Positions 1 through 64,000 of a stretch of DNA of 64,000 nucleotides are shown piece after piece. The stretch comes from Chloroflexota bacterium. Lineage in GTDB: Bacteria > Chloroflexota > Dehalococcoidia > Tepidiformales > Tepidiformaceae. The stretch lies in the NCBI GenBank assembly GCA_016234445.1, contig JACRBT010000011.1:1-64000 (forward strand), in the 5' to 3' direction. The notes under the pieces were generated by a model. It searched no databases. It was not told the origin of the DNA and saw only the letters and a list, made by a program, of their open reading frames with translations. A program made the translations under genes and the position numbers. How positions within the stretch are numbered: the stretch's first letter is position 1; the number at the start of each line of letters is the position of its first letter.

Positions 1-2
1 AG

Positions 3-266
3 TCGGCGAAGGTGGACGAGTACACGAACGCGTTGAACACGGAGTTCGACATCGCCAAGCGCCAGGAGCTGTGCAAGAACACGGCCCGGGAGCTGATCAA
101 GATCCATGGTGGCGGGATCCCGTACAACATGGTGAACATCAACAACAACCTGTTCTGGAACTACTACAAGGGCGGCGAGGCCCAGCCGTTCATCACCTCG
201 CCGAACTTCGGCAAGGACGTGTACTTCGACCAGAAGGACCCGACCTGGACGGGCCGGCCGGCCTAA
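3..266 (+). CDS. ABC transporter substrate-binding protein, family 5 (peptide/nickel type), C-terminal fragment
   Basis: This is the last 87 codons of a gene that begins before the window; the frame is open to the left edge and stops at TAA 264-266. The visible part (EYTNALNTEFD, then an amphipathic stretch, then IPYNMVNINNN and a terminal KDPTWTGRPA) looks like the C-terminus of periplasmic or lipid-anchored oligopeptide-binding proteins of SBP family 5. The family call rests mainly on context: one DppB-like and two DppC-like permease genes follow on the same strand. The ligand cannot be predicted. The missing N-terminus should carry the signal peptide. Confidence 0.7.
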   Translation, partial: SAKVDEYTNALNTEFDIAKRQELCKNTARELIKIHGGGIPYNMVNINNNLFWNYYKGGEAQPFITSPNFGKDVYFDQKDPTWTGRPA

Positions 267-295
267 CCAGGGTCCTTCGCCAGCGGGCGAACTTG

Positions 296-325
296 CGGCG
301 CCCTCTCCATCGTGGGAGGGCGCCG
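296..325 (+). terminator. Strong stem-loop after the substrate-binding gene, terminator-like
   Basis: CGGCGCCCTC (296-305) pairs with GAGGGCGCCG (316-325), a perfect 10-bp stem with a 10-nt loop, 30 nt after the stop codon. Only a weak pyrimidine stretch (TTCC) follows, so it may act as a partial terminator or 3'-end stabiliser that lowers permease expression relative to the binding protein. It lies in the 277-nt gap between the binding protein and the permeases. Confidence 0.5.
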
Positions 326-391
326 TTCCATACCCCAAATTGCGCGAGGGGACTCGACGGCGCTCTGGCGCATCGCGTAGACTCCGCGCAC

Positions 392-414
392 CCCACCGGT
401 GGGTGACTACCGGT
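392..414. promoter_or_regulatory. Palindrome CCCACCGGTGGG plus a second ACCGGT, possible operator
   Basis: A perfect 12-bp palindrome at 392-403 has core ACCGGT (395-400), and the same hexamer recurs at 409-414, 14 bp further on. It lies about 40 bp upstream of the candidate -35 box of the permease promoter. It could be an activator or repressor site, but short GC palindromes are common in such DNA, so this is tentative. Confidence 0.25.
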
Positions 415-454
415 CCGGGCCTGGAGAACAGGCAAGGACCGGAGGCCCACCCCG

Positions 455-485
455 TTGAACACGGCGGCGCCGTGCGGTCTATACT
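455..485 (+). promoter_or_regulatory. Candidate promoter of the permease genes (TTGAAC-N19-TATACT)
   Basis: TTGAAC (455-460) and TATACT (480-485) are separated by 19 nt. This would start RNA near 492, giving a leader of about 50 nt that ends in the Shine-Dalgarno sequence GAGGAGGA (531-539) before the ATG at 544. It implies that the permeases can be transcribed apart from the binding protein. Confidence 0.5.
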
Positions 486-543
486 TCGCTGCTGGCCCCC
501 GGGAGGGGCATCACCCGCCGGGTGGCGAATCTGAGGAGGACGG

Positions 544-1518
544 ATGAGGAACTACATCATCAGGCGGACGCTGATCAACATCCCCGTGATCTTGCTGGTC
601 GCGACGATGGTGTTCTTCGCCACCAACGTGCTTCCCGGGGACTTCGTTGCCCAGCGCATCGCCGCGAACAACCCAACCCCCACCAGCAGCCCTGAAGAGG
701 TCGAGGCCCAGATTCAGAAGATCCGCGAGGACCTTGGCATCGACGACCCGATCGCCATCCGCTACGTGAAGTACCTTGGCGACCTTGTCCGGGGTGACTT
801 TGGCACCTCCTACCAGAGCGGGCGGAGCGCCATCCGGGACTTCAGGGAAGGCATCCCCTACACGCTCCAGCTTTCGCTGATGGCTTTCACCATCGCCCTG
901 CTGACGAGCATCCCGATTGGAATCATCTCGGCCATCCGCCAGGATTCGCCGATCGACTACTTCCTGCGCTTCTTCGCGATCCTGGCGGTGGCGGCGCCGA
1001 ACTTCTGGGTCGCGACGATGCTGCTGCTGTACGTGGTCCGTTGGAAGCTCTGGGACATCCAGCTCACCGAGCACCCGTTGCTCTGGGAGGACCCGATAGG
1101 CAGCCTCAAGCTCTTCGTCATCCCGGCGGTGGCGGGTGGGCTCGCTGGCGGCGCGGGGATCATGCGCCTGCTCCGCTCGCAGATGCTGGAAGTGCTCCGC
1201 CAGGACTACATCCGGACCGCCTGGGCGAAGGGCGTGCGGGAGCGGGTCATCATCGTCCGGCACGCGCTGAAGAATGCCCTGATCCCGGTGCTGACCGTCA
1301 TTGGCCTGACGATCGCCGGTCTTCTGAGTGGGAACGTCGTCTTCGAATACCTCTTCGGTATCCCGGGGGTCGGCAACCGCATCCTTACAGCCATCAACAA
1401 GCGCGACGTGCCGGTCGTCCAGGCGTTCGTGGTGATCATCGCCACGTTCGTCGTCTTCGTTAACCTTGCGATCGACCTGCTCTACGGCATCATCGATCCG
1501 CGCATCCGATTCTCTTAG
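544..1518 (+). CDS. ABC transporter permease, DppB/OppB-like
   Basis: A 324-residue inner-membrane permease of the peptide/nickel (DppB) family. It starts with a transmembrane helix at about residues 9-29, followed by an external segment, four to five more helices, and the cytoplasmic EAA loop around YIRTAWAKGVRERVIIV, which docks to the ATPase. The ATG at 544 is preceded by a strong GAGGAGGA. The downstream DppC-like gene starts 12 nt after the stop, so the two form a heterodimeric channel cotranscribed from the promoter near 455-485. No ATPase gene lies in the window after the permeases, so the ATPases must be elsewhere. Substrate is unknown. Confidence 0.9.
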   Translation: MRNYIIRRTLINIPVILLVATMVFFATNVLPGDFVAQRIAANNPTPTSSPEEVEAQIQKIREDLGIDDPIAIRYVKYLGDLVRGDFGTSYQSGRSAIRDFREGIPYTLQLSLMAFTIALLTSIPIGIISAIRQDSPIDYFLRFFAILAVAAPNFWVATMLLLYVVRWKLWDIQLTEHPLLWEDPIGSLKLFVIPAVAGGLAGGAGIMRLLRSQMLEVLRQDYIRTAWAKGVRERVIIVRHALKNALIPVLTVIGLTIAGLLSGNVVFEYLFGIPGVGNRILTAINKRDVPVVQAFVVIIATFVVFVNLAIDLLYGIIDPRIRFS

Positions 1519-1530
1519 GCGAGGCTTCAC

Positions 1531-2613
1531 ATGGCTCAAGAGCAGGGCGTCATTCAACTACCCGGCGTGGGCATCCCCCGGAGCCTCAGCGATCGGCCGC
1601 TGCCGGTGCGGATGCTCGTGCATTTCGGCCGATTCATGACCACGAAGCCGCTCGGCGGGGTCGGGGTCGTCGTCATCCTTCTCGTCATCCTCATGGCGGT
1701 CTTCGCCCCCTTCGTTTCGCGCTACGACCCGGAGGCCGTCTCGACGACATCGAGCCCCGAGTGCGGGACCACCGAGCTGGAGGCGCTGAAGACGGCGACG
1801 GGCTGCTACAGCCCCCTGTTGATTGAGATGGCCGACTCCAACCCGATCGTCCGCCTCACCTACTCTTCGGAGTTGTTCCAGAAAGGGGAGGTCATCCAGA
1901 CGATCGCTTCGCCGTCGAGTGCCCATTGGCTGGGCACCGACAAGGTTGGGCGCGACCTCTGGTCCCGGATCATCTACGGGTCGCGGTTGGCCCTCCTCGT
2001 TGGCGTGGGCGCGGCCCTCATCGCCGTGATCATTGGGACCACCCTCGGGGTTGTCAGCGCCTACTTCGGTGGGCTGGTGGACATGGTCTTGCAGCGCCTG
2101 ACTGATGCGTTCTTCGCCTTCCCCGCGCTCATCCTGCTCCTGCTCTTCTCCCAGGTGGTGGAGGATCCCAACAAGTACTTCAACACGGTTGCCCTTGGGA
2201 TTGTGGGCATCGCCAGCGTCACCCGGATCGCCCGGAGCGCCGTCCTTTCGACGCGTGAGGAGGTTTACGTCCTCGCGGCGCGGACGGTGGGAGCTTCCGA
2301 CCCGCGGATCATGGCCCGGCACATCCTGCCAAACATCATGGCGCCGCTGATCGTCATCTTCACGACGTCGATCGGCGTCTACATCCTGGCGGAGGCAAGC
2401 CTGGCCTTCATCGGCCTGGGCGACCCGGTCGCGGTCTCCTGGGGCAAGATGGTCAACGAGGCCCGTCAGCTGGGCCCGGCCAAGCCGCTGATGGCACTCT
2501 TCGTCGGCTCGGCCCTCACGGTGACGGTGCTCGGCTTCAACCTCGCCGGGGATGCGCTTCGCGACGTCCTCGACCCGCGCCTCCGTGGCCGCGGTGGCCG
2601 CGCCGGCTTCTAG
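1531..2613 (+). CDS. ABC transporter permease, DppC/OppC-like, copy 1
   Basis: A 360-residue DppC-family permease, longer than the usual ~300. An N-terminal helix (about residues 46-66) is followed by an extracytoplasmic insertion of roughly 60 residues holding two cysteines (SPECGTTE and TGCYSPLL), before the conserved WLGTDKVGRDLWSRIIYGSR segment and the transport domain. The EAA loop is visible around EEVYVLAARTVGASDPRIM. It starts 12 nt after the DppB-like gene and probably pairs with it. The two cysteines could form an external disulfide; this is inference. A near-copy follows at 2715. Confidence 0.88.
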   Translation: MAQEQGVIQLPGVGIPRSLSDRPLPVRMLVHFGRFMTTKPLGGVGVVVILLVILMAVFAPFVSRYDPEAVSTTSSPECGTTELEALKTATGCYSPLLIEMADSNPIVRLTYSSELFQKGEVIQTIASPSSAHWLGTDKVGRDLWSRIIYGSRLALLVGVGAALIAVIIGTTLGVVSAYFGGLVDMVLQRLTDAFFAFPALILLLLFSQVVEDPNKYFNTVALGIVGIASVTRIARSAVLSTREEVYVLAARTVGASDPRIMARHILPNIMAPLIVIFTTSIGVYILAEASLAFIGLGDPVAVSWGKMVNEARQLGPAKPLMALFVGSALTVTVLGFNLAGDALRDVLDPRLRGRGGRAGF

Positions 2614-2642
2614 CCGCCGGCGGCCTCAGAAAGCGATTCCCA

Positions 2643-2680
2643 GGCGGGCCCGGTCCAGGCCGGGCCCGCCTGCTTGTCTT
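2643..2680 (+). terminator. Rho-independent-type terminator after dppC copy 1
   Basis: GGCGGGCCCGG (2643-2653) pairs perfectly with CCGGGCCCGCC (2660-2670), an 11-bp stem with a 6-nt loop, followed by the T-rich tail TGCTTGTCTT. It separates the first transport operon from the second DppC-like gene. Confidence 0.7.
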
Positions 2681-2706
2681 GCGGGGATGACGATGACAGC
2701 TACGAT
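2679..2706 (+). promoter_or_regulatory. Candidate leaderless promoter of dppC copy 2 (TTGCGG-N16-TACGAT)
   Basis: TTGCGG at 2679-2684 and TACGAT at 2701-2706 are 16 nt apart, and the ATG at 2715 follows the -10 box after 8 nt. No Shine-Dalgarno sequence is present, so the transcript probably begins at or next to the start codon. Confidence 0.5.
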
Positions 2707-2714
2707 AACTCCCA

Positions 2715-3830
2715 ATGTCTGAACGCGAAGCTTCCCTGCTACAGGTTATGGACGGCATCCCGACGAGCCTGAGCGACCGTCCCGGCTGGCAGCGGGCGCT
2801 GGTCCACGTGGGCCGTTTCTTCGGCCGGAAGCCCCTCGGGGGCGCCGGCGTGGCACTCATCTTCGCGGTCTTGTTTATGGCGGCGTTCGCGCCGGCGGTC
2901 GCGCCCCACAACCCGGAGGCAGTCGCCAGGACCAGCCGCCCCGCCTGCGACGCGGAGACGGAGCGGCTCATCCAGGAGGCGCTCGCGGCCGGCACCCCGT
3001 TGCTCGCGACCGCACCGCAATGCTACAGCCCCTTCCTCCTCACCCGTGCCGAAACCGACCCGCTCATTCGCCTGAAGTTCCCCTCGGAGCTGTTCCAGCA
3101 GGGCGAGATCGTCGAAACGATCGCCTCGCCGTCGCGGGCGCACCCACTTGGCACCGACTTGCGCGGCCGGGATCTGCTCTCGCGGATCATCTACGGGTCG
3201 CGGCTGGCGCTCCTCGTCGGGGTCGGCGCGGCGCTGATTGCCGTGACGTTCGGGACCATCTTCGGCGTGGTCAGCGCGTATTTCGGCGGCTGGGTCGACA
3301 TGGGGATCCAGCGGGTCACGGACGCGCTCTTCTCGTTCCCGCCGCTGATCCTCCTGCTCGTCTTTTCGCAGGTGGTACAGGACCCGAACAAGTACTGGAA
3401 CACGATCGCGCTCGGGATCATCGGCGTGGCGGGCGTGGTCCGGGTTGCGCGCTCGGCGGTGCTCACCGCCCGCGAGGAGGTCTACGTGCTGGCGGCCCGC
3501 ACGGTGGGGGCGAGCGACCGGCGCGTGATGGCGCGGCACATCCTGCCGAACATCCTGGCGCCGCTGATCGTGGTGTTCACGACGTCGATCGGCGCCTACA
3601 TCCTCGCCGAGGCGGGGCTGGCGTTCATCGGTCTCGGCGACCCCACCGCGATTTCCTGGGGGAAGATGGTCAACGAAGGCCGGGCACTGGGTCCCGCGAA
3701 GCCGCTGATGGCGCTCTTCGTCGGCTCGGCCCTGACGCTGACCGTGCTCGGCTTCAACCTTGCCGGCGACGCGCTCCGGGACGTGCTTGACCCGCGCCTC
3801 CGAGGCCGCGGCGGGCGCGCCGGGTTCTAG
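2715..3830 (+). CDS. ABC transporter permease, DppC/OppC-like, copy 2
   Basis: A 371-residue paralogue of the preceding permease. From the start (GIPTSLSDRP versus GIPRSLSDRP) to the shared C-terminus DPRLRGRGGRAGF the two match closely, and both carry the extra external segment with a Cys pair (here RPACDAET and PQCYSPFL, with a longer spacer). The copy has its own terminator-isolated promoter, so it may be swapped with copy 1 to change specificity or expression. It has no DppB partner or ATPase beside it. Start: the ATG at 2715, 8 nt after TACGAT. Confidence 0.87.
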   Translation: MSEREASLLQVMDGIPTSLSDRPGWQRALVHVGRFFGRKPLGGAGVALIFAVLFMAAFAPAVAPHNPEAVARTSRPACDAETERLIQEALAAGTPLLATAPQCYSPFLLTRAETDPLIRLKFPSELFQQGEIVETIASPSRAHPLGTDLRGRDLLSRIIYGSRLALLVGVGAALIAVTFGTIFGVVSAYFGGWVDMGIQRVTDALFSFPPLILLLVFSQVVQDPNKYWNTIALGIIGVAGVVRVARSAVLTAREEVYVLAARTVGASDRRVMARHILPNILAPLIVVFTTSIGAYILAEAGLAFIGLGDPTAISWGKMVNEGRALGPAKPLMALFVGSALTLTVLGFNLAGDALRDVLDPRLRGRGGRAGF

Positions 3831-3870
3831 TCGGCCGGACGTGACCCGTGTGCGAGTGAGGTGACGGTTG

Positions 3871-4635
3871 ATGGCACTGCGACAGGTTGTAGCCCTGGGG
3901 GGCGGCGGCTTTTCCGAGGAACCCGACAACCCCTTGCTCGATGATTTCATCCTGGGTCTCCGCGAGAGCGATTGTCCGTCCGTCTGCTTCGTTCCCACCG
4001 CCAGCGGTGACGCCGACAAGTACATCGCCAAGTTCTACGCGAGCTTCGCACCGCCTCGTGCCAGGCCGTCGCACGTGTCGCTCTTTCACCCGAAGACGCT
4101 TGACGACTTCCCGGAGACAGCCATCGACGCTCGGGACGACATCGAGTCGCATCTCCTGTCCCAAGACGTCGTCTACGTCGGGGGTGGAAACACTCCCGCG
4201 ATGCTCGCCGTCTGGCGAATCCACGGCATCGACCGGATGCTTCGGACAGCCTGGGAACGCGGCGTTGTCTTGTGCGGCATCAGTGCCGGCTCACTCTGTT
4301 GGTTCGAGTCGGGCCTGACCGGCGCGTTTGGTCAGGGGCTTGTGCCGTTGCACGACGGGCTAGGACTGCTGCGCGGCAGCCACTGCCCGCATTACGACAG
4401 CGAGCCCGGGCGCCAACCCACCTACAGGAAGTTGGTGGCGAGCGGAGATCTCGACGAGGGCTGGGCGGCGGACGACGGAACAGCTCTTCATTTCGTGGAC
4501 CGTGAATTCCGCGCGGCCGTCTCTTCGCGCCCGGCAGCTCGTGCCTTTCGGGTCACAAGAGAGGGTCAGGAGAGTCAGGAACTCCCTCTTCCAGTGCGAT
4601 TTCTCGGGGACCCAAGCCGTCACAGTCCGGACTAG
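3871..4635 (+). CDS. pepE: Peptidase E (family S51, cyanophycinase-like fold)
   Basis: A 254-residue cytoplasmic serine peptidase of family S51, which removes N-terminal aspartate from dipeptides. The nucleophile elbow GISAGS has its serine near residue 138, set in a GVVLCGISAGSLCWFESG context typical of the family, and the N-terminal LGGGGFSEEP loop is also typical. HCPHYD later in the sequence may supply the catalytic histidine. I chose ATG 3871 over the TTG just before it. It may salvage peptides brought in by the upstream transporter, but this is inferred only from proximity. Its stop overlaps that of glcF on the other strand by 4 bp (CTAG). Confidence 0.82.
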   Translation: MALRQVVALGGGGFSEEPDNPLLDDFILGLRESDCPSVCFVPTASGDADKYIAKFYASFAPPRARPSHVSLFHPKTLDDFPETAIDARDDIESHLLSQDVVYVGGGNTPAMLAVWRIHGIDRMLRTAWERGVVLCGISAGSLCWFESGLTGAFGQGLVPLHDGLGLLRGSHCPHYDSEPGRQPTYRKLVASGDLDEGWAADDGTALHFVDREFRAAVSSRPAARAFRVTREGQESQELPLPVRFLGDPSRHSPD

Positions 4636-5936
4636 CTGGAGTCGGCGGCGGCGGACTGCGCTTCGTCGAGGAGTTCGGCGATGTGCATGACCCGGGCGGT
4701 GATTCCGGCCTCGCGGACGGCGGCCTCGTACTGAAGCTGGCACCCCGGGTTGGCGGTGACGATGACGTCCGGCGCGGCATCGCGGAACTGCGAGGCCTTG
4801 CGGGACCGTAGTTCCGCGGACATGGCGGGCTGGACGAGGCTGTAGAGCCCGGCGGCGCCGCAACAGAGGTCGGCGCCCGGCGTTTCCACGAGGTCGCAGC
4901 CGTCGATCGTTCGGAGGAGGTTGCGGGGTTGTTCGCGGATGCGCTGGGCGTGGGCGAGGTGGCAGGGGTCCTGGTAGGTGACCCGGGCCGGGAAGCTGGC
5001 TGCAGGCTGTTCCGCGAGGGCGGCGGCGTATTCGGTGAAGTCACGGACGCGGGCGGCGAATTCGCGAGCGCGGGCGGCGTAGGCGGTGTCGCCGGAGAGG
5101 ATGTCGCCATACTCTTTCATCGCCGCTCCACATCCAGCCGAGTTGACCACGATCGGCGCCGGGGCCGTGCCCGCGAGGGCGTCGATGTTGCGGCGGGCAA
5201 GTTCGCGGGCGAAGGCCAGGTCGCCGGCGTGGGCGTGGAGGGCGCCGCAGCAGCCCTGTCCGGCGGATGCGATGGCGGCGACCCCCTGGCGGGCGAGCAC
5301 TCGCGCGGTCGCGCGGTGGACGTCGCCGAAGACTTCGCCCATGACGCAGCCGGTGAAGAGCACGGCGGTTTCGGAAGCCCCCAGCACCGCCGGCAGGGAG
5401 TCGCCGGCACGAAGCGGCTTGCCGATGTGGCGGGGGAGCTGGGCTTCGCCGCGAGCGAGCGCGGGGCCGAGACGCAAGAGCCTGGTCCGGCGGCCGATGC
5501 CTCGCAGGGGCGAGTTCGCGAGCCAGCGCACCGGCGTCACGGCGGCGGCGAGGATGCGTGGCCTCGCCAGCACCCGCCTGAGCAGGAACTTGCGGAGACG
5601 GCGCCCTCCCCGGCCCGTGGAGGCGGCGGTATCCAGCTGGGCGCGGGCGTGTTCCATGATCCGGCCGTAGGGCACGCCGCTCGGGCAGACGGCTTCGCAG
5701 GCGCGGCACTGCAGGCAGAGGTCCCAGTGGCCCTGGACGGCCGCCGTCAGTTCGATCCGCCCTTCCTCAACCGCGCGGGCGAGGTAGATGCGCCCCCGTG
5801 GCGACTCCACCTCCAGCCCGGTCACGGCATAGGTCGGGCAGCTGTTCACGCAGAGGCCGCAGTGGACGCACTTGGCGAGGTCGTCGAGCGCGGGAGCCTC
5901 CGCGGGGTTCGGCCAGTTGGAATGCTTAGATGCCAC
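4632..5936 (-). CDS. glcF: Glycolate oxidase iron-sulfur subunit GlcF
   Basis: A 434-residue Fe-S oxidoreductase. Two ferredoxin-type clusters lie near the N-terminus ([12 protein letters not shown] and [12 protein letters not shown]), each binding a [4Fe-4S] centre. Two CCG-type cysteine domains follow (GCVMGEV...QGCCGALH and PCHLAHAQ...LCCGAAG), as in GlcF and heterodisulfide-reductase relatives. It passes electrons from the flavin subunits to the membrane quinone pool. The GTG start at 5936 overlaps the end of glcE by 11 nt, showing translational coupling in the order glcD-glcE-glcF. Lactate-type substrates cannot be excluded. Confidence 0.9.
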
Positions 5937-7116
5937 CGATGAACCTGCTCCGGTTGAAGCGCCCCGCGGGATCGTAGGCGGCCTTCAAACCCTGCATGAG
6001 CGGAAACGACCCCGGCACGTCACCCCAGGTGTCGACCTCTTCGCGGAAGCTGCGGGGGAGGCGTTCGACCACGGCCGAGCCGCCCGCTGACGTGACGGAC
6101 GCCCGCAGCCGCGCCAGCGCCGGCGCAAAGGACCGCAGCGGTGGCAGGCTCGCGGCGTCCCAGGAGGCGCGCAGGACCCCGGCGAGAGGATGGACGACGA
6201 CCGCCGCCGGGCGGAGAGCGTCGAGGTTAGCCGCGGTTGCGGCGGCCTCGGAAGGGAGGGCAACGCAGCGCAGAGAGAGGACGTCGCCGTCGCGGAACCC
6301 GAGGTCGCGGGCTTCGAGGTAGGCGGCGGAGCCATCGACGATCCGGGCGTCGTGGCCGGCGAGGGCGACGGAAGCGCGTGCCGCCGATGGGTGCAGGCGC
6401 AGGTGGAGGCGCCACGCCCCTTCGTGGCGGATCGCGTCGGCGACTTCGGGGCGAAGGTCGGCGCGGAGGACGGCGTCGGCGGCGGCGCAGGCGTCGGACA
6501 GGCTGTCGAAGGTGGCTTCGACGCTGGCGGTTTCGGCACGCGGGAGGACGCGAAGGGCGACTTCGGTGATGATCCCGAGCGTCCCGAGGGAGCCGCACCA
6601 GGTGCGCATGAGGTCATAGCCGGTGACGTTCTTGACCACCCTCCCGCCGGCGCGGACGAACTCGCCGTCGGCCCGGAGGACCGTCATCCCGAGGAGGAAG
6701 TCGCGCGGGCTGCCGTGGCGGGTGCGGAGGGGCCCGGCCGCCCCGGAAGCGAGGGTGCCGCCGATGGTCGCGCGTTCGCCCAGGGGCGGGTCGACCGGTA
6801 GCCACTGCCCGCCCGCGGCGAGGACGCCGGCGAGCTGCCCGAGCGTGACCCCAGCCGGCGCGACCACGGTGAGGTCGTCGCGTTCGTGGTCGATAGGCCC
6901 CGCCAGGCACCGTGCCAGGTCCAGCAGCGCGAAGCGGCCAGCCGGTGCACCGCCGAGGTCAAGCTGGGTCCGTCCGCCCGCCGGGACGAGCGTAAGGTTG
7001 TCGTTCGCGCTCACGATCGCGCGCAGCTCCTCCAGCGTCTCGGGGACGAAGACGGTCTCGGGTTCGCGCCCGCCGACCGTGGGAAGGTGGCCCGCGAGTG
7101 TCTCAGACAAAGGCAT
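5926..7116 (-). CDS. glcE: Glycolate oxidase FAD-binding subunit GlcE
   Basis: A 396-residue FAD-binding (PCMH-type) protein. The N-terminal half has the flavin-binding segments [14 protein letters not shown] and [30 protein letters not shown], then [22 protein letters not shown], which is characteristic of GlcE. The C-terminus ends in [15 protein letters not shown]. The reading frame stays open upstream through glcD in a frame lacking protein character; the real start is ATG 7116, inside the end of glcD (14-nt overlap). It forms the GlcDEF complex that oxidises glycolate to glyoxylate. Confidence 0.9.
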
Positions 7117-8551
7117 CGGGTCCGGCGGCGCGGATGGCCGCGTCGTTGTGGGCCATCTCGCCGCAACCGGTGCCCCCCGGGAGCAGCTTGCAGGGGTTGA
7201 AGCCGCCGCTGTTGCCGAACACGCCGCGGAGGCGGCCCATGTTGTCGAGGTCGGTTTCGCTGTAGAGCCAGGGCATGAACTGCTGCTTTTCGAAGCCGAT
7301 GCCGTGTTCGCCGCTGAGGGAGCCGCCGGCGTCGACGCAGGCGCGCATGATCTCGGCGCCGGCTTCGAGGACGCGCTTCGTCGCGCCGGGTTCGCGTTCG
7401 TCGAAGGCGATGCAGGGGTGGAGGTTGCCGTCGCCGGCGTGGAAGACGTTCGCGATCGGGAGGCCGTAGCGTTCGCTGACTTCGCCGACGCGGGCCATGA
7501 CCTCGACGAGCTTCGAGCGCGGGACGACCCCGTCGAGGATGTAGTAGTTGGGGGCGATGCGGCCGAGGGAGCCGATGGCGCCCTTGCGGCCCTTCCAGAG
7601 GAGTTCGCGGGTGGCCGCATCGCGGGCGACGCGGACCTCTTTGGCGCCGTTTTCCATGCAGGCGGCCCGGGCCGAGGTTGCCTGGGGCTCAACGACGTCG
7701 GCAATGCCGTCGAGTTCGACGAGGAGCACGGCGCCGGCGTCTGGCGGGTAGCCGCATTGGAGCCCGGCCTCGGCGGCCTGGAGGGTGGTCCGGTCCATCA
7801 TCTCCATCGCGGCAGGGATCATGCCGGCGGCGATGATGCTGGAGACGGTGTGGCTGGCCTGTTCGATGGTGTCGAAGATGGCGAGGAGGGTGACGATCGA
7901 GGCCGGGAGGGGGAGCAGCCGGACGACCACTTTTGTGGCGATCCCCAGGGTGCCTTCGGAGCCGATGAAGGCGCCCCGGAGGTCGTAGCCTGGGGTGTCG
8001 GCGACGTGTCCGCCGAGCCAGGTGATGTCCCCGGCGGCGGTCACGACCTCAAGCCCGAGGACGTGGTTGGTGGTGACCCCGAGTGCGAGGCAATGGGGGC
8101 CGCCGGCGTTTTCGGCGACGTTCCCGCCGATGGTGCAGGCCTTCTGGCTGCTCGGGTCCGGCGCATAGAAGAGCCCGTGGACCGCGGCAGCCTCGGAGAG
8201 CTGGATGTTCGGGAGCCCGGGTTCGACGACGGCGATCCGGTTCGCCGGGTCGATTTCGAGGATGCGGCGCATGCGGGCGGTGGCGATGACGACGCCGCGC
8301 CGGGCCGGGACCGAGCCGCCGCTGAGCCCCGTGCCGGCGCCGCGGGGGGTGATCGCGACTCCCAGCGCGTTGCAGAGCCGCACGACCTCGGCGACCTCTT
8401 CCGTGTTTGCCGGGAAGACAACCGCATAGGGGGCGCTGCGCTCTATCGTGCCATCGAATTCGTAGACGAGGAGGTCTTCCGGCCGCCAGAGCACGTTCGC
8501 GTCCCCGCAGATGCGGGAGAGGCCGCCGACGAGTTCGCGGCGCGTCGTCAT
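7103..8551 (-). CDS. glcD: Glycolate oxidase catalytic subunit GlcD
   Basis: A 482-residue flavoprotein of the FAD-linked oxidase family. It shows the PCMH motif [14 protein letters not shown], then [20 protein letters not shown], and the C-terminal oxidase domain with [11 protein letters not shown] and SGEHGIG. Together with glcE and glcF it encodes a complete glycolate (2-hydroxyacid) dehydrogenase. ATG 8551 overlaps the stop of the upstream Fur-family gene in a TCAT/ATGA arrangement, so the regulator and the enzyme are translationally coupled. The frame continues 8 codons further upstream, but that extension lies inside the regulator gene. Confidence 0.92.
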
Positions 8552-8985
8552 CGGTCGCCTTCGGGGATCTGGCACTCGCGGCAGAGGCCGAAGATGGCGA
8601 AGTGGTGGAGGTCGGGGGCGAATCCGAAGTCCTTCTCGATGCGCGCGGCAAGGTCGTCAAGGTAGCTGTGGTCGAGTTCGGCGATGTCTTCGCAGCTGGT
8701 GCAGATGAGGTGGTGGTGGGGCTGCTCGGGCGCCCATTCGAAGACCGCGTCGCCGCTGCCCATGTCGGTCTCGGTGGCGAGCCTCATCCGCTTGAGGACG
8801 TCGAGGGTGCGGTAGACGGTGCTGACGTCGACGAAGGGGTAGACCTCGCGGACCTGGTCGGCGATGTGGGCGGCGGTAAGGTGGCCGTCGGCGTGACGGA
8901 GCGCGCGGACAATCATCATCCGTTGGGGGGTGAGCTTGTGGCCGGCGCGGCGGAGGAGGTCCGCGGTTTCGTCTTCGCAACTCAT
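8548..8985 (-). CDS. Fur-family transcriptional regulator (Fur/PerR/Zur type)
   Basis: A 145-residue metal-dependent regulator. The N-terminal winged helix shows KLTPQRMMIVRALRHADGHLTA and the recognition segment VDVSTVYRTLDVL. The C-terminal dimerisation domain carries HHHLICTSCEDI and a second Cys pair in CRECQ, forming a structural zinc site of the CXXC...CXXC type. Which metal or peroxide it senses cannot be told. It heads the glycolate oxidase operon and overlaps glcD by 4 nt, so it probably regulates this operon, itself, or both. A TAGACT box (8995-9000, minus strand) lies 9 nt before the ATG and could be its -10 element. Confidence 0.9.
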   Translation of the reverse strand: MSCEDETADLLRRAGHKLTPQRMMIVRALRHADGHLTAAHIADQVREVYPFVDVSTVYRTLDVLKRMRLATETDMGSGDAVFEWAPEQPHHHLICTSCEDIAELDHSYLDDLAARIEKDFGFAPDLHHFAIFGLCRECQIPEGDR

Positions 8986-9053
8986 GCGAATCTCAGTCTA
9001 CAGGGAGTCGATGCTGGAGGGCCTGCGGCGGGGGGCGCGAAGGGCTAAGCCGC

Positions 9054-9863
9054 TCAGGCCATCCCCCAGGCCAATGTGACGCCCGCAGCGGGAATTCCGG
9101 AGAGGGTGAGGATGATGCTCCACCACGTCGGTTTCCCGCCGATGATCAACCCCAATCCGAGCACGAACAACAAGGCCCCTAACGGCCAGAGGAGAGTGCC
9201 GCCGACGAGCATGAAGGGCAGTGCGAGCAGCGCGGGCCAGAGCGGCCAGGAGTCGAACCGCCGGTCGGCGGCAAGCCACATCACCCGCGTCAGCAGGAAG
9301 TCAACCGTCACGATCGCCAGGCTGGCCCCGACGCCGACGTAGAATCCAACGAGGGGGTGGGCGCTCGGGCCGAATAGACCGCCCACCAGTCCAACCGCCA
9401 GGGCCGCAGTTAAGGTAACGACGGCCCCCGCGAGCACCAGCCGGCCGAAAGCTCGGGAGAGCGACGCGCTCCCTATCGCGCTGGCCAGGACCGCGACAAC
9501 CGACGCGACAAGATTGAGCCGGGCGCTGACTCTGGCCGCGCCAACGGCCTCCCGGATGTCCGCATCCGGGTCATTCTGCAGTCTTGATCCTGACGGCACG
9601 GCGCCGCGGATAACCGGATCCCTCCCGCTGACGAGCTCGATCCCGGACAGCTGTTCAGTCTCCCGGCCTCTATGTGAAACGGTGATCCAGGGCAAGAGGA
9701 ACACGCCCAAGAACGCGATGTGGAGGATGGGCGCCAGGACCCGCAGCGTCGGGCTCCAGCGGACGAGCAGCGGCGGGCGGAGCTCACCCGGGCTGACAGC
9801 CCCGGGACCGGCCCCGCTCCCGGCGCCCGACACAGGCTGGGCCAGGGAAGATGTCAAACTCAT
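9054..9863 (-). CDS. Multi-pass membrane protein of unknown function
   Basis: A 269-residue protein with about six predicted membrane helices: one near residues 45-63 followed by an external loop (SHRGRETEQLS through DADIREAVGAARVSA), then five more from about residue 108 to the C-terminus. The first ~35 residues are Gly/Ala/Pro-rich. No enzymatic motif was recognised. ATG 9863 has a modest AGCGAGAG upstream and I preferred it to longer openings, which lack protein character. It lies downstream of and divergent from the zinc-ribbon gene at 10008. Confidence 0.6.
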   Translation of the reverse strand: MSLTSSLAQPVSGAGSGAGPGAVSPGELRPPLLVRWSPTLRVLAPILHIAFLGVFLLPWITVSHRGRETEQLSGIELVSGRDPVIRGAVPSGSRLQNDPDADIREAVGAARVSARLNLVASVVAVLASAIGSASLSRAFGRLVLAGAVVTLTAALAVGLVGGLFGPSAHPLVGFYVGVGASLAIVTVDFLLTRVMWLAADRRFDSWPLWPALLALPFMLVGGTLLWPLGALLFVLGLGLIIGGKPTWWSIILTLSGIPAAGVTLAWGMA

Positions 9864-10007
9864 CTCTCGCTCCGTGCGCGCCTCTCTGGACCGTGATACC
9901 ACCGCGGGTCGGCAACCGACACGGCCGAATGGGTCAAACGGCCGGTCCGGTGGGCCCGGGGGTTCGTAGGGCTGAGCCGGGGCGTGCCGGCGGTCGAGGA
10001 TCCCTGT

Positions 10008-10568
10008 ATGGCCTCTCCTGAGTTTGCAGTCTCGAAGCCCCCACGGGCGCGTGGTGCCATCGCTGGTTGCCCGCAGTGCGAAGGGCGGCCGCCGTTGGAG
10101 GTGTTCCGGCGGATGGAGGTCGCCTCGAGGGAGCCGCTCCTCTACTGCCCGCGCTGCTACGGCTTCTGGGCGGTGGGCGATGCGCTCGCGCACGGGGTGG
10201 CGGACCCGCAGGACGAGCACCCGGCGTTGCGTGCGGCCATGGCCCCGGCACTCTGCCGGAAGTGCATGGGGCACCTGCGAGAGACGGGCGAGTGCGTCCG
10301 CTGCGGCTGGACCCGGCCGGCGCTCGCCTGCCCGGCCTGCGCCGCCCCGATGTCGCGAACGAAGATGGGCGCCGTCTACGTCGACACCTGTGGGGTGTGC
10401 CGCGGGGTGTGGTATGACGTAGGCGAACTCTGCCGGGTCTACGACATCCCGGAGCCGCTCAGCCTCGTGGCCAGGGTCATGGGCACGACCGAGCCGGGCC
10501 CGACGGACGGCGAGCTCTTCGTGCAGGCGCTGTGGGCGCTGTCGCGGCTGATCTTCCCGTTCATCTGA
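10008..10568 (+). CDS. Multi-zinc-ribbon protein with a zf-TFIIB domain
   Basis: A 186-residue protein with six CXXC knuckles: CPQC, CPRC, CRKC, CVRC, CPAC and CGVC. The last two form a zf-TFIIB ribbon ending in GVCRGVWYDVGEL, a motif seen in small bacterial zinc proteins of unknown role. The first pair, with CPRCYGFWAVG, looks like a second, diverged copy. That makes about three ribbons in tandem, suggesting a nucleic-acid or protein-binding adaptor. ATG 10008 is chosen because GAGGA lies 7 nt upstream. The C-terminus (QALWALSRLIFPFI) is hydrophobic and may touch the membrane. Confidence 0.7.
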   Translation: MASPEFAVSKPPRARGAIAGCPQCEGRPPLEVFRRMEVASREPLLYCPRCYGFWAVGDALAHGVADPQDEHPALRAAMAPALCRKCMGHLRETGECVRCGWTRPALACPACAAPMSRTKMGAVYVDTCGVCRGVWYDVGELCRVYDIPEPLSLVARVMGTTEPGPTDGELFVQALWALSRLIFPFI

Positions 10569-10623
10569 CCGTTTACCTACCGCCGCGATTCCGTAGCTGT
10601 GATGCGGCCACGGGGGGCCGCGG

Positions 10624-10944
10624 CTACCAGATGCCGAGGGCCATGCGGACGTCTTCGCTCGCCATCGTCCGGGGGTCCCAGGGCGGGTTCCAGACGATCT
10701 GGACGTCGACGTCTTTCACGCCCGGGATCTCCTTCATCTTCGCATAGACTTCGCCGCGGATGACGGGGCCGAGCGGGCAGCCGGGACTGGTCAGGGTCAT
10801 GGTCACGAGGACGTCACCGTTGTCGTAGGTGATGTCGTAGACGAGCCCGAGCTCGACGATGCTCATATTGATTTCGGGGTCTTTGACCTCGGTGAGCTTC
10901 GCGCGCATCTCTTCATAGGTGGGTGCGGTTGTGGCGTCGGCCAT
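10624..10944 (-). CDS. sufT: SufT-like DUF59/MIP18 iron-sulfur assembly protein
   Basis: A 106-residue DUF59 (MIP18) protein. The core shows VKDPEINMSIVELGLVYDI, then TMTLTSPGCPLGPVI with the conserved reactive-cysteine loop, and the ending VWNPPWDPRTMAS. SufT proteins help mature [4Fe-4S] proteins. It is the last gene of the suf operon, 12 nt after sufU. A GC-rich hairpin (10604-10621) lies just beyond its stop and may end the transcript. Confidence 0.88.
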   Translation of the reverse strand: MADATTAPTYEEMRAKLTEVKDPEINMSIVELGLVYDITYDNGDVLVTMTLTSPGCPLGPVIRGEVYAKMKEIPGVKDVDVQIVWNPPWDPRTMASEDVRMALGIW

Positions 10945-10956
10945 GGGGGCTCCTCC

Positions 10957-11400
10957 TCAGGCTGGGGTGGTAGACGGTTCGAGCCCTTCCTGGAGGACGT
11001 TCCAGGAGAGCATGGCGCACTTCACGCGCACCGGGAATTTCGTGACGCCCTGGAGGGCTTCGAGGTCGCCGAGGTCGGCGGCGGGTTCGGCGCCGTCGAG
11101 CATCATGGCCCGGAAGTGGGCGATCTTCGCCTCGACCTCGCCAAGCGTCCGGCCCTTGACCTCCTCGGTCATCATCGAGGCGCTGGACTGGCTGATCGAA
11201 CAGCCTGCGCCTTCGAAGGCGATGTCCTTGACGGTGTGGTCTTCGATGACCACGTCCATCCGGATCTCGTCGCCGCAGACGGGGTTCACGCCTTCGACGT
11301 GGCGGGCGCCGTCGATGGTTCCGCGGTTCCGGGGCTTGCGGTAGTGATCGATGATCACCTCGCGGTAGAGGTCGTCGAGGGGGAGGCCGGGCTCGCTCAC
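10957..11400 (-). CDS. sufU: SufU, sulfur acceptor/Fe-S assembly protein
   Basis: A 147-residue SufU/IscU-family protein that takes sulfur from SufS. The three ligand cysteines are visible in VCGDE, GAGCSIS and VKCAMLSW, in the usual order. The region between (SSASMMTEEVKGRTLGEVEA) includes the SufU-type insertion. GTG 11400 overlaps the sufS stop in a GTGA junction, so the two partners are translationally coupled. It should act in the cytosol as a zinc-bound sulfur transfer protein. Confidence 0.93.
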   Translation of the reverse strand: MSEPGLPLDDLYREVIIDHYRKPRNRGTIDGARHVEGVNPVCGDEIRMDVVIEDHTVKDIAFEGAGCSISQSSASMMTEEVKGRTLGEVEAKIAHFRAMMLDGAEPAADLGDLEALQGVTKFPVRVKCAMLSWNVLQEGLEPSTTPA

Positions 11401-12653
11401 GCGAACACCTTGATGGCCTCACGAATCGCCGCGGTGAGGCGGTCGACGTCGGCGGTGTCGTTGTAGATGTAGAAGCTGGCGCGGTTGGTGGCGGGGACTC
11501 CGAGGCGGCGCATCAGAAGCTGGGCGCAGTGGTGGCCGGCGCGGATTGCCACGCCGTAGGAGTCGAGGATGGTGCTCATGTCGTGGGGGTGGATGCCATC
11601 GACGGCGAAACTGACGGCGCCGCCGCGGTCTTCGACAGCTTTCGGGCCGTGGACGTGGAGGCCGGGGATGGCGCTGAGGGCGTCGATCGCGACGGCGGTT
11701 ATCGCCATCTCGTGGGCGCGGACGGCGGGCATGCCAAGGTCGCGGAGGTAGTCGAGGGCGGCGCCGAATGCGATCACGTCGGCGATGTTTGGGGTGCCGG
11801 CTTCGAACTTGTGGGGGAGGTCGGCCCAGGTCGACATGTCTTCGTGGACCAGGGAGATCATCTCGCCGCCCCCGAGGAAGGGGTCCATGGTGGCGAGCAG
11901 GCCTTCGCGGCCCCAGAGGACGCCGACGCCGGTGGGCCCGAGCATCTTGTGGGCGGAGAACGCATAGAAGTCGCAGCCAAGGGATTCGACGTCGACCGGG
12001 AGGTGAGGCGCGCCCTGGGCGCCGTCGACGAGAAGGAACGCCCCCGCGGCGCGGGCGGCCTCGGCGATGTCGGCCACGGGGTTGATGACCCCGAGGACGT
12101 TCGACATGTGGGCGACACTGACAAGCTTCGTCCGGGGGCCGATGAGCGAACGCAGGTGGTCGAAGTCGAGGTAGCCGGTGTCGGTGACGTTCGCGTAGCG
12201 GAGGACGGCGCCCTTGCGGAGCGCCAGCAGCTGCCAGGGGACGATGTTCGAGTGGTGCTCCATCGCGGTGAGGACGATCTCGTCGCCTTCGCGGATGTTG
12301 GCGTCGCCCCAGGCGCGGGCAACGAGGTTGATCGCCTCGGTGGCGTTGCGGGTGAAGACGATTTCCTGGGGCTGGGCGCCGATGTGGGCGGCGGCCTTCA
12401 CCCGCGAGGCCTCGTAGGCGGCGGTGGCGCGCTGGGCGAGGGTGTGGATGCCGCGATGGATATTCGCGTTGTCGTTTTCGTAGTAGTGGACGAGCGCGTC
12501 GATGACCTGGCGGGGCTTCTGCGTGGTGGCGGCGTTGTCGAGATAGACGAGCGGGTAGCCGTTGACGTCCTGGTCGAGGATCGGGAAGTCGGCCCGCAGG
12601 CGGCGGGGGTCGATGGGCGCGCGCGCGGCCAGCCGGGTCTCCAGCAGCGTCAT
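11397..12653 (-). CDS. sufS: Cysteine desulfurase SufS
   Basis: A 418-residue PLP-dependent class V aminotransferase-fold enzyme that strips sulfur from cysteine. It shows YLDNAATTQKP near the N-terminus, the PLP lysine in FSAHKMLGPTGVG, and the persulfide-forming cysteine in RAGHHCAQLLMRRLG. Length is standard. ATG 12653 overlaps the ferredoxin stop (ATGA). The upstream in-frame extension to 12776 lies inside the ferredoxin gene and is not coding. Confidence 0.94.
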   Translation of the reverse strand: MTLLETRLAARAPIDPRRLRADFPILDQDVNGYPLVYLDNAATTQKPRQVIDALVHYYENDNANIHRGIHTLAQRATAAYEASRVKAAAHIGAQPQEIVFTRNATEAINLVARAWGDANIREGDEIVLTAMEHHSNIVPWQLLALRKGAVLRYANVTDTGYLDFDHLRSLIGPRTKLVSVAHMSNVLGVINPVADIAEAARAAGAFLLVDGAQGAPHLPVDVESLGCDFYAFSAHKMLGPTGVGVLWGREGLLATMDPFLGGGEMISLVHEDMSTWADLPHKFEAGTPNIADVIAFGAALDYLRDLGMPAVRAHEMAITAVAIDALSAIPGLHVHGPKAVEDRGGAVSFAVDGIHPHDMSTILDSYGVAIRAGHHCAQLLMRRLGVPATNRASFYIYNDTADVDRLTAAIREAIKVFA

Positions 12654-12958
12654 GAGATTTCGACCTCGATCGCGCCGTTCTCCACCCGCGTGGGATAGGC
12701 CCGCACCGGGCGGACGGCGGGCAGGGTCAGCGCTTTGCCGGATACGATATCGAACTTGGCGCCGTGGCGGGGGCACTCGATCCGGTTGCCGTCGAGCCGG
12801 CCCTGGTCGAGCGGGCCGCCGTCGTGAGTGCAGATGTCGTCGATCGCGTAATAGCCGTCGGCGGAGTGGCAGATGGCGAGGGGGCGCCCGGCGACCTCGT
12901 AGGCCGCGGCATGGCCTTCCGCCACATCGGCGGCGGGGGCGACTTTCACCCAGCTCAC
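12650..12958 (-). CDS. Rieske-type non-heme ferredoxin in the suf operon
   Basis: A 102-residue soluble Rieske ferredoxin with the [2Fe-2S] signature CTHDGG...CPRHGAKF (Cys-X-His, 17 residues, Cys-X2-His). It has no membrane anchor. Rieske-like genes between sufD and sufS occur in several lineages and may supply electrons or act as a target; the exact role is unknown. GTG 12958 overlaps the sufD stop (GTGA), and its own stop overlaps sufS. Confidence 0.9.
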   Translation of the reverse strand: MSWVKVAPAADVAEGHAAAYEVAGRPLAICHSADGYYAIDDICTHDGGPLDQGRLDGNRIECPRHGAKFDIVSGKALTLPAVRPVRAYPTRVENGAIEVEIS

Positions 12959-14262
12959 GGCGCGGCCTCGATCCGGGCTTCGAGCACGGCCGCGAGTTCG
13001 TCGCGGAGGGCTTCGTCGGGGACGCGGTCGAGGACCTGGCCGAGGAAGGCGCGCACCAGGAGCGCCTCGGCGGCGGGGCGCGCGATGCCGCGCGTCTGGA
13101 GGTAGTAGAGCTGTTCTTCGTCGACCGGGCCAGCGGTGGCGCCGTGGCTGACGCGGATCACGTCGTTCGTGAGGATTTCGAGGACCGGGTCGCTCTCGGC
13201 CTTCGCCTGGCGGCTGAGGAGGAGGTTGCGGTTCTCCTGGTTGGCGTCGGCGTTCTTCGCCCCGAGGCCAACGCGGGTAAGGCCGTAGTAGACGGCGCGG
13301 GATTCGCCCTTGAGCGCGGACTTGAAGAGGAGGTCGCTGCGGGTGTCGGCGCCGATGTGGTCCTGGGTCGTGTAGAAGTCGATGTGCTGCTGGCCGTCGC
13401 CGAGGAAGAGGCCGTAGAGCTCGCTGGACGAGCCCCGGCCGGCGAGGGACGACTCGACGTGACCCTTGACGACCTGGCCGCCGGTGACGAGCGCGAGGCT
13501 GATGACGGCCGAGTCCCGCTCTGTCGTCGTGCGCTGTTCGGCGAAGACGCGAGTGTGGCTGCCCCAGCGATGGAGGGCCGTGTAGCGCACTTCCGAGCCG
13601 GGGCCGGGGACGATCTCGACCACGGGGAGGACGACGATGTCGCCGTCGTTCGAACGGTAGTCTTCGATGACGCTGACCCGGCTGTTGGCGCCGGTGACGA
13701 TGAGGGTGTGGGGGGCAGCGACCTGCTTGTCGTCTTCCAGGACGCGGACGATACGGACGTTTCCGGCGGCTTCGACGTTGGCCGGGACGTCCACGAGGAT
13801 GCCGCCGCGAAGGAAAGCGTAGTGGATGGCCGTGAACTTGCTGCGCCCGGCGGGGACGGCGGCCGCGAGGTGCTTGTCGATCAGGGCCCGCTGGCTGGCG
13901 CCGGCCGAGGCGAAGTCGGTCACGGTGACGCCGTCCGCCCGCGCTTCCGTGGCGATGGTGGCGCCGTTGTGCTGGAGGGTGAGCGGTGTCCCGGCGGCGA
14001 GGGCATAGCGGGCTCGGAGATCCGCTTCGGCAGCGGTCGCGCCCAGGGCGGGGCGGTAGCCGCCGAGGTCAAGGCGCTCGACGTCGAGGTACTTCCAGGG
14101 GCGCTCGGCGCGGGTGGGCATGGCCATCCGGGTCGCCAGTTCGGCCGCTTCCTGGCGGAGGGCGGCGAGGCGAGGGCTATCGCCCAGCCCGGCGCCGAGG
14201 GCGCGGCTCGCTTCGGCCGAGAGGTTCCCCGCCGGGGCCGCGGATTCAACAGCAGAGGTCAT
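12955..14262 (-). CDS. sufD: Fe-S cluster assembly protein SufD
   Basis: A 435-residue SufD of the SufBCD scaffold. The N-terminal helical part (RAERPWKYLDVERLDL) leads to the parallel beta-helix and the C-terminal SufB/SufD signature around SHGATAGPVDEEQLYYLQTR. It lacks obvious SufB cluster-binding cysteines, as expected of SufD. ATG 14262 has AGGAAGG upstream; the longer in-frame opening runs back through sufB and is spurious. sufB lies 35 nt upstream. Confidence 0.92.
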   Translation of the reverse strand: MTSAVESAAPAGNLSAEASRALGAGLGDSPRLAALRQEAAELATRMAMPTRAERPWKYLDVERLDLGGYRPALGATAAEADLRARYALAAGTPLTLQHNGATIATEARADGVTVTDFASAGASQRALIDKHLAAAVPAGRSKFTAIHYAFLRGGILVDVPANVEAAGNVRIVRVLEDDKQVAAPHTLIVTGANSRVSVIEDYRSNDGDIVVLPVVEIVPGPGSEVRYTALHRWGSHTRVFAEQRTTTERDSAVISLALVTGGQVVKGHVESSLAGRGSSSELYGLFLGDGQQHIDFYTTQDHIGADTRSDLLFKSALKGESRAVYYGLTRVGLGAKNADANQENRNLLLSRQAKAESDPVLEILTNDVIRVSHGATAGPVDEEQLYYLQTRGIARPAAEALLVRAFLGQVLDRVPDEALRDELAAVLEARIEAAP

Positions 14263-14297
14263 CTGCGCTACCTTCCTGTCTTCGTGGGACGAACGGC

Positions 14298-15707
14298 CTA
14301 GCCGATCGCCCCTTCCATTTGCATCTCGATGAGGCGGTTGAGTTCGACCGCGTATTCCATCGGGAGTTCTTTCACGATCGGCTCGACGAAGCCGTTGACG
14401 ATCATCTTGGCGGCGTTCTCTTCGCTCAGGCCCCGGCTCATCAGGTAGAAAAGCTGGTCTTCGCCGAGCTTCGAGACGTAGGCCTCGTGCTGGATGTGGA
14501 CGTCGGGCGCGTCGATCTCCATGGTCGGGTAGGTGTCCGAACGCGACGTCTCGTCGATGAGGAGGGCGTCGCAGCGGACGTTCGACTTCACGTTCTCGCA
14601 GCCTTCGTAGACCTTGAGGAGGCCGCGGTAGCTGGTGCGCCCGCCATCCTTGCTGAGGGACTTGGAGATGATCGTGGAGGTGGTGTTCGAAGCGGCGTGG
14701 ACGACCTTGCCGCCGGCGTCCTGGTGCTGCCCCTCGCCGGCGAAGGCCAGGGAGAGGATCTCGCCGTGGGCACCGGGCTCCATCAGGTAGATGCTCGGGT
14801 ACTTCATCGTCAGCTTCGAACCGAGGTTGCCGTCGACCCATTCCATGACGGCGTTTTCGTAGGCAACGGCGCGCTTGGTGACGAGGTTGTAGACGTTCGT
14901 CGACCAGTTCTGGATGGTCGTGTAGCGGACGCGGGCGTTCTTCTTGACGATGATCTCGACGACGGCCGAGTGGAGCGAGTCGGTGCTGTAGATGGGGGCC
15001 GTGCAGCCTTCGACGTAGTGCACCTGGCTGCCTTCGTCGGCGATGATCAGCGTCCGCTCGAACTGGCCCATGTTCTCGGTGTTGATGCGGAAGTAGGCCT
15101 GGAGGGGGATGTCCACCTTCACGCCCTTGGGCACGTAGATGAAGGAGCCGCCGGACCAGACGGAGCTGTTGAGGGCGGCGAAGCGGTTGTCCCCGGGTGG
15201 GACGACGGTCCCGAAGTGCTCCCGGACGATGTCTTCGTGTTCGCGGAGGCCCTGGTCCATGCCAACGAAGATGACGCCGAGCTTCTCCAGGTCCTCGCGG
15301 ATGTTGTGGTAGACGACTTCGGAGTCGTACTGGGCGCCGACGCCGGCCAGGTACTTCTTCTCCGCCTCGGGGATGCCCAGCTTGTCGAAGGTGCGGCGGA
15401 TGTACTCGGGGACGTCCTCCCAGGAGCGTTCGTCGCGGTCGGTGGCGCGAACGTAGTAGTGGATGTTGTCGAAGTCGATCTCTTCGAGCTGGTTGGTGGT
15501 GGCCCACTTCGGGTTTTCGAGCTTGCGGAAGCGTTCGAGGGCGTCGAGCCGGAAGTCACGCATCCACTGGGGCTCTTCCTTGATCTCGGAGATGGTCTTG
15601 ACGATCTCGGGAGTCAGGCCCTTGTTGGCGGTGTAGAGGGCTTCTTCCTTGTCGTGGAAGCCCCACTGGTACTCGTCTTCCTTGATCAGCCCGGCGCTAG
15701 CGCTCAT
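14298..15707 (-). CDS. sufB: Fe-S cluster assembly protein SufB
   Basis: A 469-residue SufB, the scaffold subunit on which clusters form. It has the [15 protein letters not shown] start region, [47 protein letters not shown] with the conserved cysteine, and the C-terminal [23 protein letters not shown] precedes ATG 15707, 10 nt after sufC. It forms a complex with SufC and SufD. Confidence 0.95.
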
Positions 15708-15717
15708 GGCGGCCTCC

Positions 15718-16476
15718 TCAGGCGGTGGCGAGGGCGGCTTCGATCTCGTCGTAGCCGGTCGCTTCGAGTTCCTCTGCGAGTTCTGGCCCGCCCGACTTCA
15801 CGATCCGCCCGTCGATGAGGACGTGGACGAACTGTGGCTTGATGTAGTTCAGCAGCCGCTGGTAGTGGGTGATGAGCAGGAGCCCCATTTCGGGGTTCAT
15901 GATCGCGTTGACGCCTTCGGCAACGGTGCGGAGGGCGTCGATGTCGAGGCCGGAGTCGGTCTCGTCGAGGACGGCGATGGCGGGCTGGAGCATGGCCATC
16001 TGGAGCATCTCGGCGCGCTTCTTTTCACCGCCGCTGAATCCGTCGTTGACGTAACGGCGGGCGAATTCCTGGTCGACCTTGAGGAGCCCCATCTTCGCGA
16101 AGAGGAGTTCGCGGAATTCGCGGATTGGCAGGTCGGCGCCGCGGCGGGCGTTCACGGCCTGGCGGAGGAAGTTCACCATCGTCACCCCGGGAATGGCCAC
16201 GGGGTATTGGAAGGCGAGGAAGAGGCCGAGGCGGGCGCGTTCGTCGGGGGCCATGGCGAGGATGGATTCGCCGCGCACGAGGACGTCGCCGCCAGTGACG
16301 GTGTACGCCGGGCTGCCCATGAGGACGTTCGCGAGCGTGCTCTTGCCGGAGCCGTTGGGGCCCATGATGGCGTGGATTTCGCCGGCGTTGATGACGAGGG
16401 AGAGCCCCTTGAGGATCTCTTTGTCGCCGATGTTCGCGCGGAGGCTGCGGACCTCCAGGAGGGGTGCGTTGGACAT
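15718..16476 (-). CDS. sufC: Fe-S assembly ATPase SufC
   Basis: A 252-residue ABC-type ATPase driving conformational change in SufBCD. It shows Walker [10 protein letters not shown], the signature [15 protein letters not shown] and Walker [17 protein letters not shown] (the DETDSGLD form typical of SufC), with H-loop [10 protein letters not shown]. It begins 5 nt after the regulator gene and is cotranscribed with it. Confidence 0.95.
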
Positions 16477-16481
16477 AGGGG

Positions 16482-17126
16482 CTAGCTCACTTCAATCAGG
16501 AGTTGGGGGCCGCGGACGGCGCGGACCAGGTATTCGCACACGGGCGACCCCTTGACGATGGTGTCGAGTTGTTCGACATCGAGGCCGAGGAGCAACTCGA
16601 TTGCCTTGCGGTCGGATTCGCAGGGGAGCGCCGAGATCTCGGCGGCCTTGCGGTAGGGGCAGGCGCTGTTGACGAGGTGGAACCCGTCGTCGTCGGCGCG
16701 CCAGGTTTCGAGAATGCCTTCCTGGCGGAGGCTGCGAGTGACCTGGCCGACCCGTTCTTCGGGGTTCGCGGTCGCGACGGAGGTCACTTCCCAGCGGTGG
16801 CGGGAGGCGAGGGACTCGGCGACGCTCGTCATCACCGTGGAGATGACCGTTTCCTGTTCGCCGAGGCCCCGGAGCATGCGTTCGAGGAGGTCGGCGTAGG
16901 CGGCGGGGACGGCGGCGGTCGCGGATTCGGTGGCCTGGTAGGCGTGGTAGGGGCGGCCGGTGGGCTGCTTCACGGCGCGGACCTCGACCAGGCCGTCGGC
17001 GCGAAGGTTGTCGAGGTGGCGGCGGACGGCGGCGGTCGTGATCCCGAGGTCCGCGGCGAGTTCTTCGACGCGGGCTTCGCGGCGCTGCACGACAAGTTCA
17101 AGGACGCGTTGGCGGGTACCCTGCAT
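16482..17126 (-). CDS. sufR: SufR-like Fe-S-sensing transcriptional regulator
   Basis: A 214-residue DeoR/ArsR-like winged-helix repressor. The N-terminal HTH reads [22 protein letters not shown]. The C-terminal domain has cysteines at about residues 156 (SACPYR), 169 (LPCES) and 197 (PVCEYL). The CX12C pair and the distal cysteine fit the cluster-binding pattern of SufR, which holds an Fe-S cluster and represses suf while clusters are abundant. It heads the operon, 5 nt before sufC, implying autoregulation. There is no Shine-Dalgarno sequence; TACACT lies 6 nt before the ATG, so the mRNA is probably leaderless. Confidence 0.88.
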
Positions 17127-17132
17127 GAGCCC

Positions 17133-17191
17133 AGTGTAGGGCCACGCGGGCGAGTTTCCAAGCTTTTTCGACGTATTTGTTATAAAAGTCG
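17133..17191 (-). promoter_or_regulatory. suf operon promoter (TTGGAA-N17-TACACT) with upstream AT-rich dyad
   Basis: On the minus strand, TTGGAA (17161-17156) and TACACT (17138-17133) are 17 nt apart, and the -10 box is 6 nt before the sufR ATG. Just upstream lies an AT-rich imperfect inverted repeat, CGACGTATTTG-T-TATAAAAGTCG (17169-17191), with CGAC and GTCG at its outer ends. The AT content is striking in this GC-rich DNA. It is a candidate SufR operator; a second -10 (TATAAC) lies within it. Confidence 0.5.
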
Positions 17192-17221
17192 TCTATAGGC
17201 CTGCGCGGCTGACCTCGCGCC

Positions 17222-18322
17222 TCAGGTGTGGACGGTCTTGCTCCGGCTCCAGAAGCGGCGGCGTTCGCGGACGGCGAGCGGGTCGGTCGATGTCATCTGG
17301 CGCTGGATGCCGAGGGAGCGGACGAACTCGGAGCCCAGGAGGAGGATGGTCGCGTTCACGTACATCCAGAAGAGGAAGGCGAAGGCAGTGCTGAAGCTGG
17401 CGTAGACGGCCGTGTCTTTCGAAAACGGGGTCGAGGCGACGAAGGCGGCCCCCAGGTTCTTGAGCAGTTCGAAGAGGAGGGTGGCGAAGGCCGCCCCGGC
17501 CAGCGATTCGGACCAGCCGGGGCGCACCGTCGGGATGAAGCGGTAGAGGAAGGCGAACATGAGGAAGGACGGGATGCCGAAAATCGTCCGCGAGAGGACC
17601 GTCGTAAAGGGGTTTGCCCCGAGGGAGAGAGGCCCAAAGCCGACCGTTCGTTCGAGCACCACCTGGAGCGTGGCGGTCAGCGAAAGCGAGAGCCAGATGA
17701 AGACGGCCAGGGCCGGGATGAGGCCGATGTCGATGAGCTTGCCGTGCCAGTAGGGGAGCCCGGGACGGTGGCCCGTGGCGTTGAGCCCTCGCCGGACCGC
17801 CGCGAAGACGCCACTCCCCGACCAGAGCAACCCGAGCACGCCGAAGGAGAGGCCGGCGATGCTCATGTCCTGGGCACGGGAGACGAGGGTGTTGACGTCC
17901 TCCTGGACCGCCGGCGACTTCTCCAGGGGCAGTTGGTTGAAGATGAAGTCGACGATCTGCTGGCGGTCGACCACAAGGCCGAGCACGGAAAGCGTGATCA
18001 GGCTGAGGGGGATGATGGAGAAGAGGGCGTAGTAGGCGATGGCGGCGGAGTAGGTCGCGCCGTTGTCGTCGAAGTAGAGCCGGATGGTGCGGGCGATGAC
18101 GGTGGCCGGGGTGCGGAAGAAGTGGGGGCTGCCGTGCCAGGTGCCGCGGATGCCATCGCGGCCGGCGCCGAGCGCGCGGCCGGCGGCGCCGAGCCGGTGG
18201 CGGACGGCAGGGGCGACGGCGGCGGCCTGCGGGGTGGGGGTCATGTCAGCCGCGGGCACGTCCCATGCCTCCGCCTGGCGGGGCGGGGGACTGTTTTCCT
18301 GGCCGGCGGGAGCCGCACCCAT
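17222..18322 (-). CDS. YihY/UPF0761 family inner-membrane protein
   Basis: A 366-residue membrane protein of the YihY (formerly 'ribonuclease BN-like') family. After a Pro/Ala-rich N-terminus come the typical motif FDDNGATYSAAIAYYALFSIIPL and about six helices, including LLWSGSGVFAAVRRGLNAT and FLFWMYVNATILLLGSEF, then a basic C-terminus. The biochemical role of the family is unsettled. I chose ATG 18322, 7 nt after TACAAT (leaderless pattern); an internal ATG at 18244 is the alternative. The frame continues upstream inside the glycosyltransferase gene and is spurious there. Confidence 0.85.
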   Translation of the reverse strand: MGAAPAGQENSPPPRQAEAWDVPAADMTPTPQAAAVAPAVRHRLGAAGRALGAGRDGIRGTWHGSPHFFRTPATVIARTIRLYFDDNGATYSAAIAYYALFSIIPLSLITLSVLGLVVDRQQIVDFIFNQLPLEKSPAVQEDVNTLVSRAQDMSIAGLSFGVLGLLWSGSGVFAAVRRGLNATGHRPGLPYWHGKLIDIGLIPALAVFIWLSLSLTATLQVVLERTVGFGPLSLGANPFTTVLSRTIFGIPSFLMFAFLYRFIPTVRPGWSESLAGAAFATLLFELLKNLGAAFVASTPFSKDTAVYASFSTAFAFLFWMYVNATILLLGSEFVRSLGIQRQMTSTDPLAVRERRRFWSRSKTVHT

Positions 18323-18329
18323 GCAGGGT

Positions 18330-18335
18330 ATTGTA
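18330..18335 (-). promoter_or_regulatory. -10 box TACAAT, 7 nt before the yihY ATG
   Basis: TACAAT on the minus strand sits 7 nt upstream of ATG 18322 with no ribosome binding site between. No good -35 box was found. The box lies just after the end of the glycosyltransferase gene, suggesting that yihY can be transcribed independently. Confidence 0.4.
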
Positions 18336-18351
18336 GATCGCGGCGCCCGCT

Positions 18352-19467
18352 TTACCGCGAATCCAGCCGGTGACCTTTCCGGATGAGAGCGGTGATCGCC
18401 TCGTCCCAGGCGGGTGCGACGCGGCTCCAGGCGAAGCGGGCGGCCGATTCCCGGAACGCCCCACCGTCGTCCGGTGGCGCGAGGATCGCCCCCCGGAGCA
18501 GCTCCACCAACTGCTCCTCGGAGTGCCAGAGGCAGCGGGCATGCAAGGATACGGGGACGAGCGCCGGGTAGTTGAACTGTGCCGGGGCGACCGGGAAACA
18601 GCCGCAGTGCAGCGCTTCGACCATGCCCACGCCGAAGAATTCGTGGCGGGCGGTGCTCACCACAACCGCGCTTTCCCAGAGGAGGCGGGCGTAGGCGTCC
18701 CGCCCGGGGAGATAGCCGGCTTGTTCGACCAGCCCCGGGAGGTCCACTGCGAGGCCGGTCAGCGCCGGGCTCGGGTTCGGGCTCGGCGCTCCCGCCAACG
18801 CAAGGCGGAAGTCGAGCCCTTCGCCAACGAGCTTCCGGATGGCGCGGGCGAACGTCTCCGGGGCCTTGTCGAATTCCCAGCGGTGGTTCCAGAGCACCAG
18901 CGGGGGCAGGCCCGGGTCGCGCACGGAACGGTGCGCGTCCAGCCAGTCCAGTTCGACCCCGACCGGGAGGACCTCGCTTTTCTCCGCGATCGTGTCGATG
19001 GCCGACGGGAGGAGCCAGTTGTTCGGCTGACCGGCGAGCGTCCGGAGGGCGCTGAGGAAGTCGCGGCGATGGTAGTCCGAGTTGAAGGCGACGCGGTTGG
19101 CGGCACAGGCCGAGAGGTAGTTGATCTGCCCGAACCAGGAGTTCAGTTTCGTGCCCCGGAGGCGGGGGTAGGTGAACTGGTTCTCGTGCATATAGAGAAG
19201 GATGGGGAGGGCGGCGAACCGCGGCCGGGAGAGGGCGAGGAAGGCCGGGAGGTCGAGCATGTCCGTCGCGATGAGGGCATCGAAGTCGCCCGTGACGGAA
19301 GTGGCCGCGGCCGCCAGTTCCTGCGCGCCGAGACGCATCCGGCGGCGCCATTCGCCTTCGGGGAGCGTCAGGGTGACGATTTCGTGGCGGCTGTGGCGGG
19401 CCAGCCCGTCGAGGAAGGCCCGATGGCTGCCGCCGTGGAAGGGTTCGACGAAGAGGACGCGGGCCAC
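18352..19467 (-). CDS. DUF3524 glycosyltransferase, tRNA-queuosine alpha-mannosyltransferase family
   Basis: A 371-residue glycosyltransferase with a GT-B fold. The N-terminus VLFVEPFHGGSHRAFLDGL and PILLYMHENQFTYP are hallmarks of the DUF3524/GTDC1 family, whose vertebrate member QTMAN mannosylates queuosine in tRNA-Asp. The C-terminal half has LVLWNHRWEFDKAPETF and the donor-site segment VSTARHEFFGVGMVEALHCGCFPVAP. Whether the bacterial enzyme acts on tRNA queuosine is unproven, and no queuosine synthesis gene is nearby. The GTG start at 19467 is 7 nt after the HAD gene. Confidence 0.8.
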   Translation of the reverse strand: MARVLFVEPFHGGSHRAFLDGLARHSRHEIVTLTLPEGEWRRRMRLGAQELAAAATSVTGDFDALIATDMLDLPAFLALSRPRFAALPILLYMHENQFTYPRLRGTKLNSWFGQINYLSACAANRVAFNSDYHRRDFLSALRTLAGQPNNWLLPSAIDTIAEKSEVLPVGVELDWLDAHRSVRDPGLPPLVLWNHRWEFDKAPETFARAIRKLVGEGLDFRLALAGAPSPNPSPALTGLAVDLPGLVEQAGYLPGRDAYARLLWESAVVVSTARHEFFGVGMVEALHCGCFPVAPAQFNYPALVPVSLHARCLWHSEEQLVELLRGAILAPPDDGGAFRESAARFAWSRVAPAWDEAITALIRKGHRLDSR

Positions 19468-19474
19468 GGCGGGC

Positions 19475-19843
19475 CTACAGGTGCCCGAGGTCGCTCAGGC
19501 GCTGCATTATCTCGGCGAACTCGGTGTCGTCGTCGTTCACGGCCTTGTACTGGGTGACCACGTAGCCCCCGTACTTCTCCACCAGGTACCAATCGTCGTC
19601 GATGATGATGTCGGGGCGCGGCTCGACGCGCGGGTCCTTGTCGAAGCAGCCGTCGACCCAGGGCCGCAGGCCGTGGAGGTCGACGATCCGGTTGACGTAG
19701 TGTTCGCCGCCGGCGGACCAGACGTAGACGGCGTGGCCGGCGGCCTTCAGCCGCTGCATGGCGTCATGGGCGCCGGGGCGCAGCGCGTTGGTGTCGTGGT
19801 TGACGAAGACGAGGGTGTGGTCGACGTCGAAGAAGACGTTCAT
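19475..19843 (-). CDS. Small HAD-superfamily phosphatase-like protein
   Basis: A 122-residue HAD-fold protein. Motif I is FFDVDHTLVF (DXDXT, with both aspartates), motif II is in YVWSAGG, and the acidic motif IV is PDIIIDDDWYLVEKYGG. It lacks a cap domain, so a macromolecular or sugar-phosphate substrate is possible. It sits between the putative nuclease-fold gene and the glycosyltransferase, with short spacings that suggest one operon. Substrate unknown. Confidence 0.7.
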   Translation of the reverse strand: MNVFFDVDHTLVFVNHDTNALRPGAHDAMQRLKAAGHAVYVWSAGGEHYVNRIVDLHGLRPWVDGCFDKDPRVEPRPDIIIDDDWYLVEKYGGYVVTQYKAVNDDDTEFAEIMQRLSDLGHL

Positions 19844-19859
19844 ACCCGGAACAGGCGGC

Positions 19860-20282
19860 TCACGCCTGGGCGACGGCGAGGCCCCAGACCGGCTGGAACC
19901 GCCATGTGCGGATGCCCTTCACCCGGATCTTGTGCTTCTTGCAGAGCTTCTTCGCGGCATCGGCGTAGCCCGCCGGGACGTAGACAAAGAGGTCGCCGAA
20001 TTCGGAGCAGGGCAGCCACCGGGTCATGGCGCTGTCCTCGGTGACGCTGTCGGCGGTCTCCACCTGGACCATCATCCGGAGCCACTGGCCGGGCCGCCCG
20101 ACCACGACGATGTCGGGGAAGAAGTCCTTGCCGAGCACCTTGCCGACGGACATGCGGTGCGTCGGGACGTTCACCACCGTCTCCATGTCGGGATGGTCGG
20201 CGCTGGGGAAGGGGAACCTGGAGTTCGCGATTTCGGCGACCGTCCCCTGGTGGCGCTGGTCGCGGAGGTACTTGACGGTCAC
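19860..20282 (-). CDS. Conserved hypothetical protein, possible PD-(D/E)XK-like fold
   Basis: A 140-residue protein. The central part has FFPDIVVVGRPGQWLRMMVQVETADSVT, where PD-(hydrophobic) followed by a V-x-VET strand recalls a PD-(D/E)XK core with the lysine replaced, and then FGDLFVYVPAGYADAAKKLCKKHKI, typical of such folds. Catalytic competence is doubtful. GTG 20282 has a GAGG about 10 nt upstream. A -10-like TAGAAT (20319-20324, minus strand) could start the three-gene operon running to the glycosyltransferase. Confidence 0.5.
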   Translation of the reverse strand: MTVKYLRDQRHQGTVAEIANSRFPFPSADHPDMETVVNVPTHRMSVGKVLGKDFFPDIVVVGRPGQWLRMMVQVETADSVTEDSAMTRWLPCSEFGDLFVYVPAGYADAAKKLCKKHKIRVKGIRTWRFQPVWGLAVAQA

Positions 20283-20508
20283 GCGCGCTACCTCGCTGCG
20301 GATATCTGGCTACGGCAGATTCTAGAGGGGAGCGGGCGGAGGGTCGAACTGCGTGCAAAAGGCGACCATCGCGGATGGCGCGGTGCGTTGTGCCGGGCGG
20401 GCCGGAAGAATTGTTCACTTTCCTGTGTGGGAAGAACGGGCGTTCGCACATAACTCGCTTGACACTTGCACACGGAGGGCCAACGATGCCCCTGAGCGGC
20501 TTCGGCCG
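20283..20508. other. Intergenic region between divergent operons, upstream of the riboswitch
   Basis: It holds the minus-strand -10-like TAGAAT (20319-20324) for the hypothetical/HAD/glycosyltransferase operon and, on the plus strand, a consensus -35 hexamer TTGACA (20459-20464). The latter has only a weak AACGAT 17 nt further on, so the plus-strand start is uncertain. No gene was recognised. A 10-codon ATG frame with GGAGGG in front (20486-20518) runs into the riboswitch and is probably not meaningful. Confidence 0.5.
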
Positions 20509-20645
20509 CGACGCCTAGCCCGCTGAAAGGCGGGGCGGGGGAACCAGTTTTCGGGGCGAGTCCGCAGGGGTCCCACTCTCCGGTGGCGATGATGGCGGAA
20601 CGGCTATCTCCGGCCGTAGCCCGGCAGCTAACCTCGTCGGCGTGG
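20509..20645 (+). ncRNA. ydaO/yuaA-type riboswitch (c-di-AMP)
   Basis: The 3' conserved block CCCGGCAGCTAACCTCGTCG (20620-20639) and the following GGCGT match the end of ydaO/yuaA riboswitches. The internal GCGGGGGAACCA (20535-20546) and TTTTCGGGGCGAGTCCG (20548-20564) match its other conserved segments. P1 forms between ACGCC (20511-20515) and GGCGT (20639-20643). The RNA class binds cyclic di-AMP and usually turns genes off. It ends about 30 nt before the start of the membrane glycosyltransferase, which it should control. Confidence 0.88.
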
Positions 20646-20674
20646 GAAGTACCTCGTTCGAGGCGCTTCTACCG

Positions 20675-22420
20675 ATGGCCATTCGCCTTGGCCGTTCCAA
20701 TCGCATCTTTGAAGACCCGTCCGCCGGGAAGCCTATCCCTTCCCTTACGGCGTCGTCGTTCCGGGCCGAACGGCTCTGGAGCATGCTCCCCTTTGCCATC
20801 TCGATCACGCTCGCGAGCTCGGTTTTCTGGGGGCCTTTCGCGGCGCCACAGGTGCTGGCCATCGGGCTCGGCGCCTTCCTCGCGTACTGGGTCATCCGCT
20901 CGTACGCGGTCGTCGTCGCCTGCGCGGTGGGCCTTCGCCGGATTGGCCGCTGGAAGAAGGCGAACTGGGTCGCCAGGTACTGCGAATGGCTCCCGGGCCA
21001 CCCTGAAGCGGACGCCTGGGACTGGCCCCGCCACATGGTCATCATCCCCAACTACAAGGAGACGGACGAGGGCCTCTCCCGGACCCTCGATTCGCTCGCG
21101 GCCCAGCCAAACGCGAACCAGCTCGTCGTCGTCATGGCGATGGAGGCGCGCGAACCCGGCTCCCGGGCGAAGGCGTCCCGCCTGGTGATGCGCTACCGCG
21201 CCCGTTTCGGCGAAATGTTCGCGACCTACCACCCCACCGGTCTCCCGAATGAGACCCCGGGCAAGGGTTCGAACGAAGCCTGGGCGGCCCGCGAAGCCCA
21301 CATCCGGCTCATCGAAGACGAAGGGGACGACATCCGCCGCTACTCCATCACCAGCTGCGACGCCGACGCCGTCTTCCACCCCCGCCACTTCGAGGCCCTG
21401 AACTACCTCTTCCTCACCGCCGGCGACCGCTACCGGACGTTCTGGCAGCCCACCATCTTCAACAGCAACAACATCTGGGACATCCCCGCGCCGCTGCGGA
21501 TCATGGATGGCCTCTCCGGGATCAACCGGCTTTCGAACCTCGTCCTCCCGGGCAGCGTCAAGTTCCCCACCTCCTGCTACTCCGTCAGCTGGCAGATGCT
21601 GACCGAAGTCGACTACTGGGACGAAGAGGTGATCCCCGAGGACTGGCACATCTACCTGAAGTGCTGCTTCACCCTCGGCGACCGGGTGAACGTTGTGCCG
21701 CTCTACCTGCCGCTCGGGAACGACTGCGTGCTCACGGACAGCTACCGCAAGACGATGAACGCGCACTACGCCCAGAGCGTCCGCCACGCATGGGGCGCCA
21801 GCGACATTCCCTACGCCTGGCGCGCATCGATGAACGGCCGGACGCCGTTGAGCCCGACACGGCGCTTCTTCCTGGCGGGGGCCGTCACGAAGGTGCACTC
21901 CCTCTGGGTCGCGCAGTGGTACCTCATCACCCTGGGAGCGCGCCTGCCGGGTGTCCTCCACGCCCAGATGCCGGGCTGGTGGGGCGCGCCAATCGTCACC
22001 CTGCCGGGCCCGGGCTGGAACGTTGGCGCCCTGATCCGTGCGGACTTCTCACACGCTTTCAACCCGTGGCTCTCCCTTAGCCCGGTCGGCACGCTCTTCT
22101 ACTTCTGTCTCTTCCCCCTGATCGCGCTGATCATCATCGAGATGATGACGCGCCCGAAGCGGCCCTCCTACGTGTCCTTCCCGGCGTTCCTGGGGCAGTT
22201 CGTGTTCTGGCCGCTGATGGCGGTCGTGACCTTCTTCTGGGCGAGCCTGCCCGCGCTCCACGCACAGTGGAAGATGGCGAGCGGCCAGGGCCTCATCTAC
22301 CGGGTCGCCGAGAAGGGCAGCCGCAGGGTCGCGGTCCCGGCCCCGGCAACCCACGGCTCCCCGGTCCCGGAACTCGCGGCGGAAGCGGAGTACGGCACGG
22401 CCGCGGGCGGCGGCGCCTGA
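20675..22420 (+). CDS. Membrane glycosyltransferase, family 2 (cellulose-synthase-like)
   Basis: A 581-residue processive-type GT2. Two N-terminal helices (about residues 32-75) precede the cytosolic domain, with HMVIIPNYKETDEGLSRTL, the metal-binding SCDADAVF (DXD), and the catalytic EDWH motif in EEVIPEDWHIYLKCCF. At least three C-terminal helices follow. It probably assembles or transfers a surface polysaccharide; the sugar is unknown. I chose ATG 20675 because the earlier in-frame GTG (20642) lies inside the riboswitch. The c-di-AMP riboswitch in front suggests a link to cell-wall or osmotic status. Confidence 0.83.
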   Translation: MAIRLGRSNRIFEDPSAGKPIPSLTASSFRAERLWSMLPFAISITLASSVFWGPFAAPQVLAIGLGAFLAYWVIRSYAVVVACAVGLRRIGRWKKANWVARYCEWLPGHPEADAWDWPRHMVIIPNYKETDEGLSRTLDSLAAQPNANQLVVVMAMEAREPGSRAKASRLVMRYRARFGEMFATYHPTGLPNETPGKGSNEAWAAREAHIRLIEDEGDDIRRYSITSCDADAVFHPRHFEALNYLFLTAGDRYRTFWQPTIFNSNNIWDIPAPLRIMDGLSGINRLSNLVLPGSVKFPTSCYSVSWQMLTEVDYWDEEVIPEDWHIYLKCCFTLGDRVNVVPLYLPLGNDCVLTDSYRKTMNAHYAQSVRHAWGASDIPYAWRASMNGRTPLSPTRRFFLAGAVTKVHSLWVAQWYLITLGARLPGVLHAQMPGWWGAPIVTLPGPGWNVGALIRADFSHAFNPWLSLSPVGTLFYFCLFPLIALIIIEMMTRPKRPSYVSFPAFLGQFVFWPLMAVVTFFWASLPALHAQWKMASGQGLIYRVAEKGSRRVAVPAPATHGSPVPELAAEAEYGTAAGGGA

Positions 22421-22449
22421 GCGACTTGCCAGCCATCCCCTGATTTCAC

Positions 22450-22473
22450 CAGTGGCGGCTTCGGCCGCCACTG
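22450..22473 (+). terminator. Stem-loop terminator after the glycosyltransferase
   Basis: CAGTGGCGG (22450-22458) pairs with CCGCCACTG (22465-22473), with a CTTCGG (UUCG-type) loop. The downstream sequence CCGCTTCC is pyrimidine-rich but lacks a T-run. It probably ends the glycosyltransferase message before the next gene. Confidence 0.5.
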
Positions 22474-22530
22474 CCGCTTCCGGTGCCCGCCAGCGTCAGG
22501 TATGGTGCGCAGTCACTGGAGGCACCCACC

Positions 22531-23472
22531 ATGACCACGATTCAGTCCGCTACCGGCCCGATCGACACCGCCAACCTCGGCTTCACGCTCATGCACGAGC
22601 ACGTCATCGCCTCCTGGGCGGCGATGATCCAGCAGTACCCGGAGATGTTCGACCGCGCCGCCCAGATGGACGAAATCGTGGCGCCGCTGGTCGCCGCCCG
22701 CGAGGCCGGCGTGCGGACGATCGTTGACCTCACCCCCATCGACCTCGGCCGCGACCCGGCGATGATCCGCGAGGCGTCGCGGCGTTCGGGGCTGCAGATC
22801 ATCGTCGCCACGGGCCTCTACTACGGCCTGCCCTACTACTTCCTCTACCGCCCCGACCAGGAGATGACCGACCTCTTCGTCCGCGACATCACGGTTGGGA
22901 TTGGCAAGACCGGCGTGCGAGCGGGGGTGATCAAGTGCGCGACGGAGCCGGACATGCATCCCGCGAACGAACGGGTGCTGCGGGCTTCGGCCCGCGCCCA
23001 TCGCGCCACGGGGGTGCCCATCTGCACTCACACTCACGCCCACAACCGCACCGGGCTCGACCAGCAGCGCGTCTTCAAGGAAGAGGGCTGCGACCTCAGC
23101 CGGATCGTCATCGGGCATTCCGACGACTCGGACGACATCGGCTACCTCGAACAGATCATCCAGAACGGGAGCTACTGCGGGATGGACCGGATTGGCATCC
23201 AGCGGCCGCGCACCTCGGAGCAGCGGGCGGACATGATCGCCAGGCTCGTCGAGAAGGGCTACGCGGAGCGGATCACGGTGTCGCACGACACCTCCTGCCG
23301 GTTCGAGTGGGCGCCCGAGGCGATGCGCGGGGCGATGCCGACCTGGAACCTCACGCACATCCCGAAGGACGTGGTCCCGATGCTCCGGGAGCGCGGGGTG
23401 AGCGAGGCGGCGATCGAGCAGATCACGGTGAAGAACCCCCGCCGGATCTTCGAGATGAACCAGCCCTACTAG
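22531..23472 (+). CDS. Phosphotriesterase-family metal-dependent hydrolase
   Basis: A 313-residue TIM-barrel amidohydrolase of the phosphotriesterase/lactonase group. The binuclear metal site is visible: MHEHV (His22, His24), the probable carboxylated lysine at GVIKCATE (Lys135), the THTH pair (about 167-169), IGHSDD, and SHDTSC with the last aspartate. Natural substrates in this group are often lactones rather than phosphotriesters. It has GGAGG upstream and a possible -10 box TATGGT at 22501-22506. It starts a cluster with VOC and crotonase genes, pointing to degradation of an organic acid or ester. Confidence 0.82.
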   Translation: MTTIQSATGPIDTANLGFTLMHEHVIASWAAMIQQYPEMFDRAAQMDEIVAPLVAAREAGVRTIVDLTPIDLGRDPAMIREASRRSGLQIIVATGLYYGLPYYFLYRPDQEMTDLFVRDITVGIGKTGVRAGVIKCATEPDMHPANERVLRASARAHRATGVPICTHTHAHNRTGLDQQRVFKEEGCDLSRIVIGHSDDSDDIGYLEQIIQNGSYCGMDRIGIQRPRTSEQRADMIARLVEKGYAERITVSHDTSCRFEWAPEAMRGAMPTWNLTHIPKDVVPMLRERGVSEAAIEQITVKNPRRIFEMNQPY

Positions 23473-23490
23473 CCCCGGCGGGAGGGAGCG

Positions 23491-23853
23491 ATGGAGATTT
23501 CGCAGATCGGGCAGGTCGCCGTCCGGGCGGTTGACCTGGAACGGGCCACAGCGTTCTACCGCGATACCCTCGGGCTGCCGTTCCTCTTCGCGGTGCCGGG
23601 ACTTGCCTTCTTCGACTGCCAGGGCGTCCGGCTGATGCTGGACCGGCCCGAAGGCGAATTCGACCACCCCAGCTCGGTCCTCTACTTCAAGACCGCCGAC
23701 ATCCACGGGGACACAGCGACGTTGAAGGCACGCGGTGTAGAGTTCGTGCAGGACCCACACATGGTTGCGAAGATGCCCGACCATGAGCTCTGGATGTCCT
23801 TCTTCCGCGACAGCGAAGGCAACGTCCACGCTCTTATGAGCGAAATCCGCTAA
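23491..23853 (+). CDS. VOC (glyoxalase/bleomycin-resistance) family protein
   Basis: A 120-residue single VOC domain: two beta-alpha-beta-beta-beta units, the first with RATAFYRDTLGLPFLF and the second ending in SFFRDSEGNVHALMSE, whose glutamate is a likely metal ligand. Members include glyoxalases, dioxygenases and epimerases; the activity here is unknown. A GGGAGGGA ribosome binding site lies ahead, 18 nt after the phosphotriesterase-like gene. Confidence 0.83.
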   Translation: MEISQIGQVAVRAVDLERATAFYRDTLGLPFLFAVPGLAFFDCQGVRLMLDRPEGEFDHPSSVLYFKTADIHGDTATLKARGVEFVQDPHMVAKMPDHELWMSFFRDSEGNVHALMSEIR

Positions 23854-23871
23854 GGCCGAGGGAGGCGCGCA

Positions 23872-24663
23872 ATGGCAGAGTTCGAATACACCGTCGAGGG
23901 CGGGACCGCGGTCATGCGGTTCAACCGCCCCGAAAAGATGAACGCGATCACCTACGAGATGCTCCAGGAGATCGAGGACGCGACCCGCCAGGCCGGGAGC
24001 GACGACCGGGTCCGCGCTGTTGTCGTCACGGGGAACGGGCGGGCCTTCAGCGCCGGCACCGACCTCCAGCAGCTGTCCAGCCGCCCGCCATCGCAGGCTC
24101 GCGGTGAGGCCTACGCCGAACGGTACGACCCCGACCGGCCGGCGCCGTGGACGTTCCTGGCGATCAAGAAGCCGGTCATCGGCGCGGTCAACGGCGTCGC
24201 GGTCGGGCTGGGCGTCGAGTTCACGCTCCAGTGCGACCTCCGCATCGCGGGCGAGTCGGCGCGCTTCGGGTGGGTCTTCGTCCATCGCGGGCTGGTCCCC
24301 GACACGGGCGCGGGGACGTACCTGCTTTCGCGCGTGGTCGGCCTCCAGAACGCCGCCCGGCTGCTCTACACGGGCGAGATCATCGACGCTGCCCGGGCGA
24401 AGGAGATCGGCTACGTCCTCGAAGTCGTGCCCGACGCCCAGCTGATGGACCGGGCGACGGCCCTCGCGGCGAGCGTGAGCCGGGGCGGTCCGCTCGCGAC
24501 CGGGCAGGTGAAGCGGCTCCTCTACCAGGGCCTCGGGCGGGACGCCATGGACCACCTCAAGGACAACGTCGTGACCCTGAACCGGATGTTCGCAAGCGAG
24601 GACTTCAAGGAGGGCGTCCAGGCCTTCCTCGAACGGCGCGACCCCGACTGGAAGGGGCGGTAG
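23872..24663 (+). CDS. Enoyl-CoA hydratase/isomerase (crotonase) family protein
   Basis: A 263-residue crotonase. It shows RFNRPEKMNAIT, the oxyanion-hole segments AFSAGTDL and IGAVNGVAVGLGVEF, and RFGWVFVHRGLVPDTGAGTYLL. The catalytic-acid positions differ from classical hydratase (PDTGAG in place of PEAGAT-like), so the reaction may not be simple hydration. It is third in a short operon with the hydrolase and VOC genes. Confidence 0.85.
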   Translation: MAEFEYTVEGGTAVMRFNRPEKMNAITYEMLQEIEDATRQAGSDDRVRAVVVTGNGRAFSAGTDLQQLSSRPPSQARGEAYAERYDPDRPAPWTFLAIKKPVIGAVNGVAVGLGVEFTLQCDLRIAGESARFGWVFVHRGLVPDTGAGTYLLSRVVGLQNAARLLYTGEIIDAARAKEIGYVLEVVPDAQLMDRATALAASVSRGGPLATGQVKRLLYQGLGRDAMDHLKDNVVTLNRMFASEDFKEGVQAFLERRDPDWKGR

Positions 24664-24730
24664 CGGCACTCCGGGGGCGCGTGCGTTTCCCGCCAGATGG
24701 TGCAAGATACCCTCGGCGAAGGAGGGTGCC

Positions 24731-27001
24731 ATGAAGCCGGAAGAGTGCCTTGCGGTCCACAGCGGGAAGACGCGCGTCGATGGGCTCGATGGCCCGGTCA
24801 CCATTGTCCGTGACCGTTGGGGCATCCCCCACATCCGCGCCGGGACGACGCACGACGCGTTCTTCGCCCAGGGGTTCTGCATGGCCCAGGACCGGGCCTG
24901 GCAGATCGAGTTGATCCGCCAGATGGCCCACGGGCGCGCCGCCGGCCTGCTCAACCGGGGGCTGCTGGGGCTGGACATCCAGAACCGGAAGCTCGGCTTC
25001 GGGCGGCTGGCGGAGACGGAGTGGGCGCACCAGGGGGCGGAAGCCCGGACGGTCCTGGAGGCATACGCCGCCGGGGTCAACGCTGCCATCCGGACGCAGC
25101 CGGTCCCCTTCGAATTTCGCGCCATCGGCCACGAGATGCAGCCATGGTCGCCCGTGGATTCGCTGGCGATCATCAAGCTGGTGAACAGCGGCCAGCAGTG
25201 GGCCTCGAAGCTGAAGTTCGGCCAGGTGGCGGCAACGCTCGGGGCCGAGGCCCTGAACGCTCTCATCCCGGAGGTGCCGCCCGGCGCGGCGCTCATCGTG
25301 CCCTCGGGGGCGCGCTGGGCGGGCGAGCAGCACCCCTTCCGGGAGGACATCGCCCGGGCGATGGGCGAACCCGACGGCCCGGTGGCCAGCGGTGGCGGCT
25401 CGAACTGCTGGGTCATCCACGGCTCCCGTACCGAAAGTGGGGCGCCACTGGTCGCGGGCGATCCCCACCTCCAGATGACCCTGCCGGGCCAGTGGTACGT
25501 CGTCCACATGGAGTGCCCGGAGTTCACCGCGGCCGGCCCCTGCAACCCCGGCTACCCGGGGCCTGTCTTCTACGGCCACAACACCAAGGTCGCCTGGACC
25601 ATGACCCACGCCCAGGGCGACCGCTGGGACCTCTACCGCGAGCGCATCCGCCCTGGCGCGGACGGCCCCGAGGCGCTTTTCCGGGGCGAGTGGGCGCCGC
25701 TGACAAGGCTGGACGAGCGGTTCGAGGTCCGCGGCGGTGAGGCCGTGAGCGCGCCCGTGTGGTTGACCCGCCACGGCCCCGTGATCTTCGGCGACCCCAC
25801 GTGCGATGAGGAAGTGATCGCCGCCCGCTGGGGCCTGGCCGAGCCCGCTCACGACACGGAGGCGATGCTGGCGATGCTGCGCGCTTCGTCCGCCGCGGAG
25901 GCGCGCGCCGCCCTCCGGCGGTACGACTCCGTGAGCGGCAACTACTGCTTCGCCGACACGAAGGGCGACATCGGCTACCAGTACACCGGCCGGATCCCGA
26001 AGCGCCCGGCCTGGCTGGTCCCCGTGCCCGGCTGGACCGGTGAGCACGAATGGGACGGCTCAGTCGCGAAGGCCGATCTCCCCGCCGAGGACAACCCGGC
26101 GAACGGCTACCTCCTGACCGCGAACAACCGGACGACCAAGCCGGACTACCCCCACTACCTCACCTACATGGCAACTCGCTTCCGCGCCGACCGGCTGCGG
26201 GAGCTGATCGAAGCCACCGGGCGCTTCAGCGTGGACGACATGCGGCGGCTCCAGGGGGACCAGGTGAGCATCCAGGCACGGGAACAGGCCGCGAAGGTGG
26301 CAGCGGTCCCGGCGACGACCGAACGCGGCCGGGGGCTCCAGTCGCTCCTCGCCGGCTGGGACGGGCATCTCGCCGTCGAGAGCGCGGCGGCGCTGGCGCT
26401 GGAGGTGGTCTCGGAGGCGCTCCTCACCCGGACGGTGCGCGCCTATTTCGGGAAGGTCCCCCAGGCGCCGGAGACAACGCTGCTGGAGGAGCGCCGCATG
26501 CTCCACGCTGGCCTGACCTCGGGCTCATCCCTGCTGCTCGTCGAAGACGCCACCTGGGACGAGGCGGTTGACCGCGCCCTCGACGAAGCCGCCGGGACGC
26601 TGGAGGCACTCTACGGCAAGGACCCCGCCGGCTGGCGCTGGGGCGCGGCCCACGCGATCCACTGGCGCCACAACCTTGGGCGCGACGAGGCCCTCGCCCC
26701 CATCCTGAACCTGGCCCCGATGCCCGTCGGCGGCGACGGGAACAGCCCCTTCAACACCTATGCCGAGCGCGACGGGAAGGTGGCGGTGGGCGTCTCCTAT
26801 CGCCAGGTCTTCGACCTCGCGGACCTCAACGCCGCGCGCATCTGCGTCCCGCCCGGGAACTCCGGCCAGCCCGGGTCGCCGCACTACGCCGACAACGTGG
26901 ACCGCTGGCGGCAGGTGGAGTACCACCCGCTCTTCATCAACTGGGACGACATTGAGGCGAACGCGGAGGCCCGCCTCGTTCTCAGCGCCTCCCCCAGATG
27001 A
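24731..27001 (+). CDS. Penicillin acylase family protein (Ntn hydrolase, S45)
   Basis: A 756-residue precursor of the penicillin/acyl-homoserine-lactone acylase family. After the A-chain motif ITIVRDRWGIPHIRA-like region (residues about 17-36, with AQGFCMAQDRAWQIE) comes the self-cleavage site SGGGSNCWVIHGSR, whose Ser224 becomes the N-terminal nucleophile. Later parts include DPHLQMTLPG, PGYPGPVFYGHN and LTANNR. No signal peptide is evident, unlike typical periplasmic members, so it may work in the cytoplasm. It is preceded by GGAGGG and a -10-like TACCCT (24708-24713). Its 3' end overlaps the methyltransferase on the other strand by 20 bp. Confidence 0.85.
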   Translation: MKPEECLAVHSGKTRVDGLDGPVTIVRDRWGIPHIRAGTTHDAFFAQGFCMAQDRAWQIELIRQMAHGRAAGLLNRGLLGLDIQNRKLGFGRLAETEWAHQGAEARTVLEAYAAGVNAAIRTQPVPFEFRAIGHEMQPWSPVDSLAIIKLVNSGQQWASKLKFGQVAATLGAEALNALIPEVPPGAALIVPSGARWAGEQHPFREDIARAMGEPDGPVASGGGSNCWVIHGSRTESGAPLVAGDPHLQMTLPGQWYVVHMECPEFTAAGPCNPGYPGPVFYGHNTKVAWTMTHAQGDRWDLYRERIRPGADGPEALFRGEWAPLTRLDERFEVRGGEAVSAPVWLTRHGPVIFGDPTCDEEVIAARWGLAEPAHDTEAMLAMLRASSAAEARAALRRYDSVSGNYCFADTKGDIGYQYTGRIPKRPAWLVPVPGWTGEHEWDGSVAKADLPAEDNPANGYLLTANNRTTKPDYPHYLTYMATRFRADRLRELIEATGRFSVDDMRRLQGDQVSIQAREQAAKVAAVPATTERGRGLQSLLAGWDGHLAVESAAALALEVVSEALLTRTVRAYFGKVPQAPETTLLEERRMLHAGLTSGSSLLLVEDATWDEAVDRALDEAAGTLEALYGKDPAGWRWGAAHAIHWRHNLGRDEALAPILNLAPMPVGGDGNSPFNTYAERDGKVAVGVSYRQVFDLADLNAARICVPPGNSGQPGSPHYADNVDRWRQVEYHPLFINWDDIEANAEARLVLSASPR

Positions 27002-27755
27002 GGATGCGCTTGAAGCCGTAGAAGTACGGACGCGCGTCCGCCAGCTGCGGGAGGAGGGCTTCCCGGTAGCGGGCGAGGAACTGCTCGTAGACGGGCGGCG
27101 CCATTCGCTGCTGGTAGTCGGTGAGGAGGGTGCCCTTCACCCACTCGATGACGTCGTCGCGCGAGCCGAGGTGGTGGCCGTAAACCTGGAGGCGGACGCT
27201 CTGTTCGCGGAACCCCAGGCGGTCCAGGCGTTCCGCGTACCACTCCGGGGGCATCACCGGCCACTGGCGCCGGTAGCCCTGCATCTCACTGAAGAACGGT
27301 TCTTCCCCTGCCAGGGCGAAGGCCGTGATGTGGGAGGGATGGTCGTGGTTCGCGGGCATCTGGACGGCGAGTTGGCCGCCTTCGCCGAGGCCCGCCGCCA
27401 GCCGGTCGAAGAGCCGCTCGTGGTCAGGGACCCATTGCAGCGCCGCGTTCGAAAAGACCAGGTCGAGCGGTGACCGGGGGGCGAAGCGGAGGATGGTCCC
27501 GAGCTTGAAGCGGAGGCCCTTGCCCGCGAACCCGGCCGTGCGCTCGAGCATCGTTTCCGAGTTGTCGACGCCGGTGGTGCTGCGGGCGCCGGTGTGTTCG
27601 TGGAGCAGCTTCGTGAGTTCCCCAGTGCCGCAGCCGAGGTCCACCGCGCGCCCGCCGGGTATCGGCTGGACGAGGGCAAGGAGGTCGAAGAACGGCTGGC
27701 TGCGTTCGTTGCGGAACTTGTGGTACTGGTCCGGGTTCCAGGGGCTGCTCGACAT
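26982..27755 (-). CDS. SAM-dependent methyltransferase, trans-aconitate methyltransferase-like
   Basis: A 257-residue class I methyltransferase. It opens with WNPDQYHKFRNERSQPFFDLLAL, then has motif I AVDLGCGTGELTKLL and DLVFSNAALQWVPDH, closely resembling trans-aconitate 2-methyltransferase (Tam). The C-terminal DARPYFYGFKRILIW also fits. The true substrate is uncertain. ATG 27755; the in-frame extension upstream overlaps the CoA-transferase and is not coding. The start lies 7 nt after the CoA-transferase stop, so the two are probably cotranscribed. Confidence 0.8.
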   Translation of the reverse strand: MSSSPWNPDQYHKFRNERSQPFFDLLALVQPIPGGRAVDLGCGTGELTKLLHEHTGARSTTGVDNSETMLERTAGFAGKGLRFKLGTILRFAPRSPLDLVFSNAALQWVPDHERLFDRLAAGLGEGGQLAVQMPANHDHPSHITAFALAGEEPFFSEMQGYRRQWPVMPPEWYAERLDRLGFREQSVRLQVYGHHLGSRDDVIEWVKGTLLTDYQQRMAPPVYEQFLARYREALLPQLADARPYFYGFKRILIWGRR

Positions 27756-27762
27756 GGCGCTC

Positions 27763-28968
27763 CTACTTGATGATGGCGTGCGCGCGCAGGTGTTCGACTT
27801 CGGTGGGGAGCATGTCGAGCCATTCGCGGAGCACGCCGGTGGTGTCGCCGCCGTGTTCGGGCATCGGCGCGCCGACCACCGTGGGCGTCCCGGAGAGGTG
27901 CATGGGAGAGTTCGGCAGCTTGAGCGTCCCGGGCTTTCCGTAGGGCAGGGGGACGTCGACGAGCATCTTCCGGGCGGCGACGTGGGGGTCGTCGAAGAGG
28001 TCGGCGACGGTGTTGACCTTCCCGATTGCGCAGACGTTGGCGGGCTCGATGATGGCGAACCACTCGTCTGTCGTCCGTGCCGCGAGCGCCTCGTGGAGGG
28101 CGTCTTCGAGCGCGTCGATGTTCTCAAGCCGCAACCGGTTTGTGGCGAAGCGGGGGTCGACGATCATGTCGTCGCGACCGATCAGGGCGCAGAAGAGCTC
28201 CCATTCCTTGACGTTGGCGATGACGATGAAGCCGTCGGCGGTGGGGAAGGGGCCGAAGGGCGCGAGGAGGGCGTGGCGGCTGCCCTGGCGGGTGGGGTCT
28301 TCGTTGAAGGCGGAGTGACGGACGATCGCGTTCTCGCAGAGCGCCATCTGGGCCTCCATCAGGGCGACGTCGAGGAGCTGGCCCTTGCCGGTGAGGTCGC
28401 GGGCGCGGAGGGCGGCGAGGATGCCGAGGGCGAGGTAGAGCCCGCCGACCATGTCGCCAATGCTGACACCGATGCGCGTGGGTGGGCCCCCGGCGGCGCC
28501 GTTCATGCTCATCGTCCCGCCCATCGCCTGGGCGACGGCATCGACGGCGGCCATCGAGGAATAGGGGCCCGTCTGGCCGAAGCCGCTGAGGGCCGCGTAG
28601 ATCAGCCGCGGGTTCTCCGCCCGGAGGGCCTTGTAGCCGAGGCCGAGGCGGTCCATGGTCCCCGGACGGAAGTTCTCGGTGACGACGTCGGCATGGCGGG
28701 CGAGGCGCTTGACGAGGTCCTTGCCCTCGTCCGCCTTCAGGTCGATACAGATACCGCGCTTGCCGCGGTTGGGGCTGAAGAAGAACGTCGAGACGCCCTC
28801 GTAGTAGGGGCCGAAGCCGCGGAGCTTCTCGTCGGTCTCCGGGTATTCCACCTTGACGACTTCGGCGCCGAGGTCGGCGAGCTGCATGGTGGCGAAGGGG
28901 CCGGCAAGCGCCCAGGTGAAGTCGAGGACGCGGATGCCGGAGAGGGCGGGGGGTTGGGGTTGGGTCAC
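27763..28968 (-). CDS. CaiB/BaiF family CoA-transferase (family III)
   Basis: A 401-residue family III CoA-transferase. N-terminal GIRVLDFTWALAGPFATMQLADLGAEVVKVE is diagnostic, as are NRGKRGICIDLKADEGKDL, VTENFRPGTMDRLGLGY and SGFGQTGPY. The catalytic aspartate is expected in ISIGDMVGG-like GVSIGDMVGGLY. It moves CoA between organic acids such as succinyl-CoA and an acyl acceptor; the acids are not predictable. The GTG start (28968) is 6 nt after TACCAT with no Shine-Dalgarno, indicating a leaderless mRNA. A heptamer repeat array begins at the -10 box. Confidence 0.9.
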   Translation of the reverse strand: MTQPQPPALSGIRVLDFTWALAGPFATMQLADLGAEVVKVEYPETDEKLRGFGPYYEGVSTFFFSPNRGKRGICIDLKADEGKDLVKRLARHADVVTENFRPGTMDRLGLGYKALRAENPRLIYAALSGFGQTGPYSSMAAVDAVAQAMGGTMSMNGAAGGPPTRIGVSIGDMVGGLYLALGILAALRARDLTGKGQLLDVALMEAQMALCENAIVRHSAFNEDPTRQGSRHALLAPFGPFPTADGFIVIANVKEWELFCALIGRDDMIVDPRFATNRLRLENIDALEDALHEALAARTTDEWFAIIEPANVCAIGKVNTVADLFDDPHVAARKMLVDVPLPYGKPGTLKLPNSPMHLSGTPTVVGAPMPEHGGDTTGVLREWLDMLPTEVEHLRAHAIIK

Positions 28969-28974
28969 CCCCGT

Positions 28975-28980
28975 ATGGTA
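28975..28980 (-). promoter_or_regulatory. -10 box TACCAT, 6 nt before the CoA-transferase GTG
   Basis: Minus-strand TACCAT followed by 6 nt and the GTG start codon fits the leaderless pattern seen at other genes here. The region where a -35 box would lie falls inside the heptanucleotide array (28981-29070), and no -35 consensus is recognisable. Confidence 0.5.
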
Positions 28981-29070
28981 CCGAGTTCCGGGTCCCGACG
29001 GCGAGGTCCGAGGCCCGAGGCCCTAGTTCCGAGTCCCGAGAGCCGAGAGCCGAAAGCCGAAAGCCGGACA
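28981..29070. repeat. Heptanucleotide tandem repeat array (consensus CCGAGNN, 13 units)
   Basis: Thirteen units in register fill 90 bp: CCGAGTT, CCGGGTC, CCGACGG, CGAGGT (one base short), CCGAGGC twice, CCTAGTT, CCGAGTC, CCGAGAG twice, CCGAAAG twice, CCGGACA. The array fills nearly the whole gap between the CoA-transferase promoter and the end of the crotonase gene (stop at 29078). Neighbouring identical units suggest growth by slippage or unequal exchange. Function unknown. Confidence 0.85.
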
Positions 29071-29077
29071 GCCCCCG

Positions 29078-29845
29078 TCAGCGGCCCTTAAACTTCGGCG
29101 GACGCTTTTCGGCGAAGGCTCGGGCCCCCTCGGCGGCGTCTTCGGTCGTCATCAGCTCCGCGTACTTCCGGGCTTCGGCACGAAGGCTGTCGTGGAAGTG
29201 CATGTCAAGGCCGCCCTCGTACATCAGCTGCTTCATCGCCCGCACGGCGAGGGGTCCGTTCTCGGCCAGCTTCGCGGCCCATTCGAGGGAGGCGTCGAGG
29301 GCCTGGCCTTCGTCGACCAACCGGTTCACGAGGCCGGTGCGGTGGGCCTCCTCGGCGTCGATCCGTTCGCCGAAAAGCACCATCTCCATCGCCTTGCCGA
29401 AAGGGATGTAGCGGGCGAGGCGCTGGGTCTGTCCCCCGCCGGCGACGATCCCGCGCTTGGCGGCCATCGTCCCGAAGGTGGCGTTGCGGGCGGCGACGCG
29501 AAGGTCGCAGCCAAGCGCGAGGCCGAAGCCGGCGGCCAGGCAGTGGCCGTTGACGGCGGCGATGACCGGCTTCCAGATGCCGTCTGGGGTCAGGCGGCTC
29601 TCGCTCCGGCGCTGGCTCCAGTCGTTACCCGAATCCTGGACGCTTTTCACGAGGTCGCGCCCCGCGCAAAAGGCTTTCGTCCCGGCGCCGGTGACGATGG
29701 CGACGAGGAGGGAGTCGTCGTGTTCGAATTCGTTCCAGGCGGCGCCGAGGTCCCAGAACATCTGGGGATCGATGGCGTTCATCGCCTCCGGTCGGTTCAG
29801 GGTGATGACGAAGGTGGAGCCGTTGCGCGCGGTATCGATGGGCAT
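29078..29845 (-). CDS. Enoyl-CoA hydratase/isomerase (crotonase) family protein
   Basis: A 255-residue crotonase with ITLNRPEAMNAIDPQMF, AFCAGRDLVKSV and IAAVNGHCLAAGFGLALGCDLRVA, followed by FGTMAAKRGIVAGGGQTQRLARYIP. The second acidic residue of classical hydratases is replaced (RGIVAGGG), so it may be an isomerase or ligase-type crotonase. TACACT lies 6 nt before ATG 29845 with no ribosome binding site (leaderless). The CoA-transferase and methyltransferase follow on the same strand after the repeat array. Confidence 0.86.
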   Translation of the reverse strand: MPIDTARNGSTFVITLNRPEAMNAIDPQMFWDLGAAWNEFEHDDSLLVAIVTGAGTKAFCAGRDLVKSVQDSGNDWSQRRSESRLTPDGIWKPVIAAVNGHCLAAGFGLALGCDLRVAARNATFGTMAAKRGIVAGGGQTQRLARYIPFGKAMEMVLFGERIDAEEAHRTGLVNRLVDEGQALDASLEWAAKLAENGPLAVRAMKQLMYEGGLDMHFHDSLRAEARKYAELMTTEDAAEGARAFAEKRPPKFKGR

Positions 29846-29851
29846 GGGCGC

Positions 29852-29857
29852 AGTGTA
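29852..29857 (-). promoter_or_regulatory. -10 box TACACT, 6 nt before the crotonase ATG
   Basis: The box and spacing are identical to those of sufR (TACACT, 6 nt, ATG) on the same strand. There is no purine-rich Shine-Dalgarno in between. It supports leaderless transcription of the gene. Confidence 0.5.
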
Positions 29858-29878
29858 CGGGACGGCGGCGGCGAAGGG

Positions 29879-30649
29879 TCAGCCGGTGCCCGCTGCGTCG
29901 AGTGCCGCCAGGAGCTTCGCCTTAAGGGCCACGAAGTCCGGCGATGTCACGATGCTGCCTTCCCGGGGGCGCGCGAAGGGGACGGGCACGTGGGCCACCA
30001 TCTTCCCCGGACGGGGGCTCATCACGGAGACGGTGTCCGAAAGGAACAGGGCCTCCTCCACGTCGTGGGTGATGAGGAGGACCGTGCGGCGGTCGGCCAG
30101 CCAGACGTCCTGGAGCCAGCGGTGCATTTCGCGGCGGGTGATGGCGTCGAGGGCGCCGAACGGTTCGTCCAGGAGGAGCGCCCCGGCGGGGAGGAGGAAC
30201 GTCCGCAGGAGCGCGAGCCGCTGGCGCATGCCGCCGCTGAGCTGGGACGGCCAGGCCTTTTCGAAGCCAGCCAGGCCGAACGGCTCGAACAGTGCTCGCG
30301 CCCGTTGCCTTGCTTCCGCGTGGGAGATGCCCGCGACCTCGGCGCCGAGGGTGGCGTTTGCGAGCGCCCTTCGCCACGGCAGGAGGAGGTCCTTCTGGGG
30401 CATGTAGGCGCTCCGGCCGGGGGCGCCAATCACGGTCTCGCCGTCGATGGTGGCCTCGCCGGCCCCGGGGATCAGCAGTCCGGCGAGGATGCGCAGAAGG
30501 GTGCTCTTGCCGCACCCGCTGGGCCCGACGACGGTCGCGAAGGTCCCACCGGGCACCGCAAGGTCGACCCCGTCGAGGGCCTGGACGTCCCCGGCTGCGC
30601 CACTGAAGGTGTGGCGCAGCCCGTGGACGTCGATGCCGCCGCCTGTCAC
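29879..30649 (-). CDS. thiZ: ABC transporter ATP-binding protein (thiamine-precursor uptake, ThiZ-like)
   Basis: A 256-residue ATPase of the nitrate/sulfonate/taurine (SsuB/TauB) family: Walker A VVGPSGCGKST, Q-loop MPQKDLLLPW, signature QLSGGMRQRLALLR, Walker B LLLDEPFGALD and H-loop LLITHDVEEAL. Because it lies in an operon led by a TPP riboswitch with an NMT1/THI5-type binding protein, it most likely energises uptake of a thiamine pyrimidine precursor (ThiXYZ type). The GTG start is 4 nt after the binding-protein stop. Confidence 0.85.
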   Translation of the reverse strand: MTGGGIDVHGLRHTFSGAAGDVQALDGVDLAVPGGTFATVVGPSGCGKSTLLRILAGLLIPGAGEATIDGETVIGAPGRSAYMPQKDLLLPWRRALANATLGAEVAGISHAEARQRARALFEPFGLAGFEKAWPSQLSGGMRQRLALLRTFLLPAGALLLDEPFGALDAITRREMHRWLQDVWLADRRTVLLITHDVEEALFLSDTVSVMSPRPGKMVAHVPVPFARPREGSIVTSPDFVALKAKLLAALDAAGTG

Positions 30650-30653
30650 GCGG

Positions 30654-31640
30654 TCAGGGCTTGGGGAGGTAGTCGTTGGTATAGGCCTTGCTCACATCGA
30701 CCTGCTTGTCGGTCAGCTTCGCGTCGCGGAGGAACTTCTCGAAGTTTACCCAGATGTTGGCGTCCTGGAGACCCCACCGGCGGCCGGAGTCCATGTACTT
30801 CGTCGTGTGGTAGGCCTGGCTCAGCTTCACGAGCTTCTCGTCGAGTTCTGGGGCGCCCTTGAGGAGTGCGGCGGCGGCGGCGTCCGGGTTCTTGATCGCC
30901 TCGTCGTAGCCGCGGGTCGTGGCTTCGAGGAACTTCCGGACGGTGTCCGGATGGTCCTTCAGCATCTTCTCGCTGGTGATGAGCAGGGGCGTGTACCAGT
31001 CGGGGATGCAGTTCAGGTAGTCGGTGAACTTGATCGAACTCACCGGCTTGTTCTCGACCTGGTTGTAGCGGATCGCGTCCCAGCCTTCGAAGACCCAGAC
31101 GAAGTCGAACTGGTTCGCCTCCATGCCGGCGAGGTAGTCGATGTTGCCGACTTCGACGAACTTAACCTTCTCGGGGTCACCGCCGTCGCACTTCACGAGT
31201 TGCCTGATCAGCGCCGTCTCGAGGGCGCCGCCGAAGCCGCCGTAGGTCTTGCCGGCCAGGTCTTTGGGGCGGGTGATCCCTTCGCCTTTGAGGGCGATGA
31301 GGCTGGAGTCGTTGTGCTGCTTGATCGCGGCGATCGAGACGATCGGGACGCCCTCCGCGCGGGCGGGGATGACGGCCTCCTGGATTGACACGCCGAAGTC
31401 GGCCTTCCCGGCGGCGACGACGGCTTCGACGCCCCCGGCCGCCGGTTCGACGATGGTCACGTCGAGGCCGGCGTCGCGGTACCAGCCCTTCTCCTTTGCC
31501 AGGTAGATGCCCGAGTGGTGGGTGTTCGGGGTCCAGTCGAGCATGACGGTGACTTTGGTGAGGCCGCCGTCGTCGTCGCCGCCACAGGCAGCGAGACCGA
31601 GGGCAAGGGTCGCGAACAGGAAGAGGGCGAGACGTTTCAT
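30654..31640 (-). CDS. thiY: ABC transporter substrate-binding lipoprotein, NMT1/THI5-like (ThiY-like)
   Basis: A 328-residue lipoprotein. The signal peptide ends in lipobox LAAC (about residue 19), followed by GGDDDGG. The mature protein begins TKVTVMLDWTPNTHHSGIYLAKEKGWY, the classic NMT1/THI5-like opening of formyl-aminopyrimidine/HMP-binding proteins. Ligand assignment rests on family and TPP riboswitch context. ATG 31640 overlaps the permease stop (ATGA); the long upstream in-frame opening lies within the permease gene. Confidence 0.88.
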   Translation of the reverse strand: MKRLALFLFATLALGLAACGGDDDGGLTKVTVMLDWTPNTHHSGIYLAKEKGWYRDAGLDVTIVEPAAGGVEAVVAAGKADFGVSIQEAVIPARAEGVPIVSIAAIKQHNDSSLIALKGEGITRPKDLAGKTYGGFGGALETALIRQLVKCDGGDPEKVKFVEVGNIDYLAGMEANQFDFVWVFEGWDAIRYNQVENKPVSSIKFTDYLNCIPDWYTPLLITSEKMLKDHPDTVRKFLEATTRGYDEAIKNPDAAAAALLKGAPELDEKLVKLSQAYHTTKYMDSGRRWGLQDANIWVNFEKFLRDAKLTDKQVDVSKAYTNDYLPKP

Positions 31641-32437
31641 TGGTGTTCCTCCGTCTTGGTGACGTACATCCAGGGAGACGCAAGGCGGGCGAGGACTTCG
31701 ACCGCGGCGAAGAGGACAATGCTCATCAGGGCGATGAGGACGATGCCGACGAAAACGCGGTCGGTGCGGAAGGCCGTTTGTGACCGCGTGATGAAGATGC
31801 CGAGCCCGGAACTGGCGCCCATCCATTCGCCGATGACCGCGCCGACCACCGAATAGGCGGCGGCAATACGGAGCCCGGAGAAGAAGGCGGGCGTGGCCCA
31901 GGGGATGAGGACGTGGCGGAGCACCTGCAGCCGGTTTGCCCCCATCGAGCGGACAAGGTCGACCATCTCGCGGTCGGCGCCGGTGAGGCCTTCGACCGTG
32001 GAGACGACGATGGGGAAGAAGCCGACGAGGGCGACGACGACGATCTTCGGGGTCATGCCGAATCCGAAGCCGACGATCAAGATCGGGGCGAGGACGACCA
32101 TGGGGATGGTCTGGCTGACCACGAGGAGCGGGTAGAGAACCCTCCGGACGAGGGGCACCGTCGCCATGATCGCCGCGAGGGCGACACCGACGACGGCCGC
32201 CCAGGCGAGGCCGTAGACGGCTTCGGTGCTGGTCGTGCGAAGGTGGCCGGGCAACGTCCCCCGGATTTCGAGGAACGCGCGCCAGATCCGGCTGGGGGCG
32301 GGCAAAACGTAGGGCTTCGTGTCGAAGACGCGAATCCACGCCTCCCACCCCGCGACCAGCAGGGCGAGGAGAACGATCGCCGGGAGATACCGCCCGGCCA
32401 CGCCAAGGCTTTGCCGGACCAGCGGCGGCGGCTTCAT
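31637..32437 (-). CDS. thiX: ABC transporter permease (thiamine-precursor uptake, ThiX-like)
   Basis: A 266-residue SsuC/TauC-type permease with five to six helices. It has VLPAPSRIWRAFLE near the N-terminus and the EAA loop DLVRSMGANRLQVLRHVLIPWATP. It pairs with the ThiY-like lipoprotein (4-nt overlap) and the ThiZ-like ATPase. Its start lies 1 nt after the stop of the MTH1187-type gene. Confidence 0.87.
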   Translation of the reverse strand: MKPPPLVRQSLGVAGRYLPAIVLLALLVAGWEAWIRVFDTKPYVLPAPSRIWRAFLEIRGTLPGHLRTTSTEAVYGLAWAAVVGVALAAIMATVPLVRRVLYPLLVVSQTIPMVVLAPILIVGFGFGMTPKIVVVALVGFFPIVVSTVEGLTGADREMVDLVRSMGANRLQVLRHVLIPWATPAFFSGLRIAAAYSVVGAVIGEWMGASSGLGIFITRSQTAFRTDRVFVGIVLIALMSIVLFAAVEVLARLASPWMYVTKTEEHQ

Positions 32438-32438
32438 C

Positions 32439-32735
32439 CTAGTGGCGGAAGTCGCCGGTGAGGCTGCCGATGGTTGGCTGGTTCGCCGGCAGCCGCGCCT
32501 GTTCGACCTTGATCACCGAAACCGCGGCGTTGGCGCCGGCTTCGAGGCAGGCTTCGTGGACGCGGCGGACGAGCGGCCAGAGGTCGTCGGGTTCGCCTTC
32601 GATGGTGGTGCCGAGGGCGCCAACTTCGTAGTGGAGCCCCGACTGCTGGATGACGGCGATGGCCGCATCGATGTGGCGATAGCGGCGTTCGGCGTCCCCC
32701 GGCGGGAACGGGAGGCACTGGATTTCGACGATCAT
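32439..32735 (-). CDS. MTH1187/YkoF-type thiamine-binding protein
   Basis: A 98-residue ferredoxin-like-fold protein of the MTH1187 (DUF77) family, which binds thiamine or precursors in the cytoplasm. It shows PPGDAERRYRHIDAAIAVIQQSGLHYEVGALGTTIEG and a C-terminal strand VSVIKVEQAR. It is first in the operon after the TPP riboswitch, as in many thiamine loci. ATG 32735 is chosen; the open frame upstream extends through the riboswitch and terminator and cannot be coding. Confidence 0.85.
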   Translation of the reverse strand: MIVEIQCLPFPPGDAERRYRHIDAAIAVIQQSGLHYEVGALGTTIEGEPDDLWPLVRRVHEACLEAGANAAVSVIKVEQARLPANQPTIGSLTGDFRH

Positions 32736-32832
32736 TGAAGACCCTCCGGCGGACAGAATTTCGGACAGCGTGGAGCGTGCAGGGTCGGCCTGCCTTTCCG
32801 CTGCCGGACGCCGGGGGATTCTCCGGGCCAAC

Positions 32833-32859
32833 AAAAAGGGGCCCGGAAAGCCGGACCCC
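32833..32859 (-). terminator. Rho-independent terminator downstream of the TPP aptamer (riboswitch output)
   Basis: On the minus strand, GGGGTCCGG (32859-32851) pairs with CCGGGCCCC (32846-32838), with a U-G wobble and a CTTT loop, followed by TTTTT (32837-32833). Its position between the aptamer and the first start codon makes it the likely TPP-dependent transcription attenuator. Confidence 0.85.
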
Positions 32860-32891
32860 ACGTGAGCTGTGTCTGTGTCTCTCGTGGTTCC

Positions 32892-32967
32892 GATCGCTTT
32901 CCTACGCACGCATGACCGTGGTCAGGTTCAAGGGGACTGTCTCAGCCCGAAGGCACCCCCAGCGATC
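32892..32967 (-). ncRNA. TPP riboswitch (THI element)
   Basis: The minus strand shows the conserved blocks of the thiamine pyrophosphate aptamer: GGGGGTGCC, GGGCTGAGA, CCCTTGAACCTGA and GCGTAGGAAA. P1 closes by GATCGCT (32967-32961) pairing with AGCGATC (32898-32892). The terminator at 32833-32859 provides an expression platform, so TPP should switch off the four-gene thiamine transport operon. Confidence 0.96.
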
Positions 32968-32994
32968 CCGAACAGCTATTGAGTTGTCATGGTC

Positions 32995-33023
32995 ACGCTA
33001 CACCCGCCAGCCGCGCCTTGCAA
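32995..33023 (-). promoter_or_regulatory. Candidate promoter of the TPP-riboswitch operon
   Basis: Minus-strand TTGCAA (33023-33018) and TAGCGT (33000-32995) are 17 nt apart, placing the RNA start about 20 nt before the aptamer. Consensus match is moderate. The rest of the gap up to the plus-strand gene at 33120 shows no other gene or RNA. Confidence 0.4.
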
Positions 33024-33119
33024 CGCGGTGAGCGGCCCCTAAGCTGCCACCCGCGGTCACCCCGCCGACACCGGTTGGCGACCGTCGGTTACAACCCGTG
33101 AACCGATACTGGAATATGG

Positions 33120-34040
33120 GTGCCTCGCGTGCCACTTCCGTTTGCCGGACGATCTGTGCGCTTTCCCTTCGGCCGACCGACCCCCAGGAGCGCCGCCGCG
33201 GTGCCCGGACAGAAGAAGCCGGTGCGCCACGACGTGCGCCTCAACCGGCTCACCCTGGCGGCTTGCGGGGCGCTTATCGCGGGGGAGGCGGGCGTCGCCA
33301 TCTGGCTGAACCAGACGGCCGGGTTGTTGCTGATCGTCTGCACGGCCACGCTGCTGGTGGGCATCCGCTCCACCGAGATGCTCGCGGCGCGAAATGCACC
33401 GGCGCCGCCGGCAGCGATAGACCCACACGCGCTCTTCACAGACGAACGGACCGGCCTTCCGAACCACCAGCGGCTTATCGAGGAAGTTACCCTCGGCGTC
33501 GCCCGGGCGCGGCGCCACGGGGCGCCGATGACCATCGTCCGGGTGGACGTCGAGCGCCTGGCCGATCTCCGGGCGGCCTGGGGAGCTGAGGTCGCGTCGG
33601 ATGCGGTGGCACACACCGCGGGCGTGCTCGGCCGCGTCGCCCGGGCGACGGACTTCGTCGCGAGCCTGGGCGATGGCAGGTTCGCCGTGGTCCTGCCGCA
33701 GGCAAATCGTGCACAGGGCGCCGTCTTTGCAGGCCGCGTGGCGCTGGCGGCGACGAACCGCCCCCTGGAAAGCGAAGACCGGTGGCGCTTGCCGATCTAC
33801 GTCGCGGTGGCGACAGCGGTCCTCGAATTCGACGCATTCAGTCATCGCGGGGCCTTCGACTTCCTTGCGGCCGCCGGGTGTGACGCTGCCCCGGCGAGTC
33901 CGCAGTCGCGGCGCGGCGCGACGGGCGCGCGGGGACAGCAGACGGGAGCCGCACCCGTACGGGACTACTACGCGGACGACGCCCCCGCCGCCGACTTCGC
34001 CCAGGCCTACCGCGACCACCTCAAGAAGCGGGTGGGCTGA
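33120..34040 (+). CDS. Membrane-anchored degenerate GGDEF-domain protein
   Basis: A 306-residue protein. A basic N-terminus leads to two membrane helices (about residues 42-82), then a GGDEF-like domain starting at DERTGLPNHQRLIEEV. The active-site signature is SLGDGRFAVVLP, where GGDEF is replaced by a form lacking the D-E-F residues, so cyclase activity is unlikely; GTP binding or c-di-GMP effector roles remain possible. The C-terminus is low-complexity. GTG 33120 is used; the start is uncertain. A PilZ protein at 37367 offers a possible c-di-GMP link. Confidence 0.6.
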   Translation: MPRVPLPFAGRSVRFPFGRPTPRSAAAVPGQKKPVRHDVRLNRLTLAACGALIAGEAGVAIWLNQTAGLLLIVCTATLLVGIRSTEMLAARNAPAPPAAIDPHALFTDERTGLPNHQRLIEEVTLGVARARRHGAPMTIVRVDVERLADLRAAWGAEVASDAVAHTAGVLGRVARATDFVASLGDGRFAVVLPQANRAQGAVFAGRVALAATNRPLESEDRWRLPIYVAVATAVLEFDAFSHRGAFDFLAAAGCDAAPASPQSRRGATGARGQQTGAAPVRDYYADDAPAADFAQAYRDHLKKRVG

Positions 34041-34090
34041 GGCCCGCCGCCCCAGGACTGCACTCACTACAGTTAGACCCCGCTCCCGCC

Positions 34091-34126
34091 GGCCCCTCTC
34101 TCACCCGGTGGGTGCGGAGTGAGGGC
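34091..34126. repeat. Imperfect palindromic element, related to 41601-41631
   Basis: It begins GGCCCCTCTCTCACC and folds with GGTGGGTGCGGAGTGAGGG. The first 15 bases match the element at 41601 in 14 positions. Both lie between convergent genes (here the GGDEF and HDOD genes), so they may be a dispersed REP-like element or bidirectional terminator. Confidence 0.45.
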
Positions 34127-34165
34127 GTGCGCTCTTGCGGGCTTCGTCCAGCTCACGCCGGAAGG

Positions 34166-35044
34166 CTAACTGGCGGCGGTCGAGTACCAGGCTTCCGGGG
34201 TGCCCGAGGCGGATTCGATGAAGGAGAAGGCGCGATCGAGGACGCGGTCGATCCCGCCCGCGGCCTGTTCGATCGCGGCCAGGTCGGCCGGCGGCGGCGG
34301 GCTCGCATCCCCGGCGGCGTCGTAGCCGCAGTAGAGCCCGTAGTGATGGGCGAGGCGGTCGCACTGGGCGACGATCCCGGGGAGGCCGTCGGCGGCGGGG
34401 GTCAGGCGGCCGTTGTGATGACACTGGATGGCGTCGACCAGGTGGCCCGGAAACTTCCACTGTTCGCCGAGCGCCCGTCCGAGGTCGTCATGGGCGTAAC
34501 CGGTCGCGAGCACTTCCGCCGCGTGGAGGGAGGTTCCCTTGGCGCGCGCCATCTCGACCGCCTGGCGGAACTCCACCGGCATCGCCCGGCGGAGGACGAG
34601 CCTCCCGATGTCGTGGAGGATGCCGGCCGTGAAGGCGTCTTCGGGCTTGGCGGTCCGCGTCGCCTTTGCCACTCCCTCGGCCGCCACCGCCACTGCCACG
34701 CTGTGTCCCCAGAAGAGGTCGAGGTCGAAGGGATCGCCTTCGACTTTCTTGCCCGTGAAGGCGTTCATGATGCTCGAACTCACGGCCACCTGGCGGACCT
34801 GCTTGAAGCCGAGGACAAGGACCGCTTCGCGCACCGTGCTGACCTTCCGGGCAAAACCGTAGTAGGCCGAGTTGCTCAGGCGGATGAGCTTCGCCGTCAG
34901 GGCCTGGTCGGTGCTGAGCACCTGGGCCAGGTCGAGTGCGCTCGTCTTGTCGTTCTCGGCCATCCCCATGACGCGCGCGGCGACGGCCGGCAGCGGAGGC
35001 AGATCCTCCACCCGTTCAAGCAATTCCAGCGGATCCTTAGGCAT
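34166..35044 (-). CDS. HDOD-domain signalling protein
   Basis: A 292-residue HDOD (degenerate HD, non-catalytic) protein. It opens with LLERVEDLPPLPAVAARVMGM and continues through IRLSNSAYYG and GILHDIGRLVLRRA to QCHHN. HDOD proteins act as signalling platforms that often work with c-di-GMP systems. The C-terminus (about residues 245-292) is a short helical tail. ATG 35044 has no clear Shine-Dalgarno. Confidence 0.85.
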   Translation of the reverse strand: MPKDPLELLERVEDLPPLPAVAARVMGMAENDKTSALDLAQVLSTDQALTAKLIRLSNSAYYGFARKVSTVREAVLVLGFKQVRQVAVSSSIMNAFTGKKVEGDPFDLDLFWGHSVAVAVAAEGVAKATRTAKPEDAFTAGILHDIGRLVLRRAMPVEFRQAVEMARAKGTSLHAAEVLATGYAHDDLGRALGEQWKFPGHLVDAIQCHHNGRLTPAADGLPGIVAQCDRLAHHYGLYCGYDAAGDASPPPPADLAAIEQAAGGIDRVLDRAFSFIESASGTPEAWYSTAAS

Positions 35045-35109
35045 ACGGGCAGATCATCGGCTCGCCCGCGGGCTTCATGAAGAGCCCGCCGGTGCAACCC
35101 GTGGCCCGA

Positions 35110-35138
35110 CTGACAAGCCGCCGCGCTTCCGTTACCGT
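35110..35138 (+). promoter_or_regulatory. Promoter of the VWA gene (CTGACA-N17-TACCGT)
   Basis: CTGACA (35110-35115) and TACCGT (35133-35138) have ideal 17-nt spacing. The RNA would start near 35145, with a leader of about 45 nt carrying the ribosome binding site GGGAGG before ATG 35189. Confidence 0.55.
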
Positions 35139-35188
35139 TAGCGGAACGAGGGGCGGGCCCACCTGCGCCCCCGGGAGGTTTTGCGCCG

Positions 35189-37363
35189 ATGGTCACGCGT
35201 TTCCGCTATTCGATGTGGGATGGTACCCAGGAAGTCCCGGCCCTCGAAGCCGACGACATCCTCGACAACCTCACCGACGACCTGATGAACTTCGGCGACC
35301 TCCAGCACGCGCTCCGCAACCTCATGCAGCGCGGCATGCGGGACCCCATGGGCCAGCGGATGCAGGGCCTTCGCGACCTCCTCCAGCAGCTTCGCCAGCA
35401 GCGCCGCCAGCAGCTGGACCGCTTCGACCTGAGCTCGGTCTTCGACGACATCAAGCAGAAGCTCGAGGAGATCGTCGCGATGGAGCGCGGCACCCTCGAC
35501 CGCCGCCTCGACGAGGTGAACGGCCCCCAGCAGCAGGGCGAGCCCGGCGAAGGCGGGGAGCCGCAGGATGGCGAACAGGCCGGGATGGAAGGCCAACCCC
35601 AGGCGGGCCAGCAGCAACCCCGGTCCGGCAACCAGCAGGGCGGCCAGCAACAGCCGGGACAGCAGCAGCCCGGCCAACAGCAGAGCGGCTCCCAGCCCGG
35701 CGAATTCGCCGACATGCTCCGCAACATCGCGAAGCGGAAGCAGGACTTCCTGGACCAGCTTCCCCAGGACGTCGCCGGGCAGATGAAGGAACTCCAGAAC
35801 TACGAGTTCATGGACCCTGAGGCCCAGGAGCGATTCAACGAGCTCCTTGAGTCGCTGAAGAAGGCGATGATGGAGACCTTCTTCAAGGACATGTACGACC
35901 AGCTGGCCAACATGTCACCCGAGGACATGGCGCGGATGAAGGACATGATCCGCGACCTGAACCAGATGCTGCGCGACAAGATGGACGGGAAGGACCCGAA
36001 CTTCGACCAGTTCATGCAGCAGTATGGCGACCTCTTTGGCGACAACCCTCCCCAGTCGCTCGACGAGCTCATCCAGCAGATGCAGCACCAGATGGGCCAG
36101 ATGCAGAGCCTCCTCGACAGCCTCCCGGGGGAGATGCGCCAGCAGCTCCAGGACCTCCTCGCCGACAAGATCGGCGACTCGGAGATGCAGCAGAGCCTCA
36201 ACCAGCTGGCGAACAACCTCGAACAGCTCTACCCCATGCGCGACCTCCGCAACCAGTACCCCTTCCGGGGCGAAGAGCAGCTGGACCTCCAGGCCGCCAT
36301 GCAGCTGATGGACCAGATGCAGTCGATCGACGAGGTGGAGCGCCAGCTGGAGCGCACCCAGTACGGCGGGGACATCGAGGACATCGACGCCGACAAGCTC
36401 GAAGACCTGCTCGGCCCCGAGGCCAAGGAGACGCTCGACCAGCTCAAGCAGTTCCTCGAAGTGCTCGAAGAGGCCGGCTACATCCGCAAGAAGGGCAACG
36501 CCTGGGAACTGACCCCCCGCGGCACCCGCAAGATCGGCCAGCGCGCCCTCGGCGAGATCTACGCCCAACTGAAGAAGGAAACCCTCGGCAAGCACGAGAT
36601 CCGTGACACTGGCACCGGCGGCGAACGGACCGACACGACGAAGAAGTACGAGTTTGGCGACCCGTTCCAGCTGGACATTCAAAAGACGATCATGAACTCG
36701 ATGTACCGCGAGGGCCCGGGCACCCCCGTCCACCTCGCCCCGGCCGACTTCGAGGTCCACCGGACCGAGCTCCTCACCCAGACGGCGACCGTGATCATGC
36801 TCGACCTGAGCTGGTCGATGGCCCTCCGCGGCAGCTTCCAGGCCGCCAAGAAGGTGGCCCTGGCGCTGAACAACCTCATCTCATCGCAGTTCCAGCGCGA
36901 CAGCCTCTACATCATTGGCTTCAGCGCCTACGCCCGCGAACTCAAGGCCGACCAGCTGCCCTACGTCCGCTGGGACGAATCGGTGCTGGGCACGAACATG
37001 CACCACGCCCTCATGATCGCCCAGAACCTGTTGGCCAAGCACACCGTAGGCACCCGCCAGATCATCATGATCAGCGACGGCGAACCGACGGCCCACCTTG
37101 AGCGCGGCCGCAGCTACTTCGCCTACCCGCCCAGCCCGATCACCATCCGTGAGACGCTCAAGGAAGTGAAACGCTGCACGAAGAAGAACATCACGATCAA
37201 CACCTTCATGCTGGACCGCAACTACTACTTGAAGGAGTTCGTGAACCAGGTGGCCCGGATCAACAAGGGCCGCGTCTTCTATACGACGCCGGACAAGCTG
37301 GGCGAGTACATCCTGGTCGACTACGTCGCGAGCAAGAAGAAGAAGCTCTCCGGCGTGGGCTGA
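35189..37363 (+). CDS. Large von Willebrand factor A (VWA) domain protein with Gln-rich middle
   Basis: A 724-residue cytoplasmic-looking protein without signal peptide. Residues about 110-180 are Gln/Gly/Pro-rich with repeated QQPG. A long Gln/Met/Asp-rich helical part follows (to about 430), then a winged-helix-like patch (AGYIRKKGNAWELTPRGTRKIGQ). The C-terminal VWA domain has an intact MIDAS: DLSWSMA (DXSXS), then NMHHAL and ISDGEPT. Related bacterial VWA proteins often partner an MoxR-type AAA+ ATPase, but none is encoded in this window. Function unknown. Confidence 0.75.
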   Translation: MVTRFRYSMWDGTQEVPALEADDILDNLTDDLMNFGDLQHALRNLMQRGMRDPMGQRMQGLRDLLQQLRQQRRQQLDRFDLSSVFDDIKQKLEEIVAMERGTLDRRLDEVNGPQQQGEPGEGGEPQDGEQAGMEGQPQAGQQQPRSGNQQGGQQQPGQQQPGQQQSGSQPGEFADMLRNIAKRKQDFLDQLPQDVAGQMKELQNYEFMDPEAQERFNELLESLKKAMMETFFKDMYDQLANMSPEDMARMKDMIRDLNQMLRDKMDGKDPNFDQFMQQYGDLFGDNPPQSLDELIQQMQHQMGQMQSLLDSLPGEMRQQLQDLLADKIGDSEMQQSLNQLANNLEQLYPMRDLRNQYPFRGEEQLDLQAAMQLMDQMQSIDEVERQLERTQYGGDIEDIDADKLEDLLGPEAKETLDQLKQFLEVLEEAGYIRKKGNAWELTPRGTRKIGQRALGEIYAQLKKETLGKHEIRDTGTGGERTDTTKKYEFGDPFQLDIQKTIMNSMYREGPGTPVHLAPADFEVHRTELLTQTATVIMLDLSWSMALRGSFQAAKKVALALNNLISSQFQRDSLYIIGFSAYARELKADQLPYVRWDESVLGTNMHHALMIAQNLLAKHTVGTRQIIMISDGEPTAHLERGRSYFAYPPSPITIRETLKEVKRCTKKNITINTFMLDRNYYLKEFVNQVARINKGRVFYTTPDKLGEYILVDYVASKKKKLSGVG

Positions 37364-37366
37364 GCC

Positions 37367-37978
37367 TCAGGCGACGCCGACGAGCCCCGGGCGCTGTTCT
37401 TCCAGGCTGTGCAGCGTCGTCAAGACGCCGTGCAGTGCAACCAGCGACTGCGCGTCGAGTTCACGGAAGCGAAGCCGCGCCTCGATGCCGCGAGCGTCTT
37501 CGTGGACGCCCATGACGTCGCACTGCATGACCGCGGCGTTGTTCAGCGCCCGCAGAGCGACCTCGACCACGGGCGTCGCCGGGCGCGTCGCCAGCTGCAT
37601 CCGCATCCCGTGCATCGAGACGTTGACCACTCGCCCGGGTGACCATTCGGTTGCCCCCGGCGCGCGGGACTGTGCCTTCAGGGAGGCGAAGTACCTGCGG
37701 TCGCGGCGGCGGTTGTAGCGCCGCCACGGGGCAAGGACTTCGAACACCGCGGTGCGTTCGTGCTGCCGCGAGAACTGGGCGACGGTGACGATGTCGTGGT
37801 CGCCGTTGGAGGTCACCAGGTAGACGCATTCTTCCGGGAACCAGGCGGCGGGATCTTCGAGCGCCAGGGCCACGCTGGTCTCCGCGGTCGCGGTGAGCCT
37901 GCCGCGTGCCGAGGCGGCGGTGCCATCGCGCATCCACGTAATGGTCACGAGCGAGTTTGTGCTGCGGGCGCGGTTCAT
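37367..37978 (-). CDS. PilZ-domain protein (probable c-di-GMP receptor)
   Basis: A 203-residue YcgR-like protein. The N-terminal part is a beta-rich domain; the PilZ domain carries RYNRRRDRRYFA (RXXXR) and NVSMHGMRM ((D/N)XSXXG), the c-di-GMP-binding motifs. It ends 3 nt from the convergent VWA gene. ATG 37978 has AGGTGG close ahead. It could sense c-di-GMP made elsewhere; the local GGDEF protein looks inactive. Confidence 0.8.
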   Translation of the reverse strand: MNRARSTNSLVTITWMRDGTAASARGRLTATAETSVALALEDPAAWFPEECVYLVTSNGDHDIVTVAQFSRQHERTAVFEVLAPWRRYNRRRDRRYFASLKAQSRAPGATEWSPGRVVNVSMHGMRMQLATRPATPVVEVALRALNNAAVMQCDVMGVHEDARGIEARLRFRELDAQSLVALHGVLTTLHSLEEQRPGLVGVA

Positions 37979-38058
37979 ACACCACCTGTATCGACCGTCC
38001 GCGCCCCGGACGTTAGGGGCGGCGGGCCGAAGTACGTGGGGGAGGGATCGGCACGAAC

Positions 38059-38385
38059 CTAGGGGAAATCGCTCCCGGGGACCGATTCGGGGTCGGAGAC
38101 GAGTTCCGACCAGCGCCGGGCGATGCTGTTGAGCGGAGCAGCGGGCGGCCGCCACGGGATGCCCCGGACGACGACGCCACGGTTCGCCGCGTGCTCGATG
38201 AGCCCTTCGGATTCGAGGCGGCGGAAGGCTTCCCGGACCGGTGTCTGGGAGACGCCCCAGCGCGCGGCGACCTCCTCCTGGCGGAGGTGCTCCCCCTCCT
38301 GGAGTTCCCCGGAGAGGATGGCGGCCTGGAGCGATTCGTAAACCGCCTCCGCCTTCGTGCGCCGGGGGACCTTCTCCATCACCAT
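38059..38385 (-). CDS. GntR-type DNA-binding protein lacking an effector domain
   Basis: A 108-residue protein. The winged helix is complete: AVYESLQAAILSGELQEGEHLRQEEVAARWGVSQTPVREAFRRLESEGLI. After about residue 75 there is only a 33-residue tail instead of the ~140-residue FCD domain usual in FadR-like regulators. It may be a stand-alone HTH or a remnant. The neighbouring DNA shows no continuation. A TATCCT lies 9 nt before ATG 38385. Confidence 0.75.
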   Translation of the reverse strand: MVMEKVPRRTKAEAVYESLQAAILSGELQEGEHLRQEEVAARWGVSQTPVREAFRRLESEGLIEHAANRGVVVRGIPWRPPAAPLNSIARRWSELVSDPESVPGSDFP

Positions 38386-38471
38386 CTCGCTTACAGGATA
38401 CGCGCATCGGGCCGGGGCGCGCTGAGGGCGGGCGACGGATCCAGCACACGTCCCTGTTTCGTAGCCCGTGT

Positions 38472-39137
38472 ATGAGCCCCAAGCGATTCCTGATCGCGCT
38501 TGCCGCGGCCGCTCTCGCCGTCGCCGGCACGCTGGTGGGGCTGTGGGTCGGCGGCGACCGAGACGCTACCGAGCCCGGCGGATCTGCTGACGATGGCGCC
38601 GGACGCGATCTGGTTTCGCTGGACGAAATCCTGGGGGCTTCGCAGGCCGTCGTCCTGGTGGAACTCGTCTCAGAGCGCGACGACACCATCGTGACAGGGA
38701 GCGCAACTCCGGGCGGGGCGAGGGCCGAGGTCGTTGAGCACGTCCAGGTGGTGAGGGTACGCGAGGTGCTCCGGGGCACCGTCGCCCCCGAAACGTTGCT
38801 GAGCGTCTACCAGAGCGCGCGCACCTCCCGCGAGGGGCGCCGCTCGTCGAGTGCTGACTACGAGACCATCCCGCTCAAGCCGGGTGATCAGTATGTGCTC
38901 TTCCTCGTGCCGATTCCGCGCCCGCCCGTGTACCCCGGGACTGACGCGGTTATCTGGATCCGGCCCGGAGAGCCGGCCGTCGCGAAGGTGCATGGAGACC
39001 GGCTCGAATTCCTCGCGACAGCGCGCTACCAGGCGGCAGTGGCGGCGCAGGGGCTGAAGGCCGCACAAGGGCAGAAGGGCGTTCCGTTCACGGTTACGCT
39101 CTCCGAACTCCGCGGCCTGGCCGCCACGGGGCAGTAG
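38472..39137 (+). CDS. Exported/membrane-anchored protein of unknown function
   Basis: A 221-residue protein with an N-terminal hydrophobic segment (RFLIALAAAALAVAGTLVGLWVGG) acting as signal anchor, then an acidic linker and a globular part with VVLVELVSERDD, VREVLRGTVAPETLLSVYQS and PGDQYVLFLVPIP. The last motifs resemble beta-rich domains found in short secreted proteins, but I recognise no family. No lipobox cysteine. It is divergent from the GntR-type gene. Confidence 0.55.
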   Translation: MSPKRFLIALAAAALAVAGTLVGLWVGGDRDATEPGGSADDGAGRDLVSLDEILGASQAVVLVELVSERDDTIVTGSATPGGARAEVVEHVQVVRVREVLRGTVAPETLLSVYQSARTSREGRRSSSADYETIPLKPGDQYVLFLVPIPRPPVYPGTDAVIWIRPGEPAVAKVHGDRLEFLATARYQAAVAAQGLKAAQGQKGVPFTVTLSELRGLAATGQ

Positions 39138-39231
39138 GCCGCCCTCGCCGAATGCTGCCAGAAGGGGAGCCTGGAGTGCGCTGTCCCGCAAGCCGAGCCG
39201 CAGCAGCGGCTGTACCGATCGGGCCGGCCGT

Positions 39232-39636
39232 ATGAGACGCGGGTGGGCGATTGCCGCGCTCGCCGCAGTGACGCTGCTCCTTGTGCTCGCCGGGCTCGCG
39301 TGCGGCTCTGATGAGCCCTGGCTGAACGCTAACGGTGATGTCGGGGCGCAGGAGGTCGATGTGGGGAATCGTGGGCACTGTGGCTGGGATTCGGCGACGT
39401 TCCTGAAGGTCCGGTACTGGAGCACCTACGTCCGTGACCCAAAGGGCGTGGTTCCCGGCAAGAGCGGGCCCTATCTCGCGAAGGCGGAGCTGCCGGCCGA
39501 TGCGGCATACGCCGGTATCCATCGCGGGAAGACGGAGATCTGGGAAAGCGCTGCCGTCGACCCCGACGCGATCTTCGTCGTCTTCCCGAACCACACCGAG
39601 CGCTGGCCCCTCACGACGGCCCAGTGCGGCGACTGA
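39232..39636 (+). CDS. Small putative lipoprotein
   Basis: A 134-residue protein with a type II signal: hydrophobic stretch AIAALAAVTLLLVLAGLAC with the lipobox cysteine at about residue 24, followed by GSDEPW. The mature part contains two more cysteines (GHCGW and AQCGD at the C-terminus) that could form a disulfide, plus KVRYWSTYVRDP and VVFPNHTERWPL. No known family was recognised. It lies after the exported protein and before the aldehyde oxidoreductase. Confidence 0.55.
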   Translation: MRRGWAIAALAAVTLLLVLAGLACGSDEPWLNANGDVGAQEVDVGNRGHCGWDSATFLKVRYWSTYVRDPKGVVPGKSGPYLAKAELPADAAYAGIHRGKTEIWESAAVDPDAIFVVFPNHTERWPLTTAQCGD

Positions 39637-39706
39637 CCCGGGGCAAGCGCGCTCCCCGGCCATCGTCGCGAAAGTAAAGATGACCCGCGCCACGCCCTCG
39701 ACCGTC

Positions 39707-39715
39707 TGGTAAACT
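39707..39715 (+). promoter_or_regulatory. Extended -10 promoter of the aldehyde oxidoreductase gene
   Basis: TG at 39707-39708, one base, then TAAACT (39710-39715) forms an extended -10; no -35 match is evident. The RNA would begin near 39722 and carry GGAGG about 8 nt before ATG 39771. Confidence 0.45.
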
Positions 39716-39770
39716 CCCGCCGTCCGGGGATGGAACTGTCCTCCCTGGCGACTACTCTGGAGGCATTCCG

Positions 39771-41585
39771 ATGGCACTTGGTGGATACGCGGGCCGCGTC
39801 GCCCACGTCGACCTCACAAAGCGTTCGACCGACTATCGCCCAATCCCCGAAGACTGGGCCCGGAAGTACATCGGCGCCCGCGGCCTGGGTGTCCGCTACG
39901 TCTACGAAGCCGGCCCCACGATCGACGCCATGTCGCCGGCCAACGTCCTCTGCTTCATGAACGGCCCCCTCACCGGCTCCGAGGCGACGATGAGCGGCCG
40001 CATGGCCGTCGTCACCAAGAGCCCCCTGACCGGCACCGTCACCGACAGCCACCAGGGCGGGTGGAGCGCGGCGCGCCTCCGCTGGGCCGGGTTCGATGGC
40101 CTTATCTTCGGCGGCAAGGCGGCCAGCCCCGTCTACGCCTATATCGCCGACGGCAAGGTCGAGATCCGCGACGCCGGCGACCTCTGGGGCAAGGGCGCCC
40201 ATGAGACGATCAAGGTGCTCCAGGAGCGTCACGGCAAGGATGACCTCAGCGTGATGGCCATCGGCCAGGCGGGGGAGAACCTCGTCCGTTTCTCCAGCTG
40301 GCTGAACGAAAACGACCGCGCCGCGGGCCGGGGCGGTACCGGCTGCGTCGGCGGCAGCAAGAACCTCAAGGCGATCGTCATCAAGTCCGCCCGCAACTAC
40401 CCCCGGGCCGCCAACCGCGACGCCTGGCGCACCGCCCACGCCAACGCCCTCGGCAAGATCATGGACGAATCCACGATCACCTCGCCGAAGAAGGGTGGCC
40501 TTTCGATCTACGGCACCAACATGCTGATGAACGTGACGAACACCATCGGCGCGCTCGGGGCCCGCAACAGCCAGGAGACCTCCTTCGCCAACGCCGAGAA
40601 GATCGGCGGCGAATACGTCAACGAGCACTACCTCATCGACGACCCCACCTGCCACGCCTGCCCCGTCGCCTGCAAGAAGGAAGTCGAGGTCAAGGAAGGC
40701 CCCTACAAGGTCAAGATGGAGTCGGTGGAGTACGAGCCCGCCTGGTCGCTGGGGGCGAACTGCGGGAACGACGACGTCGCCTCCGTGGCCTTCATGATCG
40801 ACCTCGCGAACGACTGGGGCTACGACGCCATCGAGATCGGCCAGGCCATCTCGGCGGTCATGGAAGCCACCCAGCGTGAGTACATCCCCGCCGGCGAAGG
40901 GGTCCAGTGGGGCGACACCCAGCAGATGGTCGAGTTCATGCGGCAGGTCGCCTTCCGCAAGGGCCCGGGTGCGAAGCTCGCGGACGGCATCGACGCGTTC
41001 ACGAAGTCGATTGGCCACCCGGAACTGGCGATGACCGTGAAGGGCCAGGCGACGCCCGCCTACGACCCCCGCGGGCTCAAGGGCATGGGCCTCGGCTACG
41101 CCACCTCGAACCGCGGCGCCTGCCACCTGCGCGGCTACAGCCCCGCGAGCGAGCTGGGCGTCATCGGCCTCAAGACCGACCCGCTCGCCTTCGAAGGCAA
41201 GGGCGAACTCCTCAAGCTGCTCCAGGACCTCCACGCGTTTTCCGACAGCCTGGACCTCTGCAAGTTCAGCGCCTTCGCAGAGGGCGCGGACGAATACGCC
41301 GAGCAGTACCGGGTGATGACGGGCATCGACAAGTTCGACGCCGGCGACGTCCTGATCGCAGGCGAGCGCATCTACAACCTCGAACGTCACTACAACAACC
41401 TCGCCGGCTTCGGCGAAGGGTCGGACACCTTGCCGCGGCGGTTCACGCATGAGCCTTCGACCTCGAAGGGCTCAATGGGCCAGGTCTGCGAACTCGACGC
41501 GATGCTGGAGGAGTACTACCGGCTCCGCGGCTGGGAGAAGGGCGTGGTCCCCGAGTCCAAGCTCAAGGAGCTCCAGGTCGTCTAG
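39771..41585 (+). CDS. aor: Tungsten-dependent aldehyde ferredoxin oxidoreductase
   Basis: A 604-residue enzyme of the AOR family that oxidises aldehydes to carboxylates (or reduces acids) with ferredoxin. The [4Fe-4S] ligands are Cys294, Cys297 and Cys301 (CHACPVAC) and Cys497 (LDLCKF), closely matching the spacing known for Pyrococcus AOR. Pterin-binding regions include GTGCVGGSKNLKAIV and KGMGLGYATSNRGACHLRG. It is complete. The nearby convergent moaD supplies a molybdopterin-synthase small subunit, consistent with tungstopterin need. Confidence 0.92.
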   Translation: MALGGYAGRVAHVDLTKRSTDYRPIPEDWARKYIGARGLGVRYVYEAGPTIDAMSPANVLCFMNGPLTGSEATMSGRMAVVTKSPLTGTVTDSHQGGWSAARLRWAGFDGLIFGGKAASPVYAYIADGKVEIRDAGDLWGKGAHETIKVLQERHGKDDLSVMAIGQAGENLVRFSSWLNENDRAAGRGGTGCVGGSKNLKAIVIKSARNYPRAANRDAWRTAHANALGKIMDESTITSPKKGGLSIYGTNMLMNVTNTIGALGARNSQETSFANAEKIGGEYVNEHYLIDDPTCHACPVACKKEVEVKEGPYKVKMESVEYEPAWSLGANCGNDDVASVAFMIDLANDWGYDAIEIGQAISAVMEATQREYIPAGEGVQWGDTQQMVEFMRQVAFRKGPGAKLADGIDAFTKSIGHPELAMTVKGQATPAYDPRGLKGMGLGYATSNRGACHLRGYSPASELGVIGLKTDPLAFEGKGELLKLLQDLHAFSDSLDLCKFSAFAEGADEYAEQYRVMTGIDKFDAGDVLIAGERIYNLERHYNNLAGFGEGSDTLPRRFTHEPSTSKGSMGQVCELDAMLEEYYRLRGWEKGVVPESKLKELQVV

Positions 41586-41602
41586 GGGACCCTCACCCTT
41601 GG

Positions 41603-41631
41603 CCCCTCTCCCACCGCAGGTGGGAGAGGGG
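41603..41631. terminator. Perfect 13-bp palindrome between convergent genes (REP-like/bidirectional terminator)
   Basis: CCCCTCTCCCACC (41603-41615) pairs with GGTGGGAGAGGGG (41619-41631) around a GCA loop. It lies 18 nt after the AOR stop and 43 nt beyond the end of the opposing gene. There is no T-run on either side, so Rho-independent action would be imperfect. It shares its first 15 bases with the element at 34091. Confidence 0.55.
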
Positions 41632-41673
41632 AATCATGGAGGTTGCCACGAACGGCCGGGGGGTGAGCGGTGG

Positions 41674-41922
41674 CTATCCGCCGCCCCGGATGCACTTCCG
41701 GCGGACGAAGGCGGCCGCCTCGGCCTCGCGCTCGCCGCTGACTTCGATGAAGAGCACGGGGACCACCGTGAGCCCCATCCGAACCGGCTCGCCGGGGATG
41801 AAGCGCACGAGCCAACCGTCGCCGGTCACCGTGCTTTCGTCCCGGGCCACGCCTTCGAATTCGTCCGTCAGGTCGCGAACGAGGAGCGCGGCCGGGACGT
41901 TGCGCACCTCCAGCCGCGTCAT
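41674..41922 (-). CDS. Small hypothetical protein cotranslated with moaD
   Basis: An 82-residue protein of unknown family beginning TRLEVRNVPAALLVRDLTDE and ending RRKCIRGGG. It is mostly beta/alpha with a central TGDGWLVRFIPGEPVRMGLTVVPVLFIEVSG and has a single cysteine near the C-terminus. ATG 41922 overlaps the moaD stop (ATGA). The coupling and its position beside the tungsten AOR suggest a role in pterin cofactor work, but this is inference only. Confidence 0.6.
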   Translation of the reverse strand: MTRLEVRNVPAALLVRDLTDEFEGVARDESTVTGDGWLVRFIPGEPVRMGLTVVPVLFIEVSGEREAEAAAFVRRKCIRGGG

Positions 41923-42194
41923 CCGCCCGCGGCCGGGGGAAAGATGTCGACGGTCGCGTCGGGCGGGATGGGCGTTTCCAGGCCCTGGAGGTGGCGGATT
42001 TCGCGGCCGTCCACGAAGACCTTCACGTAGTCGCTCAGCGACCCGTCGGGCTGCCAGATGAGCGCCCGCAACTCGGGGAAACGATCGCCCGCTGCGTCCA
42101 GGAGCGTGCGGGCCGTGGCGTCGCCGCCGAGGTCGAAGGCGACGTGCTTCGTCCCGGCGATCTGGCGAAGGGTGGCGTAGAAACTGACGTCCAT
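41919..42194 (-). CDS. moaD: MoaD-like molybdopterin-synthase small subunit / ThiS-family sulfur carrier
   Basis: A 91-residue beta-grasp protein. It opens MDVSFYATLRQIAGTKHVAF, has VFVDGREIRHL in the middle and ends VDIFPPAAGG with the terminal diglycine needed for thiocarboxylation. MoaD-like genes commonly accompany AOR genes. ATG 42194 is 8 nt after a TATACT on the minus strand; there is no Shine-Dalgarno. The frame opens further upstream, but that part is antisense to the small membrane gene. Confidence 0.88.
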   Translation of the reverse strand: MDVSFYATLRQIAGTKHVAFDLGGDATARTLLDAAGDRFPELRALIWQPDGSLSDYVKVFVDGREIRHLQGLETPIPPDATVDIFPPAAGG

Positions 42195-42202
42195 CGCCCA
42201 TG

Positions 42203-42210
42203 AGTATACT
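42203..42210. promoter_or_regulatory. Palindromic -10 AGTATACT shared by divergent genes
   Basis: AGTATACT reads TATACT on both strands. Rightward, TATACT (42205-42210) is 6 nt before ATG 42217. Leftward, TATACT (42208-42203) is 8 nt before the moaD ATG at 42194. Neither gene has a Shine-Dalgarno sequence, so the same 8-bp palindrome appears to serve two leaderless messages, which would be mutually exclusive at any moment. Confidence 0.6.
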
Positions 42211-42216
42211 TGCCGC

Positions 42217-42393
42217 ATGGTCGGGCCCGTCGGCCACCGCCGCGACTTCGGGCAAGAATCCCTGGAGTCCGCGGTCAAGGAACACCGCGAGGACCCGTGG
42301 GGCCGGAAGCCCGGCAACAGCTGTCTCGCCTTCTTCGGGCTCGTGATCCTGGTCCTGACCGCGGCGGTCACGCTCTGGCGGCTGTTCACCTGA
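42217..42393 (+). CDS. 58-residue single-span membrane protein, copy 1
   Basis: A 58-residue protein: a charged cytoplasmic-type N-terminus (residues 1-35, including HREDPWGRKPG) followed by one membrane helix (about 36-54) and the end WRLFT. Codon use matches its neighbours. It starts 6 nt after TATACT with no ribosome binding site. It aligns without gaps to the next small protein over its whole length (21 of 58 identical). It is too short for most gene callers. Function unknown. Confidence 0.7.
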   Translation: MVGPVGHRRDFGQESLESAVKEHREDPWGRKPGNSCLAFFGLVILVLTAAVTLWRLFT

Positions 42394-42409
42394 GCCCGCG
42401 GCTCCGGTG

Positions 42410-42415
42410 TATGAT
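42410..42415 (+). promoter_or_regulatory. -10 box TATGAT, 6 nt before the second small membrane gene
   Basis: TATGAT followed by GACCTC and ATG 42422 gives the same leaderless layout as the first copy, so each paralogue seems to have its own promoter. Confidence 0.5.
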
Positions 42416-42421
42416 GACCTC

Positions 42422-42598
42422 ATGTTGGGACGCCTTCCGCAGCAGGATCCCTTCGACGAAGGAGAGATCCGGGCGCGGGTAGAACGAATCCACGAGGACC
42501 CACACCTGCGCGGCCCGGGCAAGAGCATCCTTGCCGCCGCCGGGGTGGCGCTGCTGGTGGTCTGGGCCGCCTGGTGGGCGTGGCCGCTCATCACCTGA
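42422..42598 (+). CDS. 58-residue single-span membrane protein, copy 2
   Basis: Also exactly 58 residues. The N-terminal half is acidic/amphipathic (DEGEIRARVERIHEDP), then LRGPGKSILAAAG leads into a Trp-rich membrane helix (VWAAWWAWPL). Shared with copy 1 are EDP-x2-R-x-PG-x-S-x-LA-x2-G and the terminal W-x-L-x-T. It lies 28 nt after copy 1 with its own -10 box. Family unknown to me. Confidence 0.7.
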   Translation: MLGRLPQQDPFDEGEIRARVERIHEDPHLRGPGKSILAAAGVALLVVWAAWWAWPLIT

Positions 42599-42620
42599 CG
42601 CGGTGTGCTACCATAACGCG

Positions 42621-42689
42621 GTGCTGCTTCCGATGACGAAGCCCCCGGTGATAGTTCCCCCGCGGCAATCCCGCGGGGCTGTGATTTAG
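42621..42689 (+). CDS. Candidate leaderless 22-codon leader peptide upstream of citramalate synthase
   Basis: TACCAT (42609-42614), 6 nt, then GTG opens a 22-codon frame ending TAG 42687-42689. It encodes Leu-Leu early, then Val-Ile-Val, and Val-Ile as the last two residues, so branched-chain codons make up almost a third of it. It overlaps a strong hairpin (42658-42678) and precedes a gene of isoleucine synthesis. This suggests ribosome-mediated attenuation, but no alternative antiterminator was worked out. Confidence 0.4.
   Translation: MLLPMTKPPVIVPPRQSRGAVI
42658..42678 (+). promoter_or_regulatory. Hairpin within the leader region of citramalate synthase
   Basis: CCCCGCGG (42658-42665) pairs perfectly with CCGCGGGG (42671-42678) around a 5-nt loop. 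Only a short TTT follows 7 nt later, so it is not a standard terminator. Its 5' arm lies just after the Val-Ile-Val codons of the leader frame, where a stalled ribosome could cover it. Confidence 0.4.
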
Positions 42690-42760
42690 CGCGCCTTTCT
42701 CCCCCGCTCTTTTCCGTTCGCCAGCCCGCCGTATCTTCGAAGAGAGAAAGGTCTCCCCAC

Positions 42761-44350
42761 ATGCCCACCGACCGCGTCCAGCTTTACGACACCACCCTCC
42801 GCGATGGCAGCCAGATGGAGGGCATCTCCCTTTCCGTCGAGGACAAGGTCCGGATTACGCGGAAGCTCGACGAGCTCGGTCTGGAGTGGATCGAAGGCGG
42901 GTTTCCGGGTTCGAACCCCAAGGACGCCGAGTACTTCCGCCGCCTCCGCGAGATCAAGCTCAAGAACGCGAAGGTCAGCGCCTTCGGCGGCACGCGTAAG
43001 CCGAACATCACCTGCGAAACCGACGCCAACATCCAGAGCATGGTCGCCGCCGAGACCCCGGGCATCACCCTCGTGGGCAAGGCCAGCATGTTCCAGGTTC
43101 GCGAGATCCTCGAAACCAGCGGCGAAGAGAACCTGGCGATGATCACCGACACGGTGAAGTACTTCAAGGGCCTCGGGAAGACTGTCTTCTTCGACGCCGA
43201 ACACTTCTTCGACGGGTTCGCCGACGACCCCGACTACTCCCTCCAGTGCCTGGCGACTGCCGCCCGCGCCGGCGCCGACGCTCTCGTCCTCTGCGACACC
43301 AACGGCGGGATGACCACCTTCGGGATGCTCCGGGCCATCGCCGCGGTCCAACACCGGATGAACGACGTCCGCCTCGGGATTCACTGCCACAACGACGCCG
43401 GGCTCGCCGTCGCGAACTCGATGGCCGCGGTCGAAGCGGGCGTCTGGCAGGTGCAGGGCTGCGTGAACGGCTACGGGGAACGCTGCGGGAACGCCGACAT
43501 CCTCACGATCCTCGCGAACCTCAAGCTCAAGATGGGGCTCGAAGTGGTGGAAGACGAGCAACTCGCCCGCCTGGCCGAGGTCTCCCACTACGTCAGCGAA
43601 CTCGCGAACATGCTCCCGAACGCCCAGGCGCCCTACGTCGGCCAGAGCGCTTTCGCCCACAAGGCGGGCTACCACGTCGCCGGGATCATGAAGAACGAGT
43701 CGGCCTACCAGCACGTCGACCCCGTCCGCGTCGGCAACACCAGCCGCGTCCTCGTCAGCGAACTCTCCGGGCAGCGCAACCTCCTGATGAAGCTCCAGGA
43801 GCGCGGCATCGACTTCCCCCTCACGCAGGAGGAGATCAAGAAGCTGCTCGACACGGTCAAGGAGAAGGAGAGCCAGGGCTACCAGTACGAGGGCGCCGAA
43901 GCCAGCTTCGAACTCCTCGTCCGCCGGACCCTGCCGGGCTACCGGGCGCCGTTCGAACTCGAGGACTTCGTCATCGTCGAACGCCGCCGCCAGAGCCACG
44001 ACGTCCAGCAGCTGAACGAAATGCTCGCCGAGGCGATGGTGAAGGTCCGGGTCGACGGCGAACTGAAGCACACGGCGTCCGAAGGCAACGGCCCCGTCAA
44101 CGCCCTGGACACCGCCGCGCGGAAGGCGCTGGTCGAGTTCTACCCTGCCCTCGCCGAAGTGAAGCTGGTCGACTACAAGGTGCGCATCCTCGACAGCCAG
44201 GCGGCCACGGGCGCGAAGACCCGCGTGCTCATCGAAAGCACCGACGGGACGCGCTACTGGACCACGGTCGGCTGTTCGACCGACATCATCGAAGCCTCCT
44301 GGCTCGCCCTCGCGGACGCGCTCGAATACGCCCTCACCGCCGAGGGATAG
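42761..44350 (+). CDS. cimA: Citramalate synthase
   Basis: A 529-residue enzyme of the isopropylmalate/citramalate synthase family that condenses pyruvate and acetyl-CoA, the first step of the threonine-independent isoleucine route. The catalytic start QLYDTTLRDGSQMEGIS, GGFPGSNPKD, HCHNDAGLAVANS and VNGYGERCGNADI fit CimA rather than LeuA, as does AHKAGYHVAGIMKN. The C-terminal regulatory LeuA-dimer domain begins near residue 390 (feedback by isoleucine expected). GAGAAAGG precedes ATG 42761. Confidence 0.93.
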   Translation: MPTDRVQLYDTTLRDGSQMEGISLSVEDKVRITRKLDELGLEWIEGGFPGSNPKDAEYFRRLREIKLKNAKVSAFGGTRKPNITCETDANIQSMVAAETPGITLVGKASMFQVREILETSGEENLAMITDTVKYFKGLGKTVFFDAEHFFDGFADDPDYSLQCLATAARAGADALVLCDTNGGMTTFGMLRAIAAVQHRMNDVRLGIHCHNDAGLAVANSMAAVEAGVWQVQGCVNGYGERCGNADILTILANLKLKMGLEVVEDEQLARLAEVSHYVSELANMLPNAQAPYVGQSAFAHKAGYHVAGIMKNESAYQHVDPVRVGNTSRVLVSELSGQRNLLMKLQERGIDFPLTQEEIKKLLDTVKEKESQGYQYEGAEASFELLVRRTLPGYRAPFELEDFVIVERRRQSHDVQQLNEMLAEAMVKVRVDGELKHTASEGNGPVNALDTAARKALVEFYPALAEVKLVDYKVRILDSQAATGAKTRVLIESTDGTRYWTTVGCSTDIIEASWLALADALEYALTAEG

Positions 44351-44353
44351 CCG

Positions 44354-45265
44354 CTACCGCGACCCCGGGACGATCCCCCGGACCGCGGTCTCGACGCTGA
44401 AGACGCTGGTCCCGGCCGCGAGGTAGAGCGTGGAGAACGCGGCGCCGCCGAAGGTGATGTTGGCGGCGTGCTCGTCCATTTCGAATACGCCGAGATACTC
44501 GCCGGCGGCGGTGTGAACGGAGACGCCGCCCGCCCCCGTCGTCCAGAGGCGGCCATCGGTGTCGACCTTCATGCCATCGGGGGCGCCCCGCCGGGGGTCG
44601 GCGTGCTGGTCGACGAACAGCGTCCGTTCGCCGAGGCTGAGGTCGGGGTTCACCCGGTATCGCCAGATGAGGCGCTCCTGGGAGTCGCCGATGTAGAGGT
44701 GCGATTCGTCCGGGGTGAAAGCAAGGCCGTTCGGCTGGCTAAAGCCTTCCGGCACCACCAGGTGGAGCGAGCCATCCCGGTCGATGCGGTAGACGCCCTG
44801 GAACGAAAGCTCCGGTTTCTGGCCCTCGGCGCCGAAGCGGGGGCTGCGGCCGCTGTCCATCCCATAGGTCGGGTCGGTGAAGAAGATGGACCCGCTGGAG
44901 TGGACGACGAGGTCGTTCGGGCTGTTGAGGCGATGGCCGTCCCAGTGGCTGGCGAGCGTTTCGGTCGCGCCCGGGCTGGCGTAGGCGCCGCGGGACACTC
45001 GTCGCCCCCCGTGCTCGCAGGCGAGGACGTTCCCGGTCGCGTCGAGCGTGAGGCCGTTCGACCAGCCGCTCGGTCCGCGGTAGGTCTCGGCGGCCGTGGT
45101 ACCCGGGCGCCAGCGGTGCATGCGGTTGCCGGGGATGTCACTGAACACCAGGGCGCTGTCCGCCGGGATCCAGATGGGGCCTTCGGTGAAGCCAAACCCA
45201 CCGCAAAGGCGGGTCTCTTCGGATGTGAGGAGGTCGGATATGCCGCGGTCGTCTTCGATGCGCAT
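44354..45265 (-). CDS. SMP-30/gluconolactonase family protein
   Basis: A 303-residue six-bladed beta-propeller hydrolase. FTEGPIWIPADSALVFSDI is the N-terminal metal-site motif (Glu), followed by SPNDLVVHSSGSIFFTDPTYG (Asn/Asp ligands) and SQPNGLAFTPDESHLYIGDS. Members open sugar lactones or other lactones. ATG 45265 begins the clear family similarity. It ends 3 nt from the convergent cimA stop. Confidence 0.87.
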   Translation of the reverse strand: MRIEDDRGISDLLTSEETRLCGGFGFTEGPIWIPADSALVFSDIPGNRMHRWRPGTTAAETYRGPSGWSNGLTLDATGNVLACEHGGRRVSRGAYASPGATETLASHWDGHRLNSPNDLVVHSSGSIFFTDPTYGMDSGRSPRFGAEGQKPELSFQGVYRIDRDGSLHLVVPEGFSQPNGLAFTPDESHLYIGDSQERLIWRYRVNPDLSLGERTLFVDQHADPRRGAPDGMKVDTDGRLWTTGAGGVSVHTAAGEYLGVFEMDEHAANITFGGAAFSTLYLAAGTSVFSVETAVRGIVPGSR

Positions 45266-45344
45266 CAGGCCGCGATTCTGCCACAAACCGGCGGCGCCTG
45301 CTGACCGCGCGACCCTCGAATTGGGGTGACGCCTGCCGCGGCGG

Positions 45345-45350
45345 TAAGCT
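45345..45350 (+). promoter_or_regulatory. -10 box TAAGCT, 6 nt before a crotonase ATG
   Basis: TAAGCT, ACCGGC, then ATG 45357, with no Shine-Dalgarno. It fits the leaderless pattern. Confidence 0.45.
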
Positions 45351-45356
45351 ACCGGC

Positions 45357-46178
45357 ATGGAACTGAAAGCGACCCGCTACGACGTCGACGGCCCCCTGGC
45401 GACGGTGACCCTTGCCCGGCCGCACCGGCTGAACGCGTGGACCGGCCGGATGCACACCGAATACCGCTGGTGCATCGCCGAGGCCGAGTCGGATCCCGCC
45501 GTGCGGGCCATCATCGTCACCGGCGAAGGGCGGGGGTTCTGCGCGGGCGCCGACTCTGCCGCTCTCGAAGGCCACGTTGAGAAGGGCGGCTACGACTCCG
45601 GCATCCGCGAACCGCTGGCGAATCCGGGCTATGGTGTCCGCCCCGAGTTCGACCACAACTTCGCCTTCCAGTTCGGGCTGACGAAGCCGGTCATCGCCGC
45701 GATCAACGGCCCTGCCGCGGGCGTTGGCCTGGTCATTGGCTGCTTCGCGGACATCCGTTTCGCCGCCGCGGGCATCAAGCTGACGACCGCCCACGGGAAG
45801 CTCGGCCTCCCGGCTGAGTACGGCCTTTCGTGGCTGCTGCCGCGGCTGGTCGGCGTCTCCCGGGCGAGCGAACTGCTTTTCTCAAGCAGGGTGTTTCTCG
45901 CCGAAGAGGCGGCCGCGATGGGCCTGCTCACCGGCGTCCTCCCCGGGGACGAACTCATGCCGTTTGTCCGCGACTACGCCCGCCGCCTGGCGGCGACCGT
46001 CGCCCCATCGTCACTCCGCGAGACGAAGCGGCAGCTCTACGCCGACCTCCATCGCGACGTGGGAAGCGCGGTCGCTGAGTCGGAGGTGCTCCTGGACCAG
46101 ATGACGAAGAGCGCCGATTTCCGGGAGGGCGTCGCGGCTCTGCTGGAGAAGCGGGAGCCACGGTTCCCGGGCCACTAG
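45357..46178 (+). CDS. Enoyl-CoA hydratase/isomerase (crotonase) family protein
   Basis: A 273-residue crotonase with VTLARPHRLNAWTG, GFCAGADSAALEG and IAAINGPAAGVGLVIGCFADIRFA, then HGKLGLPAEYGLSWLLPRLVG. The PAEYGLSWLLPR segment retains the second glutamate, suggesting real hydratase or related activity. An extra loop of about 20 residues follows the first oxyanion segment. The gene stands alone between the divergent SMP-30 gene and the transketolase pair. Confidence 0.87.
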   Translation: MELKATRYDVDGPLATVTLARPHRLNAWTGRMHTEYRWCIAEAESDPAVRAIIVTGEGRGFCAGADSAALEGHVEKGGYDSGIREPLANPGYGVRPEFDHNFAFQFGLTKPVIAAINGPAAGVGLVIGCFADIRFAAAGIKLTTAHGKLGLPAEYGLSWLLPRLVGVSRASELLFSSRVFLAEEAAAMGLLTGVLPGDELMPFVRDYARRLAATVAPSSLRETKRQLYADLHRDVGSAVAESEVLLDQMTKSADFREGVAALLEKREPRFPGH

Positions 46179-46227
46179 CGGCCGGGAGATCGCCCGGCGA
46201 GCATTCGCCCGACTCACCCGCACCCCT

Positions 46228-46233
46228 TATCCT
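46228..46233 (+). promoter_or_regulatory. -10 box TATCCT, 8 nt before the transketolase ATG
   Basis: TATCCT, 8 nt, ATG 46242, with no ribosome binding site between. It is probably leaderless, like the preceding crotonase. Confidence 0.45.
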
Positions 46234-46241
46234 TTGCCCCG

Positions 46242-47087
46242 ATGTCATCTCCCACCATCGCTTCCGTTTCCGTCGACGAACTGCGTGACATAGCCAAGCG
46301 CGTCCGGGCCCACATCGTGCGGATGGTCGCCGCCGCCCAGAGCGGGCACCCCGGGGGTTCGCTTTCCGCGGTCGAACTCGGCGTGTCGCTCTTCTGGAAC
46401 CACCTCCGCTGCGACCCGTCCCGCCCCGACTGGCCAGACCGCGACCGCTTCCTGCTCTCGAAGGGCCACGCGACTCCCTTCTACTACAGCCTCCTCGCCG
46501 AGCGGGGGTACTTCAGCACGGACCTCCTCTCCGGCTTCCGGACGCTCGGCAGCCCGCTCCAGGGCCACGCTTCGATGAATGCCGCGCCGGGGATCGAAAT
46601 GTCCGGTGGCTCGCTCGGGCAGGGGCTCTCGTTCGCGATCGGCCAGGCGAAGGCCGCCCGCATGGACGGCCGCGACTCCCGTTGCTGGGTGCTCCTTGGC
46701 GATGGCGAGCTGAACGAAGGGCAGGTCTGGGAGGCGGCGATGGCCGTGCCCCACTTCGGCCTCGGCGACCGCATCATCGCCATGGTCGACCGCAACGGCA
46801 TCCAGAACGACGGCTTCGCCGACACGATCATGCGAACCCACCCGGCCGACATGTTCCGGGGTTTCGGCTGGCAGGTCATCGAATGCGACGGCCACGACAT
46901 GGCCGCGGTCGACCAGGCGCTGAGCGAGGCCGAACGGCCCCACGAGAAGCCCCGGTGCGTCGTCGCCTACACGATCAAAGGCCGCGGGGTGAGCTACATG
47001 GAGAACAACCCGAGCTTCCACGGCAAGGCCCCGAACGCCGACCAGTTGGCCACGGCAATCGCCGAGATCGAGCTGGGCCTGAAATGA
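46242..47087 (+). CDS. Transketolase, N-terminal (thiamine-binding) subunit
   Basis: A 281-residue subunit. It shows VRMVAAAQSGHPGGSLSAVEL, FLLSKGHATPFYYSLLAERG, MSGGSLGQGLSFAIGQA and the ThDP motif LGDGELNEGQVWEAAM...VDRNGIQNDG. Splitting transketolase into two genes is the archaeal/clostridial style, seen in several thermophilic bacteria. It overlaps the C-terminal subunit by 4 nt. The complex exchanges two-carbon units in the pentose phosphate pathway. Confidence 0.92.
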   Translation: MSSPTIASVSVDELRDIAKRVRAHIVRMVAAAQSGHPGGSLSAVELGVSLFWNHLRCDPSRPDWPDRDRFLLSKGHATPFYYSLLAERGYFSTDLLSGFRTLGSPLQGHASMNAAPGIEMSGGSLGQGLSFAIGQAKAARMDGRDSRCWVLLGDGELNEGQVWEAAMAVPHFGLGDRIIAMVDRNGIQNDGFADTIMRTHPADMFRGFGWQVIECDGHDMAAVDQALSEAERPHEKPRCVVAYTIKGRGVSYMENNPSFHGKAPNADQLATAIAEIELGLK

Positions 47088-48040
47088 GCGCCCCAACGCC
47101 AACCTCTGCCGCGACGCGCGAGGCCTACCCCTTTGGGCTCCTCGACCTCGTCGAAGCCGGCGTCGACGTCGTCGCGATCGACGCCGACCTCTCGGTCTCA
47201 ACCATGGGCTACCAGTTCGGCGAAAAGCACCCGGACCGCTGGATGACGGTCGGTGTCGCGGAGGCGAACATGGTCGGCATCGCCGCCGGTCTGGCCGCCG
47301 CCGGCAAGACCGCGTTCATCGCCAGCTTCGCCGCCTTCCTCCCGGGCCGCTGCTTCGACCAGTTGCGGACCTCGGTGGCCCAGCCCAAGGGCGGGCTCAA
47401 CGTGAAGTGTGTCGGCAGCCACGGCGGCATCACCGTCGGCGAAGACGGGATGAGCGCCCAGGCGGTCGAAGACCTCTCCCTGATGACCTCGCTCATCCCC
47501 TTCGACGTCATCGTCCCCGCCGACTTCGAGGAGGCGCGGCAGGCGATCGTGGCGGTGGGGAAGACCACCCGTCCCGCCTACGTCCGCACCGGGCGCCCCA
47601 AGGTGCCGGCTATCTACGGCCGGGACTACCGCTTCGAGATCGGCCGCTCGAACAAGCTCCGCGAAGGCTCCGACGTTACCCTGATCGCCTGTGGCATCCT
47701 CGTCGAGGCGGCGGTGAAGGCGGCGGACTTCCTCGCGAACGAAGGCATCTCGGCCCGCGTCGTCAACATGGCGACGATCAAGCCGATCGACCGAGAAGCT
47801 GTGATCGCCGCGGCGCGGGAGACGGGCGCGATCGTCACGGCGGAGGAGCACCAGACCACCGGTGGCCTCGGATCGGCGGTCGCGCGTGTGCTCGCCGAGA
47901 CGATCCCGGCGCCGATGAGCTTCGTCGGCGTGGACCGCTACGGGACAAGCGGCAAGTGGGACGAACTCCTCGGCTACTTCGAACTGACCCCGGCCCGGGT
48001 GGCCCAGGCCGCCCGCGACGCGATCGCCCGCAAGCGGTAG
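47084..48040 (+). CDS. Transketolase, C-terminal subunit
   Basis: A 318-residue partner of the preceding subunit. The pyrimidine-binding domain has GVAEANMVGIAAGLAAAGKTAF, with the catalytic glutamate, and SHGGITVGEDGMSAQAVEDLSLM. The C-terminal domain has EEHQTTGGLGSAVARVLAE and ends in KWDELLGYFELTP. ATG 47084 overlaps the previous stop (ATGA). It ends 3 nt from the convergent toxin gene. Confidence 0.92.
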   Translation: MSAPTPTSAATREAYPFGLLDLVEAGVDVVAIDADLSVSTMGYQFGEKHPDRWMTVGVAEANMVGIAAGLAAAGKTAFIASFAAFLPGRCFDQLRTSVAQPKGGLNVKCVGSHGGITVGEDGMSAQAVEDLSLMTSLIPFDVIVPADFEEARQAIVAVGKTTRPAYVRTGRPKVPAIYGRDYRFEIGRSNKLREGSDVTLIACGILVEAAVKAADFLANEGISARVVNMATIKPIDREAVIAAARETGAIVTAEEHQTTGGLGSAVARVLAETIPAPMSFVGVDRYGTSGKWDELLGYFELTPARVAQAARDAIARKR

Positions 48041-48043
48041 GCG

Positions 48044-48451
48044 CTATTCCGGCAACAGCCGGAAGGCGTCGCAGTGGCGGGGACGGATCGCGGCGAAGTG
48101 GCGGCGGTCGAGCGTTACGATCGTGTCGGTGTTGAGACGCTCGGCCAGGGCGATCACGGAGGCATCCGTGCCGCCCAGCGGGAAGTCCGCGTACTGCCTT
48201 ACCAGCTCGGCGATCCGGCGCCAGTCGTCAGCCTCCGGCGCGAGCACTTCGAATTCGCTGAGGCCGTCGAGGAAGGCAACTTCGTGTCGCGCGTCGATCC
48301 GCTGAAGGAAATAGCAGACTTCGGCGACAACCATCGCCGGGATCACGAGTTCGAACTGCGGGGCTTCGAGTATCGCCAGGGATGCGCGATGGTGGGGGTC
48401 GCGACGATTGAAGGAGGCCACCAGCGGGGCGCTATCCACGATCGCGAGCAA
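48044..48451 (-). CDS. vapC: PIN-domain ribonuclease, VapC-like toxin
   Basis: A 135-residue PIN-domain protein. Acidic active-site residues appear in LAIVDSAPLVASF, AMVVAEVCYFL, GGTDASVIALAERL and DTIVTLDRRHF. Such toxins cleave RNA and are held inactive by the partner antitoxin. I chose TTG 48451 because a GGAAG lies just ahead and PIN domains usually start a few residues before the first aspartate; ATG 48484 is the alternative and would lengthen the overlap with the antitoxin from 20 to 53 nt. Confidence 0.82.
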   Translation of the reverse strand: MLAIVDSAPLVASFNRRDPHHRASLAILEAPQFELVIPAMVVAEVCYFLQRIDARHEVAFLDGLSEFEVLAPEADDWRRIAELVRQYADFPLGGTDASVIALAERLNTDTIVTLDRRHFAAIRPRHCDAFRLLPE

Positions 48452-48683
48452 TGTCTTCCGTCCAGTGTTCAGCGAGGACGGCATCGAGATCTGCCGCCGC
48501 CGGGAGCGACGGGTCGTCGATTATCCCGGCCCATGGGATGCGCCGCTTCTTACCGGGGACGCGCCGGATGTTCGCCTGGACGGATTCGCGCACAAACTCC
48601 GACACGGAAACGCGACGGCGTCTCGCCTCACGGCCAACCGCATCCGCAAGTTCCTCGGGCCAGGTGATCGTTGTGCGCTTCAT
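48432..48683 (-). CDS. vapB: Ribbon-helix-helix antitoxin, VapB-like
   Basis: An 83-residue protein whose N-terminal ribbon-helix-helix reads TTITWPEELADAVGREARRRRVSVSEFVRESV, followed by a C-terminal tail (IPWAGIIDDPSLPAAADLDAVLAEHW) that should wrap around the toxin. The genes overlap by 20 nt. It starts at ATG 48683; an ATG 9 nt upstream is possible. It should also repress its own operon. Confidence 0.82.
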   Translation of the reverse strand: MKRTTITWPEELADAVGREARRRRVSVSEFVRESVQANIRRVPGKKRRIPWAGIIDDPSLPAAADLDAVLAEHWTEDIARDRG

Positions 48684-48742
48684 ACCGATCATACTGCCAT
48701 ACTCAGGACAGGCCCGGCAATCGGGAACAAGGAGTCGCGACC

Positions 48743-50629
48743 ATGCCTGAACAGCGGATGTACGGTCTCTGGGACAGCCCAATCACTCCGGCGAGCCTCT
48801 CCGTGTCCCTCCGCCTCTCCGAGCCGTGCTGGGATACCGACGGCCGCACCCTCGGCTGGGTTGAAGGACGCTCCGACCGCGGCGTCCTCGTGGTCCAGGA
48901 CGCCGACGGCGGCGTGACCCGCGACCTGACGACCGACATCTCGGTCCGCGCCTTCGTCGGCTATGGGGGCGGCGACTTCACGCTGTCGCACGGCGCTGCC
49001 TACTTCGTTGGCCAGGCAGACCAGCGCATCTACCGCCAGGAACTCGCGGGCGGGCAGGCCAAGCCGATCACGCCGGCGTTCGGGGCCGCTTCAACACCGG
49101 TGGTGTCGCCCGACGGCCGCTGGCTCGCCTACGTCCACACCTACGAAGACGTGGACGCGATCGCGGTGGTCGACACGGCCGGGAAGCACTGGCCGGCACG
49201 GCTGGGCGAAGGCCGCGACTTCTACATGCAGCCCGCCTGGCACCCGTCCGGCGCCCGCCTGGCGTGGGTCGAATGGGACCACCCGAACATGCCCTGGGAT
49301 GGCACCGAACTGAAGCTCGCAGACCTCGCATTCCCCGAGGGCGGGCTCCCGGTGATGACCAGGGCGGCCGTCATCGCGGGCGGGAAGGACGTCTCGATCT
49401 TCCAGCCAGGGTTCTCGCCCGATGGGGCCGCGGCCTACTACATCTCCGACGCGACCGGATGGGGCCACCTCTACCGCCGCGACCTCGCGACCGGCGCAGT
49501 CACCCGGCTGACGGACGGTGCCGCCGACTACGGCGAGCCCGCCTGGAACCAGGGCCAGCACAACTTTGCGGTCTTGCCCGGCGGCGACATCGTCACGGTC
49601 AGGGCCGACGGCGGTTTCGACACGCTGGTTCGGGTCCGCCGCGACGGCAGAGTGGAGGACATCCCTGCAGGCGCCGGATACAGCAACATCGCCCTGCCGG
49701 CAGCCTCGCCCGCGGCCGACCGGGTGGCCTGCGTCGCCAGTTCGGGGACCATCCCCGGGCGGGTCGTGGTTTTCGACCTTGGGGCCGGCGCGGCGTCGGT
49801 GCGGCGCAGGAGCGATGGCGAGACCGTCCCGGTGGCGGCGCTCTCGAACCCGCGGCCCGTCACATGGAAGTCCTTCGATGGCCAGGATGCTCATGGGCTC
49901 TACTTCCCGCCTGCGAGCGAGCGCTTCGAAGGCAGCGGCAAGCCCGCCCTCGTCGTCCTGGTCCATGGCGGGCCTACTTCCCAGGCGCAGGCGTCGTGGA
50001 GTCCCCAGGCGCAGTTCTTCGCCACGCGCGGCTACGCGGTCCTGAGCGTCAACTACCGCGGAAGCACGGGATACGGGCGCGACTACATGCTCAAGCTCCG
50101 CGAAAGCTGGGGCATCTACGACGTGCAGGACTGCAAGTTTGGCGCTCAGCACCTCGTGGACGAGGGCCTGGTGGATGGAACGAAGCTCGTGATCATGGGC
50201 GGTAGCGCCGGCGGGTTCACCGTCCTCCAGTCGCTGGTCGAACTGCCGGGATTCTACAAGGCCGGGCTCGCCCTCTTTGGCGTGGCCAACCAGTTCACCC
50301 TCGCCAGCGACACCCACAAGTTCGAACAGCGCTACTCGGACACACTGCTCGGACCGCTTCCCGAAGCTGCCGCGGTTTACCGGGCGAGGTCCCCGATCTT
50401 CCACGCCGCCAGGATCGTCGACCCGGTCGCCGTCTTCCAGGGCGAGATCGACCGCGTCGTCCCCCGGGAACAGAGCGACACCATCGTCGCGTCACTGAAG
50501 GCGCGCGGTGTGCCCCACGAATATCACGTCTACCCGGGTGAGGGACACGGCTGGCGCAAGACCGAGACGATCGAGCAGTTCTACACCTCGGTCCAGCGGT
50601 TCCTGAAGCAGTACGTCCTCTTCGCCTGA
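48743..50629 (+). CDS. S9 family peptidase (acylaminoacyl/dipeptidyl type)
   Basis: A 628-residue protein with an N-terminal beta-propeller (repeats such as SPDGRWLAYVHTYE, HPSGARLAWVEW and SPDGAAAYYIS) and a C-terminal alpha/beta-hydrolase domain. The catalytic triad is visible: Ser488 in GGSAGGF, Asp570 in GEIDRVVP and His602 in GEGHGW. There is no signal peptide, so it acts inside the cell on short peptides. AAGGAG precedes ATG 48743. Confidence 0.88.
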   Translation: MPEQRMYGLWDSPITPASLSVSLRLSEPCWDTDGRTLGWVEGRSDRGVLVVQDADGGVTRDLTTDISVRAFVGYGGGDFTLSHGAAYFVGQADQRIYRQELAGGQAKPITPAFGAASTPVVSPDGRWLAYVHTYEDVDAIAVVDTAGKHWPARLGEGRDFYMQPAWHPSGARLAWVEWDHPNMPWDGTELKLADLAFPEGGLPVMTRAAVIAGGKDVSIFQPGFSPDGAAAYYISDATGWGHLYRRDLATGAVTRLTDGAADYGEPAWNQGQHNFAVLPGGDIVTVRADGGFDTLVRVRRDGRVEDIPAGAGYSNIALPAASPAADRVACVASSGTIPGRVVVFDLGAGAASVRRRSDGETVPVAALSNPRPVTWKSFDGQDAHGLYFPPASERFEGSGKPALVVLVHGGPTSQAQASWSPQAQFFATRGYAVLSVNYRGSTGYGRDYMLKLRESWGIYDVQDCKFGAQHLVDEGLVDGTKLVIMGGSAGGFTVLQSLVELPGFYKAGLALFGVANQFTLASDTHKFEQRYSDTLLGPLPEAAAVYRARSPIFHAARIVDPVAVFQGEIDRVVPREQSDTIVASLKARGVPHEYHVYPGEGHGWRKTETIEQFYTSVQRFLKQYVLFA

Positions 50630-50716
50630 GTCGCCCCCGTGGAGCCGCAGGACGACCCCCGCGGTGAGCCGCCGTACAGCCCGGAAGCGACGGACGCGCT
50701 ACCCTGTGCTGGCGCC

Positions 50717-52117
50717 ATGTCAGCACCCGCCGCCGTCACGCCCACCACCAGTCCAGCAGCGCTCCTGGCACGATCGTTGCTCTCGTCTGGCCGCTCGCCG
50801 GCGAAAGTACTCCGGGTAGCGCCTCTACCGCCGGCGGTCGTGGAAGCGCTTTGTGCGCGCGGCGACGGGTGGCTGCGGGAACGGGCTGTCGTCTCGTGGG
50901 AACAGCCGGCGAAGGGTCACGCGGCGTACGGTTTCGGGGAGGCGTGGCGCCTCCGGGGCGAACGTGGCGAAGGGCCCGAAGCGGTCGCCGCCGCGGTGCG
51001 GCAGGTCACCGGGGCGTCCCGGGCGACGAAGCGCGATGGCGGCCCACGGCTCCGTATCTTCGGCGGGATGTGTTTCGACCCGGCGCAGCCGAACCGCGAC
51101 GCGCGCTGGCAGGCTTTCGGCGACTGGCAATTCGTGGCGCCGCGGCTCCTCCTTCTTCGCGACGGCGACGCCTGGTCCGGCACGCTCACCTGGAAGCTCG
51201 ACGGCTCGGAGGATGAACCCGGCCTCGCCCGGGCGGTCGACCGCGAACTCGATGCCGTGGTCACGGCCGGCGACCAGCCCGGCGGCCGCCGTGGCGATGC
51301 TCCGGGCACCTGGCCGCCCGAGGGAGTCTGGAAACAAGCGGTCGCCGAGGCTGTCCGTGAAATCCGCGGCGGCGACTGGCGGAAGCTCGTCCTCGCCCGG
51401 AGCGTGACCGTGACGATGCCCGGCCGGGTCTCCCACGGCCCGCTCCTCACGCGGCTGGCGGCACGGTATGCAGGCTGCTACATCTTTAAGTTCGCGGCCG
51501 GGGACGACGCCTGGCTGGGGGCGACGCCCGAGCTCCTGGTTTCGCTCCGGGCGCGCACCGTCTCCGCCGCCTGCCTCGCCGGTTCGCGGCCCCGCAACAT
51601 CGACCCGGTCGTCGATGCGCGGCTCTCCGCCGACCTCCTCGGCAGCGCGAAGGAACGCTCCGAGCACGCATTCGTAGTCGACATGATGCGCGACTCGCTG
51701 GGGCCGCTGTGCGACGGCCTTTCCGCCCCGGCAACGCCCGAGATCATGCGGATGGCGAACATCCAGCACCTCTACACCCCGGTCGCCGGCCCGGTGGCCG
51801 ATGGGGTCGACATCTTCGACCTCGTCGCCGCGGTGCACCCGACCCCGGCGGTGGGTGGCTGGCCGCGCGAAGGTTCCCGGGAGGCGATCCGGCGGCTGGA
51901 GGGGATGGACCGGGGCTGGTACGCCGCTCCCATCGGCTGGGTGGACGACGCCGGAGAAGGTGAGTTCGCGGTGGCGCTCCGTTCGGCGCTGGTCCGTGGC
52001 GAATGCGCTACCCTCTATGCGGGCGCGGGCATCGTCGCCGGTTCGGACCCCGCGGAAGAACTGGCGGAGACCGAGCTGAAGCTTCGGCCACTCTGGGAAG
52101 CCCTCAAGGAAAGCTGA
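50717..52117 (+). CDS. menF: Isochorismate synthase MenF
   Basis: A 466-residue chorismate-binding enzyme that makes isochorismate for menaquinone. The catalytic C-terminal domain begins near residue 210 with GDWRKLVLARSVTV and continues through CYIFKFAAGDDAWLGATPELLVS, AGSRPRN, SAKERSEHAFVVDMMRD and VHPTPAVGGWPRE to a terminal TLYAGAGIVAGSDPAEELAETELK. The gene starts the men operon. ATG 50717 is preceded by TACCCT 11 nt away; the start is less certain than for the others. Confidence 0.92.
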   Translation: MSAPAAVTPTTSPAALLARSLLSSGRSPAKVLRVAPLPPAVVEALCARGDGWLRERAVVSWEQPAKGHAAYGFGEAWRLRGERGEGPEAVAAAVRQVTGASRATKRDGGPRLRIFGGMCFDPAQPNRDARWQAFGDWQFVAPRLLLLRDGDAWSGTLTWKLDGSEDEPGLARAVDRELDAVVTAGDQPGGRRGDAPGTWPPEGVWKQAVAEAVREIRGGDWRKLVLARSVTVTMPGRVSHGPLLTRLAARYAGCYIFKFAAGDDAWLGATPELLVSLRARTVSAACLAGSRPRNIDPVVDARLSADLLGSAKERSEHAFVVDMMRDSLGPLCDGLSAPATPEIMRMANIQHLYTPVAGPVADGVDIFDLVAAVHPTPAVGGWPREGSREAIRRLEGMDRGWYAAPIGWVDDAGEGEFAVALRSALVRGECATLYAGAGIVAGSDPAEELAETELKLRPLWEALKES

Positions 52118-52118
52118 C

Positions 52119-53858
52119 ATGGAAACGGCCGAGGCCAACACGCGGGCGTCCCGTGCGTTCGTCGCCGCCCTCGCGCGCGCCGGCGTGACCGACGCCTGCG
52201 TCTCGCCGGGTTCCCGTTCAACGCCGCTGACCCTCGCGCTCGCCGAACAGCACGCCATCCGTCCCTGGCTCCATCTCGACGAACGCTCGGCCGGGTTCTT
52301 CGCCCTCGGGCTCGCGCGGGCGACGGGCCGCCCGGTGGCGCTGGTCTGCACCTCCGGCACCGCCGCGGCCAACTACCTCCCCGCGGTGGCGGAAGCGAAC
52401 CTGGGCCGCGTCCCCCTCATCGTCTGCACGACCGACCGGCCCCCGCACCTGCGCGACGTCGGAGCAGCCCAGACGATCGACCAGGTCCGCCTTTACGGCA
52501 CGCATGTGAAGTGGTCCCAGGACCTCCCCCTCCCGACTTCAGACCGCGCGGTTGAGCGCTTCGAGGCGTTCGCGGCGAGGGCCGTCGCCGAGGCTGTGGA
52601 TGGGATAGCGGGGCCGGTCCACCTGAATCTCCCCTTCGACGAACCCCTCCTGCTGCCGCCCGATCGGCACCCGGCACCACTGCCGCCGGCCGCGCGCGGA
52701 GCCATCCCGCGGCGGACGCCAGCCTCGCCGGTGGGCGTTGGGGACGCGCTCGCGGTCCTTCGCCGCAGCGAGCGGCCTATCATCGTCGCCGGCCCGGAAA
52801 CGGGCGGGCTGCCCGCAGCGGCCGTCGCCCAACTGGCGGAGCGGCTCGATGCACCCATCCTGGCCGACCCCCTCAGCGGCCTCCGCACCGGGGGGCACAA
52901 CCGCGATCGGGTCGTCGACTCTTACGACGCCTTCCTCCGCGACCCGAAAGCATCCCGGCTGGCGCCCGACGTCATCCTCCGCTTCGGCGCCGTGCCGACG
53001 TCGAAGCCGCTGAACCAGTTCATCGCCCGCCAGGCTGGCGCCAGCCACATCCTCTGTGACCTGCCGGGGGGCTGGCGCGACCCCGACGCGCTGACGACGC
53101 GCTTCATCGGCGGCGATCCCGCCCTCGTTTGCGACGAGCTCACCGGTGGACTCCCGGCGAGGGCGGCCGGAGACTGGACGCGCGAATGGGTGGCGACCGG
53201 CCGCCGGGCGGCGACGGCCATGCGCGAGGCCGCCGAGGCCATCGACGAACCCTTCGAAGGCCGCGTCTTCACCGAGCTCCAGGACGCGCTCCCCGCCGGC
53301 TCCACCATCGTCGCCGGGAACAGCATGCCGGTGCGGGACATGGACTCGTTTGTCGCATCTGGCTCGAAGTCCCTCAGACTCGTGGCGAACCGGGGCGCGA
53401 ACGGGATCGACGGGGTCGTCTCGAGCGCGGTGGGCGCCGCGGCCGCCGGCGACGGCCGGGTCGTGCTCGTCATCGGGGACCTTTCCTTCTACCACGACAT
53501 GAACGGCCTCTGGGCGGCGAAGCGGCACGGCCTCGACCTCACGATTGTGCTCGTGAACAACGAAGGCGGCGGCATCTTCCACTACCTTCCCCAGGCGGCG
53601 CACCCCGCCGTCTTCGAAGAGTGGTGGGGCACGCCGTCCGGCCTCGACTTCCGGCACGCGGCCAACCTCTACGGCGCCACCTACGCGTGCTCGGCGGACT
53701 GGCCGGCATTCCGGCGGGCGCTGACGGAGGGCGCCGGGTCCGGCCTCCACATCATCGAGGTGCCGACCGACCGCGCCCGGAACGCGGCGATGCACCGCGA
53801 GGCATGGGACGCCGCTTGCCGGGCCGCCTGGCAGCCCGAGGGAGCGGCTGTCCCGTGA
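52119..53858 (+). CDS. menD: MenD, SEPHCHC synthase
   Basis: A 579-residue ThDP enzyme joining 2-oxoglutarate to isochorismate. N-terminal CVSPGSRSTPLTLAL and LDERSAGFFALGLA, with the catalytic glutamate, are diagnostic, as is CTSGTAAANYLPAVAEA. The ThDP/metal site is GDLSFYHDMNGL...VNNEGGGIFHYLP. It starts 1 nt after the menF stop. Confidence 0.95.
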   Translation: METAEANTRASRAFVAALARAGVTDACVSPGSRSTPLTLALAEQHAIRPWLHLDERSAGFFALGLARATGRPVALVCTSGTAAANYLPAVAEANLGRVPLIVCTTDRPPHLRDVGAAQTIDQVRLYGTHVKWSQDLPLPTSDRAVERFEAFAARAVAEAVDGIAGPVHLNLPFDEPLLLPPDRHPAPLPPAARGAIPRRTPASPVGVGDALAVLRRSERPIIVAGPETGGLPAAAVAQLAERLDAPILADPLSGLRTGGHNRDRVVDSYDAFLRDPKASRLAPDVILRFGAVPTSKPLNQFIARQAGASHILCDLPGGWRDPDALTTRFIGGDPALVCDELTGGLPARAAGDWTREWVATGRRAATAMREAAEAIDEPFEGRVFTELQDALPAGSTIVAGNSMPVRDMDSFVASGSKSLRLVANRGANGIDGVVSSAVGAAAAGDGRVVLVIGDLSFYHDMNGLWAAKRHGLDLTIVLVNNEGGGIFHYLPQAAHPAVFEEWWGTPSGLDFRHAANLYGATYACSADWPAFRRALTEGAGSGLHIIEVPTDRARNAAMHREAWDAACRAAWQPEGAAVP

Positions 53859-54697
53859 CCCGCATGGCCCTCGCGCCGGGGTTCGCGCTGAACGTCGAAG
53901 TGGAGGGCTCGGGGCCGCCGCTGGTACTGCTCCACGGCTTTACCGGCTCGGCGAAAACCTGGGGCCCGCTCGCGCCTCTCGCCGAACGCTGGACCCTCGT
54001 CGCCTTCGACATTGTTGGCCACGGGCTCTCGGATTCGCCCCCTGATCTCGACCACTACGCGATGGAGACGTGCGTTGCCGACCTCGTGGCCGCCACCGGG
54101 AGCCTCGGGTTCAGCCGGGCCCACTGGCTCGGCTATTCCATGGGCGGCCGGACAGCGCTGCATGTCGCAGCGGCCTTCCCCGAGGCCGTCCGCTCACTCG
54201 TGCTCATCGGCGCCTCGCCCGGGATCGACTGCGCCGAAGACCGGATCGCCCGGCGGTCGGCGGACGAGTTGCTCGCCCGCAAGATCGAAGCTGAGGGCGT
54301 TGAGGCGTTCGTCGACTATTGGGAGAACATCCCCCTCTTTTCGACCCAGAAGCTCCTGCCGCCGGAAATCCGGTCAGGCGTGCGGGCGGGGCGGCTGCGG
54401 AATTCGGCCGCGGGGCTGGCCAACAGCCTCCGGGGGATGGGCGCCGGCGCGCAGGAGCCGTTGCACCAGCGCCTCGCCTCGCTGACGATGCCAACACTCC
54501 TGCTCGCCGGGTCGGAAGACACGAAGTACGTGGCCCAGGGCCGGGAAATGGCGGCGGCGATGCCCCATGCGCGGTTCGAAGTCATCGACGGCGCCGGGCA
54601 CGCTGCCCAGCTCGAACGCCCGGACCGCTGCCTGGAACTCATTCGCGGTTTCCTCGAAGACGTCGAGGGAGCCGACCAACACGGAGTCGCACCATGA
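53855..54697 (+). CDS. menH: MenH, SHCHC synthase (alpha/beta hydrolase fold)
   Basis: A 280-residue alpha/beta hydrolase-fold enzyme. [15 protein letters not shown] carries the oxyanion residues, and [13 protein letters not shown] the nucleophile. The C-terminal [12 protein letters not shown] supplies the histidine. GTG 53855 overlaps menD (GTGA). It eliminates pyruvate from SEPHCHC. The C-terminal tail overlaps menB by 4 nt. Confidence 0.9.
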
Positions 54698-55521
54698 CCT
54701 TCGAGTGGCAAACCGCCGCGACCTATGAAGACATCCTCTACCAGAAGGCGGAGGGCATCGCCCGCGTCAGCATCAACCGGCCGGAGGTCCACAACGCCTT
54801 CCGCCCGAAGACGGTGTTCGAGATGCTCGACGCCTTCGCCCGCGCCCGCGAGGACCCTGAAGTAGGCGTGGTCCTCTTCTCGGGTGAAGGTGGGCGGGCC
54901 TTCTGTTCCGGGGGCGACCAGCGCGTGCGCGGCCATGGGGGCTACGTAGGCGAAGACGATGTTCCCCGGCTGAACGTGACGGACCTCCACAAGCTGATCC
55001 GCTCGATGCCGAAGCCGGTGATCGCGCTGGTCGCGGGTTACGCGATCGGCGGCGGGCACGTGCTCCACGTGATTTGCGACATAACGATCGCGGCTGAGAA
55101 CGCCCGCTTCGGCCAGACGGGCCCGAAGGTCGGCTCGTTCGACGGCGGGTTCGGCGCCCTCCAGCTCGCCCGCAACGTCGGCCAGAAGAAAGCCCGCGAA
55201 ATCTGGTACATGTGCCGGCAGTACGACGCGAAGGAGGCGCTCGACATGGGCCTCGTCAACGCCGTCGTGCCGCTCGGCCGCCTCGAAGCCGAGGGCGTGA
55301 AGTGGGCGAAAGAGATGCTGCGGATGAGCCCGATCGCCCTGCGCATGCTCAAGTCGTCGTTCAACGCCGAGCTCGACGGCATGGCCGGGATCACCGAGCT
55401 CTCCCACAACGCGACGATGCTGTTTTACATGAGCGACGAGGGGAAGGAGGGCCGAAACGCCTTCCTCGAAAAGCGCGAACCGGAGTACTCGGACCCGCGG
55501 AAGTTCCCGCGGCGCGGCTAG
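54694..55521 (+). CDS. menB: MenB, 1,4-dihydroxy-2-naphthoyl-CoA synthase
   Basis: A 275-residue crotonase-fold enzyme forming the naphthoquinone ring. It has [53 protein letters not shown], and [36 protein letters not shown], all typical of MenB. Translationally coupled to menH. Confidence 0.95.
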
Positions 55522-55528
55522 CGGCCCC

Positions 55529-56662
55529 ATGACCGGCGTCACCCGCTTCGCCTGGCGGCCGTTCGCCATTCCCTTCCGGGAGGAGTTCGTCGCCGCCCAC
55601 GGGACGCTGCGCGAGCGCGCCGGCGTGGTGATGCTCGTCGAGACGGCGAGCGGGCTCCGCGGGATCGGCGAAGCTTCCCCGTTGCCGTCCTATGGCGGGG
55701 GCTCAGTCAAAGAAGTACTCGCGGCCTGCCCTGCCGCCGGTGCCACCCTCGTCGGCGGGACCCTGCCCGGGGACGACGAGGATTGGATGCCACCCTCCGG
55801 CCTGAGTGCTGGCTCCTCCGCTGCCCTCCGCTGCGGGGTGGAGACAGCGCTTGCGTCGATCGCGGCGGAGGCGGCGGGACAGCCGCTCTGGCGATGGTTC
55901 CGCGGCGGCGAAGGCCCGGCCGAAGCTGTGGTGGCGGTCAACGCCGTGGTCGATGCGGGGGAACCGAAGGCTGCAGCCGCGGAAGCGCTTGCGTACGTCC
56001 GCCGCGGGTTCAAGACGCTCAAGCTGAAGGTCGGGACCGGGGACGACATCGAGCGCGTCCTCGCCGTGCGCAGGGCCGTCGGGCCGGCGATTGCCCTCCG
56101 TGCGGACGCCAACGGGGCGTGGCCAATCGACGGGGCGCCGGGACTCCTCGGCCGGTGCCGGGAGCTCGGGCTTGAGATGGTCGAACAGCCGGTCGCGCCG
56201 GGCCCCGGTGCGATTGCACGGATGGCCGCCCTGGCGCGGTCCGTCGCGCCGCTCCTCGTGGGCATCGACGAATCCTGCCGTTCGATGGCGGACGTGGGCG
56301 AGATGGCCGCCGACGGCGCCGGGCTGGTGGCCGTCATCAAGCCGATGGTCACCGGCCTCGCCGAAGCGCGGCGGATGGCGGGCGCCGCTGCCGCCGCAGG
56401 TATCCCGGTGGTAGTGACCACGATGTTCGACGCCGGGCCTGGGACCGCCGTGGCGATGCACCTTGCCGCCTCGCTCGGGGGCGGTTCGCTGGCCCACGGG
56501 CTGGCCACCCTGGAGCACCTCGCCGGCGACATCGTCAGCGGCGTCCCAGCGGTCGAATCGGGCAGCGTCCGGCCGGGCGACCGCCCCGGCCTGGGGCTCG
56601 CCCTCGACGAGGCGGCGCTGGAGCGTTTCGCGACCGGCCCCTGGCGGGAGGCACGGGCGTGA
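55529..56662 (+). CDS. menC: MenC, o-succinylbenzoate synthase
   Basis: A 377-residue enolase-superfamily enzyme that dehydrates SHCHC. It has the catalytic lysine pair in TLKLKVG, metal ligands in LRADANGAW, the EQP motif and GIDESCR, and the second lysine in VAVIKPMV. It starts 7 nt after menB and overlaps menE by 4 nt. Confidence 0.93.
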   Translation: MTGVTRFAWRPFAIPFREEFVAAHGTLRERAGVVMLVETASGLRGIGEASPLPSYGGGSVKEVLAACPAAGATLVGGTLPGDDEDWMPPSGLSAGSSAALRCGVETALASIAAEAAGQPLWRWFRGGEGPAEAVVAVNAVVDAGEPKAAAAEALAYVRRGFKTLKLKVGTGDDIERVLAVRRAVGPAIALRADANGAWPIDGAPGLLGRCRELGLEMVEQPVAPGPGAIARMAALARSVAPLLVGIDESCRSMADVGEMAADGAGLVAVIKPMVTGLAEARRMAGAAAAAGIPVVVTTMFDAGPGTAVAMHLAASLGGGSLAHGLATLEHLAGDIVSGVPAVESGSVRPGDRPGLGLALDEAALERFATGPWREARA

Positions 56663-58113
56663 ACAGCGAAGCGCCGCTGCTCCCCGACTGGCTTACCCAT
56701 CGCGCCGCGGTGCTTCCCCGCCATCCCGCAATCGTCGCGGGGGGTGAGATCGTCACGTACCGGGAACTGCATGGACGAGCCCTCCGGCTGGCTGGCGCAC
56801 TTGCAGAGATGGGAGCCGGGCCCGGGCGGTTGGTCGGTCTCCTCGCGCCGAACTCCCTCGCCTTCGCCGAGACGGTCCACGCTGCGATGCAGTTGGGCGC
56901 GATCCTCCTGCCGCTGAACCTGCGGCTGACCGCGGAAGAGCTCGCCTACCAGCTCAGGGACGCGGGCGCCGAGGTCCTGCTCTGCACCACCGAAACTGCC
57001 GACGCCGCTGCCGCCGCCGCGACGAGGGCGGGCGTCCGCGAGCCGGTGGTCCTGCCCGTCGAAGGCGGGGCGGCGATCGCCCCGCGCGAGACCCACGCGC
57101 CGGACGACGTCCACAGCATCATCTACACCTCCGGCACCACCGGCAGTCCGAAGGGCGCGGCCCTCACCTATGGGAACTACTGGGCCAGCGCCGCGGGGTC
57201 CGCCTTCAACATCGGGGTGTCCCCCGGTGACCGCTGGCTCGCCTGCATGCCGCTCTTCCACGTCGGCGGGCTTTCGATCCTCCTCCGGAGCGTCATCTAC
57301 GGGACCACGGCGGTCATCCACGAGCGCTTCGAGGAAGCAGCCGTGAACCGCGCCCTCCGCGAGGACGGCGTGTCGCTGCTCTCGGTCGTCCCGACGATGC
57401 TCGAACGGATGCTGGTCGCCGACGACCGGCCGTTCCCGCCGAGCGTCCGCTGCGTGCTGGTGGGAGGCGGCCCGGTGAGCGAGGAACTCCTCCGGCGGGC
57501 GATGGAGCGCGGCCTGCCGGTTGTTCAGACCTATGGCCTGACCGAGGCCGCCAGCCAGGTGGCGACGCTCGCGCCCGGGGACGCGCTCGCGCACCTGGGT
57601 TCGGCCGGAAAGCCGCTGGTGACCACGGAAATGCGGGTCGACTCGCCGCCGGGTGAGCCGGGCGAAATCCTCGTCCGGGGGGCGACCGTCTCCCCCGGCT
57701 ACTGGCGCGACGGGCGGGTCGAGCCCCAGGGTGGTGACGGTTGGCTCCACACGGGCGACATCGGCCGCCTGGACGGGGAAGGCTTCCTCTTTGTGCTGGA
57801 CCGTCGCGACGACCTCATCGTCTCGGGTGGCGAGAACGTCTACCCGGCGGAGGTGGAAGCGGCCCTGGCCGGGCACCCCGCGGTCCGCGCGGCGGCCGTC
57901 GTGGGCATCCCCGACCAACGCTGGGGACAGGTTGTCGCTGCCGCCGTCGTGGTCGAGCCGGGGTTCGATCCCGGCGTGCTCGATGGCTGGCTCGAGGTGC
58001 GGTTGGCGCCATTCAAGCGCCCGCGCCGGTTCGTGGCCGTGGAGGAGCTGCCGATGACGGCGAACGGCAAGGTCCAGCGGCGGTTCGTCCGGGAGCTGTT
58101 CCCAAACGGGTGA
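56659..58113 (+). CDS. menE: MenE, o-succinylbenzoate-CoA ligase
   Basis: A 484-residue acyl-adenylate enzyme. The AMP motif IIYTSGTTGSPKGA is clear, then PLFHVGGLSIL, TYGLTEAASQ, LHTGDIGRLD, DLIVSGGENVYPAEVE and the catalytic lysine in MTANGKVQRR. GTG 56659 is coupled to menC by GTGA. It ends the men cluster. Confidence 0.94.
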   Translation: MNSEAPLLPDWLTHRAAVLPRHPAIVAGGEIVTYRELHGRALRLAGALAEMGAGPGRLVGLLAPNSLAFAETVHAAMQLGAILLPLNLRLTAEELAYQLRDAGAEVLLCTTETADAAAAAATRAGVREPVVLPVEGGAAIAPRETHAPDDVHSIIYTSGTTGSPKGAALTYGNYWASAAGSAFNIGVSPGDRWLACMPLFHVGGLSILLRSVIYGTTAVIHERFEEAAVNRALREDGVSLLSVVPTMLERMLVADDRPFPPSVRCVLVGGGPVSEELLRRAMERGLPVVQTYGLTEAASQVATLAPGDALAHLGSAGKPLVTTEMRVDSPPGEPGEILVRGATVSPGYWRDGRVEPQGGDGWLHTGDIGRLDGEGFLFVLDRRDDLIVSGGENVYPAEVEAALAGHPAVRAAAVVGIPDQRWGQVVAAAVVVEPGFDPGVLDGWLEVRLAPFKRPRRFVAVEELPMTANGKVQRRFVRELFPNG

Positions 58114-58135
58114 CCCCTTCTGCCGGCACACGCGC

Positions 58136-58141
58136 TACAAT
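58136..58141 (+). promoter_or_regulatory. -10 box TACAAT, 7 nt before the HIT-protein ATG
   Basis: TACAAT is followed by 7 nt and ATG 58149 with no ribosome binding site. It fits the leaderless pattern and suggests that the HIT-YqeK pair is transcribed separately from men. Confidence 0.5.
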
Positions 58142-58148
58142 CGCGGCG

Positions 58149-58490
58149 ATGGCCGACTGCCTTTTCTGCCGCATGCACGCCGGGGAGATCCCGGTCGAGA
58201 AGATCGCCCGGAACGAACACGCCTTCGCCATCCGCGACATCAACCCGCGGGCGCCAGTGCATGCGCTCGTCATCCCGCGCCTCCATGTGCCGACCGCGAA
58301 AGACATCGGCTGGACCCACGGCGAGATGCTGGCGGGGCTCTTTTCCCTGGCGACGGAGGTCGCGCGGGTCGAAGGGGTCTACGACGCTGGCTACCGGCTC
58401 GCCTTCAACGTCGGCGACAACGCGGGGATGACCATCTTCCACCTCCATCTCCATGTGCTCGGCGGCCGCAAGCTCGGTCCCGAAGGCTGA
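58149..58490 (+). CDS. HIT-family (HinT-like) nucleotide hydrolase
   Basis: A 113-residue HIT protein with DCLFCRMHAGEIPVEKIARNE at the N-terminus (CXXC zinc-type pair), DINPRAPVHALVIPR, NVGDNAGMTIFHLHLHVLGGR, where HLHLH is the triad. It hydrolyses nucleoside phosphoramidates or AMP derivatives. Its stop overlaps the next start (TGATG). Confidence 0.9.
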   Translation: MADCLFCRMHAGEIPVEKIARNEHAFAIRDINPRAPVHALVIPRLHVPTAKDIGWTHGEMLAGLFSLATEVARVEGVYDAGYRLAFNVGDNAGMTIFHLHLHVLGGRKLGPEG

Positions 58491-59134
58491 TGGGCCAGTC
58501 CGTCGCCGAGCAGATCGCGGCCATCCGGGGCGAACTGGAGTCGCGGCCCGAGGGGCTGGTGCGGCATGTCGAACGCGTCCTCGTCGAGGCGCTCGACCTC
58601 GCAGCGCGCTGGGACGTCGACCCGGATCGTGTTGAGCTGGCCACCTGGGGCCACGACCTCTTCCGGTCGTTCCCCGCGGCGGACCAGATCCGTCTCGCCG
58701 CCGAGGCGGGTGTCCCCGTGTCGATGGCGGACGAGGCGAGCCCCGTCCTCCTCCACGGGCCGATCGCGGCGGCGGTGCTGCGGGAACGGTTTGCGGTCAG
58801 TGACGAGGAGGCGCTGGCGGCCGTCCGCGACCACACGCTCGGTCTCGCCCGGATGAGCACGATCGCCAAGGTCATCCTCATCGCCGACAAGGTGGAGCGG
58901 CGGAAACGGGGGCGGGTGCCGGTATTCGGGGAGATCCGGCGCGCTGCCCGCCACGACCTCGACCTGGCGTTGCTGGCCTGGGCGGATTGGAAATGGGTGG
59001 ACGAGCGCCAGCATGGCTGGATGTCCCATCCCGGGCACTGGGAGGCGCGCCAAGAATGGGTGCGCGAGCACCACCTCGACCGCGGGCTGCCCGGCCGGGT
59101 GGACGAAGCGGCCTGGGGCGAAGACGGCGCCTAA
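58490..59134 (+). CDS. YqeK-type HD-domain nucleotide phosphohydrolase
   Basis: A 214-residue HD-domain protein: RHVERVLVEA, TWGHDLFRS (HD), VLLHGPIAAAVL and AVRDHTLG follow the order seen in YqeK, a symmetrical Ap4A hydrolase. The C-terminal third (WADWKWVDERQHGWMSHPG) is extra and unusual. It is translationally coupled to the HIT gene; both could act on adenylated nucleotides. It ends 4 nt from the convergent LysM gene. Confidence 0.75.
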   Translation: MGQSVAEQIAAIRGELESRPEGLVRHVERVLVEALDLAARWDVDPDRVELATWGHDLFRSFPAADQIRLAAEAGVPVSMADEASPVLLHGPIAAAVLRERFAVSDEEALAAVRDHTLGLARMSTIAKVILIADKVERRKRGRVPVFGEIRRAARHDLDLALLAWADWKWVDERQHGWMSHPGHWEARQEWVREHHLDRGLPGRVDEAAWGEDGA

Positions 59135-59138
59135 CCGG

Positions 59139-59963
59139 CTACGGGATCTTTACGACCTGGCCAATATTCAGGTTCGAGCATTCGGGGTTGATCTCGGGGT
59201 TGGCGGCCATGAACGCCGCGAGGGTGACGTTGTGGGCCTCCGCGATCGAGCCGCAGAAGTCGCCTGACTTGACGGTGTACGTCTTGGCGCCGTTGCCCGG
59301 GGTGGTGGCAGTGCCAGGTGTGCCGGGCGTGCCCGTCGTTGCCGGCTTGGTGGCCGTGCCGGTCCCGGGAGTGCCGGGCTGCGAGGTCTGGGTGGCGGCG
59401 ACGGTTGGCGTCTTCCCGACGGAGGCGGTCTTGGTCGCAGCGGCGTTGGTGGCGACGGCGTCGGTCGGGGAGACTCCCCCATTGTCGTCGTCGCTGAGAG
59501 CCTGCTGGACGAGGAAGGCGACGGCGATGAGGACGATGGCGCCGGCGAAGAGGCCGATGGTCGCCACAGGCATGCTGATCCCGCCGCCCCGGGGCCGGGG
59601 GCCGACTGCTCCCGGGGCGGGGCGGCGGCGCGGTTCGCCGGCGCCGCCCGGTGCTGGCCGGGGCTGGCGAGTTGGACGCGGTGGCGCAGCGGAGGCCACC
59701 GGCTCGGAGCGCGGCGGCGGTGCGGCGGCGGGCGGTGGCGATGTCCTGGGGATGCCTTCGCCGCGATAGACCGGGCACTGGGTGTGGTTGTCGCCGAGAC
59801 AGTAGCTTTCCTGGTGACCGGTGGCGATGCGCGTGGGGCTTGGCAGCCGGTAGCACCGATGCGCTTCCGTCGCGTAGGTCGCGTGGGAGTCTGCGTCATC
59901 GGCGAGCCCGAGGTAAGGGCAGACCGCCGGGAATTCGTCCTGGCCAACGGTTGGGTACGTCAC
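59139..59963 (-). CDS. Membrane-anchored LysM protein with a CPYLG-type Cys/His segment
   Basis: A 274-residue protein. The N-terminal ~70 residues carry four cysteines and histidines in CPYLGLADD, AHRCYR, GHQESYCLG and CPVYRG. A Pro/Arg-rich stretch (70-128), one membrane helix (about 133-155), a long Thr/Pro/Gly-rich linker and a LysM domain (about 227-274, TYTVKSGDFCGSIAEAHNV and NLNIGQVVKIP) follow. The LysM is thus outside and the Cys/His segment inside. GAGGAG precedes the GTG start. Possible zinc or redox sensing of the envelope is inference. Confidence 0.75.
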   Translation of the reverse strand: MTYPTVGQDEFPAVCPYLGLADDADSHATYATEAHRCYRLPSPTRIATGHQESYCLGDNHTQCPVYRGEGIPRTSPPPAAAPPPRSEPVASAAPPRPTRQPRPAPGGAGEPRRRPAPGAVGPRPRGGGISMPVATIGLFAGAIVLIAVAFLVQQALSDDDNGGVSPTDAVATNAAATKTASVGKTPTVAATQTSQPGTPGTGTATKPATTGTPGTPGTATTPGNGAKTYTVKSGDFCGSIAEAHNVTLAAFMAANPEINPECSNLNIGQVVKIP

Positions 59964-60286
59964 AGGGACTCCTCTGCGTCTCGCAGGCGCGCCACCGCCC
60001 GTATGGTGGCACGTGAGTCACGCGGAGGCAACGTTCTTTTGCGACAGAGGGGGAATTGGGGTGGGGGGCGGCCTGTGGTCAGCAGACCGCGCCCCCTGCG
60101 ACGGGGAGGACATTGTCGCCGGCGTCCCTTTGGTCAGGAGGGGTTCGCCTACTGGGAATAACGGCCGGGGAGAGGGCCGGGCCAAGGGTGGCGTGCTGGA
60201 ACGTTCGGTGGAAAAATAGGTGCAGAGGCGCGTCCGCTGGCCGGGCCGAGGCCAGGCGCAGGCGGGGCCGGGAAGCCCCCCGCAAG
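59964..60286. other. Intergenic region between the LysM gene and the str operon promoter
   Basis: Apart from the GAGGAG of the LysM gene, no gene or known RNA was recognised. A 68-codon plus-strand frame at 60013-60219 is Gly/Arg-rich with no recognisable protein character. GC-rich inverted segments around 60090-60160 may end or insulate transcription. Confidence 0.4.
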
Positions 60287-60314
60287 TTGACAGTTTGTCG
60301 TCCTGTGCTAGTCT
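60287..60314 (+). promoter_or_regulatory. str operon promoter (TTGACA-N16-TAGTCT, extended -10)
   Basis: A consensus TTGACA (60287-60292) and TAGTCT (60309-60314) are 16 nt apart, with TG one base before the -10. It is the best promoter in the window, as expected for a ribosomal operon. The RNA begins near 60321, leaving about 210 nt of leader before rpsL. Confidence 0.75.
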
Positions 60315-60418
60315 TATCCTTCGGCGCTTATTGACGAGCCAGCTTGAGAGAGCTCGGCGGGTCGCGAAGCTGAGTGCTTGAAGACGGTCCTGGCCGCAGG
60401 GCGAGCCGGGGCGCTGTT

Positions 60419-60448
60419 CACGAACAGGCTTTTCGGCCTGTTTTCGTG
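60419..60448 (+). promoter_or_regulatory. Stem-loop in the leader of the str operon
   Basis: CACGAA/CAGGC (60419-60429) pairs with GCCTG/TTCGTG (60436-60448) with a 2-nt bulge. A second pairing, CAGCTT (60340-60345) with AAGCTG (60367-60372), lies upstream. The long structured leader could mediate autoregulation by a ribosomal protein; the ligand is unknown. Confidence 0.45.
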
Positions 60449-60531
60449 CCCAGAAGAATCCGACGGAAGGGCCACCTTCCACGCGAGTGGGGCCGACAAC
60501 CCTTACCGCTCAACTCATAGGGGAAGCAGGA

Positions 60532-60972
60532 ATGCCGACCATCAACCAGTTGGTCCGGAAAGGCCGGACGCCGAAAGGCAAGAAGTCGGGCGCACCGGCG
60601 CTGCTTTTCAGCTTCAACTCGCACACAGGCCGCCTCCGCAAAGAGGTGGGGCGTGGCTCTCCCCAGAAGCGTGGCGTTTGCACCCAGGTGCGGACGCAGA
60701 CGCCGAAGAAGCCGAACTCGGCCCTCCGCAAGGTGGCCCGCGTCCGTCTTTCCAACGGGATCGAAGTCACGGCCTACATCCCTGGCGAAGGCCACAGCCT
60801 CCAGGAGCACTCGGTGGTGCTGGTCCGCGGCGGCCGCGTGAAGGACCTTCCCGGCGTCCGCTACCACATCGTCCGTGGCGCCCTCGACGCGACCGGTGTC
60901 AACAACCGGAAGCAGGGGCGCAGCAAGTACGGCACTCGCAAGAATGCCCAGCCAGCCGGCCGCCGCAAGTAG
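60532..60972 (+). CDS. rpsL: 30S ribosomal protein S12
   Basis: A 146-residue S12, longer than the usual ~124. After [10 protein letters not shown] there is an insertion of about 17 residues ([18 protein letters not shown]) before [13 protein letters not shown], of a type I remember from Chloroflexota. The rest is normal, including [37 protein letters not shown]-like and [25 protein letters not shown] precedes ATG 60532; in-frame codons further upstream are not similar to S12. Confidence 0.95.
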
Positions 60973-61015
60973 GCCGGTTCTTTACGCGTGAAAGAGATTC
61001 GGGAGTAACGGAACC

Positions 61016-61486
61016 ATGGCACGACGCAACCGGCCTGAACGGCGACCTACGCCGCCTGACGCGCGCTATAACAACGTGCAGGTCCAGGTGCTCATCAACA
61101 AGCTCATGACGCGCGGCAAGAAGAGCACCTCCGAGCGCGTGGTCTACAGCGCTTTTGACCGCATCCAGGGCCAGACCGGCCGCGACCCGGTTGACGTCTT
61201 CAGCCAGGCCGTCCGCAACGCAACCCCCGTCCTGGAAGTGAAGCCTCGCCGCGTCGGCGGGGCCACCTACCAGGTCCCGGTCGAGATTCGCCCCGACCGG
61301 CGGCTCGCTCTCGCCATGCGCTGGCTGCTTGGTTCGGCCCGCGCCCGGGGTGGCCGTTCGATGTCCGAACGGCTCGCCAGCGAACTGCTCGACGCAGCCA
61401 ACAACACCGGCGTCGCCATCAAGAAGCGCGACGACACCCACCGCATGGCGGAGGCGAACCGCGCCTTCGTCCACTACCGCTGGTAA
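61016..61486 (+). CDS. rpsG: 30S ribosomal protein S7
   Basis: A 156-residue S7 that nucleates 30S head assembly. It has [54 protein letters not shown] and [16 protein letters not shown], ending [21 protein letters not shown]. It is 43 nt after rpsL and precedes fusA, the standard str order. Confidence 0.97.
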
Positions 61487-61522
61487 GGCTCCCCGGCCCG
61501 CCAGGAAGGTTCCAGGAGACTC

Positions 61523-63604
61523 ATGCCCCGCCCTATCGACATCGAACGCATCCGGAACATCGGGATCATTGCCCACATTGACGCGGGCAAGACGACCGTG
61601 ACCGAACGCGTCCTCTTCTATACCGGCAAGACCTACAAGATCGGTGAAGTCCACGAAGGCAGCGCCACCATGGACTGGATGGAGCAGGAGCGCGAACGAG
61701 GGATCACCATCACCTCCGCCGCGACCACGGCCGAATGGGCCGGCCACTCCATCAACATCATCGACACCCCCGGCCACGTCGACTTCACCGCCGAGGTGGA
61801 GCGCAGCCTCCGCGTCCTCGACGGCGGCGTCGTCTGCTTCGACTCCGTCGCCGGCGTCGAACCGCAGTCGGAGACGGTCTGGCGCCAGGCGGACCGCTAC
61901 GGCGTCCCCCGGATCTGCTTCGTCAACAAGATGGACCGCACGGGCGCCGACTTCTGGCGGACGATCGACATGATGGTCGACCGCCTTGGCGCGAACCCGG
62001 TGACCATCCAGCTTCCCGTTGGCTCGGAGTCGGAATTCGACGGCTGCATCGACCTCGTCGAGATGTGCTGGTGGTGGTTTGGTGGCGACAAGGGCGACAA
62101 GCCTGACCGCCGCGAGATCCCGGCCCACCTCCTGGAGCAGGCGAAGGAAGCCCGTGAGAAGCTCGTCGAGGGGATCGGCAACGTCGACGACCAGATCGCG
62201 ATCAGCTACCTCGAAGGCCACGAAGTCGGCCCTCACGAACTGAAGAACGCGATCCGCCGGGCGACGCTCCACAACCTGGCGACCCCGGTGCTCTGTGGTT
62301 CGGCCCTGAAGAACAAGGGTGTCCAGCTGCTCCTCGACGCGGTCGTGGACTACCTCCCGAGCCCGGTGGACATCCCGCCGGTGAAGGGCGTCGACCCCAA
62401 GCACGGCGGCGAAGTCTCCCTCCGGCCGGACGACAACGAACCCCTCAGCGCGATCGCTTTCAAGATCGTCTCCGACCCCTACGTCGGCCGCCTTGCCTAT
62501 TTCCGCGTCTACAGCGGCGTCCTCAAGGCCGGCGAGAATATCTACAACGCGACGAAGGGCGAGCGTGAGCGCATCGGCCGCGTCCTCCGAATGCACGCCA
62601 ACCAGCGGGAAGAGGTCGACGCCATCTACGCCGGCGGGATCGCCGCTGCCGTGGGCCTGAAGAAGACCTTCACCGGCGACACCCTCTGCGGCCAGGACCA
62701 CCCGGTCATCCTCGAAAACATCACCTTCCCCGAGCCGGTCATCCGCGTCGCCCTCGAACCGAAGAGCAAGGAAGACCAGGACAAGATGGGCGACTCGCTC
62801 ATGAAGATGAGCGAAGAGGACCCGACCTTCCACTGGACCTTCGACGAAGAGAGCGGCCAGACCCTGATTTCGGGCATGGGCGAACTCCACCTCGAAGTCA
62901 TCGTCGACCGCATGCTCCGCGAGCACAAAGTGGCCGCGAACGTCGGCCGCCCCCAGGTGAGTTACCGCGAGGCGATCAGCCACAAGGCCCGGGCGGAGGG
63001 CCGGTTCGTCCGCCAGAGCGGTGGCCGCGGCCAGTACGGCGTGGTCGAACTGGAAGTCGAGCCGCTCGAACGGGGCCAGGGTTTCGTCTTCGAAAACAAG
63101 ATCGTTGGCGGCGCGGTCGCCAAGGAATACATCCCGGCTGTCCAGGCCGGCGCCCGGGAGGCGCTCCAGGGCGGCATCCTCGCCGGCTACCCGGTGCTCG
63201 ACGTGAAGGTCACGCTTCTCGATGGCTCCATGCACGCCGTCGACTCGTCGGAAATGGCGTTCAAGAACGCTGGCTCGATCGGCGTGAAGGAAGCGGCGAG
63301 GCGGGCCGGGATCGTCATCCTCGAACCGATCATGAAGGTCGAAGTCCGCTGCCCGGAGGATTACTTCGGGTCGGTGGTCGGCGACATCAACAGCCGGCGC
63401 GGGATGATCATGGGCACGGATTCCATGGGCAAGACGCAGATCGTCCACGCCCATGTGCCACTGGCCGAGACGTTCGGCTACTCCACCGACCTCCGGTCGC
63501 TCTCCCAGGGACGGGCGAGCTACAGCATGGAGTTCGACCACTACGAAGAAGTCCCCAAGAACATCGCTGCCTCGCTGACGAAGCAGGCAGTCGGCGCGGT
63601 CTAA
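61523..63604 (+). CDS. fusA: Translation elongation factor G
   Basis: A 693-residue EF-G. G1 is [16 protein letters not shown]2 lies in [12 protein letters not shown]3 is DTPGHVDF and G4 [10 protein letters not shown]. Domains II-V follow, with [14 protein letters not shown] in domain III and the domain IV tip around [20 protein letters not shown] precedes ATG 61523. It catalyses GTP-driven translocation. Confidence 0.97.
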
Positions 63605-63642
63605 CCCTACAAAGGCTCTACGAGAGAGAAAGGCTACCAGCG

Positions 63643-64000
63643 ATGGCGAAGGCGAAATTTGAACGGACGAAGCCGCACGTAAACGTGGGCACGATTGGCC
63701 ACGTTGACCACGGCAAGACGACGCTGACGGCGGCGATCACCAAGGTCCTGGCGCTCAAGGGCGGCTCCCAGTTCCGGGCCTTCGACTCGATCGACAACGC
63801 TCCCGAAGAGCGTGCCCGCGGCATCACCATCGCCATCGCCCACGTCGAGTACGAGACGGAGAAGCGCCACTACGCTCACGTCGACTGCCCGGGCCATGCC
63901 GACTACATCAAGAACATGATCACCGGTGCGGCCCAGATGGACGGGGCGATCCTCGTCGTCGCCGCCCCCGACGGCCCCATGCCCCAGACCCGCGAACACG
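63643..64000 (+). CDS. tuf: Translation elongation factor Tu, 5' part (cut by the window end)
   Basis: The first 119 codons of EF-Tu: [28 protein letters not shown] (G1), [16 protein letters not shown] (G2) and [12 protein letters not shown] (G3). ITIAIAH differs from the common [18 protein letters not shown] lies before ATG 63643. It starts 38 nt after fusA; the rest is beyond the window. Confidence 0.96.

Follow-up and report, generated by a model that had tools for sequence, protein, structure and literature searches.

A tandem pair of probable leaderless genes for small membrane proteins upstream of cimA in a Tepidiformaceae genome

The locus between moaD and cimA

The DNA analysed, here called the window, is a stretch of 64,000 nucleotides within a contig of 119.5 kb, from a Tepidiformaceae genome of 3.54 Mb which is 97% complete. 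Between the AOR/moaD locus and cimA it carries two short open reading frames in tandem, sORF1 and sORF2 (Table 1). The initial annotation had described two proteins of 58 residues, 21 of them identical without gaps, lying between these two loci; the pair is present as claimed. It had also placed the ORFs below common gene-calling cut-offs, which is not strictly right, as they are 177 nt long and the minimum ORF length of Prodigal is 90 nt.

Table 1. Features of the moaD-cimA region (positions in the window)
Feature	Position	Strand	Remarks
AOR	39771-41585		Pfam AFOR_N + AFOR_C
moaD, SAMP1-like (ubiquitin-like small modifier 1) type	41922..42194	-	NCBIfam NF041918; neighbour outside the pair
Palindromic AGTATACT	42203..42210	.	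-10 box TATACT of sORF1 on +, candidate -10 box TATACT of moaD on -
-10 box of sORF1, TATACT	42205-42210		exactly 6 nt upstream of the sORF1 ATG
sORF1	42217..42393	+	58 aa, predicted tail-anchored; helices predicted at about 14-22 (amphipathic) and 35-57 (membrane)
-10 box of sORF2, TATGAT	42410..42415	+	exactly 6 nt upstream of the sORF2 ATG
sORF2	42422..42598	+	58 aa, paralogue of sORF1 (21/58 identical, ungapped); unit repeat 205 bp
Leader of cimA	42609..42689	+	-10 box (TACCAT) and leaderless ORF with hairpin; neighbour outside the pair
Leader ORF	42621-42689		starts with GTG; 22 aa, MLLPMTKPPVIVPPRQSRGAVI; ends 72 nt before cimA
Leader hairpin	42658-42678		CCCCGCGG-CAATC-CCGCGGGG
cimA	42761-44350	+	downstream flank of the pair

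The moaD gene scores 81.5 bits against its NCBIfam model (cut-off 60) and is divergent from sORF1, the two starts being 22 bp apart. It is adjoined by an 82-aa gene (41677-41922, minus strand) which has homologues in 8 of 294 genomes of the class, next to moaD in G003, G014, G025, G026 and G037. This gene has no NCBIfam match, and its Pfam match to DUF1952 is just under the cut-off (19.2 against 22 bits).

Both small proteins have the motif EDPxxRxPGxSxLAxxG (EDPWGRKPGNSCLAFFG and EDPHLRGPGKSILAAAG) ahead of a single C-terminal membrane helix, as had been noted. AlphaFold, run with the alignment of the two sequences, predicts the membrane helix confidently (pLDDT about 90) and the short helix at 14-22 with low confidence. 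Apart from a single Arg close to the C-terminus of sORF1, the charges are found ahead of the membrane helix. Since the N-terminus is rich in charges and the chain ends at the helix, the proteins are probably tail-anchored with the N-terminus inside the cell.

Coding evidence and leaderless promoters

The local BLOSUM62 score between sORF1 and sORF2 is 87. Shuffled proteins, with soluble and membrane segments shuffled separately (n=5000), gave a mean of 24.8, a standard deviation of 5.6 and a maximum of 55. The similarity belongs to the annotated frame, with a BLOSUM sum of 87 compared to 17, 17, 13, 48 and 48 in the remaining five frames. In a neutral simulation sORF1 was randomly mutated by the number of nucleotides separating the two copies and the amino-acid score was recomputed; at this equal divergence the mean was 18.5 (sd 17.2), and 87 was reached in 1 of 4000 runs. 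The G+C content at codon position 3 is gene-like in both ORFs (0.92 and 0.81). Compared in blocks of 20 nt, the copies are similar from the -10 region through the ORF, with a drop past the stop codon, thus the repeated unit is about 205 bp long and includes the promoter. From these data sORF1 and sORF2 are very probably real genes, and the best reading of the pair is a tandem duplication of this promoter-plus-gene unit in the lineage of the window.

Each ORF has its own -10 box, as the initial annotation stated. The spacing was compared with that of other genes in the source genome, using 295 long ORFs in 464 kb. The hexamer TANNNT precedes a candidate start by exactly 6 nt in 27 cases and by 7 nt in 11, i.e. 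in 38 of the 295 genes tested, and is seen 0-4 times at other distances; among 3637 internal control codons it occurs once at 6 nt and four times at 7 nt. This excess tells that the source genome uses leaderless promoters. Both sORF1 and sORF2 have the modal spacing of 6 nt and belong by it to the leaderless class, defined as TANNNT 6-7 nt upstream of the start. Leaderless genes with a -10 box directly upstream of the start codon are known in Actinobacteria and Deinococcus-Thermus; the two ORFs share with these the position of TANNNT 6-7 nt before ATG or GTG, and we noted no difference.

Over 400 kb the leaderless signature picks out other short ORFs as well. Some of these resemble known genes, among them ones that we take, by recognition alone, to be GatC-like and FmdB-like. 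Another short ORF of the source genome (L253, G000:C2, about 165129-165368, minus strand) has the arrangement TANNNT-N7-ATG and a single C-terminal membrane helix.

The palindrome AGTATACT offers the identical hexamer to moaD on the opposite strand, 8 nt before the moaD ATG. It is possible that it forms the core of a bidirectional leaderless promoter shared by moaD and sORF1; bidirectional promoters arising from such symmetry are described in PMC10268837 and PMC12825309. A scan of 42100-42800 found no sigma-70-like promoter on either strand, which is expected because the promoters lack a -35 match; the scan is insensitive and misses leaderless -10 boxes too, and since -10-only promoters escape it, it makes a weak statement on antisense promoters.

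The leader ORF of cimA

The leaderless signature also pointed to the ORF between sORF2 and cimA. Its element is present at 21 loci of the family (L096-L114, L121, L123 and others), and at 20 of them a TANNNT box stands 6-8 nt ahead of an in-frame ATG or GTG; it was not seen at 63 cimA loci outside the family. The layout is GGTGANA followed by the hairpin CCCCGCGK-NNATC-NCGCGGGG and then usually by ATT and a stop codon; the leader peptide ends with V-x-x-x-PR[QPST]SRG-x-x-I. Each of the 21 sequences preserves the 8 pairs of the stem, and 7 of the 8 are invariant. The single varying pair occurs as G-C, U-A and U-G, at third codon positions where these changes leave the encoded Arg and Ser unaltered. 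As the other seven pairs never vary, the covariation evidence amounts to one pair.

Rfam gave no match in the window or in three relatives searched at the gathering threshold, no NCBIfam or Pfam model covers the leader, and the literature searched holds no description of it. We consider it likely that this is an undescribed cis-regulatory leader of isoleucine synthesis. The obvious reading is a leader-peptide attenuator; it should be noted that the codon after the leader GTG is Ile in only about half of the sequences, so isoleucine sensing is not established. This side finding is stronger than the finding of the paired ORFs.

Distribution and possible role of the pair

Searching the source genome to E 10 gave no homologue beyond the two copies; the further matches, with E between 0.3 and 1.6, are weak and lie in other or longer frames. 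No homologue was detected in 38 genomes of the family, 393 of the class and 400 of the phylum (none from another species of the source genus), nor in GTDB contigs, IMG/VR, phages, plasmids or PDB, where absent means not detectable, as searches of this kind easily overlook short proteins. The weak family, class and phylum matches with a frame were each inspected and rejected, as the frames they fall in are longer or interrupted; nothing supported an origin of the pair from a phage or a plasmid. The initial annotation knew no family for the proteins, and indeed the profiles of Pfam-A, NCBIfam, PHROGs and PADLOC gave nothing better than E about 0.1 for either of them; the Pfam SecE model, the mark of a SecE-like translocase subunit, is absent among their Pfam matches.

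Among everything searched the family thus consists of these two paralogues. The suggestion of an undescribed family of small membrane proteins stands in part: the proteins are very probably real, paralogous and single-span, and no wider family was found. Among the observations that had been named as speaking against them, the lack of homologues is largely what is seen outside the source genome, and there is therefore no cross-species evidence of selection; for another, a frame without conservation, the two copies themselves are evidence to the contrary. We regard the pair as credible but ordinary lineage-specific small genes and not as a widespread new family.

The ORFs do not track with AOR/moaD, which the initial annotation had suggested checking. 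Thirteen genomes have a moaD of this type and about a dozen of the family have close homologues of AOR, and the ORFs are found only in the genome of the window. In G037 the order and divergence of the 82-aa gene, moaD and cimA are as in the window, with AOR located elsewhere; the gap between moaD and cimA is 220 bp there against 566 bp in the window and contains no such short ORF. A search upstream of the other AOR-type moaD genes likewise gave no short membrane ORF, and we rejected the pair as a component of an AOR/moaD system.

At the cimA side one locus resembles that of the window. Homologues of the window's cimA in the family are about 80-89% identical to it, which helps to place the genome in or next to Tepidiformaceae (Dehalococcoidia, Chloroflexota). 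In G018 (89%) a 64-aa ORF (L097 1059-1253, TACGCT-N6-GTG) with a C-terminal membrane helix occupies, on the same strand, the position that the pair has relative to the cimA leader. G018 is alone in having a comparable short ORF directly upstream of the leader among the family loci carrying it, some of which are too short upstream to be judged (e.g. L102, 116 nt). Some genomes of another genus (g17) have ORFs of 45-72 aa before cimA which look like N-terminal lipoprotein signals. When the starts set the register, the G018 ORF has PF-x3-E at 10-15 in common with sORF2, and R30, G33 and A38 recur in all three sequences; shuffling gives p about 0.016 for the whole comparison and 0.005 when it is limited to the N-terminal part, in a register chosen after seeing it. 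Free local alignment with the pair gives p about 0.55 and an offset-free test 0.14; homology to the pair is suggestive only. The ORF has no relative elsewhere in the family.

How the pair arose and what it does can be read in several ways. Open frames are common in GC-rich DNA, the G+C content is 68%, and the window holds plenty of long spurious ORFs; nevertheless, chance ORFs are hardly credible here, given the frame-specific similarity of the two copies and their two exact leaderless -10 spacings. It is unlikely, though by no means far-fetched, that the pair are young lineage-specific orphans, i.e. that a short hydrophobic ORF and its leaderless promoter came into being in the DNA between moaD and cimA and were then duplicated, and that the copies are expressed and nearly neutral or only recently useful. 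Confinement to one genome agrees with this, as does G037 with its shorter and empty gap in the same neighbourhood, but the copies have kept length, frame, motif and helix at a nucleotide identity of 52%, which argues for long selection and not for neutrality. Rather doubtful is the view that the window genome and G018 share a position-conserved class of small, fast-evolving membrane proteins ahead of the cimA leader, their orthology being hidden by divergence. Position, strand, leaderless start, C-terminal helix and the residues shared in the start-set register speak for it, while the non-significant free alignment, the offset-free result, the post hoc register and the lack of a further family relative speak against it. 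To go further and see in the pair and the G018 ORF a fast-evolving class of leaderless tail-anchored Tepidiformaceae micro-proteins, which would regulate a membrane complex and be unrecognisable by sequence search across genera, is more doubtful still.

Type I toxins (the Ldr, Ibs and Hok class) are small, hydrophobic, tandem and narrowly distributed, and the pair resembles them in size, single span, tandem copies and narrow distribution. That the two genes are tandem type I toxin genes silenced by antisense RNA is nevertheless improbable: with leaderless starts there is no 5' UTR on which antisense control could act, 34 charged cytosolic residues precede the helix, PADLOC gave no match, and no antisense promoter was found in the insensitive scan described above.

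The reading we prefer, tentatively as a whole, is that the two genes encode tail-anchored proteins which form a pair and serve a larger membrane protein as accessory subunits. Two separately promoted leaderless genes would each give a protein of 58 residues with about 34 of them in the cytosol, comprising the short amphipathic helix and then EDPxxRxPG, which may act as a hinge before the C-terminal membrane helix. The proteins would be inserted post-translationally as tail-anchored proteins, might pair via their helices, and could then bind the larger protein as small accessory or regulatory subunits. Size and topology are what make the accessory role the most likely one; expression, topology, pairing, partner and function are all things we infer, and the neighbourhood offers no linked partner gene.

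Annotations cover small membrane proteins poorly, and where homology fails the exact leaderless -10 spacing can give independent evidence for short genes in Tepidiformaceae. The conserved leader ORF of cimA, flagged by the same signature, is the more useful lead, being a family-wide candidate cis-regulatory element.

Small accessory subunits of the CydX, KdpF and AcrZ class have 30-60 residues and one membrane helix and are often missed by annotation. The pair is like them in its small size, its single membrane helix and in belonging to a kind of gene that frequently goes unannotated. It differs from them in having neither a Pfam or NCBIfam match nor a partner operon; there are also two copies, which have diverged, and their charged N-terminus is longer.
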